NCBI GenBank assembly: GCA_947176345.1
Contig: CAMWQI010000001.1
Coordinates: 65,900 to 129,899 of the forward strand
Length of the DNA stretch: 64,000 bases
Reading direction: 5' to 3'
Source: an uncultured Ruminococcus sp.
GTDB taxonomy: Bacteria > Bacillota > Clostridia > Oscillospirales > Ruminococcaceae
The translations under genes and the position numbers were made by a program. The notes under the pieces are model-generated. The model was not told the DNA's origin. It saw nothing but the letters and a program-made list of their open reading frames with translations, and did not search any database. Positions 1-64,000 of this stretch are shown here, one piece after another. Positions within the stretch are counted from its first letter, which is position 1; every line of letters starts with the position of its first letter.

Positions 1-2
1 AC

Positions 3-305
3 GGAACAAAACCGGATATTACAAATCCTTCCGGTACAACTAAACCTACTAATTCGGGCGGTGACAGTGAAATTCTTTATGGAGATGCAAATGAAGACGG
101 TGACGTGAATGTATCAGATGCCGTACTGATAATGCAGACTCTCTCAAATCCGGATGACTATAAACTTACAAAACAGGGAAAGAAAAATGCCGATGTTGTT
201 GGCAAGGGCGACGGTGTAACTGCTAAAGATGCACTTGCTATTCAGATGCTTGGTATAAATCTTGTTAAGCAGACGGATTTTCCGCTTGATGATATAACAA
301 TATAA
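3..305 (+). CDS. C-terminal part of a dockerin-bearing extracellular protein (5' end outside window)
   Basis: In-frame reading from base 3: ...GGDSEILYGDANEDGDVNVSDAVLIMQTLSNPDDYKLTKQGKKNADVVGKGDGVTAKDALAIQ..., a duplicated Ca-binding loop dockerin; terminator hairpin follows. Confidence 0.85.
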   Translation, partial: GTKPDITNPSGTTKPTNSGGDSEILYGDANEDGDVNVSDAVLIMQTLSNPDDYKLTKQGKKNADVVGKGDGVTAKDALAIQMLGINLVKQTDFPLDDITI

Positions 306-340
306 AATATAATATTAAACTAATTCATAGAATATTCACG

Positions 341-372
341 AAAGGGAGTTTTACTCCCTTTCCGATTTTTTT
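341..372 (+). terminator. Intrinsic terminator AAAGGGAG-tttta-CTCCCTTT then T-run
   Basis: 8-bp perfect stem plus T-tract after dockerin CDS. Confidence 0.8.
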
Positions 373-475
373 ATTATTATGCAAACTGCACAAAAAGCGC
401 GATACTATATTAGAGAATACAACGAAATTCCGAAAATCTATTTACTTTTTTTTCAGGATATAATATAATAAGATT

Positions 476-560
476 GGTAAGTAAAAGGTTTGGTGCAAGT
501 CCTTACGGATAACCGCTTACTGATATTTCAAATATAATCGTGGTGCTTGCACTGGCACTG
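476..560 (+). promoter_or_regulatory. Structured 5' leader of GH9 gene resembling a minimal cobalamin-riboswitch core
   Basis: TAAAAGG..TTTGGTGCAAGTCC..TACGG..ACCGCTTACTG resembles the cobalamin core boxes; TGCAAG (494-499) complementary to CTTGCA (546-551) as a loop-loop pair. Confidence 0.35.
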
Positions 561-600
561 CGTTATAATTAAACTCATATTTTTTTGGGAGGGTATACAA

Positions 601-3600
601 ATGCACAAGAAACTTTCAAGAGCAATTGCCGGAAGTCTTATGTCTGCTGCTATGCTCGCTACAGCTCTTACCGGAGTGGTTGCTCCTATAACCGCTTCAG
701 CTGGTCAGGTGCTTGGCGAAACAACTTTTGAGCATAAGGCACTTCCTTGGCATACTTGCGAATCAAGTCCTGCAAAACAGGATTTTGAAATTAAAGACGG
801 TGAAGTTCACATTACAGTTCTCACTGCAATTGGTGCTGACAATGAAAAGTGGGACCTTCAGTTCAGACACAGAAATCTTAACTTTAAAGCCGGTCACACA
901 TATAAAGTAAGTTTTAAGGCAAAGGCAAAAAGAAATGGTATGCAGCTTTGCTCAAAAATCGGTGACATTTCAGGTGACAACGAATACTTTGTTGTTAATG
1001 GTGACCAGGGTACTATGCAGATGGGTCCGCACATGGGCGGTCAGTGGGGTAATGCAGCTAAGCTGACTACTTCATATCAGACTTATGCGGGTACATTTAC
1101 TCCTACTCAGGACCTTGAGGGTGTTGAATGGTCTTTCCATTACGCAAAGGGTACTAAGTATGAGGGCAACGCTCAGGACGGCGACGAAATCTGGTTTGAT
1201 GAGATGTCAATTGAGTGTGAAACTTGCAACGACTGCGATGCTGACCCGAATAACTCCTATGGTGCTGTAAACCGTGACTATAGTACAGCTGTTGACAGCA
1301 ATTTGGGTACTTTCGGTGCTACTAAAAACTTCATTTCTGTAAACCAGATTGGTTACTATCCGAATCTTAAAAAGGTTGCAACTCTCGGTGATAACGGCGG
1401 TGACATTCTTTACGGTGCTACAAAGATTAGTCTCAGCGGTTCTTATGACTTCGAGCTTGTTGATGCAAATTCTGGTGATGTTGTATACACTGGTAAGACT
1501 TCTGAGCCTAAGGCTGATAAGGATTCCGGTGATAAAGTCTGCACAATTGACTTTAGCGAATACGATAAACCCGGCAGATACTATCTCCAGATTAAGGGAC
1601 AGGACTGGAGGTCATTCGAGTTCAATATCGGTGACAATATTTACTATGATGAGTCCCACAATCTCCTTACTAATGCTATGAACTACTTCTATCAGAACCG
1701 TTCAGGTATTGATATTGAAGACAAGTACTGTACATCAGGCGGTTCAGACGGCAAGGGTACAGGAATGGGTCACCAGGGTGGTCACAAGACTGATACAGCT
1801 ACAATTCAGAAAATCTGGAAGAACGAATATTCTTCTAAGGAAGAAGCAACTTCAACATACAAGTCAGGTACTCTTACCGCAAATGGCGGTTGGTACGATG
1901 CCGGTGACCACGGTAAGTACGTTGTAAACGGCGGTATCTCTATTTGGACTCTCCAGAATATGTATGAAAGAGCTATTCAGACAGAAGAAGGTAAGGCTAA
2001 GTTTGCTGACGGTTCAGGTACTGTTGTAGTTCCTGAAGCAGGAAATAAAGTTCCTGACGTTCTCGACGAAGCTGCTGTAGAACTTGACTGGATTGCACAG
2101 ATGAAAGTTACTTCCAGCGACAGCGCATGGGGTAAATATGAGGGTCTTTACTATCACAAACTTCATGACCATAAGTGGACTGGTCTTGCTACAAAACCGT
2201 GGGATTACGAAGGCGATACACTTTCAGACGGTTCAAAGGGCTGGGGTACAGTTCGTATTGTAAAGCCTCCGACGTTCGCTGCTACACTTAACTATGCTGC
2301 TTGTGCTGCACAGGCTGCAAGACTTTGGGAACCTTACGATTCTGCAAAGGCTAAGCAGTATCTCGAAAGTGCTAAGGAAGCATTTGAGGCATATCAGAAG
2401 TACTGGTATCCTTATGATGATACAAAGACTACCCACCCGACTTTGAAATGTGAGTGTCCACAGGAAGAACTCAACGAAAATTCACTCTATGCACCTATGT
2501 GGCACGCAAAGGGCGGTGGTCCTTACGGTGACGACAACGTTCTTGATGATGCTTACTGGGCAGCTTGCGAAATCTTCGTATCTGCTTCAAAGATGGGCGA
2601 CACTGCTGCTGCTTCTACTTACAAGAAGATTATCGACGAATCTGATTATGCTTACAATGTAAGCACAAGAATGGTAGGCGGTGAGAACAAGGACGGTTCT
2701 TTCACTTCATTTAACTGGGGCAACACTGCTTCTGCTGGTTCACTTACACTTGCTCTCAACAGCGACCTCCTCTCAGACAGCGAAAACAGCAAAATCAAGG
2801 AAACAATTTTAGCTGCTGCTGACGAATACATGAAGTGCGAAAGCGAACAGGGTTATGGTATTCCATACAAGTATGACGGTCCTGACTACAATGACCCGAA
2901 CAACCTTGACCCATCTGTTATGATTAACGGTTATGAGTGGGGTTCAAACTCAATGGTTATCAATAACTGTATCGTTATGGCTTATGCTTACGACCTTACA
3001 AAGGATATTAATTACATGAACGGTGTTGCTACAGGTCTTGACTACCTCTTCGGACGCAATCCGCTTTCATACTCCTATGTAACAGGTTACGGTACATACA
3101 AGGAACATAATCCTCACCACAGATACTGGTCTTACGAGCTTGACAAGTCATTGCCTATGGCTCCTGATGGTATTCTTTCAGGTGGTCCTAATGCAGGTCT
3201 TCAGGACCCATATGTACGTGCTTTAGGTTTCGTTCCTGGCAATACAGCAAATCCATCACAGAGATGCTTTGTTGACTCTATCGAAGCTTGGTCTACAAAT
3301 GAGGTTACAATTAACTGGAACTCTCCTCTTGCTTGGATTGCTTCATTCATGCAGGATGAAGCTGCTAAGGCAGACCCTAATAACAAGGGAGAGGATAACA
3401 CTACAAAGCCTACAACTTCTAATGAGGGTGGCGACAAGGATAAGATTCTTTGGGGTGACGCTAACGTTGACAATGAAGTAAACGTTTCTGACGCTGTTCT
3501 TATCATGCAGACACTTTCTAACCCTGATGAATATCAGCTTTCAGCACAGGGCAGACTCAATGCTGACGTTGTTGACAACGGTAGTGGTGTAACTGCTATG

Positions 3601-3690
3601 GATGCACTTGCTATTCAGTGTATCGGTATCAACCTTATCACACAGCCTGATTTCCCGACAACAACTGAAGTAATCACATCGTTCGGTTGA
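601..3690 (+). CDS. Secreted GH9 endoglucanase: signal peptide, CBM4-like, Ig-like, GH9 catalytic, dockerin
   Basis: Signal peptide MHKKLSRAIAGSLMSAAMLATALTG; GH9 motifs GGWYDAGDHGKYV, HHRYW, DSIEAWSTNEVTINWNSPLAW; C-terminal dockerin. SD GGGAGG favours start at 601 rather than 547. Confidence 0.93.
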   Translation: MHKKLSRAIAGSLMSAAMLATALTGVVAPITASAGQVLGETTFEHKALPWHTCESSPAKQDFEIKDGEVHITVLTAIGADNEKWDLQFRHRNLNFKAGHTYKVSFKAKAKRNGMQLCSKIGDISGDNEYFVVNGDQGTMQMGPHMGGQWGNAAKLTTSYQTYAGTFTPTQDLEGVEWSFHYAKGTKYEGNAQDGDEIWFDEMSIECETCNDCDADPNNSYGAVNRDYSTAVDSNLGTFGATKNFISVNQIGYYPNLKKVATLGDNGGDILYGATKISLSGSYDFELVDANSGDVVYTGKTSEPKADKDSGDKVCTIDFSEYDKPGRYYLQIKGQDWRSFEFNIGDNIYYDESHNLLTNAMNYFYQNRSGIDIEDKYCTSGGSDGKGTGMGHQGGHKTDTATIQKIWKNEYSSKEEATSTYKSGTLTANGGWYDAGDHGKYVVNGGISIWTLQNMYERAIQTEEGKAKFADGSGTVVVPEAGNKVPDVLDEAAVELDWIAQMKVTSSDSAWGKYEGLYYHKLHDHKWTGLATKPWDYEGDTLSDGSKGWGTVRIVKPPTFAATLNYAACAAQAARLWEPYDSAKAKQYLESAKEAFEAYQKYWYPYDDTKTTHPTLKCECPQEELNENSLYAPMWHAKGGGPYGDDNVLDDAYWAACEIFVSASKMGDTAAASTYKKIIDESDYAYNVSTRMVGGENKDGSFTSFNWGNTASAGSLTLALNSDLLSDSENSKIKETILAAADEYMKCESEQGYGIPYKYDGPDYNDPNNLDPSVMINGYEWGSNSMVINNCIVMAYAYDLTKDINYMNGVATGLDYLFGRNPLSYSYVTGYGTYKEHNPHHRYWSYELDKSLPMAPDGILSGGPNAGLQDPYVRALGFVPGNTANPSQRCFVDSIEAWSTNEVTINWNSPLAWIASFMQDEAAKADPNNKGEDNTTKPTTSNEGGDKDKILWGDANVDNEVNVSDAVLIMQTLSNPDEYQLSAQGRLNADVVDNGSGVTAMDALAIQCIGINLITQPDFPTTTEVITSFG

Positions 3691-3707
3691 TAAGTAAAAA
3701 ATATAAA

Positions 3708-3733
3708 GGGGACACTCCGGTGTCCTCTTTTTT
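3708..3733 (+). terminator. Intrinsic terminator after GH9
   Basis: GGGGACACtccgGTGTCCTCTTTTTT. Confidence 0.8.
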
Positions 3734-3778
3734 GCGTTTCGAGTGTGACAAATATAACTGCTGGTTATTTTATGGCAT

Positions 3779-3807
3779 AAAAAAAGACAGTCCCGAAAGA
3801 CTGTCTT
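3779..3807 (-). terminator. Intrinsic terminator after rplA
   Basis: Minus strand AAAGACAGTCtttcgGGACTGTCTTTTTT. Confidence 0.8.
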
Positions 3808-3824
3808 TAAAGTTTTTATTTTAA

Positions 3825-4520
3825 TCAGACACCATATTTAGTGGTTGCAACCGGTACACCAGGACCCATTGTTGATGCTACTGTACATGATTTAAGGTAA
3901 GTACCCTTTGCAGCAGCCGGCTTAGCCTTAACAATAGCTTCCATAAGAACATTGAAGTTTTCTTCAAGCTTTGCAGCACCGAATGAAGCCTTACCGATAG
4001 GGCAGTGAATGATATTTGTCTTGTCAAGACGGTATTCAATCTTACCAGCCTTAGCCTCTGTTACAGCCTTTGCAACATCAGGTGTTACAGTACCAGCCTT
4101 TGGGTTAGGCATGAGACCACGAGGACCAAGAATTTTACCAAGACGACCAACAAGACCCATCATGTCAGGTGAAGCAACAACAACGTCGAAATCCATCCAG
4201 TTTTCTTTCTGGATTTTTTCAACCATATCCATACCGCCTACATAATCAGCACCGGCAGCCTGAGCAGCCTCATACTTGTCCTCCTTGCAGAAAACAAGTA
4301 CTCTAACGTTCTTACCTGTACCGTTAGGGAGAACAACAGCACCTCTTACCTGCTGGTCAGCGTGTCTGGAGTCAACGCCGAGACGGATATGTGCCTCAAT
4401 AGTTTCATCAAACTTAGCCTTTGCATTCTGGCATACTAAGTCAAGAGCCTCTGTGGACTCATAAAGCTTTGCATAATCGACAGTCTTTGCACTGTCAACA
4501 TATCTTTTGCCGTGTTTCAT
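3825..4520 (-). CDS. rplA: 50S ribosomal protein L1
   Basis: [15 protein letters not shown]..., [30 protein letters not shown]. Confidence 0.97.
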
Positions 4521-4644
4521 TATATTTCCTCCTGTTTAAGTGGTAATACCGCACTGCCTATAGCAGAACGGTTAGCGGAATTTTCCTCCCACCGTTGAGA
4601 AGTCGGAACGGGAAAAGTCTTCCCTTTCGTCATTCAAAAATTAA

Positions 4645-5070
4645 TTAGTCAACAACTACAACGCCCATAGAACGTGCTGTACCAGCAATCATGCTCATAG
4701 CTGCCTCAAGAGAACCTGCATTGAGGTCAGGCATTTTCTGTTCAGCAATTTTCTGAACCTGTTCTTTAGTGATGTTAGCGACCTTAGTCTTATTCGGAAC
4801 TCCTGAACCGCTGTTAATGTTGCAAGCCTTCTTGATAAGGACAGCAGCCGGTGGAGTCTTTGTGATAAATGAGAATGAACGGTCTGCATAAACAGTGATA
4901 ACAACAGGGATAATCATTCCGATGTCGTTCTTTGTTCTCTCATTGAATTCCTTTGTGAATGCCATGATGTTTACGCCGTGCTGACCGAGTGCCGGACCAA
5001 CAGGCGGTGCAGGAGTAGCCTTTCCTGCTGCGATTTGAAGCTTAATGTAGCCAACTACTTTCTGTGCCAT
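4645..5070 (-). CDS. rplK: 50S ribosomal protein L11
   Basis: [38 protein letters not shown]; start corrected from 5109. Confidence 0.97.
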
Positions 5071-5166
5071 GTATTCGCACCTCCATAAATGTGGTAAATG
5101 GCGGGGCAAGAGATTATTTTACCCCTCCCACTGAAGTCCGTGCGGACTTCTTTTTTTGACCTTAAA

Positions 5167-5724
5167 CTAATCCTCCATTGTAACTACCTGAGTTATAGGC
5201 AGTGTAGTGGGGGTTTCACGACCGAACATTGAAACGAGTAAATCAACAGTGCGGTCTTCAAGATTGATATTCTGAACAACGCCGACAAAACCGTCCATAG
5301 CAGTTCCGGAAATCTGTACGCTGTCGCCGACCTTGAAATTGACTTCAATATGTGAAACATCAATTCCAAATAATTTCTTTACTTCCTCTTCGGAAAGTGG
5401 TGTCGGGTCAGACGCTGGACCTACAAAGCCGGTACAGCCACGAGTATTTCTTACGATATACCACGTATCGTCGGTAACGACCATTTTTATAAGGACATAG
5501 CCCGGATAAGTCTTGCGTTCAACTTCCTTTTCCACGCTTTTTGTTTCGCCGGTTTTCTTGTCTTTTGTTTCAGTAATTTCAATCACTTTTTCAGTAGGAA
5601 CTCTAACTTCTTGGATAAGCTCTTGCAGATTACGGTTTTCTACAATTTTTTTGATGTTCTGGGCTACCTTGTTTTCGTAGCCGGAGTAAGTGTGGACAAC
5701 ATACCATCTTGCTGTTTCCGCCAT
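5167..5724 (-). CDS. nusG: Transcription termination/antitermination protein NusG
   Basis: ARWYVVHTYSGYENKVAQNI, PGYVLIKM, KOW motif. Confidence 0.97.
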   Translation of the reverse strand: MAETARWYVVHTYSGYENKVAQNIKKIVENRNLQELIQEVRVPTEKVIEITETKDKKTGETKSVEKEVERKTYPGYVLIKMVVTDDTWYIVRNTRGCTGFVGPASDPTPLSEEEVKKLFGIDVSHIEVNFKVGDSVQISGTAMDGFVGVVQNINLEDRTVDLLVSMFGRETPTTLPITQVVTMED

Positions 5725-5752
5725 TACAAATCCTCCTTAGATTTCTTACTGA

Positions 5753-6103
5753 TTACTGGTAGATAAGCCTGAGCAGAGCAAGGAAACCCTCATCAAGCAG
5801 TCCGACGAGGACAGCCGATAATGCAATTACTCCGACAACGACAGATGTATTTGAAACAACTGTCTTTTTGGTCGGCCATACTACCTTTTTAAATTCGACT
5901 TTTAAGTCATGAAACCATTTTCCGACTTTACCTTGTTCCTTTTTCTTGTCGGATTTCTTGTCACTTTTTGAATCAGCCTTAGTGTCAGCGGTCTTTTCAG
6001 GAGTTTTCTTTTTTTCCTTTACGACCTTTTCTTCCTGTTCAGGCTTTTCCTTAGTGGCTTTCTTTTTTGTTTCGGGAGTGGTATTTTCCTTTTCTTTAGC
6101 CAT
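5753..6103 (-). CDS. secE: Preprotein translocase SecE with long charged N-terminal extension
   Basis: C-terminal half FHDLKVEFKKVVWPTKKTVVSNTSVVVGVIALSAVLVGLLD; between nusG and rpmG. Confidence 0.92.
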   Translation of the reverse strand: MAKEKENTTPETKKKATKEKPEQEEKVVKEKKKTPEKTADTKADSKSDKKSDKKKEQGKVGKWFHDLKVEFKKVVWPTKKTVVSNTSVVVGVIALSAVLVGLLDEGFLALLRLIYQ

Positions 6104-6121
6104 TAGAAAAATTCCTCCTGA

Positions 6122-6271
6122 TTACTTTGTTTCTTTGTGAAGAGTATGCTTACGGCAGAACTTGCAGTGTTTGTTCATTTCAAGTCTGTCGGGGTCATTC
6201 TTCTTGTTCTTCTTAGAAACATAATTTCTCTGCTTGCATTCTGTACAAGCTAAAGTAACCTTTACTCTCAT
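6122..6271 (-). CDS. rpmG: 50S ribosomal protein L33 (49 aa, absent from ORF track)
   Basis: [49 protein letters not shown] read from the minus strand. Confidence 0.95.
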
Positions 6272-6613
6272 ATCGGCACCTCCTGAATTAGTACTTCCTC
6301 CGTTTAGGGATATAGGTTATTGCCTCCCTCGAACAAGGCAAAAAATAAGACCTCATACGAGGTAAATTAATTATATCATGTAATTTTTTCTTTGTCAAGG
6401 GTTTTTCTGAATTTTTTTACAGAATTTCTAAAAAATCTGATTTACACATAATATAATATAAAATAAAAATTATACTATCTGAATAAAATAATGATTATTT
6501 GTGCAGAAAAAATATTATAAAAAGCACAAAATATCAGTTAATCAGCACTATCTATCATTGTGTTTAGCGATTTTTTACAGTATAATATAAACAATGAATA
6601 ACAAAGTGCGAAA

Positions 6614-6646
6614 GTTGCACATAGGGTGCAACGAAAAAAATTTTTT
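6614..6646 (+). promoter_or_regulatory. Leader hairpin GTTGCAC-atagg-GTGCAAC followed by A7T7, upstream of pectate lyase gene
   Basis: Perfect 7-bp stem downstream of TATAAT (6581-6586). Confidence 0.4.
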
Positions 6647-6676
6647 TAATCATTATATTTACGGAGGAAACTAAAA

Positions 6677-9600
6677 ATGAAATCTAAGTTTTTCAGAAAG
6701 CGTGCCACAGCTATTGCTGTTGCTGTAATGTCACTGTCATGTATGGCATCAGTAGTAAACAGTCCGGCTTATATGCCTACAGCTACAACAACTATCACAG
6801 CATTTGCTGCTGACAGCGTAAACATCACAAGTTCTGTAGGATATGCAGAAGGTATGTATGCTACATGGTCATCTGTTTCAGGTGCTGAGGGTTACAACGT
6901 TTATGTTGACGGTGTTCAGATTGATTCAATGCTCATCAGACAGTATTCAAGCTACATGAGAGCTGATGCAGTAGGTCTTAAAGCAGGAAGTCACACAATG
7001 AAAGTCGTTCCTGTTATCAGCGGTAAGGAAGATACTTCAAAGGCTGCTGAAACAAAGGCTGATGTTTATGCACACGACCGTTCAGGTTTCGGCTTTGTAA
7101 ATGGCACATCTTCCGGTGCGTACAATGAAGACGGTACACTTAAATCGGACGCTGTTGTTATTTACGTTACAAACGCTACTAAAGATTCTGTAAGCGTTAC
7201 ACTTCCCGACAAAAAGGGTACTGCAACAAATCTTACAGGTATTCAGAATATTATAAATAATCTCAAGAGCAATAAGTCTGCACCGCCTGTAGCAATTAGA
7301 TTTATAGGAAACATTGAAGACCCTGAAGGTATGCCAAATGGAGACCTTTATGTAGACGCTGTATTATGCGGTCTTACAATTGAGGGTGTCGGCAATGATG
7401 CTACTTTTAACGGCTTTGGTCTTGTTATGAAAAACAGTTCAAACGTTGAAGTAAGAAATATTGGCTTTATGAACTGCGACAGCGATGAGGGTGACGACTG
7501 TGGACTTCAGCAGAAAAATGACCACGTATGGGTTCATAACTGTGACTTCTTCTATGGTCAGGCAGGTTCAGACAAAGACCAGGTAAAAGGCGATGGTGCT
7601 TTAGATACAAAGACTTCAACATATATTACTCATTCATACAATCATTTTTGGGATAACGGAAAGTGTAATCTTCAGGGTATGAAGTCAGAATCCGAAGATA
7701 ACTTTGTTACATACCATCACAACTGGTACGACCATTCCGATTCACGTCACCCAAGAATAAGAACCTGTACAGTACACAGCTACAACAACTACTTTGACGG
7801 CAACGCAAAGTATGGTATAGGCGTTACACTTGGTGCATCTTGTTTCTCTGAAAATAACTATTTCAGAAACTGCAAATATCCTATGCTCATCTCTATGCAG
7901 GGTTCAGATGTTGCAGGCAGTAATGAGCCTACATTCTCCAGCGAAAACGGCGGTATTATAAAGTCTTATGGTAATATTGTTGACGGCGGTAAAGGCTATG
8001 TTAAATATCAGGACGACAATACAGAATTTGACGCATACGAAGCATCTTCAAGAGATGAAAAAGTTCCGTCAAGCATAACGTGTAAAAAAGGCGGTACAGC
8101 TTACAACAACTTTGATACCGATTCAAGTATGTATAGCTATAACGTTGATAAGGCTGAAGATGTTCCGTCAGTTGTAACTTCAAAGGCTGGTCGTGTAGAC
8201 GGCGGTGACTTCCAGTGGAAGTTTGACAATTCAGTTGACGATGAAAGCTATGACGTAAATCAGGCACTTAAAGATGCAGTTGTTTCTTATAAGGACTCAA
8301 TTGTTGCTATCGGTAGTGGATTTACAAATACCAGCACAACAACTCCGGAACAGACTACTACAAAATCATCAGGTACACAAAATACAACAACTACAACAAC
8401 AAAAGCTCCCACAACATCTACACCGGCTACAACTCCGGCTGGAATAAAGGTTGAGTATTCAGGCGGTTGGAATGAAATGGCATATATGGGCATTTCAGGC
8501 ATAAAGGATGCTGATGTTACAGGTGTATCATATTCAGGTGCATCAAGTGGTTCACTTAAAGGCGAAGACCTTGAATATCTTGTAAGAGATGTTGACGGCG
8601 GTGTACGTGTTGACCTCCTTGGACTTAAAGCAGGTACTTATACAATTACAGTTACTACTTCAAAGGGCGAAATCAAGCAGAGCGGTATTGTAGTAGGTCA
8701 GCAGGATAGGTCAGGTTATGCACATTATAACTATTCTGACGGTGTAGGTGCATACAACGACAACGGCGAACTTAAAGCAAATGCAAAAATTATTTATGTT
8801 ACAGAAGAAAATAAAAACACAGTTTCCGTTACATCTAAGGACGGCACAACTGTTAAAGGTATAGGAAATATCCTTAACTCCGTTGCACAAGACGTTGGTG
8901 GTGGTAAGAACGCTAACGGCGGTACAGCTAACACCAATCAGGATATTATAAAGAAACTTGCTAAGGACGGCACACCACTTGTTATCAGAATTGTAGGAAA
9001 CGTTACAGCTCCGGAGGGCGTAACAGCATTTAACTCCGTAGATATGGGCGGTTCTAAGGGTGATAACGGCTATATGGCAAGAATGCGTTCAGGTAAGGAC
9101 GTTACAATTGAGGGTGTTGGTGCAGACGCTACAATCAACGGCTGGGGCATTCACTTCATGTGCGAATCTTCTGCTCCTGAACTGGGCAAGAGCTTTGAAG
9201 TAAGAAATATCGCATTCAGAAACGTTCCTGAAGATTGTATCGGTATGGAAGGCGTACAGGAAGGCTTAGGAAGCAGTGCAAAGATTACAGCTTCCGTTGA
9301 AAGATGCTGGATTCATAACTGTGAGTTCTACGTTCCAAAGATAGCTAATCCGGCTGAATCTGATAAGTCAGAGGGCGACGGTGCTTGCGACTTCAAGCGT
9401 GGACAGTATTTCACAAACAGCTACTGCTACTATGAGGGCTACCACAAGACAAACCTTGTCGGCTCATCTGATACAAGTCTCCAGTATAATATCTCATTCC
9501 ACCACAACTACTGGAAGAACTGCGAATCAAGAGGACCTCTTGCACGTCAGGCTAATATTCATATGTACAATAACGTATTTGACGGTCAGTCAAGCTACTG

Positions 9601-10651
9601 TGCAAGCGTAAGAGCAAACTCTTATATCTTCTCCGAATACAACGCTTATGTAAACCAATGTAAAGACCCTGTACTTGATGCTGGTTCAGGCGGTGTATTC
9701 AAGAGTTACAACGACGCACGTATAAGCCTTAAAAAGAACGCTAAATATCAGGGCGTAGACGTTTCAAGCAGAAGCGAAAAGGTAGCTAACAACAACAAAT
9801 ACTCTGATTTTGATACAAATTCTTCACTTTCATATATTCCGTCCGGAAATTACAGTCTCATAGAGGCTACAGGTGAAGCACTTTATACAGCACTTAACGC
9901 TGAGTTTGAGGCAAAGGGCGGTTGCATGGACAATACAAAAATCAGCAGTAGCAGTGGTACAGGTACATCACAGACAACAGCTTCTACTACAGCAAAGCCC
10001 GCTGGTACAACAACAACTACTGCTAATGGTGGCGGTACAGTTGTTGCTGGTGGATATGTTCATGACTTTACTGCTAACGGCACAAAGAGTGATTTCTATA
10101 CAATTACTGGTAATCTTTCTACATCTAAGGGAACTGTAAATTACAATGGTCTTACACTCAAACAGTGTCTCAAGATGGAAAGTGCAACAAATATTACATT
10201 CAATGCACCATCTGCCGGCAAGATTACACTTGTATTCGTTGAACCGTCTGCAACTATAAAGATTGATGGAACTAAATATACATCGTCAGGCGACGGCATA
10301 ATAACAGTTGATTTGAAAGCCGGTTCACATACAATTACTAAGGCTGATACTGCTAATCTTTTCTACATGGTTTATGGTGCAGAAGGTGGAAATTCCGGAA
10401 CAACAACTACACAGCCTAACACTACAGATATACTCTATGGTGACGCAAACTGTGACAACAGTACAAACGTTTCAGATGCTGTATTTATAATGCAGTGTCT
10501 CTCAAATCCTGATGAATATAAGTTTACTGAACAGGGTAAATTAAATGCCGATGTCTGCAATGTAGGTGATGGTGTAACCGCTATGGACGCACTTTCAATT
10601 CAGAAAATCGGTATAGGCTTACTTGATAAGCTTCCGGAATCTTATAGCTAA
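6677..10651 (+). CDS. Multimodular secreted pectate lyase: two PL1-like catalytic modules, Thr-rich linkers, putative C-terminal CBM, dockerin
   Basis: Two copies of the lyase pattern (TIEGVGxDAT.NG.G, EVRNI.F.NC, DGALD/DGACDFK, HHNWYDHSDSRHPRIR / HHNYWKNCESRGPLARQANIHMYNN); Thr linkers; dockerin ILYGDANCDNSTNVSDAVFIMQ. Confidence 0.9.
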   Translation: MKSKFFRKRATAIAVAVMSLSCMASVVNSPAYMPTATTTITAFAADSVNITSSVGYAEGMYATWSSVSGAEGYNVYVDGVQIDSMLIRQYSSYMRADAVGLKAGSHTMKVVPVISGKEDTSKAAETKADVYAHDRSGFGFVNGTSSGAYNEDGTLKSDAVVIYVTNATKDSVSVTLPDKKGTATNLTGIQNIINNLKSNKSAPPVAIRFIGNIEDPEGMPNGDLYVDAVLCGLTIEGVGNDATFNGFGLVMKNSSNVEVRNIGFMNCDSDEGDDCGLQQKNDHVWVHNCDFFYGQAGSDKDQVKGDGALDTKTSTYITHSYNHFWDNGKCNLQGMKSESEDNFVTYHHNWYDHSDSRHPRIRTCTVHSYNNYFDGNAKYGIGVTLGASCFSENNYFRNCKYPMLISMQGSDVAGSNEPTFSSENGGIIKSYGNIVDGGKGYVKYQDDNTEFDAYEASSRDEKVPSSITCKKGGTAYNNFDTDSSMYSYNVDKAEDVPSVVTSKAGRVDGGDFQWKFDNSVDDESYDVNQALKDAVVSYKDSIVAIGSGFTNTSTTTPEQTTTKSSGTQNTTTTTTKAPTTSTPATTPAGIKVEYSGGWNEMAYMGISGIKDADVTGVSYSGASSGSLKGEDLEYLVRDVDGGVRVDLLGLKAGTYTITVTTSKGEIKQSGIVVGQQDRSGYAHYNYSDGVGAYNDNGELKANAKIIYVTEENKNTVSVTSKDGTTVKGIGNILNSVAQDVGGGKNANGGTANTNQDIIKKLAKDGTPLVIRIVGNVTAPEGVTAFNSVDMGGSKGDNGYMARMRSGKDVTIEGVGADATINGWGIHFMCESSAPELGKSFEVRNIAFRNVPEDCIGMEGVQEGLGSSAKITASVERCWIHNCEFYVPKIANPAESDKSEGDGACDFKRGQYFTNSYCYYEGYHKTNLVGSSDTSLQYNISFHHNYWKNCESRGPLARQANIHMYNNVFDGQSSYCASVRANSYIFSEYNAYVNQCKDPVLDAGSGGVFKSYNDARISLKKNAKYQGVDVSSRSEKVANNNKYSDFDTNSSLSYIPSGNYSLIEATGEALYTALNAEFEAKGGCMDNTKISSSSGTGTSQTTASTTAKPAGTTTTTANGGGTVVAGGYVHDFTANGTKSDFYTITGNLSTSKGTVNYNGLTLKQCLKMESATNITFNAPSAGKITLVFVEPSATIKIDGTKYTSSGDGIITVDLKAGSHTITKADTANLFYMVYGAEGGNSGTTTTQPNTTDILYGDANCDNSTNVSDAVFIMQCLSNPDEYKFTEQGKLNADVCNVGDGVTAMDALSIQKIGIGLLDKLPESYS

Positions 10652-10684
10652 TCCAAACTCCCTCAAATATAATGATATAATGAA

Positions 10685-10712
10685 AAGAGGAACTCTCCGG
10701 AGTTCCTTTTTT
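10685..10712 (+). terminator. Intrinsic terminator after pectate lyase
   Basis: AGAGGAACTCtccgGAGTTCCTTTTTT. Confidence 0.8.
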
Positions 10713-10766
10713 CGCGTTTCGTGTGTGATTTTTTTGTGTTTCGCATGTGACTTTTTTTATATTATA

Positions 10767-10804
10767 AAAGAAAAGAACGGCTTTTTTACAAGCCGTTCTT
10801 TTCT
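10767..10804. terminator. Bidirectional terminator between convergent dockerin genes
   Basis: AAAAGAAAAGAACGGCTTttttacAAGCCGTTCTTTTCT. Confidence 0.75.
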
Positions 10805-10855
10805 GATAGGTTTATCTTATGGAGAGTATGGGGAATTTCGTTACAGAATTAATTT

Positions 10856-12670
10856 TTATAATGTAACAGGTAAATCACTGAGAGAATATACATGTATGCT
10901 AATTTGCTGTATAACTAATGCATCCATAGCGGTTACGCCGTCGCCTCTATTGCAAACATCAGCAGCATCTTTCTGTTCGGCAGACATCTTATATTCGTTA
11001 GGATTTGAGAGACACTGCATTATAAATACAGCATCTGAAACATTTGTATTGTTGTCACTGTTTGAGTCACCATAAGTTACTTTGTTGGGGTCTGTAGGTG
11101 TTTCAGGGGATTGTGGTCTTGTACCGCCTAAACCAAGTGAGCGACATTCCTTGCAGACAAAAGCAATCGGAGTATTTATGCCTTCATTTTCATTGATGTA
11201 TTTTCCGCAAGTATCACATTCACGTGATGCAGTAGTAGTTGTTGTGGTTGTTGTTTCAGTAGTAGTTGCATTTTCTGTTGTGAAATATGGTGGAATTGTT
11301 CCGCCCGCACCATGTGAACGACAGTCTGAACATACAAAAAGTCCAAGAGGAGTAATTACACCATCGGATTCAGCGATATATGTTCCGCAGATTTTGCATT
11401 CACGGAGTGCGGTAGTTGTGGCTGGATAATCAACAGAAGTCATTATAGTAGCTGTAGTAGTTGCTGTTACAGTTTCTGTCTGGAAAGGAGGTCTTGTACC
11501 GCCAATACCTAGTGAACGGCAGTTTGAACATAAAAACATTCCAAGCGGAGTTGTTATACCGGCGTTAGCGTTTATCAGTGTACCGCAATGGTCACAAGCC
11601 TTACACTCTATAATAGTATTGGTGGTTGTAGTAGTCGTTATTATTGGTGGTGTTGTATGTGTACATGTATCTGTCATTACGGGCGGAGTATTGAATGAGT
11701 CATAGCCGTCTTCATATAGATACAGAACAAAACTTGGATTAGATGAGTTTGCACCTACATAATTTTCCACAAACGGACAATATGTGTATTTGTTATATTT
11801 TTCGGGAAGTTTATCAACTACAAACTGAACAGTAGAAAAGTGACTGCCACCAGGTATTGTGAAATCAAAATCTACCTTGTCTTCCTTTCCAGTGGTAACC
11901 CATTCAACGCAGTTACCAAGGTTGCCGTTGCTGTCCCATTCGCTGAGTGATACTTCTGCACCCTCAACGTATTCTCCGGTGTTGCCGTCAATCAGGAGAC
12001 ACGAAGCCTGAACAGTTCCTTTATATTCCTTGTCAAGAGATATTGTCAAGTCCGTGTGTGGCTGGTGTTCGTTACCGTAATAATTGGCATAATACCAGTC
12101 CATAGCATTATCAATGATAAAATCATCTACAATAGTTGTACCGTTGAGATAGGAATAACCCTCCGGCATATCTTCAAGCACTGCTGTAAGTGTAATAGTT
12201 GATGATAAATTTGTAAAAAGATGGACAATATCTATGGAATAGCTTTCAGATTCGGAAGTGTCCCATGTTCCGTAATCACGTGTTATAACATTGCTTTGCA
12301 GGTCTTGTGTTTCCACAAAATGTACTTTTACCCCGTCGACGTGTTCATTTGTCTTGCTGTCAACGACTTTGACATTTACGTCATAAGTTCTTCTGAGCGG
12401 AAATTCTGTCGGCTGAACTTCAATTCCCGGAACGGTTGTGCAGGTGTATACTCTTTCGGGAATGGTTGCTGTGGTTGATGCCGGCATCATCTCATTGTCA
12501 AGGACTGCCGGTGCGTTTGAATAGGGCATGAGTTCTTGTGTGATGATTCTGTCGGGAATGGTCTGGACGTGTTCATGCTCTGATGTTTCAGCGTATGTCG
12601 CAAGCGGACTTACAGTCGAAACCATGGTGGCGATTGCTGTCAGGACAGCGGTGGTTGTTTTTTTCAACAT
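10856..12670 (-). CDS. Secreted dockerin protein with two Ig/CnaB-like N-terminal regions and three tandem CxxC...CxxC modules in Thr-rich linkers
   Basis: Signal peptide; ACDHCGTLINANAGITTPLGMFLCSNCRSLGIGGTRPP / CKICGTYIAESDGVITPLGLFVCSDCRSHGAGGTIPP / CDTCGKYINENEGINTPIAFVCKECRSLGLGGTRP; dockerin VTYGDSNSDNNTNVSDAVFIMQ. Confidence 0.85.
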   Translation of the reverse strand: MLKKTTTAVLTAIATMVSTVSPLATYAETSEHEHVQTIPDRIITQELMPYSNAPAVLDNEMMPASTTATIPERVYTCTTVPGIEVQPTEFPLRRTYDVNVKVVDSKTNEHVDGVKVHFVETQDLQSNVITRDYGTWDTSESESYSIDIVHLFTNLSSTITLTAVLEDMPEGYSYLNGTTIVDDFIIDNAMDWYYANYYGNEHQPHTDLTISLDKEYKGTVQASCLLIDGNTGEYVEGAEVSLSEWDSNGNLGNCVEWVTTGKEDKVDFDFTIPGGSHFSTVQFVVDKLPEKYNKYTYCPFVENYVGANSSNPSFVLYLYEDGYDSFNTPPVMTDTCTHTTPPIITTTTTTNTIIECKACDHCGTLINANAGITTPLGMFLCSNCRSLGIGGTRPPFQTETVTATTTATIMTSVDYPATTTALRECKICGTYIAESDGVITPLGLFVCSDCRSHGAGGTIPPYFTTENATTTETTTTTTTTASRECDTCGKYINENEGINTPIAFVCKECRSLGLGGTRPQSPETPTDPNKVTYGDSNSDNNTNVSDAVFIMQCLSNPNEYKMSAEQKDAADVCNRGDGVTAMDALVIQQISIHVYSLSDLPVTL

Positions 12671-12942
12671 AAAAATTCCTCCTAAAAAAATTTTTTCATG
12701 AATAAACGGACTTTAATTCTCGTTCACTTATTAGACTTTACAGCGGTGTAATTTTCTCACTTAATTTTTAATTTTTGTATTAATGTACAAAAATTTCATG
12801 AAAATTTATATATTATGACCATTCAAATGTGAAAATTTTATGGAAATTTGTGTTTAGATGGTCATTTGCACTTGAAAAATCGTTTATAATATGTTATAAT
12901 TATTCATTACCTGATTTTTTACTGAATGAGAGGGAATGAATT

Positions 12943-14310
12943 TTGAAAGAAAATGACGTGATTATACATGAAGTGACGGAAATTTTAAGTGACAGAAAAC
13001 GTCTTGCATATGTGCGGAGTTTCGGGTGTCAACTGAATGTTTCCGACGGTGAAAAAATAAAAGGTCTCCTGAAAAGAATGGGTTACAGTTTTACAGAAGA
13101 CGAAAAACAGGCTGACATTATTATTCTTAATACCTGTGCTGTGCGTGAAAGTGCAGAAGACAGGGTTTTCGGAATAATAGGCAGTATGAAAAAACTGAAA
13201 GAGGAAAAGCCTTCACTTATTATAGGGCTTGCCGGCTGTATGACCGCACAGGCACATATAGCTGAAAAAATAAAAAAATCATATCTGCAGATTGATTTTG
13301 TCATGGGTACTTCCGCAATAAATTCCTTGCCGTCCCTGTTGCTTGACTGTCTCAAAGGGAAAAAATTCTCCGCTGATACGGGTGAATATGATGATTTTTC
13401 CAGAAATATGGAGCAGGTGCGTGAAAGTACTTTCAAGGCATCTGTGCCGATAATGTTTGGCTGTAATAATTTCTGTACATACTGCATAGTGCCTTATGTT
13501 CGGGGACGTGAAAGAAGTCGCAAGCCGGAAGACATAATAAATGAAGTTCAAAACCTTGTTCGTTATGGCTATAAGGAAATAATGTTGTTAGGACAGAATG
13601 TAAATTCATATGGCAAAGACCTTGAAAATAAAATGACTTTTCCGGAACTGCTCCGTGAGATAAATAAAATAGATGGTGATTTCATAATCCGTTTCATGTC
13701 GTCTCACCCTAAAGATGCATCGCATGAATTGATAGATACAATTTTTCAGTGTGAAAAAGTCGCAAAACATCTTCATCTGCCGTTGCAGAGCGGAAGTAAT
13801 AGTGTTCTTGAAAGAATGAACAGACGATATACTATTAAACAGTACCTTGAAACCGTTGATTACATAAGGAGTTATGACCCTGATTTTTCGTTGACTACTG
13901 ATATTATAGTAGGATTTCCGAACGAAACGGACGAAGAATTTCGCGAAACACTGGATATAATAAAACGTGTTCAGTATGATAATATTTATTCTTTCATATA
14001 TTCACGTCGGACAGGTACAAAGGCTGCTGAAATCATTGATACTATACCAGAAGATGTCAAGGGTCGCCGTATGCGTGAACTCCTTGAAATACAGCGTGAG
14101 GTATCAACAGAAAACTATAAACGTTTTATTGGTCGCCGTATGCGTGTACTTGTGGACGGAGTTTCAAAGAAACGTGACGGATTTGTCACCGGAAAAAGTG
14201 ATGAATTTATAATAGCTGAATTTGCAGGGGATATGTCCATGATTGGTAATTTTGTAGAAATAGAAGTTACTGGTTCAATGAACTGGGCAGTTTCCGGCAT
14301 AATTATATAA
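12943..14310 (+). CDS. miaB: tRNA-2-methylthio-N6-dimethylallyladenosine synthase MiaB (TTG start)
   Basis: YVRSFGCQLNVSDGEKIKGLL, radical SAM CNNFCTYCIVPYVRGRERSR, TRAM-like C-terminus. Confidence 0.95.
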   Translation: MKENDVIIHEVTEILSDRKRLAYVRSFGCQLNVSDGEKIKGLLKRMGYSFTEDEKQADIIILNTCAVRESAEDRVFGIIGSMKKLKEEKPSLIIGLAGCMTAQAHIAEKIKKSYLQIDFVMGTSAINSLPSLLLDCLKGKKFSADTGEYDDFSRNMEQVRESTFKASVPIMFGCNNFCTYCIVPYVRGRERSRKPEDIINEVQNLVRYGYKEIMLLGQNVNSYGKDLENKMTFPELLREINKIDGDFIIRFMSSHPKDASHELIDTIFQCEKVAKHLHLPLQSGSNSVLERMNRRYTIKQYLETVDYIRSYDPDFSLTTDIIVGFPNETDEEFRETLDIIKRVQYDNIYSFIYSRRTGTKAAEIIDTIPEDVKGRRMRELLEIQREVSTENYKRFIGRRMRVLVDGVSKKRDGFVTGKSDEFIIAEFAGDMSMIGNFVEIEVTGSMNWAVSGIII

Positions 14311-14340
14311 AAAATTTCAAGATAAAAGGAGAATTTATTT

Positions 14341-14748
14341 ATGGACAAAATTATTCAGTTGACAAGAGAATTAGGAAAAGCACTCCAGCAGGACGACAGA
14401 TACATTGCCTATACTCTTGCCAAACAGGTCAATGATGACGACAATGAATTACAGGCGGATATTACAAAATTCGATGAACTCCGTGCCGAAATGCGTACGG
14501 CTATGAGTGGTGATAATCCGGATTTTGACAAAATAAACGCCATTGACAAGGAGACAAAAACACTCTATCAGAAAATCATGAGTAATCCACATATGATGGT
14601 TTTCAATGCCACACAGAAATCACTTGAAGAACTTGTCAGCAACATGAATCAGATTATAACCATGTGTGCAAACGGTCAAGACCCCGAAACGTGCGAAGCC
14701 CCTAAGGGTTGTGCCGGTGACTGTTCCGCTTGCGGAGGCTGTGGCTGA
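14341..14748 (+). CDS. YlbF/YmcA-family regulator with Cys-rich C-terminal tail
   Basis: MDKIIQLTRELGKALQQDDRYIAYTLAKQVNDDD...; tail CANGQDPETCEAPKGCAGDCSACGGCG; between miaB and mutS. Confidence 0.75.
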   Translation: MDKIIQLTRELGKALQQDDRYIAYTLAKQVNDDDNELQADITKFDELRAEMRTAMSGDNPDFDKINAIDKETKTLYQKIMSNPHMMVFNATQKSLEELVSNMNQIITMCANGQDPETCEAPKGCAGDCSACGGCG

Positions 14749-17228
14749 TGAATATTGACAGAAAAAAAGTCACTGCTATGATGAGGCAGTATCTTGAAAT
14801 CAAAGACAAATATCAGGAATGCATATTATTTTTCCGTGTCGGAGATTTCTATGAGATGTTCTTTGACGATGCAATAACAGTCTCAAAGGCTATTGAGCTT
14901 ACCCTTACCGGCAAGGACTGCGGACTTGAAGAACGTGCGCCCATGTGTGGTGTACCTTATCATGCAGTTGACACATATATAAAAAAGCTTGTTGATTTAG
15001 GGTTCAGGGTGGCAGTATGTGAACAACTTACAGACCCGACAGCAAATAAAGATATAGTTGTCCGTGATGTTGTCCGCGTTGTAACTGCCGGTACACTCAC
15101 TGAAACCACCATGCTTGACGACAGCAAAAATAATTATATATGCAGTATTTTTTATGACCAGTTTCATGAAGTATGCTGTATGGCATCAGCAGATATTTCG
15201 ACGGGTGAGGCGTTCCTGAATGTCATGAACGAAAAGAACTTTGAAACGGACGTTATAAATGAACTTTCACGATGTCAACCGGCAGAGATTATATTTCCTG
15301 AAAGTTTTCTTTCATTTAAAAACGTTGCCGATTTTATAAAACTTCGTCTTAAATGTACGGTTACTTTGAGGGACGAAAAATGTTTTTATCCGTCGGGAAA
15401 TCGGCATATTATTGAAGAAGTTTTCAGAAAAACTCCGGAAGAATTGGGAATAAGCAGTGACGGTGCAGACTGTTCAGCGGTATGCGGATTATTTGAATAT
15501 ATAAATGATACACAAAAAACATCTGTTTCAAGGTTCACCACACTGGAAATACTTAACGGAAATGCTTTTATGGGTCTTGACCTTAATGCAAGGCGTAACT
15601 TGGAACTCACTGAAACACTCCGCAACAAAGAACGGAAAGGCTCATTATTATGGGTGCTTGACTCTGCAAAGACTTCTATGGGACGCAGGCTTCTGAAAAA
15701 CTGGATTGAACAACCATTGAAAAGTCCGGCAAGGATTATTGAACGTCTTGACACTGTGGATGCACTCCGACGGAAAAGCGTTGTACTCTATGAGCTACAG
15801 AATTTATTGACAAAAGTCTATGACCTTGAACGCCTTATGACCAAAGTCATGTATAAAAGAGCAAATCCCCGTGACCTCAAGGCTCTTTCGGCTACTGCCA
15901 TTCAGTTACCGTTTATAAAAAAGGAACTTGAAAAACTTGATAATTCAAAACTGCTTGCAAAATATAATAATGATATTTCCGGACTTGATGAAATTGTAAA
16001 GCTTGTCGAAAAAGCCATAACCGACGAACCGCCTGTGGCTGTCAAGGACGGTGGTGTTATAAAAGACGGTTTTAACAGTGAACTTGATAACCTTAGACAT
16101 ATAATGAATCACGGACAGGAAATTATTGATGATATATTACAGAATGAACGCGCAAGAACGGGCATTAAAAACCTGAAAATAGGATTTAATAAGGTATTCG
16201 GCTACTATTTGGAAGTGACACGCTCCTATTATGAATTTATTCCGCCGGAATGGACACGCAAACAAACTCTTGCAAATGCGGAGCGTTTTATAACAGAGGA
16301 ACTCAAAAACGCTGAAAATTCAATATTAGGTGCAAAGGACAAGGCTCTTTCACTGGAGGCTGATATTTTCAATGAAGTACGTGATTATCTTTCTACCATG
16401 CTTGAAAAAGTCCAAAGAACAGCCACAGCGGTAGCCTCCGTGGACGTGCTGTGTTCATTTGCGGACGTTGCTATAAGAAATCTATATGTAAAGCCGGAAA
16501 TTTCCCTTGATGGTTCAATTGACATAAAAGCCGGCAGACACCCTGTTGTTGAGTTGATGCTTGAAGATGAGATGTTCATTCCGAATGATATTTACATGGA
16601 TAACAAAAATAACAGAATGTCCATTATTACAGGACCTAATATGTCCGGTAAATCCACATATATGAGACAAACAGCATTAATAGTACTTATGGCACAGATA
16701 GGTTCATTTGTACCGGCAAATTCCGCTAAAATATCCATAGTGGATAAGATTTTCACAAGGATAGGTGCATCAGATGACCTTACAGCCGGACAAAGTACAT
16801 TCATGGTTGAAATGAGTGAAGTTGCCGATATACTGAAAAATGCCACTCCGGATAGTTTTGTTATTCTTGATGAAGTGGGCAGAGGAACATCTACTTATGA
16901 CGGAGTAAGCATAGCCCGTGCAGTTGCTGAACATATATGTACATCAAAAAAATTAGGCTGTAAAACGCTTTTTGCTACTCACTATCACGAACTTATCAGC
17001 CTTGAAAACGAAGTTGACGGCGTAAACAACTACAGCATAGCTGTAAATAAGCGTGGCGGTACAATACGCTTTTTAAGAAAAATAGTCCGTGGCGGTGTTG
17101 ACGAAAGTTACGGTGTGGACGTTGCGAAACTTGCTGGACTGCCCACAAAAGTAATTAATCGTGCAAAAGAACTCCTCAATGAAATGGAAGCGAAGTGGGC
17201 AGAGGAACATCTACTTATGACGGAGTAA
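14748..17228 (+). CDS. mutS: DNA mismatch repair protein MutS, C-terminally truncated by a frameshifting tandem duplication
   Basis: [58 protein letters not shown]; ends in out-of-frame [12 protein letters not shown]; start at ATGA overlap with upstream gene. Confidence 0.9.
16872..17191 (+). repeat. Copy 1 of 320-bp exact tandem direct repeat in mutS
   Basis: GAAGTGGGCAGAGGAACATC...GAAATGGAAGC identical by eye to copy 2; offset 320. Confidence 0.97.
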
Positions 17229-17511
17229 GCATAGCCCGTGCAGTTGCTGAACATATATGTACATCAAAAAAATTAGGCTGTAAAACGCTTTTTGCTACTC
17301 ACTATCACGAACTTATCAGCCTTGAAAACGAAGTTGACGGCGTAAACAACTACAGCATAGCTGTAAATAAGCGTGGCGGTACAATACGCTTTTTAAGAAA
17401 AATAGTCCGTGGCGGTGTTGACGAAAGTTACGGTGTGGACGTTGCGAAACTTGCTGGACTGCCCACAAAAGTAATTAATCGTGCAAAAGAACTCCTCAAT
17501 GAAATGGAAGC
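17192..17511 (+). repeat. Copy 2 of 320-bp exact tandem direct repeat in mutS
   Basis: Same sequence as 16872-17191. Confidence 0.97.
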
Positions 17512-17686
17512 AGATAAAAGTACACATATAATAAGTCCTCACGGAACAGAAGAGGGTCAGATAGATTTTGAGACCATAAACCGTCAGAAAATATTTGACA
17601 TACTTGAAAAAACCAGTATTGACGAATTATCAGACAATGAATGCAGAATGTTACTTAATGATTTGCTTGAAATTATAAAGGAATAA
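17195..17686 (+). pseudogene. mutS: Detached native C-terminal part of mutS downstream of the duplication
   Basis: [20 protein letters not shown]...[26 protein letters not shown]...LEIIKE*; removing 320 bp gives a continuous frame 14748-17686 of 873 codons including stop. Confidence 0.9.
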
Positions 17687-17688
17687 TT

Positions 17689-17852
17689 ATGAATAAAATA
17701 GTGGTTGTTATGATGTTCTGTATTGTTTTCTGTATAGTATTGTACAGATAAATATTGATGTTTACAGCAGTGTTAAAGAAGAGTCGGCAACATTTTATGA
17801 TAAAGAGGCATTGTTTAGTTATCAAATTCAAATAGAAAGCAAATCATATTAA
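17689..17852 (+). pseudogene. Small membrane-type ORF with apparent frameshift
   Basis: SD AAGGA then MNKIVVVMMFCIVFCIVLYR*; shifted frame continues INIDVYSSVKEESATFYDKEALFSYQIQIESKSY*. Confidence 0.4.
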
Positions 17853-17873
17853 AAATAAAATGGAGGATTTTAA

Positions 17874-19448
17874 ATGAAAGCAAAAAAATTAATGGCTATG
17901 GCACTTAGCATGAGCCTTGCACTATGTGCCTGTGCCGAAAAAAACACACCGGAAGAAGTTTCCGAAGAACCTACTACAGAACCCGTCACCGAAGCAACAG
18001 AACCCACCGAACCACCTGCTCCGGAAAAGACAGTACCGGAAAAAGTTCTTGAAAGAATGTCACTTCATGACAAGGTTTGTCAGATGTTCATTACAACACC
18101 GGAACAGCTTTCCGGCTATGATATAGTTACGCTTTATGACGATATTGTAGCAGATTCGGTAATAAACTACAATATAGGCGGACTTATAATGTTTGCTGAA
18201 AACCTTGAAACAACCGAACAGACATCACAGATGATAAGTGCTATACAGGAGTGTTCGCTTGCCAACAGTGGTATAGGTATGTTCATGTCTGTTGATGAGG
18301 AGGGCGGAACTGTCGCAAGAGTAGCCGATACACTTGGAACAACTGCATTTGAAGATATGGCGGTTTACGGTGAACAGAATGACACACACGTTTCCTATGA
18401 AATAGGCTATCAGATTGGCACAGACCTTAAAGCACTCGGATTTAATCTTGACTTTGCACCGGTTGCAGATGTAAACACAGTTGACGAAAGCACAGGTTAT
18501 TATAGTGAACTCGGTGACCGTATTTTCAGCAGTGACCCACAGATAGTAGCCGATATGGCATCAAATGTGGCAGTAGGTCTAAAAGATGCCGGAGTATGTG
18601 CCACAATGAAACACTTCCCTGGTTTAGGGGCTTCCGTCGGTGACACTCACACAGATACTAATGTTACTATAAACCGTTCCGTTGAAGACCTGAAAAGTAC
18701 TGAATTTGTTCCGTTCCGTGCAGGAATAGAAGTTGGTGTTGACTTTATAATGGTAGGACATCAGGTAATTTCCGGTGTAGGCGACTGGTTGCCGTCTGAT
18801 TTGTCTTATACTGTTGTTACGGAGCTTTTAAGAAATGAACTCGGTTTTGAGGGAGTAATAATTACTGATTCACAGATGATGAGTACAATTTCAGAAGTCT
18901 ATACATCGGGTGAGGCTGCTATAATGGCTATAAATGCTGGTGTTGATGTAATATTAATGCCCTATGACCTTATTTCAACTATAGAAGCTGTATGTCAGGC
19001 TGTGGAAAGTGGTGAGATTTCTTCCGCACGTATAGACGAAAGCGTTTTGCGTATACTCAACAAGAAATATGAACTCGGTCTTATAGATGAGAATTTTGTT
19101 CCGGTATCAGAGGAAGAACCCACAACAGAAGAAACTACTGAAGAAGTTACAGAGGAAACCACGGAAGAAACTACAGAGGAAGTTACCGAAGAACCAACTG
19201 AAGTGGTTGTTGAGGAAGTTCCCACTGATGAAAACGGCATGGAAATAAAGATTACTACTACATTTGCAGGATATGTTGCCGGTTCTTTTGTTGACCCGAA
19301 CAAAGTTACTACCACTACTACTACAGCGGAATATTACGACGACTATGATTATTATGATGATTACGGATATTATGATGACTACAGCTATGACTATGATTAT
19401 AATGAGGGATATTATGATTACGGCTATGATGGCTATTACGAATATTGA
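17874..19448 (+). CDS. GH3-family lipoprotein (NagZ/beta-N-acetylhexosaminidase-like) with TE-repeat and Tyr/Asp-rich tail
   Basis: Lipobox-like LALCACAEK; MSVDEEGGTVARV, CATMKHFPGLG, GFEGVIITDSQMM; tail YYDDYDYYDDYGYYDDYSYDYDYNEGYYDYGYDGYYEY. Confidence 0.88.
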   Translation: MKAKKLMAMALSMSLALCACAEKNTPEEVSEEPTTEPVTEATEPTEPPAPEKTVPEKVLERMSLHDKVCQMFITTPEQLSGYDIVTLYDDIVADSVINYNIGGLIMFAENLETTEQTSQMISAIQECSLANSGIGMFMSVDEEGGTVARVADTLGTTAFEDMAVYGEQNDTHVSYEIGYQIGTDLKALGFNLDFAPVADVNTVDESTGYYSELGDRIFSSDPQIVADMASNVAVGLKDAGVCATMKHFPGLGASVGDTHTDTNVTINRSVEDLKSTEFVPFRAGIEVGVDFIMVGHQVISGVGDWLPSDLSYTVVTELLRNELGFEGVIITDSQMMSTISEVYTSGEAAIMAINAGVDVILMPYDLISTIEAVCQAVESGEISSARIDESVLRILNKKYELGLIDENFVPVSEEEPTTEETTEEVTEETTEETTEEVTEEPTEVVVEEVPTDENGMEIKITTTFAGYVAGSFVDPNKVTTTTTTAEYYDDYDYYDDYGYYDDYSYDYDYNEGYYDYGYDGYYEY

Positions 19449-19487
19449 TAAGTCTGCATATATTAACTATTGAAAGGAGTGATTTTC

Positions 19488-19808
19488 TTGAAGTATTTTA
19501 TCAGAAAAGATGAACTCAAGGGAACAGACTGTCACGAGTTTTTCAGAGGGGAATGGAATAATATTTTCTGGAATGATGAATCAATCTATATTTATGATGA
19601 GGATTTCAGCGATACCGGACTTAAAAAGCTTTTTCTTGACGTTCTGCCGGATTATTCACCCTATGAGGCAACCGAAATCACACCGGAAGACTGGCAGTTG
19701 ATTTGTGAAGCATCTTTCGGACGTACCAAAGAAGCCGTAAAGGATTTGAATGAATGGGTACAGGAAGTCTTTGCAGAGCATGGTTTATTTACGATACTTG
19801 GCATATAA
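19488..19808 (+). CDS. Hypothetical protein (TTG start)
   Basis: SD GAAAGGAG 5' of TTG; MKYFIRKDELKGTDCHEFFRGEWNN... Confidence 0.7.
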   Translation: MKYFIRKDELKGTDCHEFFRGEWNNIFWNDESIYIYDEDFSDTGLKKLFLDVLPDYSPYEATEITPEDWQLICEASFGRTKEAVKDLNEWVQEVFAEHGLFTILGI

Positions 19809-19835
19809 AAAAATCCGGAAGGAGCTGAAAATAAT

Positions 19836-21758
19836 ATGCCATCAATAAATATTCTCAGTCGTGAAGTATCTGAACTCATAGCCGCCGGAGAGGTCATTGA
19901 AAAGCCGGCATCTGTTATAAAGGAACTTGTCGAAAATTCAATAGATGCCGGAGCAGGTCATATAACAGTTGAGATAAAGCACGGCGGAAAAACCTATATG
20001 CGTGTTACGGACGACGGTTGTGGAATGACTTTTGATGATGTGCCGAAAGCATTTTTACGACACGCAACAAGCAAGATTTCCAGCAAAGAAGACCTCAATA
20101 ATATATATACACTTGGTTTCAGAGGTGAGGCACTTGCGTCCGTATCGGCTGTATCAAAGATTGAAATAATGACAAAACCTGAAAATGAAATTTCAGGAAC
20201 TGTTTACAGAATGGAAAACTGTATGGGGATTTCATATGAAAAATGTGACTGTCCGGACGGCACAACTATTATTATACGTGACCTTTTCTATAATGTTCCG
20301 GCAAGATGTAAATTTATGAAAAAGGACGTTACAGAGGCAAATGCAGTAAGTCAGATAATTCAAAAGACAGCACTTTCACACCCTGAAATTGCTTTTAAGT
20401 TTATCCGTGATAACCGCATAGAAATCAATTCAAGCGGTGACGGGGAACTTATTTCAGCTATTTATGCCGTGTATGGCAGGGACTTTGCACATGATATGAT
20501 ACCTGTTGACTATGAAAATAACAATATTCGTATAAGTGGTTATGTGATAAAGCCATTGTATGCAAAAAATAACCGTTCTTTCCAGAATTTCTTTGTCAAC
20601 GGAAGATATATACATTCAAAGATATGTTCAGCGTCTGTTGAAAATGCATATGAAAATATGCTTATGACTGGCAAATTTCCGGCTTGTGTTCTTATGATTA
20701 GCATTGATTCGTCGTCTACTGATGTTAATATCCACCCGTCAAAACTGGAGGTACGCTTTGCAGACGAAAAGGCTGTTTCCGATGCTGTATTCTTTGCAGT
20801 GAAAAACGCTATGGTGAAGGACGGGCTTATTTATGAATTTGAGTTCATGCCGGAAAAAGATATAGCTGAAACACTGGAACAGAATACCCCTGAACCTCCA
20901 CCGCCTGAAATTCCGGAAAAGGAATTTTCTTTGGAAGATATATTCACACCAGTTGAGGAAATAGAAAAAGCAGAAAAAGAAATTTCAGGGAATTTGTCGG
21001 AAACTGTCGTAAATACTCCGGAAATTCCGGAGCAGAAAAGTGATGTGGAAATTTCTGTACAGCCTGAAAAAACTGTAAATATTCCGGACAAACCACAGGA
21101 AATGCTTGACGGATTCAAGTATATAAGCAGGAGTTTGTTTGAAGATACTGAAAAAACTGAAACTCCTGAACCTGAAAAGCCTGAAATACCAGCAATTCAT
21201 GTAATAGGTGAGGTTATGGGACTTTACATCATAGCTGAAACTGATGACAGAAAAATGGTTATTATTGACAAACACGCCTCACATGAAAGAATAATCTTTG
21301 AACGCCTGAAAAGCCGTAATTGTAGACAGTATACACAGATTCTGATAACAGAAATTAAAATACTGCTCACATCGGAAGAAATCGGAATCATGGAAGAAAA
21401 TGTTGAACTTCTTACCGATATGGGATTTATTTTTGATTTTTCAGAAAATCCGTTTATTATAGTAAAAGCCATTCCGACTTTCATAACTGATACTGATATT
21501 GAGGGTGTTATTTCTGAAATAGCCGAAAACCTGAAACTTCATGTTCATAATCCACAATCACATATGCTTGATGATATTCTGCATACGGTAGCTTGTAAGT
21601 CTGCTATAAAAGCCAATCACAAAACCAGTCTCATAGAAATGCAGTCGCTTGCGGAGCAGGTATATTATAACGACAATATACGACACTGTCCGCACGGCAG
21701 ACCGGTTATGTTCATTATGACAGAAAGCAATATCTCACATCAGTTCAGGCGTATATAA
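19836..21758 (+). CDS. mutL: DNA mismatch repair protein MutL
   Basis: INILSREVSELIAAGEVIEKPASVIKELVENSIDAGA; C-terminal HASHERIIFERL, CKSAIKANHKTS. Confidence 0.97.
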   Translation: MPSINILSREVSELIAAGEVIEKPASVIKELVENSIDAGAGHITVEIKHGGKTYMRVTDDGCGMTFDDVPKAFLRHATSKISSKEDLNNIYTLGFRGEALASVSAVSKIEIMTKPENEISGTVYRMENCMGISYEKCDCPDGTTIIIRDLFYNVPARCKFMKKDVTEANAVSQIIQKTALSHPEIAFKFIRDNRIEINSSGDGELISAIYAVYGRDFAHDMIPVDYENNNIRISGYVIKPLYAKNNRSFQNFFVNGRYIHSKICSASVENAYENMLMTGKFPACVLMISIDSSSTDVNIHPSKLEVRFADEKAVSDAVFFAVKNAMVKDGLIYEFEFMPEKDIAETLEQNTPEPPPPEIPEKEFSLEDIFTPVEEIEKAEKEISGNLSETVVNTPEIPEQKSDVEISVQPEKTVNIPDKPQEMLDGFKYISRSLFEDTEKTETPEPEKPEIPAIHVIGEVMGLYIIAETDDRKMVIIDKHASHERIIFERLKSRNCRQYTQILITEIKILLTSEEIGIMEENVELLTDMGFIFDFSENPFIIVKAIPTFITDTDIEGVISEIAENLKLHVHNPQSHMLDDILHTVACKSAIKANHKTSLIEMQSLAEQVYYNDNIRHCPHGRPVMFIMTESNISHQFRRI

Positions 21759-21776
21759 AAAGAGGGGAGTTTTTTT

Positions 21777-22727
21777 GTGAATGAAAAAATAAAACCTAAA
21801 GTTCTTGCAGTAGTAGGTGCTACAGCTTCCGGAAAGACCGCATTAGGTGTGGAAATTGCAAAAAAATATAACGGTGAAGTTATTTCAGCGGACTCAATGC
21901 AAGTTTACAAAGGGCTTGACATAGCCTCCGCAAAACCCACTACTGAGGAAATGCAGGGCATACCACATCACCTTATTGACTTTCTGGAAAGAGATGTTGT
22001 TTTCAGCGTTTCGGATTATGTGAATCTTGCAAACAAAAAAATAAATGATATTCATAGTCGTGGAAAATTACCAGTAATAGTTGGCGGTACTGGACTTTAT
22101 ATAGACTCACTTTTAGATAATGTCAAATTTTCAGATGGAGGAAGTGATGAGGTTTACCGTGAGGAACTCTACAGCATAGCCCGTGAAAATGGTAATGAAT
22201 TTTTACATAATATGCTGAAATCGATTGACCCCATATCTGCTGAAAATATCCATATGAATAATCTTGTGCGTGTTGTGCGTGCATTGGAAGTATACCACGT
22301 TACCGGACGGCTTTTCAGTGAACTTAAAGCCGAAAGCCGTATGACTGAAAGTCCTTATGACTCATTGATAATAGGTCTTAATTTTCATGACAGACAGATT
22401 TTATATGACCGCATAAACAGACGTGTCGACGAAATGGTAAAAAATGGTTTGATTGAAGAAGCTGAAAGTCTATGGCGTGCCGGTGGTCAGCGGACGGCAT
22501 CAAATGCAATAGGCTATAAAGAGCTTATTCCTTACTTTGAAAATACTATGTCCGTCAGTGACTGTATCGACAAGATAAAACAGGAAACACGCCGTTATGC
22601 TAAAAGACAATTAACATGGTTTAGAAAAAATACACGTATTCAGTGGCTTTTTTTGGACGAATTTAATAAAAAAAGTGAAATTTCAGAAAAGTATCAAAAA
22701 ACTATAGAAAATTACTGGAATGTATGA
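21777..22727 (+). CDS. miaA: tRNA dimethylallyltransferase
   Basis: VVGATASGKTALGVEIAKKYNGEVISADSMQVYKGLDI. Confidence 0.97.
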   Translation: MNEKIKPKVLAVVGATASGKTALGVEIAKKYNGEVISADSMQVYKGLDIASAKPTTEEMQGIPHHLIDFLERDVVFSVSDYVNLANKKINDIHSRGKLPVIVGGTGLYIDSLLDNVKFSDGGSDEVYREELYSIARENGNEFLHNMLKSIDPISAENIHMNNLVRVVRALEVYHVTGRLFSELKAESRMTESPYDSLIIGLNFHDRQILYDRINRRVDEMVKNGLIEEAESLWRAGGQRTASNAIGYKELIPYFENTMSVSDCIDKIKQETRRYAKRQLTWFRKNTRIQWLFLDEFNKKSEISEKYQKTIENYWNV

Positions 22728-22791
22728 TATAATGTATTAAGTGTATATAAATACATTTTTATTTAAAAATTTTAAGAATGGAGATTTGTGT

Positions 22792-23031
22792 ATGAACAAA
22801 ACTATCAATTTACAGGACGTATTTCTTAACCAGTGCAGAAAAGACAAGATTATGGTGACCATTATCCTGACAAACGGTTTTCAGTTCAAGGGTATGGTAA
22901 AGGGCTTTGACAGCTATGTTGCTATCTTTGACTGTGACGGCAAACAACAGCTTGTATACAAGCACGCTATCTCAACAATCATTCCTGCAAGAGCCGTTTC
23001 TATCCTTGATGCTTCCGAAAAAAACGACTAA
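22792..23031 (+). CDS. hfq: RNA chaperone Hfq
   Basis: [58 protein letters not shown]. Confidence 0.96.
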
Positions 23032-23044
23032 GCTGGTGATGTGA

Positions 23045-24310
23045 ATGAGTTCCAATAAATCAGATAACGGATTTATTGTCAAATTTCTCCGGAATACAGT
23101 TCTTATTTTGTTTTTAGTAATTTTCATAAGTATAATGTATAATTTCCGGAATAAAGAAACTCCTACAGAATCGGCACTTATGTCTGAGGCTACATCGTCA
23201 GGAACTTTAAAGGGTGTATTCATAAGAGATGAGCAGGTTATAAGATACAGCGGTAACGGGGCATTAAGTTATAATGTCTCCGACGGTGGTAAATTAGGCA
23301 TGGGAAGTATCATAGCACAGGCTTATCCTACCGATGAACAGATAAGCATTAACAGGGAAATTGCAGAACTTGAAAAAGAACTTTCCATACTGGAAAAAAT
23401 TCAGAATCGCGGAACTCTTGAATCGGCACAGCCACTCAGCTTGTCAGCAAGCATTGAGGAAAATTACCGCAACTTTATATACTGTCGTGACATGAAAGAC
23501 TATAATGCGATAAAATCAGACCTTGAAACTCTGCTTGTACAGATGAGTACATATCAGATTATAACTGATGAAGTGACTGATTTCAATCAGCAGATTGAAG
23601 ATATAAAAAATGAACTTGAACAATTGAGACAGCAGTCTGTACCTGCTGTGGAAGTTATTCTTTCTGAATGCCCTGCATATTTTGCAAGTTACAGTGACGG
23701 ATTTGAGGAAATTCTTACTAAGCAAAATGCCAAACTGCTTACTATTGAACAGTTAAATAATGTTACTGATACAAAAAGTACTGATAATACTATCGTAGGA
23801 AAACTCATAGACGACTATAGCTGGTATCTTGCCGGAATAATCGATAATTCCCATCATGACTATGAAGTAGGCAAATGGGTAAAGCTAAGGTTTGAAGCCT
23901 CCGCTGATACATATGATGCGGAAATAATTGATATACATGATGAGGGAAATATTGAACAGAGCATAATAATTCTTTCGTGCAGTCAGTTTAATCAGGAACT
24001 TGTACAGCACAGGTGTGAAACTGTTGAGATTATCAGGGGAGACTACAAAGGACTGAAAGTTCCGCGTGAAGCTATAAGATTTAAAGATGTGACAGAAGAA
24101 ATCACAGAAGAATCACCCGATGGTAATGATGTTACCCATGAAGAAACTACAAACTGTAAGGGCGTTAATATCCTGAAAGGTGAACAGACTGAATTTAAGA
24201 AAATTGACGTTATATATGAGGGCAGTGATTATGTTCTGTCGGCTGTCCATGAGGAAGACAGCAGTTATCTTGCACTGTATGATGATATTATGATTGAAGG
24301 TGTTGAATAA
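23045..24310 (+). CDS. HlyD-like membrane-anchored adaptor protein
   Basis: One N-terminal TM, coiled-coil, barrel-sandwich-like flanks; position upstream of yggS. Confidence 0.65.
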   Translation: MSSNKSDNGFIVKFLRNTVLILFLVIFISIMYNFRNKETPTESALMSEATSSGTLKGVFIRDEQVIRYSGNGALSYNVSDGGKLGMGSIIAQAYPTDEQISINREIAELEKELSILEKIQNRGTLESAQPLSLSASIEENYRNFIYCRDMKDYNAIKSDLETLLVQMSTYQIITDEVTDFNQQIEDIKNELEQLRQQSVPAVEVILSECPAYFASYSDGFEEILTKQNAKLLTIEQLNNVTDTKSTDNTIVGKLIDDYSWYLAGIIDNSHHDYEVGKWVKLRFEASADTYDAEIIDIHDEGNIEQSIIILSCSQFNQELVQHRCETVEIIRGDYKGLKVPREAIRFKDVTEEITEESPDGNDVTHEETTNCKGVNILKGEQTEFKKIDVIYEGSDYVLSAVHEEDSSYLALYDDIMIEGVE

Positions 24311-25010
24311 AGTGGTTAATGATTTCAGCTATATTGACGAAAATTTGCGTATTATACGTGAACGTGCCGGTGAGGCTTTTGAAAAATATCGTTCTCCGGA
24401 CGATAAACTGCGTATCATGGCAGTAACTAAAACTGTCGCTCCGGAAGCCGTAAACCATGCAGTCTCACTCGGTCTTGGTCTACTCGGTGAAAATCGTGTA
24501 CAGGAGTATCTTTCTAAAAAGGATTTATACGAAAAATCGGCAGAAGTGCAGTTTATAGGAAGTCTCCAGACAAATAAGGTGAAATATATCATTGAGTCTG
24601 TAACTATGATACAGTCGGTTGACAGTATTAAGCTTGCTGAAACTATAAGCCGGCTTGCCGTAAAAAACAACAGGGTCATTGATATATTATGTGAAGTGAA
24701 TATCGGCGGTGAAGACTCAAAAGGCGGTATATCTCCCGCAGAAGTAGGCGATTTTATTGAACAGATTTCACAGTTTGAGGGAATACGCATAAAGGGGCTT
24801 ATGACCATTCCTCCGCCTTGCGATAGTGACATTTTTTTAGGCAGAATGCAGGAACTTTTTAATACAGTTTCTGAACAGAAAAAGTCTGTTGTTTCCATGG
24901 ATACGCTCTCAATGGGCATGACTCATGATTATGCCGAAGCCATAAAATACGGTTCTAATATCGTTCGGATAGGAACAGGGCTTTTTGGTGCAAGAAATTA
25001 TAACATATAA
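24294..25010 (+). CDS. yggS: YggS family pyridoxal-phosphate homeostasis protein
   Basis: LRIMAVTKTVAPEAVNHAVSLGLGLLGENRVQEYLSK, GLMTIPP, LSMGMTHDYAEAIKYGSNIVRIGTGLFG. Confidence 0.93.
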   Translation: MKVLNKVVNDFSYIDENLRIIRERAGEAFEKYRSPDDKLRIMAVTKTVAPEAVNHAVSLGLGLLGENRVQEYLSKKDLYEKSAEVQFIGSLQTNKVKYIIESVTMIQSVDSIKLAETISRLAVKNNRVIDILCEVNIGGEDSKGGISPAEVGDFIEQISQFEGIRIKGLMTIPPPCDSDIFLGRMQELFNTVSEQKKSVVSMDTLSMGMTHDYAEAIKYGSNIVRIGTGLFGARNYNI

Positions 25011-25028
25011 AAAATGACTTCCGCTTTT

Positions 25029-25090
25029 CACGGAATACTCCGCATTTATTCCGTGTTCACAACAGATATAAATAAAATGCGGAGAAGGAG
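25029..25090 (+). promoter_or_regulatory. Mutually exclusive hairpins / H-type pseudoknot abutting the sepF Shine-Dalgarno
   Basis: CACGGAAT 25029-25036 / ATTCCGTG 25048-25055; loop CTCCGCATTT 25038-25047 / AAATGCGGAG 25075-25084; SD AAGGAG 25085-25090. Confidence 0.6.
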
Positions 25091-25098
25091 TATTTAAT

Positions 25099-25695
25099 AT
25101 GACAATTGTTGAAAAAATAAAGGATTTTTTCTTTTCCATGGACGATGGGATAGAAGACGATGACGAAGTAGAAGAAATTTCTGAACCTGTACGCAAACCG
25201 GCTATTGAGCCTGCAACCCGTGATGAAGAACCTGAAGAACCGGCTGTATCTGCTCCGCCTCCTGTCCGTGAAAGTCCAGCACCTCCTCCGGTAAGCAGTA
25301 CAGGTGACAGAATAAATAACAACAATGACAGAATGAACAGCAGTGACAGAATGAACAATAATAACAATAACGGCGTAAACGGTCGCAGAAATAAGGTGGT
25401 TAATATTCAAACAACAGCACAGTTACAGGTGGTTCTTGTAAAGCCGTCGGCTTTCACCGATGCAAAGCAGATTGCAGACCATCTCATAGCAAAGAAAACA
25501 GTTGTACTCAATCTTGAAACAGCTTCTCCGGAAAACAAGAGACGAATTATAGATTTTCTTGTCGGAGTTGCCTATGCAAACGGCGGAAGCCTCAAACCCG
25601 TTGCAAATCTTACGTATATAATAACTCCATATAACGTCGGCTTTATCGGTGAAGACCTCGTAGGAGAACTCGAAAACAACGGTGTATTTATCTGA
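25099..25695 (+). CDS. sepF: Cell division protein SepF
   Basis: MTIVEKIKDFFFSMDD...; VVLVKPSAFTDAKQIADHLIAKKTVVLNLETA. Confidence 0.93.
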   Translation: MTIVEKIKDFFFSMDDGIEDDDEVEEISEPVRKPAIEPATRDEEPEEPAVSAPPPVRESPAPPPVSSTGDRINNNNDRMNSSDRMNNNNNNGVNGRRNKVVNIQTTAQLQVVLVKPSAFTDAKQIADHLIAKKTVVLNLETASPENKRRIIDFLVGVAYANGGSLKPVANLTYIITPYNVGFIGEDLVGELENNGVFI

Positions 25696-26453
25696 TGAAT
25701 AATTCAGATGATAAATTCTTTTTTGCAAGGCTTGCTGATATGTTAAGCCAATGCGAAAGGAATACTATAAGTGTTTTTTCTGATTTCCTTGACGAAAGAC
25801 AGTCTGCACAGGCTGAGGAATGGTGTTCACGAAATGCAGGTGGTCTCCTCCATAAGTTATGGGGCGGTCATGAAAATGCCGGACGAAAAATGCTTGCTAT
25901 ATATCCGGATTTCTATTCGGATTATATCATGGAGGATTTCCCTTTTCAGTGCATTACTTTCACTTACCGCAAGGAAGACAGGCTCACACACAGGGACTTT
26001 TTAGGTACTTTGATGGGAATGAAAATCAAACGTGATACTATAGGCGATATTGTCGTGGGTGAGGGCATAACACAGATATTTGTGACGGAAATTGTCGCAA
26101 AACTTATTCTTGCCACTGTTTCAAAAATCGGCAGAACAGGCGTTAAATGTTCCGGTGAAAAGCCGTTTGAAATGGAAGTGAGGCAGGAGTTCAGGACTCT
26201 CAGCGGAACTGTTGCCTCACTGCGTCTTGACTGCATTGTAAGTCTTGCTACAGGATTAAGCCGTGAAAAATCCGCCGTGCTGATACGTTCAGATAAAGTT
26301 GAAATAAATCATTTTGTAACTGAATCTGTTTCAGCAGAGGTCAATTCCGGCGATATACTTTCGGTAAGAGGTTATGGAAAATTTTTACTTTATGAGGTGG
26401 GCGGAAACACCCGTAAAAACCGCATACATATTATTATGAAAAAATTTGTTTAG
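25695..26453 (+). CDS. ylmH: YlmH-type S4-domain RNA-binding protein
   Basis: S4 core and YlmH fold; order sepF-ylmH-divIVA. Confidence 0.88.
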   Translation: MNNSDDKFFFARLADMLSQCERNTISVFSDFLDERQSAQAEEWCSRNAGGLLHKLWGGHENAGRKMLAIYPDFYSDYIMEDFPFQCITFTYRKEDRLTHRDFLGTLMGMKIKRDTIGDIVVGEGITQIFVTEIVAKLILATVSKIGRTGVKCSGEKPFEMEVRQEFRTLSGTVASLRLDCIVSLATGLSREKSAVLIRSDKVEINHFVTESVSAEVNSGDILSVRGYGKFLLYEVGGNTRKNRIHIIMKKFV

Positions 26454-26464
26454 AGGTGAAATAT

Positions 26465-27025
26465 ATGATTACTTCAAAAGATGTAAGAAACAAGAGATTT
26501 GAAAAAGCAGCTTTTGGCTACAAACAGGAAGAAATCGATGAGTTTTTTGCACAGCTTGAAGCAGAACTTGATGAAATGGAACGTGAACGCAATGAAGCCA
26601 ACAATAAAATACAGGTTCTTGCTGATAAAGTCCGTGAGTACATGAGAGACGAGGACGCTTTGAAAGATGCACTCCTCGGAGCACAGAAACAGGGTCATCA
26701 GGTTATAAACGAGGCAAAGGAAAAGGCGGAAAAAATTATTGCTGAAGCTAAGGCAAAGGCAGAAGCCCTTGAAGACGAGGCTATCCGTCAGCACGCTATA
26801 GCTATGGAAAAAAATCGTGAGGAAATTGCTAAGGAAAAAGAGGCACTCATTGAGGCACAACAACAGGTTTCGGATTTCAAAAAGAGTCTGTTTGATGTGT
26901 ACAAGGAACATCTTGAACTTATTTCAAGTATGCCTGAAACTTTTGAAGAGGCTACCGGACAGGTTCAGACTGCTGAACAGATTGCCACAGCTATAGTCGC
27001 TGGAAAAGCTGAAAAATCCGAATAA
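26465..27025 (+). CDS. divIVA: DivIVA domain protein
   Basis: MITSKDVRNKRFEKAAFGYKQEEIDEFFAQLEAELDEM plus coiled coil. Confidence 0.92.
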   Translation: MITSKDVRNKRFEKAAFGYKQEEIDEFFAQLEAELDEMERERNEANNKIQVLADKVREYMRDEDALKDALLGAQKQGHQVINEAKEKAEKIIAEAKAKAEALEDEAIRQHAIAMEKNREEIAKEKEALIEAQQQVSDFKKSLFDVYKEHLELISSMPETFEEATGQVQTAEQIATAIVAGKAEKSE

Positions 27026-27044
27026 TACATAAAAAAATATCACG

Positions 27045-27088
27045 AAAGGAGAATTTTTCACACAGGTGAAAAATTATAGAAAAAAATG
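27045..27088 (+). promoter_or_regulatory. Hairpin between Shine-Dalgarno and start codon of ileS
   Basis: SD AAAGGAG 27045-27051; AATTTTTCAC-acag-GTGAAAAATT 27052-27075; ATG 27086. Confidence 0.7.
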
Positions 27089-29857
27089 TCTTTAGATTAT
27101 AATGCTACTCTTAATCTGCCTAAAACAGATTTTCCCATGCGTGGAAACCTGCCGAAAAGAGAACCGGCTGTCGTTGAAAAATGGGAAAATGACAGACTTT
27201 ACTATAAAATGATTGAAAAAAATCAGGGAAAACCGACATACATTCTGCATGATGGACCACCGTATGCAAACGGTGAAATTCATCTCGGCACAGCACTGAA
27301 CAAAACTCTTAAAGATATTATTGTTAAATATAAAAATATGAGTGGTTTCTGTTCACCATATGTTCCGGGCTGGGATACACACGGTCTTCCTATTGAATTA
27401 AAGGCTATGAAAGCAATAGGCGTTGAAAATGGTGCTATTCCGCCGGTTGAGTTAAGAAAACACTGTCACGATTTCGCCATGAAACACGTTGACAATCAGA
27501 TGAGACAATTTAAACGTCTCGGCACACTCGGCGATTATGATGACCCATATCTTACATTAAAGCCGGAATTTGAGGCACGTCAGATTGAAGTTTTCGGTGA
27601 AATGGCAAAGAGGGGCTATATGTACAAGGGACTTAAACCGGTTTACTGGTGTCCGGACTGCAACACAGCACTTGCCGAAGCAGAAATTGAATACTCCAAT
27701 GACCCTTGCCACTCTATATATGTGAAATTCAATGTTACCGACGACAAGGGAATTTTCACCGGAATGGGTCTTGATATTTCAAAAATCTATTTTGTAATCT
27801 GGACAACTACCACATGGACTATCCCCGGAAACCTTGCTATCTGTCTCGGTCCTGAATATAATTATACACTCGTTAAGAACGGCGACGAATATTATGTAAT
27901 GGCTGAAGAACTCGTAAAAACTACTATGGAGACAGCCGGCATTACTGATTATACCACACAGGGAATTTTCACAGGTGCTGAACTTGAGGGTATGAAGACT
28001 AAACACCCGCTTTATGACAGATTTTCACCGGTTATAGTCGGTGACCACGTAACTCTTGAAAGTGGTACAGGTTGTGTACACACAGCCCCCGGTTATGGTG
28101 TGGAAGACTTTGAAGTATGCAAGAAATATGACGATATAGGAATTATCGTATGTGTTGACTCTAAGGGCAGACAGACTGCTGAAGCCGGTGAGTTTGAGGG
28201 CATGGATACAGACACAGCTAACAAGGCTATTGCTAAAAAACTTGAAGAACTCAATGCACTGCTTGCAATTCAGAAAATTGTCCACCAGTATCCACACTGC
28301 TGGCGTTGTAACAGTCCTATTATCTACCGTGCTACTGAACAGTGGTTCTGTTCCGTTAACGGTTTCAGGGATGAGGCAATAAAAGCTATTGAGTCTGTAC
28401 AGTGGATTCCAGAATGGGGCGAGGACAGAATAAAAGGCATGGTTCGTGATAGAAGTGACTGGTGTATTTCCCGTCAGAGAACATGGGGTGTGCCTATTCC
28501 GATTATCTACTGTAAGGATTGTGGCAAGCCGATTGTCAACGACGATACTATAAAAGCAATAGCAGACCTGTTCCGTGCTGAAGGTTCAGACGCATGGTGG
28601 ACTAAAGATGTCAAGGAATTTATTCCCGACAGCGTAAAATGTGAGTGTGGTTGCGGAGAATTTACTAAAGAATACGACATTATGGACGTATGGTTCGATA
28701 GTGGTGTTTCACATTCTGCCGTAATGGAACAGCACAAGGGTCTTACATGGCCTGCCGATTTGTATTTAGAGGGTGCAGACCAGTATCGTGGTTGGTTTCA
28801 GTCTTCATTGCTGACATCTGTTGTTTATAAGGGTTCTGCACCGTATAAAGCCGTATGCACACACGGCTGGGTTGTTGACGGTCAAGGAAAAACCATGCAT
28901 AAATCATTAGGAAACGGCATTGACCCGAGCGAAATTACAGACCAGTATGGAGCAGATATTTTACGTCTGTGGGTAGCATCTTCCGACTATCATTCAGATA
29001 TAAGAATTTCAAAGCCGATTTTAAGCCAGTTATCCGACGCTTACAAGAAAATTAGAAATACAGCACGTTTCATACTTGGCAATCTTGGCAACGGTGAGGG
29101 CTTTAATCCTGATACCGACTGTGTATCATATGACAAACTCACGGAACTTGACAAGTGGGCTATGATGAAACTTGATGCACTCATTGACAAGGTAAACGAA
29201 GGCTATAATGCGTTTGATTTTCATATAGCATTCCATGCAATTCATAATTTCTGTGTAATTGATATGTCAAATTTCTATCTTGACATAATCAAGGATAGAC
29301 TTTACTGTGAAAAGGAAAATTCTGAGTTACGCCGTGCTGCACAGACTACAATGTATAAGATTTTAAGTGCAATTGCAAGACTTTCCGCACCTATCATCTC
29401 ATTTACAGCAGAAGAAATATGGGGCTTTATGCCACACTCTTCCGACGATGACAAGGAAAGTGTTTTCCTGAATCAGATGCCTGAAAAGTCCGGTATTGAA
29501 TTGAATAATGAGTTTGTCGAAAAGTGGAATTTCATTTATTCAACTCGTGAGGCTGTAAATAAAGTTCTTGAAGATGCAAGAAACGCAAAGACAATCGGTA
29601 AATCTCTTGAGGCACAAATTGTTATCCATGCTTCTGGAGATGACTATGAAAAGTATAATACCCTTGCAGAACAGCTTACCGAAATACTCATTGTATCGGG
29701 CGTTACTGTTGAAAAGACAGACGGTGAAACAAGCTTTGAAGTTGTAAAGGCAGAGGGCGAAAAGTGTGAGCGTTGCTGGTGCTATTCAAAGTACGTCGGC
29801 ACAAGTCACGAACACCCGACACTTTGTCAAAGATGTGTCATAGCTGTTGAAGTATAA
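27086..29857 (+). CDS. ileS: Isoleucine--tRNA ligase
   Basis: LHDGPPYANGEIHLGTALNKTLKDIIVKYKNMSGF; KTMHKSLGNGIDP; C-terminal Zn CERCWCYSKYVGTSHEHPTLCQRC. Confidence 0.97.
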   Translation: MSLDYNATLNLPKTDFPMRGNLPKREPAVVEKWENDRLYYKMIEKNQGKPTYILHDGPPYANGEIHLGTALNKTLKDIIVKYKNMSGFCSPYVPGWDTHGLPIELKAMKAIGVENGAIPPVELRKHCHDFAMKHVDNQMRQFKRLGTLGDYDDPYLTLKPEFEARQIEVFGEMAKRGYMYKGLKPVYWCPDCNTALAEAEIEYSNDPCHSIYVKFNVTDDKGIFTGMGLDISKIYFVIWTTTTWTIPGNLAICLGPEYNYTLVKNGDEYYVMAEELVKTTMETAGITDYTTQGIFTGAELEGMKTKHPLYDRFSPVIVGDHVTLESGTGCVHTAPGYGVEDFEVCKKYDDIGIIVCVDSKGRQTAEAGEFEGMDTDTANKAIAKKLEELNALLAIQKIVHQYPHCWRCNSPIIYRATEQWFCSVNGFRDEAIKAIESVQWIPEWGEDRIKGMVRDRSDWCISRQRTWGVPIPIIYCKDCGKPIVNDDTIKAIADLFRAEGSDAWWTKDVKEFIPDSVKCECGCGEFTKEYDIMDVWFDSGVSHSAVMEQHKGLTWPADLYLEGADQYRGWFQSSLLTSVVYKGSAPYKAVCTHGWVVDGQGKTMHKSLGNGIDPSEITDQYGADILRLWVASSDYHSDIRISKPILSQLSDAYKKIRNTARFILGNLGNGEGFNPDTDCVSYDKLTELDKWAMMKLDALIDKVNEGYNAFDFHIAFHAIHNFCVIDMSNFYLDIIKDRLYCEKENSELRRAAQTTMYKILSAIARLSAPIISFTAEEIWGFMPHSSDDDKESVFLNQMPEKSGIELNNEFVEKWNFIYSTREAVNKVLEDARNAKTIGKSLEAQIVIHASGDDYEKYNTLAEQLTEILIVSGVTVEKTDGETSFEVVKAEGEKCERCWCYSKYVGTSHEHPTLCQRCVIAVEV

Positions 29858-29920
29858 TTATTTGTTATACTGCCTGCTGTCTGAATGTCGGCGGGCAGTA
29901 TTTGTTGAAAGGAAAATTTA

Positions 29921-30418
29921 ATGGCAGTTTTTCTTGTTATAATGATAGGCATTCTTGTCGCCGTCGACCAGCTTGTAAAAAACTGGGCAGTTGATGTACT
30001 TCAGCCGGTGGGGAGCATGGATTTTATACATTTTGGTGACTTTAAAATACTTGACCTCACGTATCTTGAAAACAGAGGTGCTATTTTCGGGAGCATGGCA
30101 GGTCAACGATGGTTTCTTGTCGGATTTACTTCACTTGTTATCATTGCCGGAATAGTTTTCATGTTTGTCACCCTGAAACGTTCAAAACTGCTTAATATAG
30201 CTGTAGGACTTTTCATAGCCGGCGGAATAGGAAATTTAATTGACCGTATCCGCATGGGTTATGTTGTAGATATGTTTGAAATCAAGTTATTTGATTTTGC
30301 AATATTCAACGTTGCCGATATATGCGTTACAGTGGCATTTGTACTGCTTATAATATATACCGTATTCATTGAGCCGAAAATAGAAAAAGCACATCAGGAG
30401 GCTGAAAAAAATGCCTGA
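29921..30418 (+). CDS. lspA: Lipoprotein signal peptidase
   Basis: NRGAIFGSMAGQRWFL; GGIGNLIDRIRMGYVVDMFEI; FNVADICVTVA. Confidence 0.95.
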   Translation: MAVFLVIMIGILVAVDQLVKNWAVDVLQPVGSMDFIHFGDFKILDLTYLENRGAIFGSMAGQRWFLVGFTSLVIIAGIVFMFVTLKRSKLLNIAVGLFIAGGIGNLIDRIRMGYVVDMFEIKLFDFAIFNVADICVTVAFVLLIIYTVFIEPKIEKAHQEAEKNA

Positions 30419-31328
30419 AACTATTGAACTTACCGCCGGAGCTGAAAACTCCGGCAAGCGAATAGATACTTTTATTTCCGGAAATATCAATGAATTTACA
30501 CGTTCGGCGGTACAGGGACTTATTGAAAAGAATAAAGTTCTTGTAAACGGAAAACCCGTAAATAAAAATTACAAGCTGAAATCCGGCGATAATATAACAC
30601 TTGAAATTCCTGAACCGCAAATAATGGACGCTGTACCGGAAAATATTCCGCTTGAAATAGTCTATGAAGATAATGATTTATTGGTAGTCAATAAGCCTAA
30701 AGGCATGGTTGTGCATCCGGCACATGGCAACTACAACGGCACTCTCGTGAATGCCCTGTTGTATCACTGTGGGAATAGTCTTTCCGGCATAAACGGTGTT
30801 ATCCGTCCTGGAATAGTCCACCGTATAGACAAAAACACAAGCGGTCTGCTTATCGTCGCAAAGAATGACCGTTCACATCTTCATTTAGCGGAACAGATTA
30901 AGGAACATAGTTTCACCCGTGAATATGAGGCGGTGGTGACGGGTTATTTTAAAGAGACTTCCGGCACTATCGATGCACCTATAGGACGGCACAAAACAGA
31001 CCGCAAAAAAATGTGTGTCACGGCGGAAAATTCCCGTCATGCAGTAACTCATTATTCAGTTATAAAGCAGTATGGCGGTTATGCCCACATAAGACTTAGG
31101 CTTGAAACTGGACGTACTCACCAAATAAGAGTGCATCTTGCCTATACCGGACACGCTGTACTCGGCGACGACGTTTACGGCAAGCCATATAAAAATATCG
31201 ACGGTCAGTGCCTTCATGCCCGAAAAATAGGCTTTATTCACCCGACTACTAATGAATATATGGAATTTACAAGCGAATTGCCTGATTATTTCCGGAAAAT
31301 TCTTGATAAACTTGAAAAAATGGGGTGA
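30411..31328 (+). CDS. rluD: RluA/RluD family 23S rRNA pseudouridine synthase
   Basis: S4 domain; GIVHRIDKNTSGLLIVAKND; GRTHQIRVHLAYTGHAVLGDDVYG. Confidence 0.93.
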   Translation: MPETIELTAGAENSGKRIDTFISGNINEFTRSAVQGLIEKNKVLVNGKPVNKNYKLKSGDNITLEIPEPQIMDAVPENIPLEIVYEDNDLLVVNKPKGMVVHPAHGNYNGTLVNALLYHCGNSLSGINGVIRPGIVHRIDKNTSGLLIVAKNDRSHLHLAEQIKEHSFTREYEAVVTGYFKETSGTIDAPIGRHKTDRKKMCVTAENSRHAVTHYSVIKQYGGYAHIRLRLETGRTHQIRVHLAYTGHAVLGDDVYGKPYKNIDGQCLHARKIGFIHPTTNEYMEFTSELPDYFRKILDKLEKMG

Positions 31329-32164
31329 GAATTTTGTTTGAAGATATATCAAAAATTGTCATCATGTCCGATATGGACGGCACACTTCTTAATTCTGAAA
31401 AGAAAATCACTGAAAAAGACCGTTTTGCTATAGAAAAATTTGTATCACTCGGCGGAAAGTTTACGGTATCAACAGGGCGGACTATTGAAGCTTTTGAACA
31501 GTATCGGAAAATGCTTGATTTGCGTATACCTGTTGTTCTGTATAACGGGGGAATTATATATGATTATCAGGCGGAAAAAGTTCTTTATGCTGAATATCTT
31601 CCGGACGGTTCACGCGAAATAACTGCTGAACTTCTTGACACCATGCAGTCTGCCGGTGGTGAAGTCCTGAAAATAGATAAAACTTATGTTTTCCGGAATA
31701 ATTATTATCAGCAGTATCATACTAATCTTTGCGGAATATCACCAATATATGCCGATTTGCCGGAAATTTCCGACGACGGCTGGTTAAAAGTCCTGTTTGC
31801 CATGTCACCGGACGATATACCTGTTATGGAAAAAATAATAGCTAAAAAAAATTATTCTGCTGTTGATTTTGTGAAGTCTTCTGATATTTTCATTGAGATG
31901 TTACCGCATAATATAAGTAAGGGTTCGGCGATAGCTGAATACAGAAAACTTGACGGCATGAATGAATGTAAATTTGTAGCAATAGGTGATTTTGACAATG
32001 ATATAGAAATGATACAGTCGGCGGATTTAGGTGTATGTCCGGCAAATGCGGAATATTCCGTCCGGAAAAACGCTGATATTATTCTTGAAAATACCAATGA
32101 CAACGGTGCAGTGGCTGAATTGATTGATTATATAATAAAAAAATGTAATGCTGAAAACGGTTAA
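31325..32164 (+). CDS. Cof-type HAD-IIB family hydrolase
   Basis: MSDMDGTLLNSEKKIT; VAIGDFDNDIEMIQSADLG. Confidence 0.9.
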   Translation: MRILFEDISKIVIMSDMDGTLLNSEKKITEKDRFAIEKFVSLGGKFTVSTGRTIEAFEQYRKMLDLRIPVVLYNGGIIYDYQAEKVLYAEYLPDGSREITAELLDTMQSAGGEVLKIDKTYVFRNNYYQQYHTNLCGISPIYADLPEISDDGWLKVLFAMSPDDIPVMEKIIAKKNYSAVDFVKSSDIFIEMLPHNISKGSAIAEYRKLDGMNECKFVAIGDFDNDIEMIQSADLGVCPANAEYSVRKNADIILENTNDNGAVAELIDYIIKKCNAENG

Positions 32165-32196
32165 AGCCGTAAAAATAAAAATATGTGGAGGTTATC

Positions 32197-33036
32197 ATGG
32201 ACACATCTATGAAAAAGGATTTGCAGAAAAAAGCTTGCAAAGTAAGAATGGGCGTTATTGAGGGTACTTATAACGCCAAATCGGGACACCCAGGTGGTTC
32301 ACTGTCAATCAGTGACACATTGACATATCTTTATTATAATAAAATGAATGTTGACCCGAAAAATCCCGAAGACCCCGACCGTGACAGACTGGTACTTTCA
32401 AAAGGTCATACAGCACCGGCATTGTATGCGGTTCTTGCAGAGAAAGACTATTTTCCAGTTGAGGAATTAAAGACTCTCCGTCATATCGGTTCAGCATTGC
32501 AGGGACACCCATGTATAAATATAAATGGTGTTGATATGTCAAGCGGTTCACTCGGACAGGGCATTTCAGTTGCTTGTGGCATGGCACTTGCCGGAAAACT
32601 CAACAACAAAACATATAAAGTATATTCAATTCTCGGCGACGGTGAAATTGAAGAGGGTCAGGTATGGGAAGCTTCTATGTTTGCCTCTCACTATAATCTT
32701 GATAATCTCGTTGCAATTGTTGACAATAACGGCTTGCAGATTGATGGTGCTATTACGGAAGTATGTTCACCTGAACCGATTACCGATAAATTTGAGGCTT
32801 TCGGTTGGCACGTCATTACAATGGACGGTCACGACTTTGACGACATAGACCGTGCATTTATAGAGGCTGAAACAGTAACTGGAAAACCGGTTGCTATTAT
32901 TCAGAAGTCCGTAAAGGGCAAAGGTGTATCTTTCATGGAAAATCAGGTTGGCTGGCACGGAAAAGCTCCGGACAAAGACCAGTATGAACAGGCTATGGCT
33001 GAACTTAATGCACAGTTGAAAGAATTGGAGGACTGA
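32197..33036 (+). CDS. Transketolase N-terminal subunit
   Basis: HPGGSLSISDTLTYLYYNKMN; LSKGHTAPALYAVL; ILGDGEIEEGQVWEA. Confidence 0.95.
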   Translation: MDTSMKKDLQKKACKVRMGVIEGTYNAKSGHPGGSLSISDTLTYLYYNKMNVDPKNPEDPDRDRLVLSKGHTAPALYAVLAEKDYFPVEELKTLRHIGSALQGHPCININGVDMSSGSLGQGISVACGMALAGKLNNKTYKVYSILGDGEIEEGQVWEASMFASHYNLDNLVAIVDNNGLQIDGAITEVCSPEPITDKFEAFGWHVITMDGHDFDDIDRAFIEAETVTGKPVAIIQKSVKGKGVSFMENQVGWHGKAPDKDQYEQAMAELNAQLKELED

Positions 33037-33040
33037 TATT

Positions 33041-33988
33041 ATGGCAGATGTAATCAAAAAGGCTACCCGTGACAGTTATGGTGAAACTCTCAGGGATTTG
33101 GGTGAAGAATATAAAGATTTGGTTGTACTTGATGCAGACCTTGCCGCCGCTACAAAGACGGGCATTTTTAAAAATGCTTATCCTGAAAGATTTTTTGACT
33201 GTGGCATAGCAGAGGCAAATATGATGGGTGTTGCCGCTGGACTTGCCGCTTGTGGAAAGATACCGTTTGCAAGTACATTTGCCATGTTTGCCGCCGGAAG
33301 AGCTTTTGAAATCGTAAGAAATTCAATAGGCTATCCGCACTTGAATGTAAAAATAGGTGCTACTCATGCCGGAATTTCAGTCGGTGAGGACGGTGCAACC
33401 CATCAATGCAACGAAGATATAGCACTTATGCGTACTATTCCAGGAATGACTATTATAAATCCGTGTGACGACGTTGAGGCAAGAGCTGCTGTAAGAACTG
33501 CCATTGAGTTTAATGGACCTGTTTATATGCGTTTTGGCAGACTGGCTGTTCCAGTAATAAACGACAGGGAAACTTATAAATTTGAACTCGGCAAGGGCGT
33601 TACAATGAAAGACGGAAAAGATGTTACTATTGTAGCCACAGGACTTATGGTAAATGAGGCACTGGAGGCATCAAAAGCCCTTGAAAAAGAGGGAATTTCT
33701 GCAAGAGTTGTGAATATTCATACAATAAAACCGCTTGACAAGGAATTAATTTGCAAATGTGCAAAGGAAACAGGCATAATCGTTACAGCAGAAGAACACA
33801 GCGTTATCGGCGGACTTGGTTCAGCGGTTGCAGAAGCTGTGACTGAATGTTGTCCCGTACCGGTTGTTAAAATCGGTGTAAATGACGTTTACGGCTATTC
33901 CGGACCAGCAGTTGAGTTATTGAAGAAATTCGGTCTTTGTGCTGAAAATATTATAGAAAAGACAAAATATGCACTTACACTGAAATGA
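33041..33988 (+). CDS. Transketolase C-terminal subunit
   Basis: VVLDADLAAATKTGIF; FDCGIAEANMMGVAAGLAACGKIPFASTFA. Confidence 0.95.
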   Translation: MADVIKKATRDSYGETLRDLGEEYKDLVVLDADLAAATKTGIFKNAYPERFFDCGIAEANMMGVAAGLAACGKIPFASTFAMFAAGRAFEIVRNSIGYPHLNVKIGATHAGISVGEDGATHQCNEDIALMRTIPGMTIINPCDDVEARAAVRTAIEFNGPVYMRFGRLAVPVINDRETYKFELGKGVTMKDGKDVTIVATGLMVNEALEASKALEKEGISARVVNIHTIKPLDKELICKCAKETGIIVTAEEHSVIGGLGSAVAEAVTECCPVPVVKIGVNDVYGYSGPAVELLKKFGLCAENIIEKTKYALTLK

Positions 33989-34002
33989 TGAACAAAATAA
34001 AA

Positions 34003-34028
34003 ACAGGTCTTGAAAGACCTGTTTTTTT
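34003..34028 (+). terminator. Intrinsic terminator after transketolase
   Basis: AACAGGTCTTgaaaGACCTGTTTTTTT. Confidence 0.8.
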
Positions 34029-34063
34029 AATATGTAAGCTGAATGAAAAATCTTTTAAAATAC

Positions 34064-34092
34064 TTTACATTCCGGAAAAATTATGATATAAT
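34064..34092 (+). promoter_or_regulatory. Sigma-A-type promoter TTTACA-N17-TATAAT with TGA extended -10
   Basis: 34064-34069 and 34087-34092. Confidence 0.75.
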
Positions 34093-34124
34093 TTAGAATA
34101 TTAAAGAAAAAGGAGATAACAATT

Positions 34125-35234
34125 ATGAACAAAGGAGATAAACGACGTAAAAAAAGAAAATACAGAGTCCGTTATGACAGAGTAGCTGCCGTACTACTTG
34201 CACTGATAGTTATGATTGTTGTGATAACTTCATGTGTCAAGGGCATACTTAAAAAGGACGATTCCCCACAAGACGATACAAGCATTTCAGATACAGAAGC
34301 GCCTACAGACGCTCCGGAAATACCACCGGAAACAACTATAGAAACACCAATTACTGAAATTGTTCCGGAAATCACAACAACAACTACTACTCAAACCACA
34401 ACAACAACGACTACTACTTCCGAAACAACTACCACAACTACAGCTACCACCAAAAAACAACCAATTCCCGAAGGCTACACAGAAATTCCGCTTGATACAG
34501 AGGGAATTTACAGCGGAAATCTTATCACTGTAAATGGAAACAATATCTATCACTTCCCGGCAGAAGATATAAATATTGTGACTCTTTATGACAATATCAA
34601 AACAGAATATTACGGAGTAAGTGATTTTACGGTATGTCTTGATAAAGAAGTTGTTGAGCATCTCAATCAGCTTATGGAAGATTTTGCCGAAAATCAGCAT
34701 AATACGGATATAGTCGTTATAGGTGGTTATCGTTCAGCAGAAGACCAGAATCAGCGTTACAATAATGGAATATCAGGTGTTATTGGAGGATTTTCTGATT
34801 ATCACACCGGCAGAAGTTTTGATATGGGTGTATTCCCACAAGACGGCTCAGGTTCAGGTTACTATTCGCCGACGGGTATTTATTCATGGATTGACGAACA
34901 CGCATCAGATTACGGATTTGTTGTGCGTTATCCGGAGGGTAAGGAAGTTTTCACAAATGAACGTGCAAGAACACAAACTTACAGATATGTGGGTGTTCCG
35001 CACTCTACCTATATGAAGCAGAATAATCTTTGTCTTGAAGAGTATATTGAAAAGCTGAAATCATATACTATAAATAAACCGCTTGAAATTTCGTCGGGTA
35101 CAAACCTGTATAAAGTATATTATACAGCTTCCGAAGACGGCGTAACTACTGATGTAGGTGTACCGTTAGGCAGTGACTATGAAATTTCGGGCAACAATCA
35201 GGACGGTTTTATAGTTTCCGTCAAAGTTTATTAA
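34125..35234 (+). CDS. Membrane-anchored VanY-like D,D-carboxypeptidase with Thr-rich linker
   Basis: N-terminal TM; TTTTTTQTTTTTTTSETTTTTTATT linker; VVIGGYRSAEDQNQRY, GFSDYHTGRSFDMGV, YGFVVRYPEGKE. Confidence 0.88.
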   Translation: MNKGDKRRKKRKYRVRYDRVAAVLLALIVMIVVITSCVKGILKKDDSPQDDTSISDTEAPTDAPEIPPETTIETPITEIVPEITTTTTTQTTTTTTTTSETTTTTTATTKKQPIPEGYTEIPLDTEGIYSGNLITVNGNNIYHFPAEDINIVTLYDNIKTEYYGVSDFTVCLDKEVVEHLNQLMEDFAENQHNTDIVVIGGYRSAEDQNQRYNNGISGVIGGFSDYHTGRSFDMGVFPQDGSGSGYYSPTGIYSWIDEHASDYGFVVRYPEGKEVFTNERARTQTYRYVGVPHSTYMKQNNLCLEEYIEKLKSYTINKPLEISSGTNLYKVYYTASEDGVTTDVGVPLGSDYEISGNNQDGFIVSVKVY

Positions 35235-35309
35235 TAAGAATAAAGAGCCGGAGAATTTTTCTCCGGCACTTTCTGGAATAATTCTGATATAAAAGGAACG
35301 GAGATAAAT

Positions 35310-36953
35310 GTGAAAAAATTAACATTCCTTGTCTGTATTATATTTACAGCGTCGCTTTTTTCTTGCGGAAACGATGACAGAGGAGACGGTTCAGGGCATA
35401 TGTATGATGTTTCTGTTTTAGGCAATCCACAAAGCCTTGACCCTCAATATGCTACTGATTCCGCATCAAATACAATTATTAAAAATCTTTATAGTGGTCT
35501 TATGACGACTGATTCGAACGGCAATATTATGTGTTGTAATGTCGAAAGTTATACTATTTCACCGGACGGTCTTGAATATACATTTACACTCCGTCAGGAC
35601 AATTACTGGTTCTTTGATAAAAATGATAATGATTTTATTGATGATGATGAATATTTTCCGGTGACGGCAAAGGACTATGTATTTGCATTTCGTCGTATTC
35701 TTGATCCGTCCATGCAATCTCCGTATGCTGATGATTTTTCATGCATAAGAAACGGAAGTAATATTATTGCCGATAAGGCACTTCCGGAGACAGCCGGAGT
35801 TATAGCCGTTGATGATTATACACTAAATATATCACTTGATTATCCGTGTGCGGAATTTTTGGGACTTCTTGCCACGAATGCTTCATGTCCGTGCAACAGG
35901 GAATTTTTCTATTCTACAAAAGGAAGATACGGACTTGACGACCGTTCCGTTATGTCAAATGGTTCATTTTTTGTACGCCAGTGGTTTTATGACCCTTATG
36001 GTGTAAATAATATTCTTTACATGAAAAAAAATTCTGTCAACAGTAATGAAGAAAATGAAATAATTCCGTCATTTTTAAGTTTCACGATTGAATCTGACGA
36101 AAACGATATAAGAAATATGTTCCGTGAGGGAAATATAGAATGTTTTACTACTGAAAATATTGACGGAATAAATAATAAAAAAAACATTATAACATCATCA
36201 TGTGCCACTACTTTAGGACTTGTATTCAATTCAGATGATAAATATTTTTCGTGTCTGAGTATGCGTAAAGCACTTGCATTTTCTATGGACAGGGGAAAAA
36301 TTCTTGACGAAAACGAAACCGATATTACTGTAGCATATGGAGTTATTCCGCCGGCTGTGAATTTGCTGGGCAGAAGTTACCGTGAACTTGTTTCAGACAA
36401 GCAGTATGAATTTTACGGCATATCGGAGGCGGAAAGATGCCTTTCTGTTGCACAAGCAGAATTAGATATTGAAGAACCGGCATATTTTGAAGATATAAAA
36501 ATACTTGTAAGTGCGGGAACTATTGATACTGATTATCTTAACAGACTGTCACAGCAGTGGTATGATGCTTTAGGCGTATATATCGGCATAGATGAAGTGA
36601 CACAGTCAGAATTTAACCGACGTATAGCGGAAAAGGATTATGGCATAGCACTTTATCCGCTGAAAGCAAAATATAACAGCGGATTGTCTGTTATTGAACA
36701 GTTTGACGGAAATGAATGTCTTGAATATTCTGTAAACGGAAAAAAACTCAAAGACGAAATCCAAAAATGTTCCGATGTTTCGGAGCTGGTTGAATGTTAC
36801 TGCAAACAGGAAAGCCAGATACTTGACGGCTATGGTTTTGTGCCGGTTTTCTATAAAAATTCATATCTTGTCATGAGTAATGACAATGAAGATATTTTTT
36901 ATGATGCATTTACGGGAGCGGTAGACTTCCGGATTGCCAAGAATTACAGTTAA
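35310..36953 (+). CDS. Peptide ABC transporter substrate-binding lipoprotein (SBP_bac_5)
   Basis: Lipobox ASLFSCG; NPQSLDPQYATDSASNTIIKNLYSGL; YTFTLRQDNYWF. Confidence 0.9.
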   Translation: MKKLTFLVCIIFTASLFSCGNDDRGDGSGHMYDVSVLGNPQSLDPQYATDSASNTIIKNLYSGLMTTDSNGNIMCCNVESYTISPDGLEYTFTLRQDNYWFFDKNDNDFIDDDEYFPVTAKDYVFAFRRILDPSMQSPYADDFSCIRNGSNIIADKALPETAGVIAVDDYTLNISLDYPCAEFLGLLATNASCPCNREFFYSTKGRYGLDDRSVMSNGSFFVRQWFYDPYGVNNILYMKKNSVNSNEENEIIPSFLSFTIESDENDIRNMFREGNIECFTTENIDGINNKKNIITSSCATTLGLVFNSDDKYFSCLSMRKALAFSMDRGKILDENETDITVAYGVIPPAVNLLGRSYRELVSDKQYEFYGISEAERCLSVAQAELDIEEPAYFEDIKILVSAGTIDTDYLNRLSQQWYDALGVYIGIDEVTQSEFNRRIAEKDYGIALYPLKAKYNSGLSVIEQFDGNECLEYSVNGKKLKDEIQKCSDVSELVECYCKQESQILDGYGFVPVFYKNSYLVMSNDNEDIFYDAFTGAVDFRIAKNYS

Positions 36954-36985
36954 AAAAACAGGAACTTTATTTAAGTTCCTGTTTT
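36950..36985. terminator. Bidirectional terminator between convergent SBP and AraC genes
   Basis: AAAAACAGGAACTttatttAAGTTCCTGTTTTT. Confidence 0.8.
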
Positions 36986-36987
36986 TA

Positions 36988-37761
36988 TTAGTGCTTTGAT
37001 TTTTTGCGAAATTCTGACGGTGTACAGTTTTTATATTTCCGGAATTGTCTCATGAAATATGAATCGTTTTCATAACCGCATTTTTCTGAAATTTCACTTA
37101 CCGACAAATCAGTATTTTTAAGGAGGTCGCAAGCATAGAGTAATCGATTCTGAATAACGTCCTGAATACAGGTCACTCCGAATGCCTGCCGGTAAAGACG
37201 ATGGAAATATGTACGGCTCATATTGAGGTGATAGCAGATTTCATCAACAGACCATGATTTCATAGGTTCAGCGATTATGGCATTACGGAGGACTTTTAAT
37301 TTATCATAGTGTAAAATATCTGGTAAGCGTTCTCTTTCTGAAATTTTACATAGTGATATAAAAATAATTTTCATGGAAAGTTCCATAAATTCATCATGGT
37401 GTATGCCGTTCTGTGAAAATTCTGCTTTCATTGATTTGAGAGTGTTTGTTATAACAAAATCATCATATACTGGAACAGGTGTATTTATAGGAACATTAAA
37501 TGAAAGAATATATTGTCTGTCTGCTGAAGATATATTAAAACCTATATAATCAAAAACTATAGAATGCTTTTCGGCAGATGTAAAATCAGGATTGCAACCT
37601 CTGCTGAAGATAACCGCTGAATTATTTTTGAATTTTATTTTTTCGCCGTCAATCCGGAATGTAACAGGTGTCCTGAACATGAAAAATGTAAAATCATGCT
37701 CCGTTACTATGCCGGATAGTCTGTTTTTTTTGCAGTTAAGGCATATTTTATTTATTTTCAT
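36988..37761 (-). CDS. AraC family transcriptional regulator
   Basis: C-terminal two-HTH: WSVDEICYHLNMSRTYFHRLYRQAFG, SVSEISEKCGYENDSYFMRQFRKYKNCTPSEFRK. Confidence 0.92.
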   Translation of the reverse strand: MKINKICLNCKKNRLSGIVTEHDFTFFMFRTPVTFRIDGEKIKFKNNSAVIFSRGCNPDFTSAEKHSIVFDYIGFNISSADRQYILSFNVPINTPVPVYDDFVITNTLKSMKAEFSQNGIHHDEFMELSMKIIFISLCKISERERLPDILHYDKLKVLRNAIIAEPMKSWSVDEICYHLNMSRTYFHRLYRQAFGVTCIQDVIQNRLLYACDLLKNTDLSVSEISEKCGYENDSYFMRQFRKYKNCTPSEFRKKSKH

Positions 37762-37904
37762 AATCCCACCCCTATAAATCTATAATTAAATTATATCATA
37801 AAAATTTGCAGAAATCAAATAAAATAATAAAACGGATTTTTTATTTATCTTGCATTTTCTGACAAAAAAACGTATACTATATAAGTAGAGTTTCAGAAAA
37901 TTTC

Positions 37905-37933
37905 TTGACCGTATAAAAATTCTGTGATATAAT
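37905..37933 (+). promoter_or_regulatory. Promoter TTGACC-N17-TATAAT upstream of response regulator
   Basis: 37905-37910 and 37928-37933. Confidence 0.75.
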
Positions 37934-37955
37934 GGGATAAATGGAGGGAATTTGT

Positions 37956-38651
37956 ATGATATATCTTCTTGAGGACGATTCAGGAATAAGGAGTTTCGTT
38001 ACATATGCGTTGAATAATTCCGGACTTGAAACAGAAAGTTTTGAATTGCCGTCGGATTTTTGGCAAGCCATGAATAAAAAATTTCCGGAACTTATTCTGC
38101 TTGATATAATGCTTCCGGAAGAGGACGGACTTTCAATACTGAAAAAAATACGTTCAGACGATAAAACGGCAAGACTTCCGGTTATAATGCTCACTGCAAA
38201 AGACACAGAATATGACAAAGTTCAGGGGCTTGACAGCGGTGCTGATGATTATGTATCAAAGCCGTTTAGCATTATGGAACTTCTTTCACGTATAAAGGCA
38301 CTGCTCCGGAGAACTTCCGACAGCGGAACGGAAAAAAATTCTCTTACAGTTGGAAATATATGTATATATCCCTCAAAGCATGAAGTATTTGCGGACGATA
38401 CAAAAATAAATCTCACACTTAAAGAGTATGAACTATTGTTGTGGCTTGTTAAAAATAAAGGTGAAGTCTATTCCCGTGATACGCTTTTGCAGAAAATATG
38501 GGGCTATGGTTTTTCCGGTGAAAGCCGTACTGTTGATGTTCATGTGCGGACACTCCGTTCAAAACTGGGAAAAAGCGGTGGTATAATCAAAACTATACGT
38601 GGTGTTGGCTATAAGGCGGAGGGAACAGAAAGTGACAGGAAAAATATTTAA
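37956..38651 (+). CDS. OmpR/PhoB family response regulator
   Basis: ILLDIMLPEEDGLSILKKIR; PVIMLTAKDTEYDKVQGLDSGADDYVSKPF; winged helix C-terminus. Confidence 0.95.
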   Translation: MIYLLEDDSGIRSFVTYALNNSGLETESFELPSDFWQAMNKKFPELILLDIMLPEEDGLSILKKIRSDDKTARLPVIMLTAKDTEYDKVQGLDSGADDYVSKPFSIMELLSRIKALLRRTSDSGTEKNSLTVGNICIYPSKHEVFADDTKINLTLKEYELLLWLVKNKGEVYSRDTLLQKIWGYGFSGESRTVDVHVRTLRSKLGKSGGIIKTIRGVGYKAEGTESDRKNI

Positions 38652-39933
38652 CAGTATATTCTGGACAGCGGTTATTACAAATGCAGTAACTCTTATTTTA
38701 GTCAACGCCCTGAATAGTAATAATATTACACATTGCGGAATATTTATCATAGCGGTTTTAACGGGGGTTATTTCTGCATTGAGAATGTCACGGAAAATAA
38801 CCCGTCCACTTGTTGAAGTAAATCCCGATGACCCGAAAATAAATTATTCTGAAATAAATCCGCTTATAAATAAAATACGTATTCAGAAAGGAAAAATCCG
38901 CCGACAAAGTAACGAGGTAAAAAGTGGCAGAGAACAGTTAAGTCTTATAACTGAAAATATGTCCGAGGGAATTGTTATCGCTGACCCACGTACTAATATA
39001 CTTTCGTGTAATTCCGGTGCTTTAAGACTTTTAGGAACAGAAAGTGCCAAAGTCGGTGACAGTATATATATTCTGAATGATTCGGAAATTTTCCGGCACT
39101 GTATTCAGGACGCTATGGGTGGCAGAAATTCAAGCTGTATTCTGAAAACTTCCGGCGGTGACAGGGAAATTATAGCCAGTCCTTCCAATATAACCGATAC
39201 TATTAATGGCATTGTGGTATTTATTTTTGACGTTACTGAAAAACAACAGCTTGAAACAATGCGTCGTGAATTTACATCTAATGTTTCCCATGAACTGAAA
39301 ACACCACTTACGACAATATATGGCATTTCTGATATGCTTGCGAATGGTATAGTCAAACCGGAAGATGTGGGACAATTCGGGCAGAATATACGCAGTGAAG
39401 CGGAAAGACTTATAATTTTAATCAATGATATTGTTTCATTGTCGAAACTTGACGAAAATTCCGTACCCCGTGACGATACCGGCACTGATTTATATAATCT
39501 TGCAGAAGAAGTCATTGAAAGATTACATCGTAGTGCAAACGAAAAAAATATAAAAATAAGTCTTTCAGGTGAACACATCGAATTTATTGGCAACAGAACT
39601 GTTCTTGACGAGATAATATATAATCTCTGTGACAATGCTATAAAATATAATAAAGTTTCCGGACATGTGGAAGTGAAAATTTCGCATATTCCGACGAAAA
39701 TATTAATTACTGTCAGTGACGACGGAATGGGCATTCCACCGGAACATATAAACCGTATCTTTGAGAGATTTTACCGTGTGGACAAAAGTCACTCCCGACA
39801 GATTAAGGGTACTGGTTTAGGATTATCAATCGTGAAACACGGCGTAATGTATCATAATGGTACTATACGTGTAGAAAGTACAGTAGGAAAAGGCTCTGCA
39901 TTTATTGTGGAATTTCCTATAGAAAAAAAATAA
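38632..39933 (+). CDS. PhoR-like PAS sensor histidine kinase (GTG start, overlaps regulator)
   Basis: FTSNVSHELKTPLTTIYGISDML; DNAIKYNKVSG; GTGLGLSIVKHGVMYHNG. Confidence 0.94.
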   Translation: MTGKIFNSIFWTAVITNAVTLILVNALNSNNITHCGIFIIAVLTGVISALRMSRKITRPLVEVNPDDPKINYSEINPLINKIRIQKGKIRRQSNEVKSGREQLSLITENMSEGIVIADPRTNILSCNSGALRLLGTESAKVGDSIYILNDSEIFRHCIQDAMGGRNSSCILKTSGGDREIIASPSNITDTINGIVVFIFDVTEKQQLETMRREFTSNVSHELKTPLTTIYGISDMLANGIVKPEDVGQFGQNIRSEAERLIILINDIVSLSKLDENSVPRDDTGTDLYNLAEEVIERLHRSANEKNIKISLSGEHIEFIGNRTVLDEIIYNLCDNAIKYNKVSGHVEVKISHIPTKILITVSDDGMGIPPEHINRIFERFYRVDKSHSRQIKGTGLGLSIVKHGVMYHNGTIRVESTVGKGSAFIVEFPIEKK

Positions 39934-39976
39934 AATAAAAGCCGTTTTTGCTTTAATGAAGCAGAACGGCTTTTTA

Positions 39977-40306
39977 TTATTTTTTGTACCAGTTTTCGAT
40001 TGCCTGTAAATCGCTGTCATGATTTTCTTCTGATATGTTTTTAACAAGTAATTCTTTCAGGGAAGTTTTATTGCCGTTTGTGAGGTATTCGGCTATAATT
40101 CGGCTGAAATCAACTAAATTATATCTCATGTCACCACCTGTTATAACGTCGTTCAATACTCTTTCCACATGATGCGGAGTAGAGTTTATTTTTTTTGCAA
40201 CAGTTTCCACAGCGTCAAGCATAAGACCCATTATATCTCCAGTAGAATTGCTTTTAATTTCGTTGATTATTTCAATAAGAATATGTATATTTTCGCTTTC
40301 GTTCAT
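39977..40306 (-). CDS. Hypothetical protein
   Basis: 109-aa ORF; upstream SD-like GGAGGTGATTTTTATATG on minus strand. Confidence 0.7.
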   Translation of the reverse strand: MNESENIHILIEIINEIKSNSTGDIMGLMLDAVETVAKKINSTPHHVERVLNDVITGGDMRYNLVDFSRIIAEYLTNGNKTSLKELLVKNISEENHDSDLQAIENWYKK

Positions 40307-40416
40307 ATAAAAATCACCTCCGATATATAGTATTATAGCATTTTTTATGTATTATGTCAACAAAATCTGCATATACATTTACAGAACCGCTGAATAGAAA
40401 AGGAGTGATAGTTATA

Positions 40417-40695
40417 ATGTTGAAACAGCTACCTGACCAACGGGCAGTTATTCTTGGACAGTACATAATAGAAAACAAATCTACTGTAAGAGCTACTGCT
40501 AAAAAATTCGGCATTTCAAAAAGCACTGTGCATAAAGATGTAAGTGAACGTCTAAAAAAAGAAAATCCGTCACTTTATGCACAGGTTAAGGATATACTTG
40601 AAATAAACAAACAGGAACGTCACATACGTGGCGGAATGGCTACTAAACTTAAATATGAAAAGATTGCAGAAAATAAAGTAAAATATAAATATTGA
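40417..40695 (+). CDS. spoIIID: Sporulation transcriptional regulator SpoIIID
   Basis: QRAVILGQYIIENKSTVRATAKKFGISKSTVHKDVSERL; start at ATG after AGGAGTGAT. Confidence 0.92.
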   Translation: MLKQLPDQRAVILGQYIIENKSTVRATAKKFGISKSTVHKDVSERLKKENPSLYAQVKDILEINKQERHIRGGMATKLKYEKIAENKVKYKY

Positions 40696-40702
40696 TAAAA
40701 AA

Positions 40703-40733
40703 GGACTGTCTATACAAATAGACAGTCCTTTTT
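40703..40733 (+). terminator. Intrinsic terminator after spoIIID
   Basis: GGACTGTCTATacaaATAGACAGTCCTTTTT. Confidence 0.85.
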
Positions 40734-40764
40734 GTGCAAATTTTATGAAGTTATTCAAAACTAC

Positions 40765-40793
40765 TTGACAAAATCTGTATGTTAATATACAAT
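40765..40793 (+). promoter_or_regulatory. Consensus promoter TTGACA-N17-TACAAT
   Basis: 40765-40770 and 40788-40793. Confidence 0.8.
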
Positions 40794-40849
40794 AAATATA
40801 TAAGAATATTGCAAAATATTAAAAATTTGTCTTATCGGGGGTGTTAATA

Positions 40850-40882
40850 ATGGGTGACGGAATCATTGGCGGAATTGAATAA
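40850..40882 (+). CDS. Candidate 10-aa peptide MGDGIIGGIE (or part of a small RNA)
   Basis: SD-like GGGGG 5-9 nt upstream; consensus promoter 5', intrinsic terminator 3'. Confidence 0.4.
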   Translation: MGDGIIGGIE

Positions 40883-40898
40883 ATATAAAAATAAAAAA

Positions 40899-40925
40899 GG
40901 ACTGTCTGAAAATGACAGTCCTTTT
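40899..40925 (+). terminator. Intrinsic terminator of the small transcript
   Basis: GGACTGTCtgaaaatGACAGTCCTTTT. Confidence 0.8.
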
Positions 40926-41159
40926 AATCTATATGAAAAGCAGTGTTTCTGATTTATACCCGATGTTTCAGAGCAATTCATGGGCATAAATCAGCCACTC
41001 CAAAACGGTATATATCAGAATCCCCACTTACATTATTCTATGCAGAAAATTTCAAAATGCAACAAAGAAATTTCTGCCATTCTCACGGTATTATCACAAT
41101 TGTAATTTTTCTGTAACTGAATGGAATATTTCCGTAAGCAAAACGGCACTTTTCTGTTA

Positions 41160-41188
41160 TTGCAATTTTGTCTCATAGGTATTATAAT
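41160..41188 (+). promoter_or_regulatory. Promoter TTGCAA-N17-TATAAT upstream of lipoprotein gene
   Basis: 41160-41165 and 41183-41188. Confidence 0.6.
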
Positions 41189-41272
41189 ATAATCATAACA
41201 AGATTAAACGTTATTAATAAAAAAATTTCCTCTGCGTCTCACACAACGCAGGTACTTACACACACATATAAA

Positions 41273-41310
41273 AAGAAAACTGCCGGATTCAAGCCGACAG
41301 TTTTCTTTGT
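41273..41310 (+). terminator. Terminator-like hairpin in the leader of the 41.3-kb lipoprotein gene
   Basis: AGAAAACTGcCGGattcaagCCGaCAGTTTTCTTT immediately before SD/ATG. Confidence 0.6.
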
Positions 41311-41327
41311 AATCAGGAGGAAGACAT

Positions 41328-42434
41328 ATGAAAAAATTTATTTTATTTGTTTTGTGTTTTATGGTTTTTACGCTTACGGGTTGCAGTAAGGATATGGACA
41401 GGAAAGAAGTTATTAAATACCTTGAAAATCGTTATCATAAGAAATTTACGTTTGTATCGTCTGAAAAATATCCCTGTAAGGAGCATAATTATCTGAATGA
41501 ATACTCCGATACGGAAAATAAAATTGATGTTGAGGTATATGCAGACGAAAACGGTCTTGAGTTTCATGTATATCATTTTGTCAGGGGTATGATTATGGGG
41601 ACGTGGTGTGTCGCTGACGATTATTGCGTTCAGGAACTTATTTCACATCCAGAATTATATGCACCATTGGAAGAATTTGAATTTGATTTTAAATATTTCG
41701 ATGATATAAGTACATACAGGGAACGATATGCGGGATTTTATGTTACTGTTTCTGATGCGGACGAAATAAGACCGATTGCAGAACTTGCATTCAGCGTTGT
41801 TGAGAATGATAAAGCCATTTTGTCTGATTGCGGAATTATTGGTGATAAATTTAATGTGTCAATTATTCCGGCAATATATCTTGTTGATGAAGAGGGTGCG
41901 GAACTCGGTAAACTGAAATTCCGTACCGAACAGATACCGCAGATAACTGATAAAGAGGCTTTTATTCACATAGCAGAAAAGCGTTTTTCAGGCTGGCATA
42001 ATTATGACCACTGTGAAAAAATTCCTCTGTATGCGGGTGATAAACGGGTAGCCTTTATTGAACTTAATAACTATTTTAACAGGACTTATAATATTCAGGA
42101 TACTGTACCGATTCATGAAAAAATGGAATTTAAACAGCTCCGGACGTTATGCGAACTGGCAGGATATACTGTTAATTCAATTACTGATAATAAACTCCGC
42201 ATTGAAAAAGGTGATGACAGAATTACTATACGACGTACTAAAAATATAAATTCTGCTGATAGCAGTAACTTTACTGTTTATAAAAACGGTGAGTTGTTTA
42301 TTCCGGAGGGCTTAATAGATAATTATTTGCAGGAAGATTTATGCGCTCTTACAATTGCGGACTATTATTATCTTTTAGGCATAAAGATTACTGTTGACTA
42401 TGAAAACGGAAAAGCGATAATTGAAACAGATTGA
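41328..42434 (+). CDS. Hypothetical lipoprotein
   Basis: MKKFILFVLCFMVFTLTGCSKD lipobox; SD AGGAGGA. Confidence 0.85.
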   Translation: MKKFILFVLCFMVFTLTGCSKDMDRKEVIKYLENRYHKKFTFVSSEKYPCKEHNYLNEYSDTENKIDVEVYADENGLEFHVYHFVRGMIMGTWCVADDYCVQELISHPELYAPLEEFEFDFKYFDDISTYRERYAGFYVTVSDADEIRPIAELAFSVVENDKAILSDCGIIGDKFNVSIIPAIYLVDEEGAELGKLKFRTEQIPQITDKEAFIHIAEKRFSGWHNYDHCEKIPLYAGDKRVAFIELNNYFNRTYNIQDTVPIHEKMEFKQLRTLCELAGYTVNSITDNKLRIEKGDDRITIRRTKNINSADSSNFTVYKNGELFIPEGLIDNYLQEDLCALTIADYYYLLGIKITVDYENGKAIIETD

Positions 42435-42494
42435 CTTTTATCTGATTATACATTATAATATTTATAAAATAATATTTAAAAAAGGAGCAGAACT

Positions 42495-42974
42495 ATGGAA
42501 AATATATTTTTTTCTTTTCTGAAAAAAATTGATGGTATATCTTTTATAAAGCCGAATGACGAGGAACTGCTTAAATTCAGGGAAATTTCCGACAAACTGC
42601 CAGATATTATCAAGGAAGTATATACTAATAATATGCCGGCAGGTGAGTTTGAATTTTCGGATTTTGTCTTTTATGACATTAATCGTCTGTATGACGAGAA
42701 CATCAATTATGTTGCCGGAGCGAATATATTCCCGTTCGGATTTTTTACATTTGCATCAGTAGCTTTCGACGGCGACAGCATATGCATTGATTTGAATGAC
42801 AATAATTTACCGGTTTATCAGTGTTCGCATGAAATACTTTGCGATGAGACTGAAATTTACGATTATGAAGAACATAAAAGTCTTGAATTTAATTATGACA
42901 ACATTATTAAAGTTTCAGAAAAACTTGCAGATAGTTTTACAGAATTTATAAATGAACTTTCAGACGATACTTAA
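42495..42974 (+). CDS. SMI1/KNR4 (SUKH)-like protein, possible immunity protein
   Basis: Profile LP..IKEVY..........FYDINRLYDEN......NIFPFGF....VAFDGDSICIDLND. Confidence 0.5.
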   Translation: MENIFFSFLKKIDGISFIKPNDEELLKFREISDKLPDIIKEVYTNNMPAGEFEFSDFVFYDINRLYDENINYVAGANIFPFGFFTFASVAFDGDSICIDLNDNNLPVYQCSHEILCDETEIYDYEEHKSLEFNYDNIIKVSEKLADSFTEFINELSDDT

Positions 42975-43042
42975 GTTTTATATAAGTGAAACGATTTGTG
43001 GTGCAGGGATATTTTTGTAAAGCTGATTGAGGAGTGAAAGAA

Positions 43043-43408
43043 ATGAAAATCACGGAAAAAGAAATAATTCAGACACAAAATAAAACTTATGCATATCTTT
43101 CCACGCTTGTATCGGGATTTTTCGGAGCATTGGCATTAATGAATATCGGAAGTTTTATTTTCGGATTAGATGAGTATCTTACATATCACAACGACCCCGA
43201 CGACCATGGAGGAAAACTTCATTATGTAGACCTCACTGCATTGTGGATAAGCGGTATTGCCGGAATTATTTTTGCTGTAATTATGATTTTTATTGTTGCA
43301 TACAGGATAAAGAAAATAAAAAAACTTGAAAAGAAAATCCCTGTTGTTATATTTTCTGTATTAATGGAGATATTTTTTATTGTCGTGTGGGGATATATTA
43401 TTATATGA
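43043..43408 (+). CDS. Small membrane protein, unknown function
   Basis: Multiple predicted TM stretches. Confidence 0.7.
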   Translation: MKITEKEIIQTQNKTYAYLSTLVSGFFGALALMNIGSFIFGLDEYLTYHNDPDDHGGKLHYVDLTALWISGIAGIIFAVIMIFIVAYRIKKIKKLEKKIPVVIFSVLMEIFFIVVWGYIII

Positions 43409-43433
43409 AGTCCGTACCTGAGGAGGTAATATA

Positions 43434-43841
43434 ATGGCTGATAATTTAAAACAAAAAGTTTTCAATATAATTAAACAAAGAAATTTATGCAGTTACATGA
43501 ATAATACAAAATGGGAAGAATTAAGAAATTCCATGTATAATGATATGCCCTTTCCACCGCCGTATGATATAAAATATATTGATATTGACCATTCGACAGG
43601 CGATAATATAAACAAGGATATTTACTATTACGGCGACTGGTATGAAACTTTTTTACTGTATGGGTATGTCTCAATTGAATGGATAAAAATAAAGCCAGTA
43701 ATCCTTAAACATCGTGGGTGTCTCATACCACCGGAAGTTATTGACGAAACAGAAGAATTAATAAATGTTCTTGAAAAATATAACATTCCATACACGAAAG
43801 AAAATAATATCTTTACAGTATATGGCTACAGAAAATCTTAA
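43434..43841 (+). CDS. Hypothetical protein resembling DUF6678-type immunity-like proteins
   Basis: MNNTKWEELRNSMYNDMPFPPPYDIKYID...GDWYETFLLYGYVSIEWIKI. Confidence 0.55.
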   Translation: MADNLKQKVFNIIKQRNLCSYMNNTKWEELRNSMYNDMPFPPPYDIKYIDIDHSTGDNINKDIYYYGDWYETFLLYGYVSIEWIKIKPVILKHRGCLIPPEVIDETEELINVLEKYNIPYTKENNIFTVYGYRKS

Positions 43842-43913
43842 ATTATAAATAAAAATATCGGAAATATTTTCGATTTTAATTATATTAATATAAAGAAAGG
43901 TATGATTGAAAAA

Positions 43914-44609
43914 ATGAAAAAAATAAGAAATATACTTTTTTGTTTGATATGTTTATTTGTTATAATGCTTGGCTGTGGTTGTTTCGCTAAGGTTGTTGAC
44001 GGAATCCCACCTGAAAACAATGTAGAGGGATTTAAATACAAAGGTCGGAGATATACTTATGGAGGGTTATACATTGCAGATATGGACAAGAAATACATGG
44101 GCGTTGAGGGATATAATCATTCAAGAGTTTACTTTGTCGGAGATGAAGATAATCCCGATATAGTTATAGTTGAGGGCGTTGATAATACAAGCATTTATAA
44201 GGCTGATGATTATGATATAAAAACAGATGGAACTATTACAAAGGTTCTTATTGACCCTGTTTTCAGAGGTGATAATGATATTGTACTATATAAGGACAAA
44301 GACATTGATATGATAAATAAACTTATTTCTGTTGAGGGAACAGTGAAAACATACGGAGCTGATAATTTTTATACAGAAGGAAATGTTTTATATTTTCAAT
44401 ATGATGGCTGTCCGGCATCTGACCCACAGATAGAATGCGGATATATAGCTAAAGTCAATAATAAATGGGTTTATGTAAATCCTGAAAATCAGGAGGATAT
44501 GAAAATGACTCATGATGACAATTCCATTGAATTTTGTGGTGTTGAAATTGAAGACCCTGAACTCATCAGCTGGATAGAAGAAAGTGACATATCAAAAAGG
44601 ATAAAATAA
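43914..44609 (+). CDS. Hypothetical lipoprotein
   Basis: MKKIRNILFCLICLFVIMLGCGCFAK lipobox. Confidence 0.8.
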   Translation: MKKIRNILFCLICLFVIMLGCGCFAKVVDGIPPENNVEGFKYKGRRYTYGGLYIADMDKKYMGVEGYNHSRVYFVGDEDNPDIVIVEGVDNTSIYKADDYDIKTDGTITKVLIDPVFRGDNDIVLYKDKDIDMINKLISVEGTVKTYGADNFYTEGNVLYFQYDGCPASDPQIECGYIAKVNNKWVYVNPENQEDMKMTHDDNSIEFCGVEIEDPELISWIEESDISKRIK

Positions 44610-44679
44610 AGCAACATATCAAAAGGATTGAATTACTTATTAAAAAACTGCCGGAAATATTTCCGGCATTAAAATTAAA

Positions 44680-46494
44680 TTATTTTTTCTTTTTACGGAG
44701 CAGGAACATTCTTCCGCTGTATGCCGGAATGTTCATTTTTATTTTATCTTCAATATAAATAAATTCTGTTTTGCCGTCTGGAGTTTCACCGCTGTAAATC
44801 TGATTATCCGAATCAAGCAGAAGTTCAACATTATAGTCCTCACCAACTGTTACAGTATAGTTTATCTGATGCCAGTCTGAAAAATTCACAACTGTAAGTA
44901 TATCACCATCAGCACTTTTACGCCTTATAGCGTACACACAACGGTCATTTGAATTGCAGTCTTCCCACATAAAATTAGTAGGGTCATAGTCATAGTGCAG
45001 TGCATTATATTTAAGATATATTTTATTTAAAGTTTTCATATACTGGTGGAAAGAATCATGTATCGGATATTTCAGCATATCCCAGTCCTGTTCACGTTTT
45101 TCGTCCCATTCACGTAACTGTCCTATTTCGTTTCCCATAAAGTTGAGTTTTTTTCCGGGGTGCGACATCATGAACATATAAAATGCCCTTGACTGCGGGA
45201 ATTTATCTTCATAGTCGCCGTTCATTTTCTGAGTTATTGTAGCTTTTCCGTGTACTACTTCGTCGTGCGAAAGCGGAAGTATAAATTTTTCATTGTAGAA
45301 ATACAGCATACAGAAAGTCATTTTATGGTAGTCATTGGAACGATACATAGGTGAACACTGCATATATTCCAGTGAATCGTGCATCCAGCCGAGACACCAT
45401 TTATAGTCGAATCCTAAACCGCCCTCATTTACGGGTTTGGTCACACATGGATATGATGATGAATCTTCTGCCGAAAGTATAGCCGACGGGTGACGGGCTT
45501 TAAGACCAGTATTCATATTTTTCAGAAACTCTATAGCGGTTTTGTTTTCGCCACGATGTTCATTGCCCTGCCAGTAGATGATATTTCTTATAGCGTCCAT
45601 GCGGAGACCATCAAAATGATACATTTCAAGCCAATAGTTAGCGGAAGACTGTAAAAAACTTCTTACTTCACCTTTGGAATGCACGAAGTTACGGCTACCC
45701 CATTCATTGTAACCCATATCATTATCTGGAAATTCATAAAGATGTGTGCCATCGTATTCCGTTAGTGCATAGTGGTCAACCGCAAAATGTACTGGCACAA
45801 AATCAACGATAACGCCTATGCCTTTTTTATGGCATTTATCAACAAATTCCATAAGCTGTTTAGGTGTGCCGTAACGTGATGACGGTGCAAAAAATCCTGT
45901 TATCTGATAGCCCCATGATTCGTCACTGGGGTGTTCGCTTATGGGCATAAGTTCAATGAAATTATATCCGTATTCCAGAACATAATCAATAAGCATATCT
46001 GCAATTTCAGAATAATTGTACCAGCCGTTTTCGTCGCCGTCTTCTCTCTGGTCTTTGGGCTTTCGTTTCCAGGAGCCTAAATGCACCTCATAGATATTCA
46101 TGGGCTTGCTCTTACAGTCGGTACGTCTGCTGAGCCATTTTGCATCATGGAATTTATAATTATCAATACGCCTTATCACTGAACACGTTCCGGGTCGCAT
46201 TTCCATAGAGTATCCATATGGGTCGCAATGGTCTATAAAATTTCCTTTTCTGTCGTAAATACGGTATTTATAACGCATACCCTCCTTAGCCTCCGGACAG
46301 GTTAATTCAAAAAAACGCCCGTCCTCAACTCTTTCCATAGGAATATCTTTCCAGTCGCTGAAATCCCCTATGAGTGAAACTTTTGATGCATTCGGAGCAT
46401 AAGTCCTGAAAACATTTCCTTTTTTAGAGTAATGTACACCGAGATATTCATAGGCATTAAATACTTCGCCTTTGTAAAATCCGTAAATATCCAT
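44680..46494 (-). CDS. glgB: 1,4-alpha-glucan branching enzyme (GH13)
   Basis: NIYEVHLGSWKR, ELMPISEHPSDESWGYQ, GLRMDAIRNIIY, AEDSSSYP, LPLSHDEVVHGKATITQKM; start corrected from 46575. Confidence 0.94.
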   Translation of the reverse strand: MDIYGFYKGEVFNAYEYLGVHYSKKGNVFRTYAPNASKVSLIGDFSDWKDIPMERVEDGRFFELTCPEAKEGMRYKYRIYDRKGNFIDHCDPYGYSMEMRPGTCSVIRRIDNYKFHDAKWLSRRTDCKSKPMNIYEVHLGSWKRKPKDQREDGDENGWYNYSEIADMLIDYVLEYGYNFIELMPISEHPSDESWGYQITGFFAPSSRYGTPKQLMEFVDKCHKKGIGVIVDFVPVHFAVDHYALTEYDGTHLYEFPDNDMGYNEWGSRNFVHSKGEVRSFLQSSANYWLEMYHFDGLRMDAIRNIIYWQGNEHRGENKTAIEFLKNMNTGLKARHPSAILSAEDSSSYPCVTKPVNEGGLGFDYKWCLGWMHDSLEYMQCSPMYRSNDYHKMTFCMLYFYNEKFILPLSHDEVVHGKATITQKMNGDYEDKFPQSRAFYMFMMSHPGKKLNFMGNEIGQLREWDEKREQDWDMLKYPIHDSFHQYMKTLNKIYLKYNALHYDYDPTNFMWEDCNSNDRCVYAIRRKSADGDILTVVNFSDWHQINYTVTVGEDYNVELLLDSDNQIYSGETPDGKTEFIYIEDKIKMNIPAYSGRMFLLRKKKK

Positions 46495-46586
46495 TAAAAA
46501 TCCTCCATTTCTGATTGACATTTCCGCTTTATGCGAGTATAATATAATTATATGGTGAAGATACGGAAATTTCAATAATCATTTTT

Positions 46587-46628
46587 TAGATAACAGTCGC
46601 ATAATAGACTGTAGTCGAAAATTATCTA
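46587..46628. promoter_or_regulatory. Nested inverted repeats between divergent glgB and tetR (candidate operator)
   Basis: TAGATAA/TTATCTA (outer) and ACAGTC-gcataata-GACTGT (inner). Confidence 0.45.
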
Positions 46629-46646
46629 TTAAGGGAGGAAAAACTT

Positions 46647-47180
46647 ATGGACTTACGAGTAGAAAAGACAAAACGCAATATTATAAATGCGTTTCTTAAC
46701 TTACGCTCACGCAAACCGATTGAAAAAATCACAATCAAGGAAATTGCCGAAATTGCTCAGATAAATAAGGCAACTTTCTATCTGCACTATCATGATATTT
46801 ATGAATTATCTGAATCTCTTGAAAGAGATGTCATTCAATCTGCACTCACCAATATCGAACATCCAGATACTGTATTCACAGATAACAAACTGTTTGTCAG
46901 GGAGCTTGTTATATCTATCTTTGCCAATGAACAACTTATAAGAATACTTTTTGAGGGAAACAGAAGTGGTCGCTTTATTGAACTCTTTGAAGCGGGCATA
47001 ACTGAATTTATAAAAAAATCATATCCGGAGTACAACCCCAGTCTTGAAAGAAAAATGACAATCACATATCTTATTTACGGAGGATATTATACATATTTAA
47101 AATATTGTGACAACGGTGTTGAAACTGTATTGAAAATAATAGAAAAGTGTTCGTCGGCTATTATTGAACCGTATAAATAA
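46647..47180 (+). CDS. TetR/AcrR family regulator
   Basis: KTKRNIINAFLNLRSRKPIEKITIKEIAEIAQINKATFYLHYHDIYEL. Confidence 0.92.
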   Translation: MDLRVEKTKRNIINAFLNLRSRKPIEKITIKEIAEIAQINKATFYLHYHDIYELSESLERDVIQSALTNIEHPDTVFTDNKLFVRELVISIFANEQLIRILFEGNRSGRFIELFEAGITEFIKKSYPEYNPSLERKMTITYLIYGGYYTYLKYCDNGVETVLKIIEKCSSAIIEPYK

Positions 47181-47271
47181 AATTTTTTCATGCTGAATAT
47201 TTCATGTTTTTTTGTGATATAATATTAATGGCTTTAAAAGCCGGACAAATAAGCTCAAAGGAGATATTCAC

Positions 47272-47460
47272 ATGGAAAACAAAAAGAAGAATGACCACAT
47301 CAAATGTACTGTATCACAGTGTCAGCACAACATGGTGACAGAAAATTACTGCTCACTCGGCTGTATCTGTGTAGGCACTCATGAGGAAAACCCGACTGTT
47401 CCGGAATGTACCGACTGCAATTCCTTTGTCAAGAGAACAGGTTGCTGTAATTGCGACTGA
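47272..47460 (+). CDS. DUF1540-type cysteine-rich small protein
   Basis: IKCTVSQCQHNMVTENYCSLGCICVG...CTDCNSF; 62 aa. Confidence 0.85.
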   Translation: MENKKKNDHIKCTVSQCQHNMVTENYCSLGCICVGTHEENPTVPECTDCNSFVKRTGCCNCD

Positions 47461-47735
47461 TTTTCTTAATGTCCGGAGTTTTCCGGACATTACATATTAT
47501 GCAGAATATATAAAAATTGGTCTGTATCGCCAGAAATTACATTTACATACTTGCAATATCTCTTGAAATAATGTATAATATAATGGGGAAAATTTTGAAT
47601 GCGTTTCAGGCATTTAAAAGTATTTTCTGTCCGTTTCCTGAAAAACTTTATTATATGCTGAAAACATCTGTAATATTCCCTGTACTTCCGGAGTGTATGC
47701 CGGAGGTAATTTCAAATCGTCAGGAGGCTTTTTTA

Positions 47736-47981
47736 ATGAATGATAAAACAATGACTTTTTCCGTGAACGATGACAAGGAAAAAGAACTCAAAAAAAATCT
47801 CACTATAATCTATGATGCACTTATGCAGAAAGGCTATAATCCTATAAGTCAGATTGTTGGCTATATTCTGTCTGAAGACCCGACCTACATAACAACTTAC
47901 AACAATGCCCGTAATCTGATAAGACATATTGACCGTGATGAACTCTTACAGGTGCTTGTAAGCTCTTATCTCAATTCATGA
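47736..47981 (+). CDS. ireB: IreB family regulatory phosphoprotein
   Basis: [71 protein letters not shown]. Confidence 0.92.
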
Positions 47982-48049
47982 TTTTTACCTGAATATGCAC
48001 GGACAAGTGCAGTTATTATTCAGGAGAGAGTTTAACAGCTTTCCAAAAA

Positions 48050-48078
48050 TACGACAGCACCGCAAGCTGTCGTTTTTT
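48050..48078. terminator. Bidirectional terminator between ireB and minus-strand small ORF
   Basis: ACGACAGCaccgcaaGCTGTCGTTTTTT. Confidence 0.75.
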
Positions 48079-48080
48079 AA

Positions 48081-48233
48081 TCAGTCAAAAATAAATTCAA
48101 CTATTATATCAATTATAAGCTCCAGTATGTCCCAGCCTAAGCCTTCAGTTTCGATATGTGGTTTCTTTTTCTTTAATTTGATTTTTTCGTCTTTTATTTT
48201 AACTTTTTGTTTCTTTTTAAGGTTTAATTTCAT
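48081..48233 (-). CDS. 50-aa charge-segregated small protein, unknown function (absent from ORF track)
   Basis: MKLNLKKKQKVKIKDEKIKLKKKKPHIETEGLGWDILELIIDIIVEFIFD*; promoter TTGCAA-N17-TATAAT upstream on minus strand. Confidence 0.65.
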   Translation of the reverse strand: MKLNLKKKQKVKIKDEKIKLKKKKPHIETEGLGWDILELIIDIIVEFIFD

Positions 48234-48261
48234 TATTTATCACTACAGTATTTTTTCTTAT

Positions 48262-48290
48262 ATTATATCATAATAAGATATTTTTTGCAA
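48262..48290 (-). promoter_or_regulatory. Promoter TTGCAA-N17-TATAAT (minus strand)
   Basis: -35 at 48285-48290, -10 at 48262-48267, TGA extended -10. Confidence 0.7.
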
Positions 48291-48409
48291 TGATTTTTTT
48301 AAAAATTATATCTTTTGTGGATATTTTTACTTATTATATTATTATAAGGTGCGGTTATAATACTATTGCGGAGGTAATCCGCAATTTCTTAAAAGGAAAT
48401 TACACGCCT

Positions 48410-49150
48410 ATGATAAAAAAAGTGTTTCCGGCACTGGCGGTAATGACAGCAGGTCTTGTCCCGTGTACTTCCGTGTATGCTATTGACAATACTAAGATAG
48501 GTTATGGACAGGGTACAGCAGTTGACGGCAAAAACCGTCCGACTGACGCCCTCGCATTCAATGACCGCTATGCTGATTATGATGCCTGTGCTATTTCAGG
48601 AGATGAAAACCGTATAATAATAACCTTTGACCAAGGCTATGAAAACGGTTACACTGAAAAAATTCTTGATACGCTGAAAGAAAAAAATGTAAAGGCTATA
48701 TTTTTCCTTACTGGCGATTATGCCAAAAAGGAAAAGGCTCTTGTACAGCGTATGATTGACGAAGGTCATGTATTAGGCAATCACGGCATGAAACACGCAA
48801 GCTTACCGACACTGTCTAAAAAACAAGCGGAAGAAGAAATAATGTCACTGCATGACTATGTAATGAATAATTACGGTTATCAGATGCAATATTTCCGCTG
48901 TCCGTGCGGTGAATATTCTGAACAGGCACTGGAGACTGTCCAGAAGTGCGGTTATAAAACACTATTCTGGAGCTTTGCATATGTGGACTGGAAAACAGAC
49001 AGTCAGCCAGACCCGGCGATGGGTTTAAAAAAGCTCACAGAATCCGTACACGGCGGTGAAATACTGCTTTTGCACTCCGTCTCATCAACTAATGCCGAAA
49101 TTCTCGGTGAAGTTATAGACAATTTCAGAGCAAAGGGATTTACCGTATAA
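48410..49150 (+). CDS. Secreted polysaccharide deacetylase (PdaA-like)
   Basis: Signal peptide; IITFDQGYENGYTEKILDTLKEKNVKAIFFLTGDY; LGNHGMKHASLP; FRCPCGEYS. Confidence 0.9.
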   Translation: MIKKVFPALAVMTAGLVPCTSVYAIDNTKIGYGQGTAVDGKNRPTDALAFNDRYADYDACAISGDENRIIITFDQGYENGYTEKILDTLKEKNVKAIFFLTGDYAKKEKALVQRMIDEGHVLGNHGMKHASLPTLSKKQAEEEIMSLHDYVMNNYGYQMQYFRCPCGEYSEQALETVQKCGYKTLFWSFAYVDWKTDSQPDPAMGLKKLTESVHGGEILLLHSVSSTNAEILGEVIDNFRAKGFTV

Positions 49151-49155
49151 CACAC

Positions 49156-49196
49156 ACACAACCGGACGTACTTAAAAGAGTACGTCCGGTTTTTTC
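49156..49196. terminator. Terminator between convergent deacetylase and SPFH genes
   Basis: AACCGGACGTACTTaaaAGAGTACGTCCGGTTTTTT. Confidence 0.8.
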
Positions 49197-49200
49197 AGGT

Positions 49201-50139
49201 TTATTCTATGAAATCTTCGGTTTCAGGAACTACTTCAGGTGTATATTGTGGTGCGGTATATGTTGGTGACGACTCAATGTCATCAAGGTCAATATTGACT
49301 AACATTCCATTGTCACTTCCTGTAACTTTAGGAAGTACACCATTCCATTTCTGAATCTGCTGATAGGCTATTACCTTAGGTGTAAGGGATTTTTCAAGAA
49401 GTTCATTGGCATCTGCATTAGCCTGTGCCTCTGCCATGATGGCTTCTGCCTCTGCTTTTGCGGCGATAACTTTCTTTTCAGCCTCAGCATTTGCAATAAC
49501 AATAGCCTGTTCCTGTTCGGTTTTGGTTTTAAGTAAATTCTGTTCAGCTACCTGTTTAGCCTCGATAGCGTTGTTAAATTCCGTTGAGAAGTCAAAATTT
49601 ACAATATTGAATTTTTCTATGTAAATTCCGTAATCCTTTAATTTTGATTCAAGAGCAGTTTTTACATCGTCGGCGACCGTCTGGCGTTCAGTGATAAGCT
49701 GTTCAGCGGTATAGTTTGCTGTTGCAGACTTGAAACATTCCTGTACCACTGGAGTGATAAGAATTGTCTGATAGTCAAGACCTACATTTTTGTACATATC
49801 AGCCGACTTGTCGGAAACAAGGCGGTAGTTTACAGCAAGTGTACTGCTTACTGTCTGTAAGTCCTTTGATACTGCCGACGCTGGTGTTTCATATACCTGA
49901 ATTTTATTTGACATATTTTCTACTGTCTGGACAAACGGTATCTTGAAATGTGCGCCCTCTTGAAAAGAAGTCGCTGAAACTTTTCCCATTGTAAGCACTA
50001 CACCAGTATTTCCGGCTGGTACTATAGTCAATGATGAGCCAGCTATAACTAATGCTATAACGGCTATAATAGCGTATTTAACGCCTTTAAAGTTTCTTTT
50101 TACAGAACCGTCGCTGTTTAATTCATGTATTCTTGCCAT
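49201..50139 (-). CDS. SPFH/prohibitin-domain membrane protein
   Basis: VPAGNTGVVLTMGKV, NFDFSTEFNNAIEAKQVAEQNLLKTKTEQEQAIVIANAEAEKKVIAAKAEAEAI. Confidence 0.9.
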   Translation of the reverse strand: MARIHELNSDGSVKRNFKGVKYAIIAVIALVIAGSSLTIVPAGNTGVVLTMGKVSATSFQEGAHFKIPFVQTVENMSNKIQVYETPASAVSKDLQTVSSTLAVNYRLVSDKSADMYKNVGLDYQTILITPVVQECFKSATANYTAEQLITERQTVADDVKTALESKLKDYGIYIEKFNIVNFDFSTEFNNAIEAKQVAEQNLLKTKTEQEQAIVIANAEAEKKVIAAKAEAEAIMAEAQANADANELLEKSLTPKVIAYQQIQKWNGVLPKVTGSDNGMLVNIDLDDIESSPTYTAPQYTPEVVPETEDFIE

Positions 50140-50152
50140 AAAAAATCTCTCC

Positions 50153-50743
50153 TTAATTATTTATACCATTCATTTCATTGAGTACTACAGTAAGTACTTT
50201 TTCCATCTCATTTTTGAGACAGGAACTTCTATAGCCCATAACCATAATGAACATCGCATTATGTAATTTATATTCATCAGACCGGATATGTATTTCATGT
50301 GTACACTGACTTAATTCACGGGAAATAAGTTTCTTGACTGTACCGGCATCAAATGCACCCTCGTCTTCTGCTGTGAAAATAATTCTGCATAAAATATTGT
50401 ACCATACATCATCGTCAATAATATCATCGGAAGTATCTTCAACATCTCCGTTGACATACTCCATAAGTCGTGCTATATCTTCAAGTTTCATTGAATTTCT
50501 TAACATATTTATGAGTAATATTCTTAAAACCTGTTTCCGTGAGTATTTCTTGCCGTGAGTAGTTGCAACCCAGCCACGTTTTATCCAGTTCTGTATTGTA
50601 GAGCCGGTAAGCCCTGTAAGCTTGCAAAGCTGTGACAGCGTAAGCCCTCCGGTAGCCTCCAGTACAGGTGAAATTATAGAAAAAGCTTCTTCACGTGCCT
50701 GTTCATTGAATTTTAAAGTAGTTCCTGGAATATATCTGTTCAT
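50153..50743 (-). CDS. DUF1836-family HTH protein
   Basis: LTLSQLCKLTGLTGSTIQNWIKRGWVATTHGKKYSRKQVLRILLINMLR. Confidence 0.8.
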   Translation of the reverse strand: MNRYIPGTTLKFNEQAREEAFSIISPVLEATGGLTLSQLCKLTGLTGSTIQNWIKRGWVATTHGKKYSRKQVLRILLINMLRNSMKLEDIARLMEYVNGDVEDTSDDIIDDDVWYNILCRIIFTAEDEGAFDAGTVKKLISRELSQCTHEIHIRSDEYKLHNAMFIMVMGYRSSCLKNEMEKVLTVVLNEMNGINN

Positions 50744-51050
50744 GTTCTTTAGCTCCTGTAATGTGATGATATGATTATAACATAAGTTCATATGAACCGC
50801 AAGTCTTGTCTGCGGACGAAAAATGTCATTTTCTATGATTTTTTGTTATTTATCGTTATTTTTCTTGATTTTATATAGTTTTTCGCGTATATTCGTGATA
50901 TGGTATTGTTTGTCAATCTTTTTTTTAAAATCAGTTGAATTTTTCTTCAATATATGTTATACTTTAAAAAGCAGATTTTTTTAATATATTTCGGTATGGC
51001 TGTACACCGTCAAAGAACAGTCACCGCCTTGTGCGGTCGGAGGAAAAAAT

Positions 51051-51395
51051 ATGAATATTTCCGATACATTTTTCACTATGGCACAAACCGCTGAAGTTTC
51101 AGAACCGGCACTTTTTCCGTTTCCGTTCGGACTTTATGCAGTATTCTGCGTTATTGCACTGGCATTTTTTGTATTCAGGTTCGTGAAAGAAAAAGCCCCC
51201 TATCAGCTTATAATGGCAATAGCAATACCATTTTCACTGCTGATAGGAATTTCAAACGGCAAAACGCTCTTTTATCTTGTCGGAATAGTCGAATTACTGC
51301 TTTTAATATCGGCTTTTGTGCTTTCAATAGTATGCAAGAAAAAATCTCCTGAAACTGTTCCGGAAAAAACGGAAACTACAGAAGAGGAGGAATAA
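51051..51395 (+). CDS. Small membrane protein, unknown function
   Basis: Three hydrophobic segments; SD GGAGG. Confidence 0.75.
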   Translation: MNISDTFFTMAQTAEVSEPALFPFPFGLYAVFCVIALAFFVFRFVKEKAPYQLIMAIAIPFSLLIGISNGKTLFYLVGIVELLLLISAFVLSIVCKKKSPETVPEKTETTEEEE

Positions 51396-51397
51396 AT

Positions 51398-52348
51398 ATG
51401 AAAATAGCCGTCCTTGACTGGTACACTATGGACATGACCGGTGATATTTCAACCGCACCTATAGAGGAATTAGGCGATGTAAAGTTTTTTCCCCTTACAT
51501 CACCGGAGGAAACTGTAAAAAATATAGGTGATGCAGAAATAGTCCTGTGCAATAAAGTTATGATTACACGGGAAATAATGGACAAATGCCCGAATATTAA
51601 ATATATCGGACTTCTGGCGACCGGTTACAACAATATTGATATTGAATATGCCACTGAAAAGGGAATTACTGTATGTAATGGTGGTTCATATTCGACAAAC
51701 GCTGTGGCACAACAGACTTTTGCATACATACTTGACTATTGCAGTAAAATCCGTGACTATGATATTATCATAAAGAACGGTGAGTGGGAAAAATCTCCGT
51801 TGTTTTCATATTTTCCGATACCTACAGCGGAAGTTGCCGGAAAAACTCTCTCAATTGTGGGATATGGTTCAATCGGAAAAAAAGTCGCTGAAATTGCAAA
51901 GGCTTTTGATATGAATATTATTATAAGTACACGCACAACTCCCCGTGACTGTCCGTATAAATGTACAGATATAATGACGGCTGTTGAAAAGGCTGATTTT
52001 ATTACTTTTCATTGTCCGCTTACAGAAAAAACTAAAGGTATGGTCAATGCTGAACTGCTTTCGCATATGAAAAAATCGGCTGTCCTGATAAATACTTCAC
52101 GTGGTGCGGTGGTTAATGAAAAAGACCTTTCCGACGCACTCAATAACGGAAAAATAGCTTATGCTTATCTTGATGTGCTTGAAAAAGAACCCATGTCGCC
52201 CGATACTCCTATGAAAAATGCCCGTAATTGTGTGATAACTTCACATACGGCATGGTCGGCATTTGAGACAAGAAAACGCCTTGTTGATATAGTATGCAAC
52301 AACGTCAGGGCATGGATAAACGGCACACCTACAAATAAAGTAAACTGA
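51398..52348 (+). CDS. D-2-hydroxyacid dehydrogenase
   Basis: GKTLSIVGYGSIGKKVAEIAKAF; INTSRGAVVNEKDL; TSHTAWSAFETRKRL. Confidence 0.93.
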   Translation: MKIAVLDWYTMDMTGDISTAPIEELGDVKFFPLTSPEETVKNIGDAEIVLCNKVMITREIMDKCPNIKYIGLLATGYNNIDIEYATEKGITVCNGGSYSTNAVAQQTFAYILDYCSKIRDYDIIIKNGEWEKSPLFSYFPIPTAEVAGKTLSIVGYGSIGKKVAEIAKAFDMNIIISTRTTPRDCPYKCTDIMTAVEKADFITFHCPLTEKTKGMVNAELLSHMKKSAVLINTSRGAVVNEKDLSDALNNGKIAYAYLDVLEKEPMSPDTPMKNARNCVITSHTAWSAFETRKRLVDIVCNNVRAWINGTPTNKVN

Positions 52349-52356
52349 AAGAAGAT

Positions 52357-53151
52357 ATGATTATGAGGAATATTTCTGAAAAAAAGAGGATAGTTATAAA
52401 ACTTGGTACATCAACGCTTGCACATAAGACGGGAAAACTTAATATCCGCCGTATGAATAATCTTGTGCGTGTAATATCTGATTTACATAACTCCGGACGT
52501 GAAATAATAATGGTTTCTTCCGGTGCGGTGGGACTTGGAGCAGGCAAACTCGGACTTTCCGGCAAGCCTAAGGATACACGCATGAAACAGGCTGTAGCTT
52601 CAGTGGGACAATGCGAACTTATGCATATATATGATGATATGTTTGAAAAGTACAGCGTTACGGTAGGGCAAATACTGCTGACAAAGACAATAATAAGCAA
52701 TCCTAATCATTGCAGTAATTTCAGGAATACGGTTGAAACTCTTATAAGTATGGGCGTTATTCCGATAGTGAACGAAAATGACACCATAGCAATTGACGAA
52801 CTGGAGCTTGAAATAGGCGAAAATGATTCCTTGTCGGCACTGGTGGCAGAACTCTCGGAGGCTGATTTATTGCTGATACTTTCGGACATTGACGCACTTT
52901 ATGACGATGACCCACGCACAAATCCTGATGCAAAACCAATAACTTATGTTGAAAAAATAACTCCTGAAATAGAAAAAGTCGCCGGCGGAGCTGGTTCAAG
53001 CCTTGGTACTGGCGGAATGTCCACAAAGATTAATGCCGCTAAAATAGCAACTAATGCCGGTATTGATATGATTATTATGAACGGCAAAAATCCTGATTTG
53101 CTATATGATTTGTTTGAAGATAAGGAACTGGGAACTTTGTTTAAGGCTTGA
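52357..53151 (+). CDS. proB: Glutamate 5-kinase
   Basis: RIVIKLGTSTLAHKTGKLN; VSSGAVGLGAGKLGL; GTGGMSTKINAAKIATNAG. Confidence 0.95.
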   Translation: MIMRNISEKKRIVIKLGTSTLAHKTGKLNIRRMNNLVRVISDLHNSGREIIMVSSGAVGLGAGKLGLSGKPKDTRMKQAVASVGQCELMHIYDDMFEKYSVTVGQILLTKTIISNPNHCSNFRNTVETLISMGVIPIVNENDTIAIDELELEIGENDSLSALVAELSEADLLLILSDIDALYDDDPRTNPDAKPITYVEKITPEIEKVAGGAGSSLGTGGMSTKINAAKIATNAGIDMIIMNGKNPDLLYDLFEDKELGTLFKA

Positions 53152-53152
53152 T

Positions 53153-53578
53153 ATGAAGAGGAAAAAAGTTAAATCATTGCTTGGTGTCATCGCGGTTTTT
53201 GTTGCTGTAATCGGAGGACTGTTTATTATTGGTGAGGGCTTGTCGGTATTTGATATAAAGTATCATTTTTTCGGCAAGAAACGCACTGCCGAAATGGAAG
53301 AAATGTATGGAATTAAAGTTACAGACGATATACATTTAAAAGAATACAGAGAGTTCGGCTGGCTTAGTTTTCAGTATGACCTTGAAATCAATCAAATAAA
53401 TAGCTATACTGATTTTTTGCAGAATAATGTAAAAGGTTCGGATATTTCAGAGCCTGTATTTGATGACAGAATAGAAATGGTATCTTACAGTTACACGTGG
53501 CAGAACAATAAAGTATATATTGATTTTTTGCTACAAAGAGACAATACATATATTGCTACACTTAGTATATGTGAATAA
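53153..53578 (+). CDS. Hypothetical membrane-anchored protein between proB and proA
   Basis: MKRKKVKSLLGVIAVFVAVIGGLFIIGEG... Confidence 0.7.
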   Translation: MKRKKVKSLLGVIAVFVAVIGGLFIIGEGLSVFDIKYHFFGKKRTAEMEEMYGIKVTDDIHLKEYREFGWLSFQYDLEINQINSYTDFLQNNVKGSDISEPVFDDRIEMVSYSYTWQNNKVYIDFLLQRDNTYIATLSICE

Positions 53579-53599
53579 AATTTTTATGAGGTGAAAGAA

Positions 53600-54847
53600 A
53601 TGAATTACACTGAAACACTCGGCTTTAATGCCAAAAATGCAGAACCGGCAATATCTTCTGCATCAACTGCACTTAAAAACAAGGCACTTTCCGCCATTTC
53701 AAAGGCACTTACTGAAAATGCCGGTGTGATTATTGCAGAAAACGCAAAGGACTTACAGAATGCAAAGGAAAACGGTATGTCCGAAGCAATGCAGGACAGA
53801 CTTAAACTTGACGAAAAACGCATAGCCGGTATGGCAAAGGGAGTTGATGAGATTATAGCACTCAATGACCCTATCGGACAGATTATTGAAGGTTTCACAC
53901 GCCCTAACGGTCTAAGAATTACTAAAACACGCACTCCGCTTGGCGTAATCGGTATTATCTTTGAGTCAAGACCTAATGTCACAGTAGATGCGGCTGCACT
54001 TTGTCTTAAAGCCGGAAATGCTGTCATTCTTAAAGGCGGTAAGGAGGCTATAAATTCAAATAAGTGTCTTGGTGCTATAATGCGTAAGGCTTTGGAGGAG
54101 ACAGGACTTCCGGCAGATATAATTCAGGTTGTTGAAAATACTTCCCGTGAGACTACAAACGAACTTATGAAATTAAACAAATACCTTGATGTATTAATTC
54201 CTCGTGGCAGTGCCGGACTTATTCAGGCAGTTGTGAATAATGCTACAGTGCCGGTTATTGAAACGGGTACGGGAAACTGTCATGTATATGTTGACGACTC
54301 GGCAGACTTGGAAATGGCTGTTGATATTGCCGACAACGGAAAAACACAGCGTCCGTCTGTGTGCAACGCTGTGGAAAGTCTGTTAGTACATAAGGACTGT
54401 GCAGAAAAATTCCTCCCTATGATTTCAGAGCGTTTCAAGGAACATAACGTTAAAATCTACGGCTGTGACAAGACTATTGAAATTCTCGGCAATGGAATTG
54501 AAAAGGCGACTGATAACGAATATGCTACAGAATTTCTTGATTATGTTATTTCGGTTAAAGTCGTTGAAAACGTCGATGAGGCAATAGCACATATAAGACG
54601 TTTCGGCACAAAGCATTCTGAATGTATAGTTACAAAGTCTCTTGAAAATGCTGAAAAATTCCAGAAAGAAGTTGACGCTGCTGCTGTTTATGTCAATGCA
54701 TCGACAAGGTTTACAGACGGCGGAGAATTTGGTTTCGGTGCAGAAATAGGCATTTCTACACAAAAACTCCATGCAAGAGGACCAATGGGACTTGCTGAAC
54801 TCACTACAGTCAAGTATCTTGTAAACGGAAACGGTCAGATAAGATAA
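53600..54847 (+). CDS. proA: Gamma-glutamyl phosphate reductase
   Basis: PLGVIGIIFESRPNVTVDAAALCLKAGNAVILKGGKEA; TGNCHVYVD; EFGFGAEIGISTQKLHARGPMGL. Confidence 0.96.
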   Translation: MNYTETLGFNAKNAEPAISSASTALKNKALSAISKALTENAGVIIAENAKDLQNAKENGMSEAMQDRLKLDEKRIAGMAKGVDEIIALNDPIGQIIEGFTRPNGLRITKTRTPLGVIGIIFESRPNVTVDAAALCLKAGNAVILKGGKEAINSNKCLGAIMRKALEETGLPADIIQVVENTSRETTNELMKLNKYLDVLIPRGSAGLIQAVVNNATVPVIETGTGNCHVYVDDSADLEMAVDIADNGKTQRPSVCNAVESLLVHKDCAEKFLPMISERFKEHNVKIYGCDKTIEILGNGIEKATDNEYATEFLDYVISVKVVENVDEAIAHIRRFGTKHSECIVTKSLENAEKFQKEVDAAAVYVNASTRFTDGGEFGFGAEIGISTQKLHARGPMGLAELTTVKYLVNGNGQIR

Positions 54848-54975
54848 TAACAAACATAATTTAATTTTGGCAAATAATTTATGAAAGGATTTTGTTACTG
54901 ATATTAAAAGTGTTATGCCAGACGTTTTCACACGGACATATGGAAAACGAAATATAATTCAGTAACGACAGATTG

Positions 54976-56412
54976 ATGAAAGAAAAAGAAGATGAAATTA
55001 AAAAAGTTTCTGTAGCGACAAAGCCTAAGCCACTCAAAAAACTCAAACCAGTACCACAGAACACTCCGAAAAAAATACCTGAGCCAGAAAAAAGTACTCC
55101 TGAAAAGAAACGCATTGTTATAGGTGAACTTCCTGACTATGATTCATGGTCGGACAGTCAGGCAGAAACTCCAGCTGAAGATTTACAGGAAGAAGAAAAG
55201 TCACAGCCGGAAAAATCGGCGAAAAATGAAAAACCTGAAAAGAAAGGTTTCTTTTCAAGGGTGAAAGACTTGATGTATGTTTCTGCGGACGACGACGAAG
55301 AACCCACACCCGATGAACAGAACGACGACGGGAATTTTACAATAGATGAAATGACTGAAAACGTTCCTGATACAATGGATATTGTTAATGAAGTACTTTC
55401 TGAAGCAAAAAACAAAGTCCCTGAAACTGAACCCGAAACAATACAAGAACCTGAACCGGCAAAAGAACCTGAAAAAAAGTCTCCGGAGTCTACAAAAAAT
55501 AATAACAACAATAATAATAACAGGAAAAAAAATAAAAATAAAAAGAAAAAGAAAAAATCCGGAGCAGGAAATTCCGGCAAGCCTGTACAGCCTGAAAAGA
55601 AACCTGAAAAAATTCCTGAACCGGAAACAGAAAAATTCGTTGACGAACCGAAAGTGGAAGAACCTGAAAAAGAACCGGAGCAGGAAAATAATTCAACTGA
55701 AACTGTTGAAGAGGAAACTATTGTACAGGAATTTATTGATGATATACCCGAAATACCAGATGATATAAAAATTCCTGAAAGGTCTGCTGATACAGTAAAA
55801 AACGGAAAATATAACAGCGTACTTGTTCTTTTGTGCGTTATACTTGCGATAATCGGGGTTATTGCAATTATAAATGCCTGTATTTCGGGGGGCAGTTCTT
55901 CCGATGACAAGTACAGAAAAGCCATATATCCGGCAGTAATCACAGATATAAGTCCGTTTGAAAATCCGGCTGAACTCACTGATAATCAGATTTTAAGTTC
56001 GGCTATATGGTCTGTAATAATAGATAATGAAAAACTCTCACAATATCCACAAAGAGTTGATAATATGGCTATTATTCCGGCAGAAGATATTGAAAATTTT
56101 GCAAAGGATATGTTCGGAGAGGATATAAAGGAACTTACTCATAGTACAATAGTTACAGCAGACTCAAAATTCTATTACAATGCGGAGGCAAATTCCTATA
56201 GTGTGGATATAAAGCCTTATACATTTACTTATTCTCCTAATGTAACTTCTGTATCAAAGAAAAAAGGAAAATATATCGTTGCAGTTGATTACATAGCTGA
56301 ACACCCCGAATGGATGGAAGATACTGTTTCAAAGTCCGTTGAATTTACACTTTCAAAGAACGAAAACAATGGTTATAAAATTGACTCAATGAAAGAAATT
56401 ATAACCGAATAA
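54976..56412 (+). CDS. Hypothetical single-pass membrane protein with Pro/Glu-rich cytoplasmic region and Asn/Lys block
   Basis: NNNNNNNNRKKNKNKKKKKK; TM SVLVLLCVILAIIGVIAIINACI. Confidence 0.8.
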   Translation: MKEKEDEIKKVSVATKPKPLKKLKPVPQNTPKKIPEPEKSTPEKKRIVIGELPDYDSWSDSQAETPAEDLQEEEKSQPEKSAKNEKPEKKGFFSRVKDLMYVSADDDEEPTPDEQNDDGNFTIDEMTENVPDTMDIVNEVLSEAKNKVPETEPETIQEPEPAKEPEKKSPESTKNNNNNNNNRKKNKNKKKKKKSGAGNSGKPVQPEKKPEKIPEPETEKFVDEPKVEEPEKEPEQENNSTETVEEETIVQEFIDDIPEIPDDIKIPERSADTVKNGKYNSVLVLLCVILAIIGVIAIINACISGGSSSDDKYRKAIYPAVITDISPFENPAELTDNQILSSAIWSVIIDNEKLSQYPQRVDNMAIIPAEDIENFAKDMFGEDIKELTHSTIVTADSKFYYNAEANSYSVDIKPYTFTYSPNVTSVSKKKGKYIVAVDYIAEHPEWMEDTVSKSVEFTLSKNENNGYKIDSMKEIITE

Positions 56413-56519
56413 GTCACACACGAAATCCAAAAAAATCCCCTACTTAAAGGAATGCGCTCATAAAGAAGTTTAAGACATAGCATTTTTGATTTGCATTCAA
56501 AAGTGCTATGGAGTTTTTA

Positions 56520-56548
56520 TTGACAAGACGACTGCTTTGATGTATAAT
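56520..56548 (+). promoter_or_regulatory. Perfect consensus promoter TTGACA-N17-TATAAT inside cassette
   Basis: 56520-56525 and 56543-56548. Confidence 0.85.
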
Positions 56549-56595
56549 AGTTACTAAGATAAATCAGAATTTTTAAATGAAAGGAGTTGAGAATT

Positions 56596-56802
56596 GTGTT
56601 TTTTCCACCAATAGTTTTAATACGAAAGAACTTGATTATAAAAAAATTATCTCAATGTGGTGCTTTTACTGATGAAACTGCTAAAACATTTTCGGAAGCC
56701 GGAATTATTAACCCTAATGGGTTCAAAAAAGTAAATGATGCTTTAGAAAATCAAAGGGTATTAGTAAGAACTAAAGAAAACAAATATTACTTGAATAAAT
56801 AA
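56596..56802 (+). CDS. 68-aa wHTH-like small protein inside cassette (GTG start; TTG 56587 alternative)
   Basis: MFFPPIVLIRKNLIIKKLSQCGAFTDETAKTFSEAGIINPNGFKKVNDALENQRVLVRTKENKYYLNK; SD AAAGGAG. Confidence 0.7.
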   Translation: MFFPPIVLIRKNLIIKKLSQCGAFTDETAKTFSEAGIINPNGFKKVNDALENQRVLVRTKENKYYLNK

Positions 56803-56915
56803 TTGCAAATTATAATATTGAATAATAAGAACAAGCCCCGAAGCAGTTATCAATAATTGCTCCAGGGCTTAAACTTCTTTATGAGTATCGAATTAAGTAA
56901 GGGATTTTTTTTATT

Positions 56916-57878
56916 TTACTTGCTGTAGTCTTTAAAACTTACATTCATGTCAACATCTGTCGCAATTCCGGGAACACGTCCATCACTTGCATACTGCCAT
57001 ATCTTAAAATCATAATAATATGTAGGTTCATCATTATATTCCGCAAGCCATATATCATATTCCTTTACTCTCGGCAAATCTACTTTAGAAAGCAGTGTGC
57101 TTGTATTCTGATAAATCATAGGTGTATAACCGGCTTCCTTTACACGTTCACAGAAAGCCACACAGCAGTCTGCAAGGGAATCAATGGAAATTTCATCAGT
57201 ACGGGCATAATCTTCATAGATAATTTCCCAGTCAAAAACAACCGGATATGTTATATTAAATGGTCTTATAGCCTCAATTACAGCGTCCGCCTCTTCAATA
57301 GCCTCTTCAGTTGTAAGTGCCTGTGAGAAGAAATAAACACCTGTATGTATTCCGGCACGGTCAGCGGAGTAGAGATTTTCCTTGAATCTTGTATCATAAA
57401 TAATACCACCATCGGCATATGTACGACAGCCTATTCTTATGAATGCAAAATCAATGCCGGAGTCCTTGACCTGTTTCCAGTCTATAAAGCCCTGATATTC
57501 AGATACATCTATGCCATTTATTGAGGTTTCCATATCCTTGTCTTTATAGAGGGAGTATTCATCATTTTTTGCGGATTTTTGTGTGACAATAGCTGTTGTG
57601 GTTGGAATTTCTGTATTTTCTGAAATTTCAGTATTCACCGAATTTTCCGGAATTATATCAGCGACTTTTTCAATAGTTGGTACTTCCTGTTGATAGACAA
57701 TTTCTTTTGGACTGGAATCAGCTTTTGTTTTTACGTCCGGTTCAGTGTTTATGGTAGGGACGATATTTATAGCTGTATTGGTTGTCATTGTGAAAATTAC
57801 CAGTGGAACAGTGAGTATAACAATCAGAACAGCCTCAATAATTGCAATAATTTTGATTTTTTTATTATCCTTAAACAT
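56916..57878 (-). CDS. Membrane-anchored GH25 lysozyme-like muramidase
   Basis: SINGIDVSEYQGFIDWKQVKDSGIDFAFIRIGCRTYADGG, PVVFDWEI, WQYASDGRVPGI.TDVDMN. Confidence 0.92.
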   Translation of the reverse strand: MFKDNKKIKIIAIIEAVLIVILTVPLVIFTMTTNTAINIVPTINTEPDVKTKADSSPKEIVYQQEVPTIEKVADIIPENSVNTEISENTEIPTTTAIVTQKSAKNDEYSLYKDKDMETSINGIDVSEYQGFIDWKQVKDSGIDFAFIRIGCRTYADGGIIYDTRFKENLYSADRAGIHTGVYFFSQALTTEEAIEEADAVIEAIRPFNITYPVVFDWEIIYEDYARTDEISIDSLADCCVAFCERVKEAGYTPMIYQNTSTLLSKVDLPRVKEYDIWLAEYNDEPTYYYDFKIWQYASDGRVPGIATDVDMNVSFKDYSK

Positions 57879-58054
57879 TTTATCCGTTACTGAAAACCTA
57901 CCAGCAATATGCACAAATCAGAGAAGTTTATCAGTTTAAAGTTTACAATAACGGTTTTCACCTCTCTTTCATAATATTTCCTATAAAAATTACTGCTTTT
58001 AATATAATATCATATTTCAGACTTTTTGTAAACAGTTTCCGGAAAAAAAGCTTG

Positions 58055-58083
58055 TTGACAATAATTTGCAATTGTGATATAAT
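58055..58083 (+). promoter_or_regulatory. Promoter TTGACA-N17-TATAAT (TGA extended -10)
   Basis: 58055-58060 and 58078-58083. Confidence 0.8.
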
Positions 58084-58120
58084 CATTTTATTAAAATAAT
58101 GAAAGAGGTAAAATTTTTTT

Positions 58121-58762
58121 ATGGAAACTGAAATAAGAAAAATTGTATGCAGTGTATGCGGTACAAAATCCTCACATACTGTCATAACCAAAATACAGGA
58201 GTACGGCATACAGGACATTGACCTGAGACCAACGGGCGAACACCGTAATTCAATGAAATTCTGGGTTATGGAATGTCCGCAATGTGGATACTGTAATGGC
58301 ACACTTGAAACACCGCTTGATGCAAACCGTAGTTATCTTGAAAGTGACGAATATATTACGGCTGGCGGTTCAGAAACTGAAAATATTCTTGTATCGAGAT
58401 TTATAAGAAAAGCTCTTGTAAACCTGAAAAACCGTGATTATGCCGAAGCGGTAAAGTCATATTTATATAGTGCATGGGTATTTGATGATGAAAATGATGA
58501 CGAATCCGCTGTAGAGTGTCGCAAAGAGGCATTAAGTATTATGGAAAACAGCCGATTACTTGACGACGATAATTTATTACTGCTTAGGGCAGACCTGCTC
58601 CGGCGTACCGGACAGTTTGATAAAGTCATAAGTGAATATGGCGAAAAATTCTTTAATCAGCCTTTTATTCTGCTTGCCTCACAGTATGAAGTGAAACTTT
58701 CAAAAGACGGTGATGTATCAGCACATAATATGTCTGAAATTCCTGGTGTGAAGTTCAAGTGA
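58121..58762 (+). CDS. DUF2225-like protein with paired CxxC motifs
   Basis: CSVCGTKSSHTVI, MECPQCGYCN, DLRPTGEHRNSMKFWV. Confidence 0.7.
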   Translation: METEIRKIVCSVCGTKSSHTVITKIQEYGIQDIDLRPTGEHRNSMKFWVMECPQCGYCNGTLETPLDANRSYLESDEYITAGGSETENILVSRFIRKALVNLKNRDYAEAVKSYLYSAWVFDDENDDESAVECRKEALSIMENSRLLDDDNLLLLRADLLRRTGQFDKVISEYGEKFFNQPFILLASQYEVKLSKDGDVSAHNMSEIPGVKFK

Positions 58763-58798
58763 AAACTCACAGAACGGACGGTTTTTCCGTCCGTTTTT

Positions 58799-61279
58799 TT
58801 ATTTCTGTTTAATTCTGAAACTACTGTTATTTATTTCCTTGTTTCTGTGCCTTTCAGGAGTTCCGGACTTCCGAACCTCATCATTCAGTCTCATAGTAAG
58901 GGAAATTCTTTTCTTATCTGCATCTGTACCAATTACGCGTACTTTTACAGTTTCACCGATTTTAACGGCTTCAGACGGGTGATTTATATGTTTGTTGCAA
59001 ATCTGTGAAATATGTACAAGTCCTTCCGTATCAGCACCAATGTCAACAAATACACCGAAATCAGTAATATTGCAAACAGTACCAGAAAATTCCATACCGG
59101 CTTTTACGTCGTTTATTGAAATAAGTTCGTCGGTTATCATAGTGAGTGAAATTCTGTTCCTTACTGTATCAACATCAAGCACACGGACGTTTACAACCTG
59201 TCCCACTTTTATGGCTTCCAACGGGTGCTTTATGTGTTTTCTGCAAATCTGTGAAATATGTACAAGTCCGTCTGTATGTACGCCGATATCAACAAATGCA
59301 CCGAAATCAATAATATTCCGGACAGTTCCGACAAGTTCCATACCAGCTTTAAGGTCTTTTATTTCCATGATGTCACCACTTCTAAGTAATGGCGGTGGGA
59401 GTTCATCACGGAGGTCACGACCTGTTTTTTTAAGTTCCACAATAATATCACTTAGGGTAGGAATGCCTATATTTAGATTATTGCTTATGTTTTCAAGACC
59501 TATAGTTTCAGCTTTTTCGGCGATTTCCGGAATACCTCCGCTCTGTACGTCCGCAAGTGTAAAGCCACATTCTTTAAGGAGTGAAGCTGTTGCGGTATAG
59601 CTTTCAGGGTGAACCGCTGTATTGTCAAGTGGATTTTTTCCGTCACGTACTCTTAAAAATCCGGCACACTGTTCAAAAGCCTTTTTGCCAAGTTTGGAGA
59701 CTTTCATAAGTTCCTTACGGTCGGTGAAACTGCCGTTTTCCTCACGGTATGCAACAATATTCTTTGCTACTGCTGAATTTATTCCCGATACGTATGAAAG
59801 CAGTGAATAAGATGCCGTGTTCAAATCAACGCCGACGGAGTTTACACAGTCTTCAACAACACCTGATAATGCATCATTCATGCGTGCCTGTGGCATATCG
59901 TGCTGATACTGTCCCACACCTATGGCTTTAGGTTCTATCTTGACAAGTTCAGCAAGGGGGTCTTGCAGACGACGCGCAATTGATACGGCACTTCTTAAAG
60001 ATACATCATATTCCGGAAACTCTTCAGCGGCAAGCTTTGAGGCTGAATAAACAGATGCACCGGCTTCGCTTACAACCATATAGCTTATTTTCTGTGGAAT
60101 TTCTTTCAGCAAATCAACGACAAAGTTTTCAGTTTCACGTGAGGCTGTGCCGTTTCCGATAGAAATTATTGTTACATTGTGTTTGTTTATAAGTGCTTTG
60201 ATAGTTTCAGCGGATTTAGCTACATTCTGCTTTGAACTTGCGGTCGGATATATAACGCCTGTATCAAGGACTTTTCCGGTCTGGTCGATAACTGCCACTT
60301 TACAGCCTGTTCTGAATCCAGGGTCAAGACCTAATATAACACTGTCTTTCAGGGGGGCTTGCAGTAATAATTGTCTCAGATTTGAGGCAAATACTTTTAT
60401 AGAATCTTCCGCGGCTTTTGCGGTCATTTCGGAACGTATTTCACGCTCAACAGATGGGAAAATAAGTCTTTTGTAGCTGTCCGCACAGGCAGATTTTACA
60501 ATTTCACCACAAAGTGAGTTATTTTTAACGTATTTATTTATAATAATATCAGAAGCACTTATTTCATTGACATTCACTGAAATTTTAAGAAATCCTTCTT
60601 TTTCGCCCCTGTCAAGTGCAAGCACACGATGATTAGCGATTTTTGAAACAGGTTCTTTGTAGTCGTAATAATCCATATAAACACTTTCTTTTTCAGGGTC
60701 GGAGGCTTTGGAGATAATTTCTCCTTTGTCTCCGGCAAGTGTACGGAGTTTTTTTCTTATATCTGCGTCGTCGGATATATTTTCAGCTATTATGTCCATA
60801 GCACCCTGTAAAGCTGTTTTCGTATCGGGGACGTTTTTTTCTTCATTGATAAATTTAAGTGCTTCATTTTCGGGGTCTGTTTTAATATTCTGTTCTATTA
60901 TGGAAAGTGCAAGCGGTTCAAGACCGTTTTCACGGGCTATTCCTGCACGGGTACGTCTTTTTGGCTTGAATGGTCTGTATATATCTTCTACTTCCACAAG
61001 GGTAGTGGCGGAGCTTATAGCGTGTTCGATTTCAGGGGTCATTTTTTCCTGTTCGGTTATGGAATTGGAAATTTCCTCCTTACGCTTTTCAAGGTTGCGG
61101 AGGTACATAAGACGGTCATATAATTCACGGAGTAACTGGTCATCAAGTGAGCCGGTAAGCTCCTTGCGGTAACGTGCAATAAACGGGATTGTCTTGTCGT
61201 CGTCAATAAGCTGTACTGTATTGTCAACCTGTTCTTGTCTGAGGTTAAATTCCTGTGCAAGCGTTTTGTTTATATCCAT
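58799..61279 (-). CDS. tex: Tex family RNA-binding transcription accessory protein with two tandem S1 domains
   Basis: LGLDPGFRTGCKVAVIDQTGKVLDTGVIYP; YQHDM; HhH region; two S1 repeats at C-terminus. Confidence 0.94.
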   Translation of the reverse strand: MDINKTLAQEFNLRQEQVDNTVQLIDDDKTIPFIARYRKELTGSLDDQLLRELYDRLMYLRNLEKRKEEISNSITEQEKMTPEIEHAISSATTLVEVEDIYRPFKPKRRTRAGIARENGLEPLALSIIEQNIKTDPENEALKFINEEKNVPDTKTALQGAMDIIAENISDDADIRKKLRTLAGDKGEIISKASDPEKESVYMDYYDYKEPVSKIANHRVLALDRGEKEGFLKISVNVNEISASDIIINKYVKNNSLCGEIVKSACADSYKRLIFPSVEREIRSEMTAKAAEDSIKVFASNLRQLLLQAPLKDSVILGLDPGFRTGCKVAVIDQTGKVLDTGVIYPTASSKQNVAKSAETIKALINKHNVTIISIGNGTASRETENFVVDLLKEIPQKISYMVVSEAGASVYSASKLAAEEFPEYDVSLRSAVSIARRLQDPLAELVKIEPKAIGVGQYQHDMPQARMNDALSGVVEDCVNSVGVDLNTASYSLLSYVSGINSAVAKNIVAYREENGSFTDRKELMKVSKLGKKAFEQCAGFLRVRDGKNPLDNTAVHPESYTATASLLKECGFTLADVQSGGIPEIAEKAETIGLENISNNLNIGIPTLSDIIVELKKTGRDLRDELPPPLLRSGDIMEIKDLKAGMELVGTVRNIIDFGAFVDIGVHTDGLVHISQICRKHIKHPLEAIKVGQVVNVRVLDVDTVRNRISLTMITDELISINDVKAGMEFSGTVCNITDFGVFVDIGADTEGLVHISQICNKHINHPSEAVKIGETVKVRVIGTDADKKRISLTMRLNDEVRKSGTPERHRNKEINNSSFRIKQK

Positions 61280-61303
61280 TGTTTAAATTTTCCTTTCTAT
61301 TTG

Positions 61304-61747
61304 TTATAAACCTTTTTCAATGATTGATATTTTAATATTATTAATATCTGATATATCAAAATACCACTTTTCAAAGCAGTTATTTGTGACAATAAAACCG
61401 TTGTCGTTGTATATTATGTTAATAAAAGGGTTTGAGTTATCAAACGATGCAAGCCATAATATTTTTCCTGTTGTGAGACTTTCAATCAGTACAAAACCAT
61501 CACCGCCATAACTTCCCTCACCGCATATTGCTTTGCAATTCAGGTCATTGCAGATTATTTCAGATTGTATTATTGTACTGGAATAAATAGTATCATCAGA
61601 AAATGGAAATTGTAATCTTGTGTTACTATGATAAATACTTCTTTTTTCATTTTTGTCTATAAAGATAAACATATCATCATAGTTACCGTCCGGATACAGA
61701 ATGCCATTAACTATGGGGAATTTTTCGTAGTATGAATTTATATTCAT
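61304..61747 (-). CDS. Hypothetical protein
   Basis: 147-aa ORF, upstream SD-like AGAAAGGAAA on minus strand. Confidence 0.65.
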   Translation of the reverse strand: MNINSYYEKFPIVNGILYPDGNYDDMFIFIDKNEKRSIYHSNTRLQFPFSDDTIYSSTIIQSEIICNDLNCKAICGEGSYGGDGFVLIESLTTGKILWLASFDNSNPFINIIYNDNGFIVTNNCFEKWYFDISDINNIKISIIEKGL

Positions 61748-61804
61748 GACTGTTTTCCTTTCTGTTAAGAATAATTTCTGTCACACTGTATGCCAAAGTT
61801 ATAT

Positions 61805-62728
61805 TCAGGTGTAATCAGTTTTTGTTTCAGCCCACAAAGTAAGGTGGTTTGCTATGTCGTTCCAGACCTGAATTTTATCTGTTTCGTTAAGGACTTCATG
61901 CCTCATGCCGACATAGAGTTTATGGGTGATATTTCTGTAACCGGCATTTTCAAGGGATTTTATGGCATCAAAGAATTTTTCTTCCGATAACATACACGGG
62001 TCGTCTTTTCCTGAAATGAATCTTATTGGCAAATCAGGCTTATCGGTTTTTTCAAGGGAGTAGGCACGTTTCATAAGTCCAGTCAGTGCCTGATAGCCAC
62101 TAAGTGTATAGGTGAAATTACATAACGGGTCATTATTGAATGCCATAACGACTTCCAAATTACTGCAAATCCACGAATGCGGAATATCTTCAAAATTTCT
62201 GTTGAGGAATTTTTCCGACCAGTCACGGATAATTTCACTCCGGTAATCCGGTGAGAGTTTCTTTTCAAGTTCAGCAGTGAGCAGGTCTGCAAAGGGTGCA
62301 AGTCTGCTGTAACACGGCGTACCAAGTAAAATAACTCCATCAAGATTTTTGTCATATTGCAAACAGCATCTTGCTATAAGTGAACCCATACTATGACCTA
62401 TCATGAAATGCGGTATTGACGGATAGTTAATATCATTTATTATGCTGAGACGGTGTGCAGTATTGATTAAAAGACTATCGGGGGTTTCGTTGTGTATATA
62501 GCCTAAATCGTGAGGCGGATATACACTTTTTCCGTGACCTATATTGTCGGCAGTCATCGTAATAAAACCCTTTTCGCCTAAAAATTTCATAAAATTATAG
62601 TAGCGTTCCTTGTGTTCATTCATGCCGTGAATAATCTGTACGGTAGCAACGGGATTTTCCAGTACATTCAAAGCAACGTGCGTTTTAATATGTGCTATGT
62701 CAAATCCATAGAATCCCTTGTCAAGCAT
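61805..62728 (-). CDS. Alpha/beta hydrolase (lysophospholipase/monoacylglycerol lipase-like)
   Basis: IIHGMNEHKERYYNFMKFLGEKGF; FMIGHSMGSLIARC; ISGKDDPCM. Confidence 0.9.
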   Translation of the reverse strand: MLDKGFYGFDIAHIKTHVALNVLENPVATVQIIHGMNEHKERYYNFMKFLGEKGFITMTADNIGHGKSVYPPHDLGYIHNETPDSLLINTAHRLSIINDINYPSIPHFMIGHSMGSLIARCCLQYDKNLDGVILLGTPCYSRLAPFADLLTAELEKKLSPDYRSEIIRDWSEKFLNRNFEDIPHSWICSNLEVVMAFNNDPLCNFTYTLSGYQALTGLMKRAYSLEKTDKPDLPIRFISGKDDPCMLSEEKFFDAIKSLENAGYRNITHKLYVGMRHEVLNETDKIQVWNDIANHLTLWAETKTDYT

Positions 62729-62778
62729 ATAAAGCTCCTCCTTTTATTATAGCATATTTTCTGTAAAAAATCAAGTAT

Positions 62779-62815
62779 AACATATTCCCCCGCCGTAAAG
62801 CAGGGGAGTATGTTA
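62779..62815 (-). terminator. Hairpin downstream of DUF4340 gene
   Basis: AACATAtTCCCCCgccgtaaagcaGGGGAgTATGTT. Confidence 0.55.
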
Positions 62816-62817
62816 TA

Positions 62818-64000
62818 TTATTCTTCTTCCGCAATAGGATTATTTTTTACTGACTGTACAATTCCGGCACGTTCACAAAGTGAACTGTAGAACGACTGTG
62901 TGGAATTTCTGCCAACAAGACGGCTCATATCAACTATTCCGCCACTGTATACATCATTCTTGAAAATATAACATTTATCGTTTCCGGCATCGACGAAATC
63001 AATTTTAATGTCATCAATGTCATCAAAGTGATAAACGGCAGTAAGTACGGGATTGGAATTATCGGGTGTTGCCTCAACGTCTGTATCTGTGAATATAAGT
63101 GTTGTGAATGAATTATAGAAATTCTGAAAACAGGTATATATTTCGGAATTTTCCATGTCAACGGATTGACCATTCATTTCAAGTATTCTGTCTGTCATGT
63201 TAAGGGTGAAAGAGTCCTGAATATCTCCGAATGAAAATTCAAAGCCGGTTATATTGTATATTCCGGCACTGGCGATTGAATCCGGCAGGAAATTCAGTGG
63301 TTTATAGTTTATAAAGTTAAGGTCTGATGTATAGTATCTTTCAACCTGATTTGAGTCTTCCATAAGAACATAAGTATAAGTCTGGTTTGCATCACTTTTT
63401 CCGCTGATTAGGAAACTTTTTTCTGTGCCGTCAATACCCTTGATAGTTACTTCTGCAACAGGTTCATCAAAACCGTATTTTGTCATATTGTCAAGGTATT
63501 CTTCAAGCATCTGTTCAGCTTCTAAACGTGTAAGGGTTGTAAGCATTGAGGAAACGGCTGTCTGGTCGAATGGCAGTTCAGAATATTCTTCCGGCAATGA
63601 CCATTCATAATTTTCAGTATCATATGTCAGGTCATAAGTTATTTTTCCGTCTTTCTTGACAGTAATCTGCTTTATATCTGTATCACCATATGGAATAAGG
63701 TCTTTAGCTTTAAGCATCATACGGCTTGCCTTTAAGACACTTCCCTGTATTGAATTTACAGTATATACCTTGTCTTTTCCTTCAGCCATGAAATAATAAT
63801 AATCGTTGGTCGGTGTGATGTTTCCGACATAAACTTTATAAGTTTCCGTTCCGTCGGAAAAAGTTATAGTTTCTGACGGATTGTCAAGACCATACATGGT
63901 TTTTTTAGAATCATCGGGAACACCATAATTAGTTTCTGCTGTGAAATCCGATACAAGCGTTAATAGTGTTTTAATATAGTCTTGGTCTATAGTAAATTCG
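62818..64000 (-). CDS. DUF4340 domain protein, 5' end beyond window
   Basis: Frame stays open upstream of 63897 (NYGVPDDSKKTMYGLDNPSETITF) to window end; repeated YGLD/YGFD-type motif modules. Confidence 0.8.
   Translation of the reverse strand, partial: EFTIDQDYIKTLLTLVSDFTAETNYGVPDDSKKTMYGLDNPSETITFSDGTETYKVYVGNITPTNDYYYFMAEGKDKVYTVNSIQGSVLKASRMMLKAKDLIPYGDTDIKQITVKKDGKITYDLTYDTENYEWSLPEEYSELPFDQTAVSSMLTTLTRLEAEQMLEEYLDNMTKYGFDEPVAEVTIKGIDGTEKSFLISGKSDANQTYTYVLMEDSNQVERYYTSDLNFINYKPLNFLPDSIASAGIYNITGFEFSFGDIQDSFTLNMTDRILEMNGQSVDMENSEIYTCFQNFYNSFTTLIFTDTDVEATPDNSNPVLTAVYHFDDIDDIKIDFVDAGNDKCYIFKNDVYSGGIVDMSRLVGRNSTQSFYSSLCERAGIVQSVKNNPIAEEE

Follow-up and report, generated by a model that had tools for sequence, protein, structure and literature searches.

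Introduction

Zinc-finger-like modules built on four cysteines are normally located inside cells. The C4 zinc-binding domain of ClpX (PF06689), which dimerises, is the N-terminal part of a cytosolic unfoldase, and the LIM domain (PF00412) deploys eight ligands to hold two zinc sites. The C4 zinc finger is thus an old and broad class; the family described below, its predicted export and its cellulosomal placement are absent from Pfam, NCBIfam and the literature searched. In that literature, 'dockerin' and 'zinc ribbon' occurred together in no paper, papers on cellulosomes, dockerins or CXXC motifs were unrelated to the module, and the main text of the FD-1 papers makes no mention of one. The 'suspected new CBM' of EndA (PMC2721979) could not be tied to the four-cysteine module.

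Gene and Domain Architecture

The gene lies in a window of 64,000 nucleotides from an uncultured, gut-type Ruminococcus sp., and is read from the minus strand as an open reading frame encoding 604 residues, with an ATG start (Table 1), the plus strand of the same interval being full of stops. The first-pass annotation had listed this frame without naming its strand, and had described a dockerin protein with three CxxC modules, an observation hereby confirmed. The N-terminus (MLKK...ATYA/ET) is signal-like when read by eye, combining a lysine-rich start, a hydrophobic stretch and an A-x-A-like site, and is kept across the 12 orthologues which, together with the window protein, made up the alignment of 13 sequences.

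Table 1. Features of the predicted exported dockerin protein and its gene; positions are those of the window.
Feature	Residues	Position	Strand	Basis
Whole gene, predicted exported dockerin protein (P0001)	604 in all	10856..12670	(-)	ORF and translation
Putative signal peptide (MLKK...PLATYA)	1-27	12590..12670	(-)	By eye
CnaB-like beta domain 1	92-212	12035..12397	(-)	AF2 and Foldseek
CnaB-like beta domain 2	213-320	11711..12034	(-)	AF2 and Foldseek
Thr-rich linker preceding module 1	328-355	11606..11689	(-)	Translation
Four-Cys module 1	359-396	11483..11596	(-)	Profile match, E 3.1e-20
Four-Cys module 2	425-462	11285..11398	(-)	Profile match, E 8.8e-20
Four-Cys module 3	485-521	11108..11218	(-)	Profile match, E 3.4e-19
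Dockerin	533-588	10907..11074	(-)	PF00404

The two Ig/CnaB-like stretches suspected at first pass were borne out by the predicted fold. No Pfam match was returned for residues 92-320; the AF2 model of this region reached a pLDDT of about 85, and Foldseek retrieved pilins and CnaB domains (4oq1, E 7e-9; also CnaB2, 8bdw), AF2 and Foldseek together identifying a CnaB fold. Alignment revealed a D-x2-TGE-x-VEGA-type motif common to both domains. The full-length AF2 model was used for this part only, being too weak over the modules and the dockerin.

Cysteine accounts for 20 residues of the protein (3.3%) versus 1.5 and 1.8% in two neighbouring dockerin enzymes, and three C-x2-C-x(14-22)-C-x2-C units were observed where none of 20,000 shuffles of the protein had more than one, a result far above chance; the three repeated modules are genuine. 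Their proposed consensus stood only in part: the tail GGTRP is confined to modules 1 and 3, that of module 2 being GGTIPP. Module 3, moreover, falls short of the other two by a single residue. The linkers between the modules resemble the Thr-rich linker that precedes them. Module 1 has a fifth cysteine, C356 (window 11603-11605; CKACDHCG), kept in several orthologues (IACKACD/ETCG) and possibly serving as an alternative ligand.

The C-terminal dockerin, also claimed at first pass, matched PF00404 with E 1.2e-4 and 22.7 bits, 0.2 bit below the gathering score of 22.9; its loops GDSNSDNNTNVSD and DVCNRGDGVTAMD are present, as expected from the pair of Ca-binding repeats that marks a type I dockerin, and the relatives hold dozens of homologous dockerins. 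A Pfam search found no catalytic domain in the protein, in agreement with the earlier reading.

The order mutS, miaB, dockerin gene, convergent pectate lyase with dockerin is kept in three relatives, the convergent pectate-lyase-like neighbour adjoining the dockerin gene there as it does here. In the window this neighbour (6677-10651, plus strand) codes for a dockerin protein of 1324 residues with two pectate-lyase-like repeats, a family assignment made by eye. The window copy of mutS (14730-17686) is broken by an exact direct duplication of 300 bp (16872-17171 = 17192-17491, 100%), probably an assembly artefact; relatives have a single mutS ORF of about 880-905 codons at the corresponding place. 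A 702-kb contig titled Alistipes senegalensis (Bacteroidetes) carries the same Ruminococcus mutS-miaB-dockerin-pectate lyase locus, and that record therefore looks mislabelled or contaminated.

The aligned orthologues retain the CnaB-like part and the dockerin around a variable middle region, and several have gained a third CnaB-like domain plus an Ig-like domain. Since the middle region holds anything from four copies of the module to none (4, 3, 2, 1 or 0), the module behaves as a cassette; since three orthologues lack it altogether, its function is dispensable in this family, within which its non-cysteine surface is also variable. No second module-bearing gene was found in the source genome.

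Distribution and Conservation of the Module

A profile built from these copies matched strongly in about 31 of the 125 Ruminococcus genomes searched. Sampling of the order (295 genomes) and of the phylum (399 genomes) brought up no convincing relative that is exported, and because these were samples the limit to the genus is provisional. Matches beyond the genus were weak; on reading they proved to be either chance segments or C4 knuckles of ordinary and apparently cytosolic kinds, among them ClpX-like, MurT-like and LIM-like ones, and none was accepted as a family member. Two out-of-genus curiosities (L099 and L102) were a protein resembling a D-Ala-D-Ala carboxypeptidase, whose sequence contains GYTPLGGYVCATCRASG by chance, and a large protein combining a LIM-like half finger with a transglutaminase-like region. 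Neither Pfam nor NCBIfam held a model scoring above cut-off for the module, whether the whole protein or single modules were searched, and an NCBIfam aMBF1 match (E 1.2e-6, 28 bits against 110) was rejected as similarity of cysteine pattern. The modules constitute a real family that is undescribed in either database.

A search for the repeat in other dockerin proteins, a check proposed at first pass, located it in many from Ruminococcus, GH5 cellulases included. All carriers readable to their end possess a dockerin, one further carrier ORF being cut by a contig end, and the modules always lie within or beside linkers. At least seven architectures were recorded: (a) the family of the window gene; (b) GH5 - linker - module - linker/(Ig-like) - dockerin, in 12 genomes; (c) a module at the mature N-terminus followed by repeats and a dockerin (L113, L114); (d) an N-terminal module (L115/L117); (e) internal modules (L072 and L083/L118); (f) as many as five modules, including a nearly identical pair (L119); and (g) three modules, a Big_3-like domain and a dockerin (L008). 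The module is thus a mobile cassette common to many Ruminococcus dockerin proteins. The L119 protein (1527-3833, minus strand), with its five cysteine modules and two near-identical tandem copies (CDGCGYGAFEYNGQYVGDLFYCYECVE), represents a divergent subtype devoid of the TPLG and GGT features.

Across 32 diverse copies, with identities down to 24%, the only invariant columns were C1, C4, C23 and C26, which place the module in the broad class of C4 zinc fingers with four invariant cysteines in two knuckles. Selection could be gauged in the 12 GH5 carriers, whose catalytic domain matched PF00150 with E about 1e-46. Mean identity was 89% for the module, 82% for the catalytic part and 57% for the dockerin, with corresponding pN/pS values of 0.15, 0.24 and 0.48 from simple Nei-Gojobori counting in which no tree was used; the linkers flanking the module vary freely. 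Of the 125 genus genomes, 123 encode GH5 enzymes related to these, and in the module-free examples among the best 30 orthologues the slot holds only a Thr-rich linker or Ig-like modules. The existence of such close orthologues identifies the module as an accessory insert, and together with its low pN/pS indicates that it is optional for the enzyme, yet constrained where present. A PDB search with a GH5 carrier matched the catalytic domain only, and a plasmid collection returned nothing beyond distant GH5 catalytic matches.

Predicted Fold and Probable Metal Ligation

Prediction of the structure of a single module, another check put forward at first pass, yielded a C4 zinc-finger knuckle. The metal-free AF2 model of module 2 (44 residues, 32 sequences; pLDDT 84, pTM 0.55) comprised a hairpin, a strand and a short helix after the second C-x2-C. 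Its best Foldseek match was 2gvi, with an rmsd of 0.8 A over 33 columns, TMq 0.68 and E 0.23, an E-value that is not significant alone because the module is tiny; RING and PHD fingers came next. Single copies and the profile gave weak Pfam matches to zf-dskA_traR, LIM, Zn_Ribbon_1 and ClpX. PF01258 weakly matched eight of the 32 copies (best E 0.0041) and reached E 0.0056 on module 3, where its 17.1 bits fell below the gathering score of 24.9; PF06689 gave E 0.07 and 13.4 bits versus a gathering score of 27. The best PDB profile match was the muscle LIM protein 2o13 (E 6e-4), and hhalign matched ClpX-type and TraR-type knuckles in pairwise values uncorrected for choice, one LIM-like comparison being left out of account.

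The module resembles C4 knuckles and not rubredoxin, because its second knuckle reads C-x2-C-[RKYH...] and leads into a helix in place of the C-P-x-C-G of rubredoxin; the earlier suggestion of a zinc-ribbon or rubredoxin-like unit accordingly survives in its zinc-finger part only. Assignment of the fold to the C4 zinc-finger knuckles (FmdE-, TraR/DksA-, ClpX- or LIM-type) can be made with good confidence.

The genus is anaerobic. Searches for DsbA, DsbB, VKOR and Thioredoxin_4 found none of them in the source genome or in 19 relatives, control searches being positive, which makes the disulfide or redox chemistry proposed at first pass unlikely. Given the lack of detected thiol-oxidation proteins and the anaerobic life style, the cysteines are most likely to be present as Zn(Cys)4, and the module probably binds zinc.

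Proposed Role and Alternative Explanations

These data point, with somewhat better than even confidence, to modules that are zinc-stabilised, exported mini-domains serving as mobile accessory binding or adaptor units of Ruminococcus dockerin proteins. On this view an exported mini-domain, hitherto undescribed and some 37 residues long, would fold round one Zn2+ by means of the four invariant cysteines, and would have been inserted, in varied copy number, into the Thr-rich linkers of dockerin (cellulosomal) proteins. The 604-residue protein would be attached to a scaffoldin by its dockerin; the CnaB-like domains would form a stalk, and the zinc-stabilised modules strung along their linkers could offer the complex small, rigid surfaces for binding or as adaptors. 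In the GH5 cellulases the module lies between catalytic domain and dockerin, where an accessory binding module is usually found. This position, together with the repetition and the strong constraint, favours a binding or adaptor role over that of a pure spacer, at roughly even odds. A bolder proposal, tentative at best, is that the module is a new zinc-dependent extracellular recognition unit of about 37 residues that would serve Ruminococcus cellulosomes as a swappable binding unit, smaller than any other accessory binding module of these complexes, with its ligand specificity encoded by the TPLG loop and the GGT tail.

The principal alternative, of rather low probability, envisages zinc-stabilised beads that merely space or stiffen the Thr-rich linkers or shield them from proteolysis and have no ligand. 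It would suit modules always embedded in or beside linkers, orthologues with between zero and four copies, and GH5 orthologues that manage without any; nevertheless, conservation of the GH5 module beyond that of the catalytic domain exceeds what a bead would need. Predicted export and the spatial proximity of the cysteine pairs are what would be expected of an extracellular mini-domain stabilised by disulfide bonds between those pairs, an improbable state given a presumably anaerobic organism with none of the four thiol-oxidation proteins sought in it or its relatives, and a C-x2-C knuckle geometry which, like its nearest relatives, is of the metal type.

Similarity to ClpX raises the question of a dimerising module that cross-links docked proteins, with the repeats supplying avidity; the profile match to ClpX-type knuckles (hhalign probability 95%) and a weak match to 2ds7 accord with this, but other zinc fingers resemble the module about as closely as ClpX does, and dimerisation is considered more improbable still. 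Least likely of all is metal scavenging, iron binding or a redox function akin to rubredoxin-like electron transfer on the complex: four cysteine ligands in two C-x2-C pairs would permit it, but the helix-bound second knuckle has no CPxCG, the RUBY_RBDX model of Pfam matched just two of 32 copies at E 0.13, and the carriers show no redox partner domain. The preferred reading is that of a zinc-stabilised module, probably a binding or adaptor unit.

The occurrence of one strongly conserved, apparently exported C4 module in both non-catalytic dockerin proteins and a cellulase provides a testable family for part of the uncharacterised set, and prompts one to ask by what means an extracellular complex acquires or retains its zinc.

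Comparison with Known Systems

Residues 92-320 share the fold of the CnaB and pilin stalk domains; by eye, however, the usual position of the isopeptide lysine in the alignment is apparently occupied by V or A in this protein family. The module has the pattern and spacing C-x2-CG ... G-x-[FY]-[IV]-C-x2-C in common with the ClpX domain and differs from it in setting, and its four conserved cysteines would serve one zinc site, unlike the two of LIM. The FmdE-type protein 2gvi and PF01258 likewise have C-x2-CG...C-x2-C and a hairpin followed by a helix, but the module differs from the FmdE and zf-dskA_traR fingers in being dockerin-borne and, by prediction, exported, and in possessing a TPLG loop and a G-x-GGT tail. 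With the CBMs of the R. flavefaciens cellulosome (CBM75-80 type) the GH5 module shares its site between catalytic domain and dockerin, a likeness of position only, since the module is much smaller than usual CBMs and no similarity to them was found.

Follow-up and report, generated by a model that had tools for sequence, protein, structure and literature searches.

Large serine recombinases (LSRs) of the DUF4368 clade are multi-targeting enzymes with low target specificity (PMC10083194). The IMEs that carry them, among them the Tn4451/TnpX and TndX relatives and IME_Rho_tet, have inverted ends, with the recombinase at one end and an arm just 3' of its gene; in IME_Rho_tet, a serine-recombinase element of the gut, 21-bp inverted ends lie 81-90 bp past the recombinase stop (PMC12904643). 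CIMEs keep their att ends in the absence of integration and transfer genes (PMC5704250). Other small mobile units include integron cassettes, which usually hold one compact accessory ORF drawn from a diverse pool and form short arrays, and MITEs, which are short, non-autonomous, bounded by inverted ends and accompanied by cargo-less relatives. IS1272, of the IS1182 family, targets stem-loops or inverted repeats whatever their sequence (PMC5678879).

The window, by which we mean the whole 64,000-nucleotide stretch of DNA that was analysed, contains a member of a cassette family that is present in multiple copies in Ruminococcus and resembles each of these systems in part. IMEs span ~10 kb or more and carry both a recombinase and a relaxase, whereas the cassettes span ~0.4-2 kb, lack a recombinase, usually hold one gene with a fixed promoter and hairpins, and are repeated many times in a genome, at terminators. 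The defining criterion of an IME, its own recombinase and relaxase, is not met, and the cargo is usually one unrelated ORF. Like CIMEs, the cassettes have att ends without integration or transfer genes, but CIMEs are decay products in tandem with another element, and the cassettes form an organised family at many sites, constant in its modules and variable in its cargo, whose copies stand alone at dispersed terminators and do not meet the criterion of a tandem remnant. They share the general form of MITEs, but have LSR-type arms, genes with a promoter, and no link to a DDE transposase that we could find. IS1272 shares their indifference to the sequence of the inverted-repeat target; however, it replaces the stem-loop, whereas the cassettes keep both stem arms, and the ends and enzyme differ. 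Our reading, to which we give a probability of about 0.74, is that these are non-autonomous, LSR-mobilised, terminator-targeting gene cassettes, with catalysis by the LSR inferred in the absence of any experiment. We did not find the family described in the open-access literature, which does not exclude a description elsewhere.

The cassette copy in the window

The copy runs from TA to TA between two convergent genes (Table 1). All of the features named in an earlier sequence-only reading of this DNA could be located, including the convergent neighbours with stops at 56412 and 56916. The outer arms (56429-56447/56893-56911; 19 nt) are 95% complementary, and the inner arms (56457-56474/56868-56885; 18 nt) are perfectly so (100%), as had been claimed. 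Both of the hairpins in that reading proved more stable than 200 of 200 shuffled sequences (left, -18.1 kcal/mol, z -5.6; right, -17.9/-22.4 kcal/mol, z -4.7/-5.7), and its perfect promoter indeed reaches the full consensus score. Since the insertion is delimited by the TA at each junction, the sequences on either side of the copy join up as AAAAAAATCCCCTACT-TA-AGTAAGGGATTTTTTTT and can fold into a terminator whose loop is UUAA, in agreement with the suggestion that the outer arms are one split bidirectional terminator.

Table 1. Features of the cassette copy and its neighbours, in window coordinates
Feature	Position	Strand	Basis
Convergent neighbour upstream, 479 aa, unknown family	54973..56412	+	
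Split host terminator, left half (putative B half-site)	56429..56444	+	pairs with 56896-56911; empty terminators in relatives
Left junction, TA core	56445..56446	.	same-cargo copies identical from here; conservation table
Left recombination arm (P half-site-like) TAAAGGAATGCGCTCATAAAGAAGTTTAAG	56445..56474	+	family alignment; related arm ends serine-recombinase elements
Left hairpin, then GAGTTTTTAT, terminator-like	56476..56510	+	pairing with compensatory changes, 26 sequences
Constant promoter TTGACA-N17-TATAAT	56520..56548	+	12/12; conserved family-wide
Inner 5' box TAAATCAGAATTTT (family TAAATCGGAATTTA), start of cargo	56560..56573	+	comparison of copies
Ribosome-binding site GGAG	56583..56586	+	sequence
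Cargo gene, 68 aa, without Pfam family	56596..56802	+	ORF; Pfam
Inner 3' box, degenerate (family TAAATTCTGATTTA)	56805..56818	+	compared with other copies
Right hairpin (GCCCC...GGGC), likely terminator for cargo and for neighbour on opposite strand	56833..56870	+	fold; family
Right recombination arm, core TA 56894-56895 at its end	56868..56895	-	pairing; conservation
Split host terminator, right half with T-run	56896..56912	+	pairing; intact terminators in relatives
Convergent neighbour downstream, GH25 lysozyme (PF01183)	56916..57914	-	Pfam

The cargo ORF begins with GTG, 9 nt 3' of the GGAG. It had been described as wHTH-like, and while the ORF is there, we rejected this identity: the protein has no Pfam match, its structural model (HHH-EE) is of low confidence (pLDDT 57), and no PDB entry matched at E<=0.001. 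The modelled HHH-EE order is compatible with a winged helix, which is possible but unproven. In a relative (G050), DNA 98% identical to the cargo lies 3' of another gene without the left module, a single weak case because its contig ends in adapter-like sequence. The contig end at L020 1690-1736 resembles sequencing-adapter contamination (CTGTCTCTTACACATCTCCGAGCCCACGAGAC).

A dispersed family in which modules stay constant and cargo varies

The earlier reading had proposed a BLAST search for further copies in the same genome and in relatives, and there are many, with the same modules around different genes. The left (56457-56572) and right (56817-56916) ends of the copy recur in its own genome by BLAST, and the middle does not; with a covariance model, 10 copies of the left module were found in this genome. 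Cassette matches occur in 40 of 60 Ruminococcus congeners. When genomes were drawn evenly across the bacterial family, the left module was present in 25 of 247 genomes and 15 of 126 genera, a genus count that is partly an effect of naming because R. albus is counted as a separate genus. Scanning named genomes yielded at least 120 matches, and nearly all of the matches listed belong to Ruminococcus or to unnamed Clostridia/Oscillospiraceae, including R. flavefaciens, R. albus and many gut or rumen genomes. The curated covariance models of Rfam do not match the cassette. One arm-like match (C3:29169) was discarded, as it lacks the surrounding module.

Profile searches of the fetched loci paired left and right modules into 77 elements. 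Common to all copies are the left module, consisting of a 27-bp arm, a hairpin and the promoter, and the right module, consisting of a hairpin and a 27-bp inverted arm. From 5' to 3', the order is left arm, left hairpin, TTGACA-N17-TATAAT promoter, TAAATCGGAATTTA box, ribosome-binding site, one ORF, TAAATTCTGATTTA box, right hairpin and right arm. Across 26 sequences, 98.7% of the pairs of the left hairpin are kept, three pairs having changed in both partners.

The gene between the modules is almost always different from copy to copy. The 59 cargo proteins were assigned to 46 Pfam families, with GNATs (9), alpha/beta hydrolases (4), LD-carboxypeptidases (2) and CPBP/Rce1 proteins (2) recurring and VanZ, HIT, DJ-1 and methyltransferase proteins among the singletons. 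Three PADLOC families were matched by cassette cargos, and because each matched only one cargo, we rejected defence as a general cargo role. Of the 37 cargos scored, 17 use the TAA of the 3' box as stop codon, and in 26 the box begins within 6 nt of the stop. Departures from the one-gene layout include cargo reversed in two copies (L141, L184), two- and three-gene arrays (L017, L013), a tandem (L226) and near-empty copies (L045, L166, L199). The inner boxes might pair across the mRNA (5' AUAAAUCGGAAUUUA with 3' UAAAUUCUGAUUUAU) and perhaps stabilise it, which is an inference. Boxes like TAAATTATGATTTA were also seen outside cassettes, in other intergenic repeats (L031 590-710 and L183 352-699), which could make the inner box a site of wider use.

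Such contents recall an integron cassette (attC) array that has lost its integrase: the ORFs are diverse and mostly single, the boundaries are compact, the cargo is rich in GNATs, and arrays of 2-3 genes occur. However, where an integron gene has one attC, the cassettes have inverted arms on both sides; every copy is also equipped with a promoter and sits alone at one of many dispersed terminators, and the arms are LSR-like. The recombinase of integrons is a tyrosine enzyme, against a serine enzyme inferred here, and no integrase platform or attC has been shown. Judging from anatomy, we hold this explanation to be highly improbable.

Insertion into terminators and movement between them

At the orthologous site, the relatives examined have one intact terminator. 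A query made of the joined flanks matched 12 congeners without the cassette in one piece and the window genome in two, which supplies the empty site that the sequence-only reading had suggested looking for. The same reading had held that its proposal would fall if relatives always carried this gene here and no other copies existed, and neither holds, as relatives lack the cassette and copies are numerous. A resident, non-mobile regulatory gene between paired terminators might have been suspected, as paired hairpins around a gene of this size resemble ordinary terminators, but the 12 relatives with an empty site and the many copies with unrelated genes refute it and leave it practically no chance.

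Flank pairing was evaluated in 36 unique copies with both junctions located, with the TA being part of the selection rule. The mean pairing energy was -15.9 kcal/mol, compared with -6.06 (sd 0.57) when the right flanks were permuted, and 26 copies exceeded the 5% threshold. Conservation of the ends was tabulated on a set that, unlike these 36 copies, was not selected on TA. On both sides conservation stops sharply at a core that is T-(T/A)-A at most ends, with background or random sequence beyond it, and no target-site duplication longer than this core was seen. The proposal of a terminator-targeting cassette with its own gene is thus supported by empty sites, split-terminator flanks and other copies.

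Single cassettes were observed at different terminators: one with metalloprotease-like cargo (L161, L042, L041, L031), one with a hydrolase (L226, L022) and one with a protein of unknown function (L108 versus L004/L025). Cassettes with the same cargo in different genomes are mostly more than 90% identical, both modules included, and the identity ends at the core. Since near-identical cassettes occupy different terminators in different genomes, we conclude that cassettes move, a point that had so far been inference alone. Most copies may nevertheless be old. One could instead suppose that the arms are LSR-related but old, and that homologous recombination between the constant modules swaps genes without transposition; fused arrays (L013, L017) and mixed flanks (E29 versus E30) fit this scenario, and both modules may be long enough for it. 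It does not sit well with whole near-identical cassettes at different terminators, with the sharp core boundaries or with expansions of short copies in two genomes (G044, G047), and we consider it unlikely. In a separate comparison, L145 and L121 share cassette and right flank and differ in the left flank, consistent with a rearrangement or an assembly join.

A candidate mobiliser and a proposed mechanism

In an arm-only search, for which the reversed-pattern control was near zero, G044 gave 111 arm matches. G044 and G047 contain short elements (L260-L266; 111 and ~280 bp) that have arms of this kind but no cargo, and several of them split terminators. The longer of these elements hold a long GC-rich hairpin.

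In G034, one arm adjoins a fragment of a serine recombinase, homologues of which occur in 49 of 60 genomes. In almost every one of the 30 loci fetched, an arm lies ~40 bp 3' of the LSR gene, with four or fewer mismatches in 20 of the 30. The LSR proteins contain Resolvase, Recombinase, zinc-ribbon and DUF4368 domains (PF00239, PF07508, PF13408, PF14287), the domain set of the DUF4368 LSR IMEs. Both ends were located in three LSR elements (L311, L312, L316), and the complete elements measure 15.8 kb and 11.5 kb (both in G037) and 13 kb (in G042). Those at L311 and L316 split terminators; no clear split terminator was seen at L312. Cassettes and LSR elements have a TA-type core in common, and their arms differ on average by 5-6 mismatches over ~26 positions; in the best copy (L109), 27 nt are identical to the recombinase-proximal arm of L281. 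Judged by these alignments, LSR elements have related ends and core, and two marks of LSR mobilisation, related ends and a common short core without a long target duplication, are met. Because the ends of LSR elements resemble them, we favour reading the cassette arms as P half-sites, with the terminator in the role of attB. A fixed polarity, with the left arm recombinase-proximal and the right arm distal, was unsupported on average and was dropped. The closest LSR in the window genome (C243) has an arm more distant from the cassette arms, and the LSR query found no match in the cassette-rich genomes G050, G053 and G014, whose assemblies are incomplete.

These findings bear on the description of the element as MITE-like, which was right as to form, although its arms point to an LSR and not to a DDE transposase. 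IS1182 was examined as a mobiliser because its family targets stem-loops. A gene-carrying MITE of an unidentified palindrome-targeting DDE transposon (IS1182/IS1272-like) would explain the terminal inverted repeats and the cargo-less 111 and ~280 bp copies with the same ends, and IS1272 provides a precedent for stem-loop targeting (PMC5678879). Yet IS1182 transposases scored above cut-off in just 6 of 60 genomes, their ends differ from the cassette arms in the fetched loci, to which this comparison is limited, no target-site duplication extends beyond the core, and the cassette ends resemble those of LSR elements instead. We accordingly rejected IS1182 as the mobiliser and regard this type of explanation as improbable. 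At L232, an IS1182-family element lies between two copies of a whole hairpin (GAACAGCGGCATTTCTGCCGCTGTTC), which suggests stem-loop targeting by IS1182 in Ruminococcus too.

Returning to LSR-mobilised cassettes, we propose that the pair of inverted 27-bp arms makes up an attP, one arm being its P and the other its P' half-site, and that the matching DUF4368-type LSR would be supplied in trans from LSR-encoding elements in the same bacteria. The inferred reaction would excise the cassette as a circle, itself an inferred intermediate, with the arms joined around TA, and the circle would insert into an intrinsic terminator at a TA of its loop, with the stem arms as the presumed inverted B half-sites. 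The split terminator would then be replaced: the left hairpin and T-run would halt transcription running in from the left neighbour, while the right hairpin would terminate the cargo gene and, on the opposite strand, the right neighbour. Terminator replacement is an inference, drawn because the left hairpin precedes GAGTTTTTAT and from hairpin anatomy. Cargo expression is likewise inferred, with the fixed strong promoter presumed to express any ribosome-binding site and ORF placed between the inner boxes. Because the cassette brings terminators and a promoter, we suggest that insertion could be nearly harmless to neighbours and the accessory gene expressed at once.

More tentatively, and short of even odds, we envisage an integron-independent system in Ruminococcus and relatives, in which an LSR takes terminator hairpins as attB and spreads self-expressed one-gene cassettes, and a second, unknown process captures a ribosome-binding site and ORF at the inner TAAAT..ATTTA boxes, so that the stop codon becomes joined to the module. 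There is a fair chance that the cassettes deserve a class of their own. If the reading as LSR-mobilised cassettes is right, gut and rumen Ruminococcus have a common plug-in gene pool (acetyltransferases, hydrolases, VanZ- and LD-carboxypeptidase-like proteins, many unknowns), the genes of which bring their own promoter while terminator targeting protects neighbours. Serine recombinases would gain an integron-like role, and a reason would be suggested why the multi-targeting LSR clade tolerates variable targets, namely any TA-loop hairpin. A hard-to-find class of mobile genes would have an easy search signature, a low-damage insertion tool is suggested, and the question of how genes become cassettes could be approached in a second, unrelated system.

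Two observations concern the LSR elements themselves. The 11.5-kb element (L312 4811-12329) contains four adjacent genes, one encoding a 1443-aa protein with weak SbcC/Rad50-like matches, whose order resembles Wadjet-type defence, a likeness of gene order alone; a MobC/NikA-like gene is also present. A sister LSR clade with related arms (L301-L308, ~1430 or 1830) seems to use, in place of varied terminators, one conserved insertion sequence.
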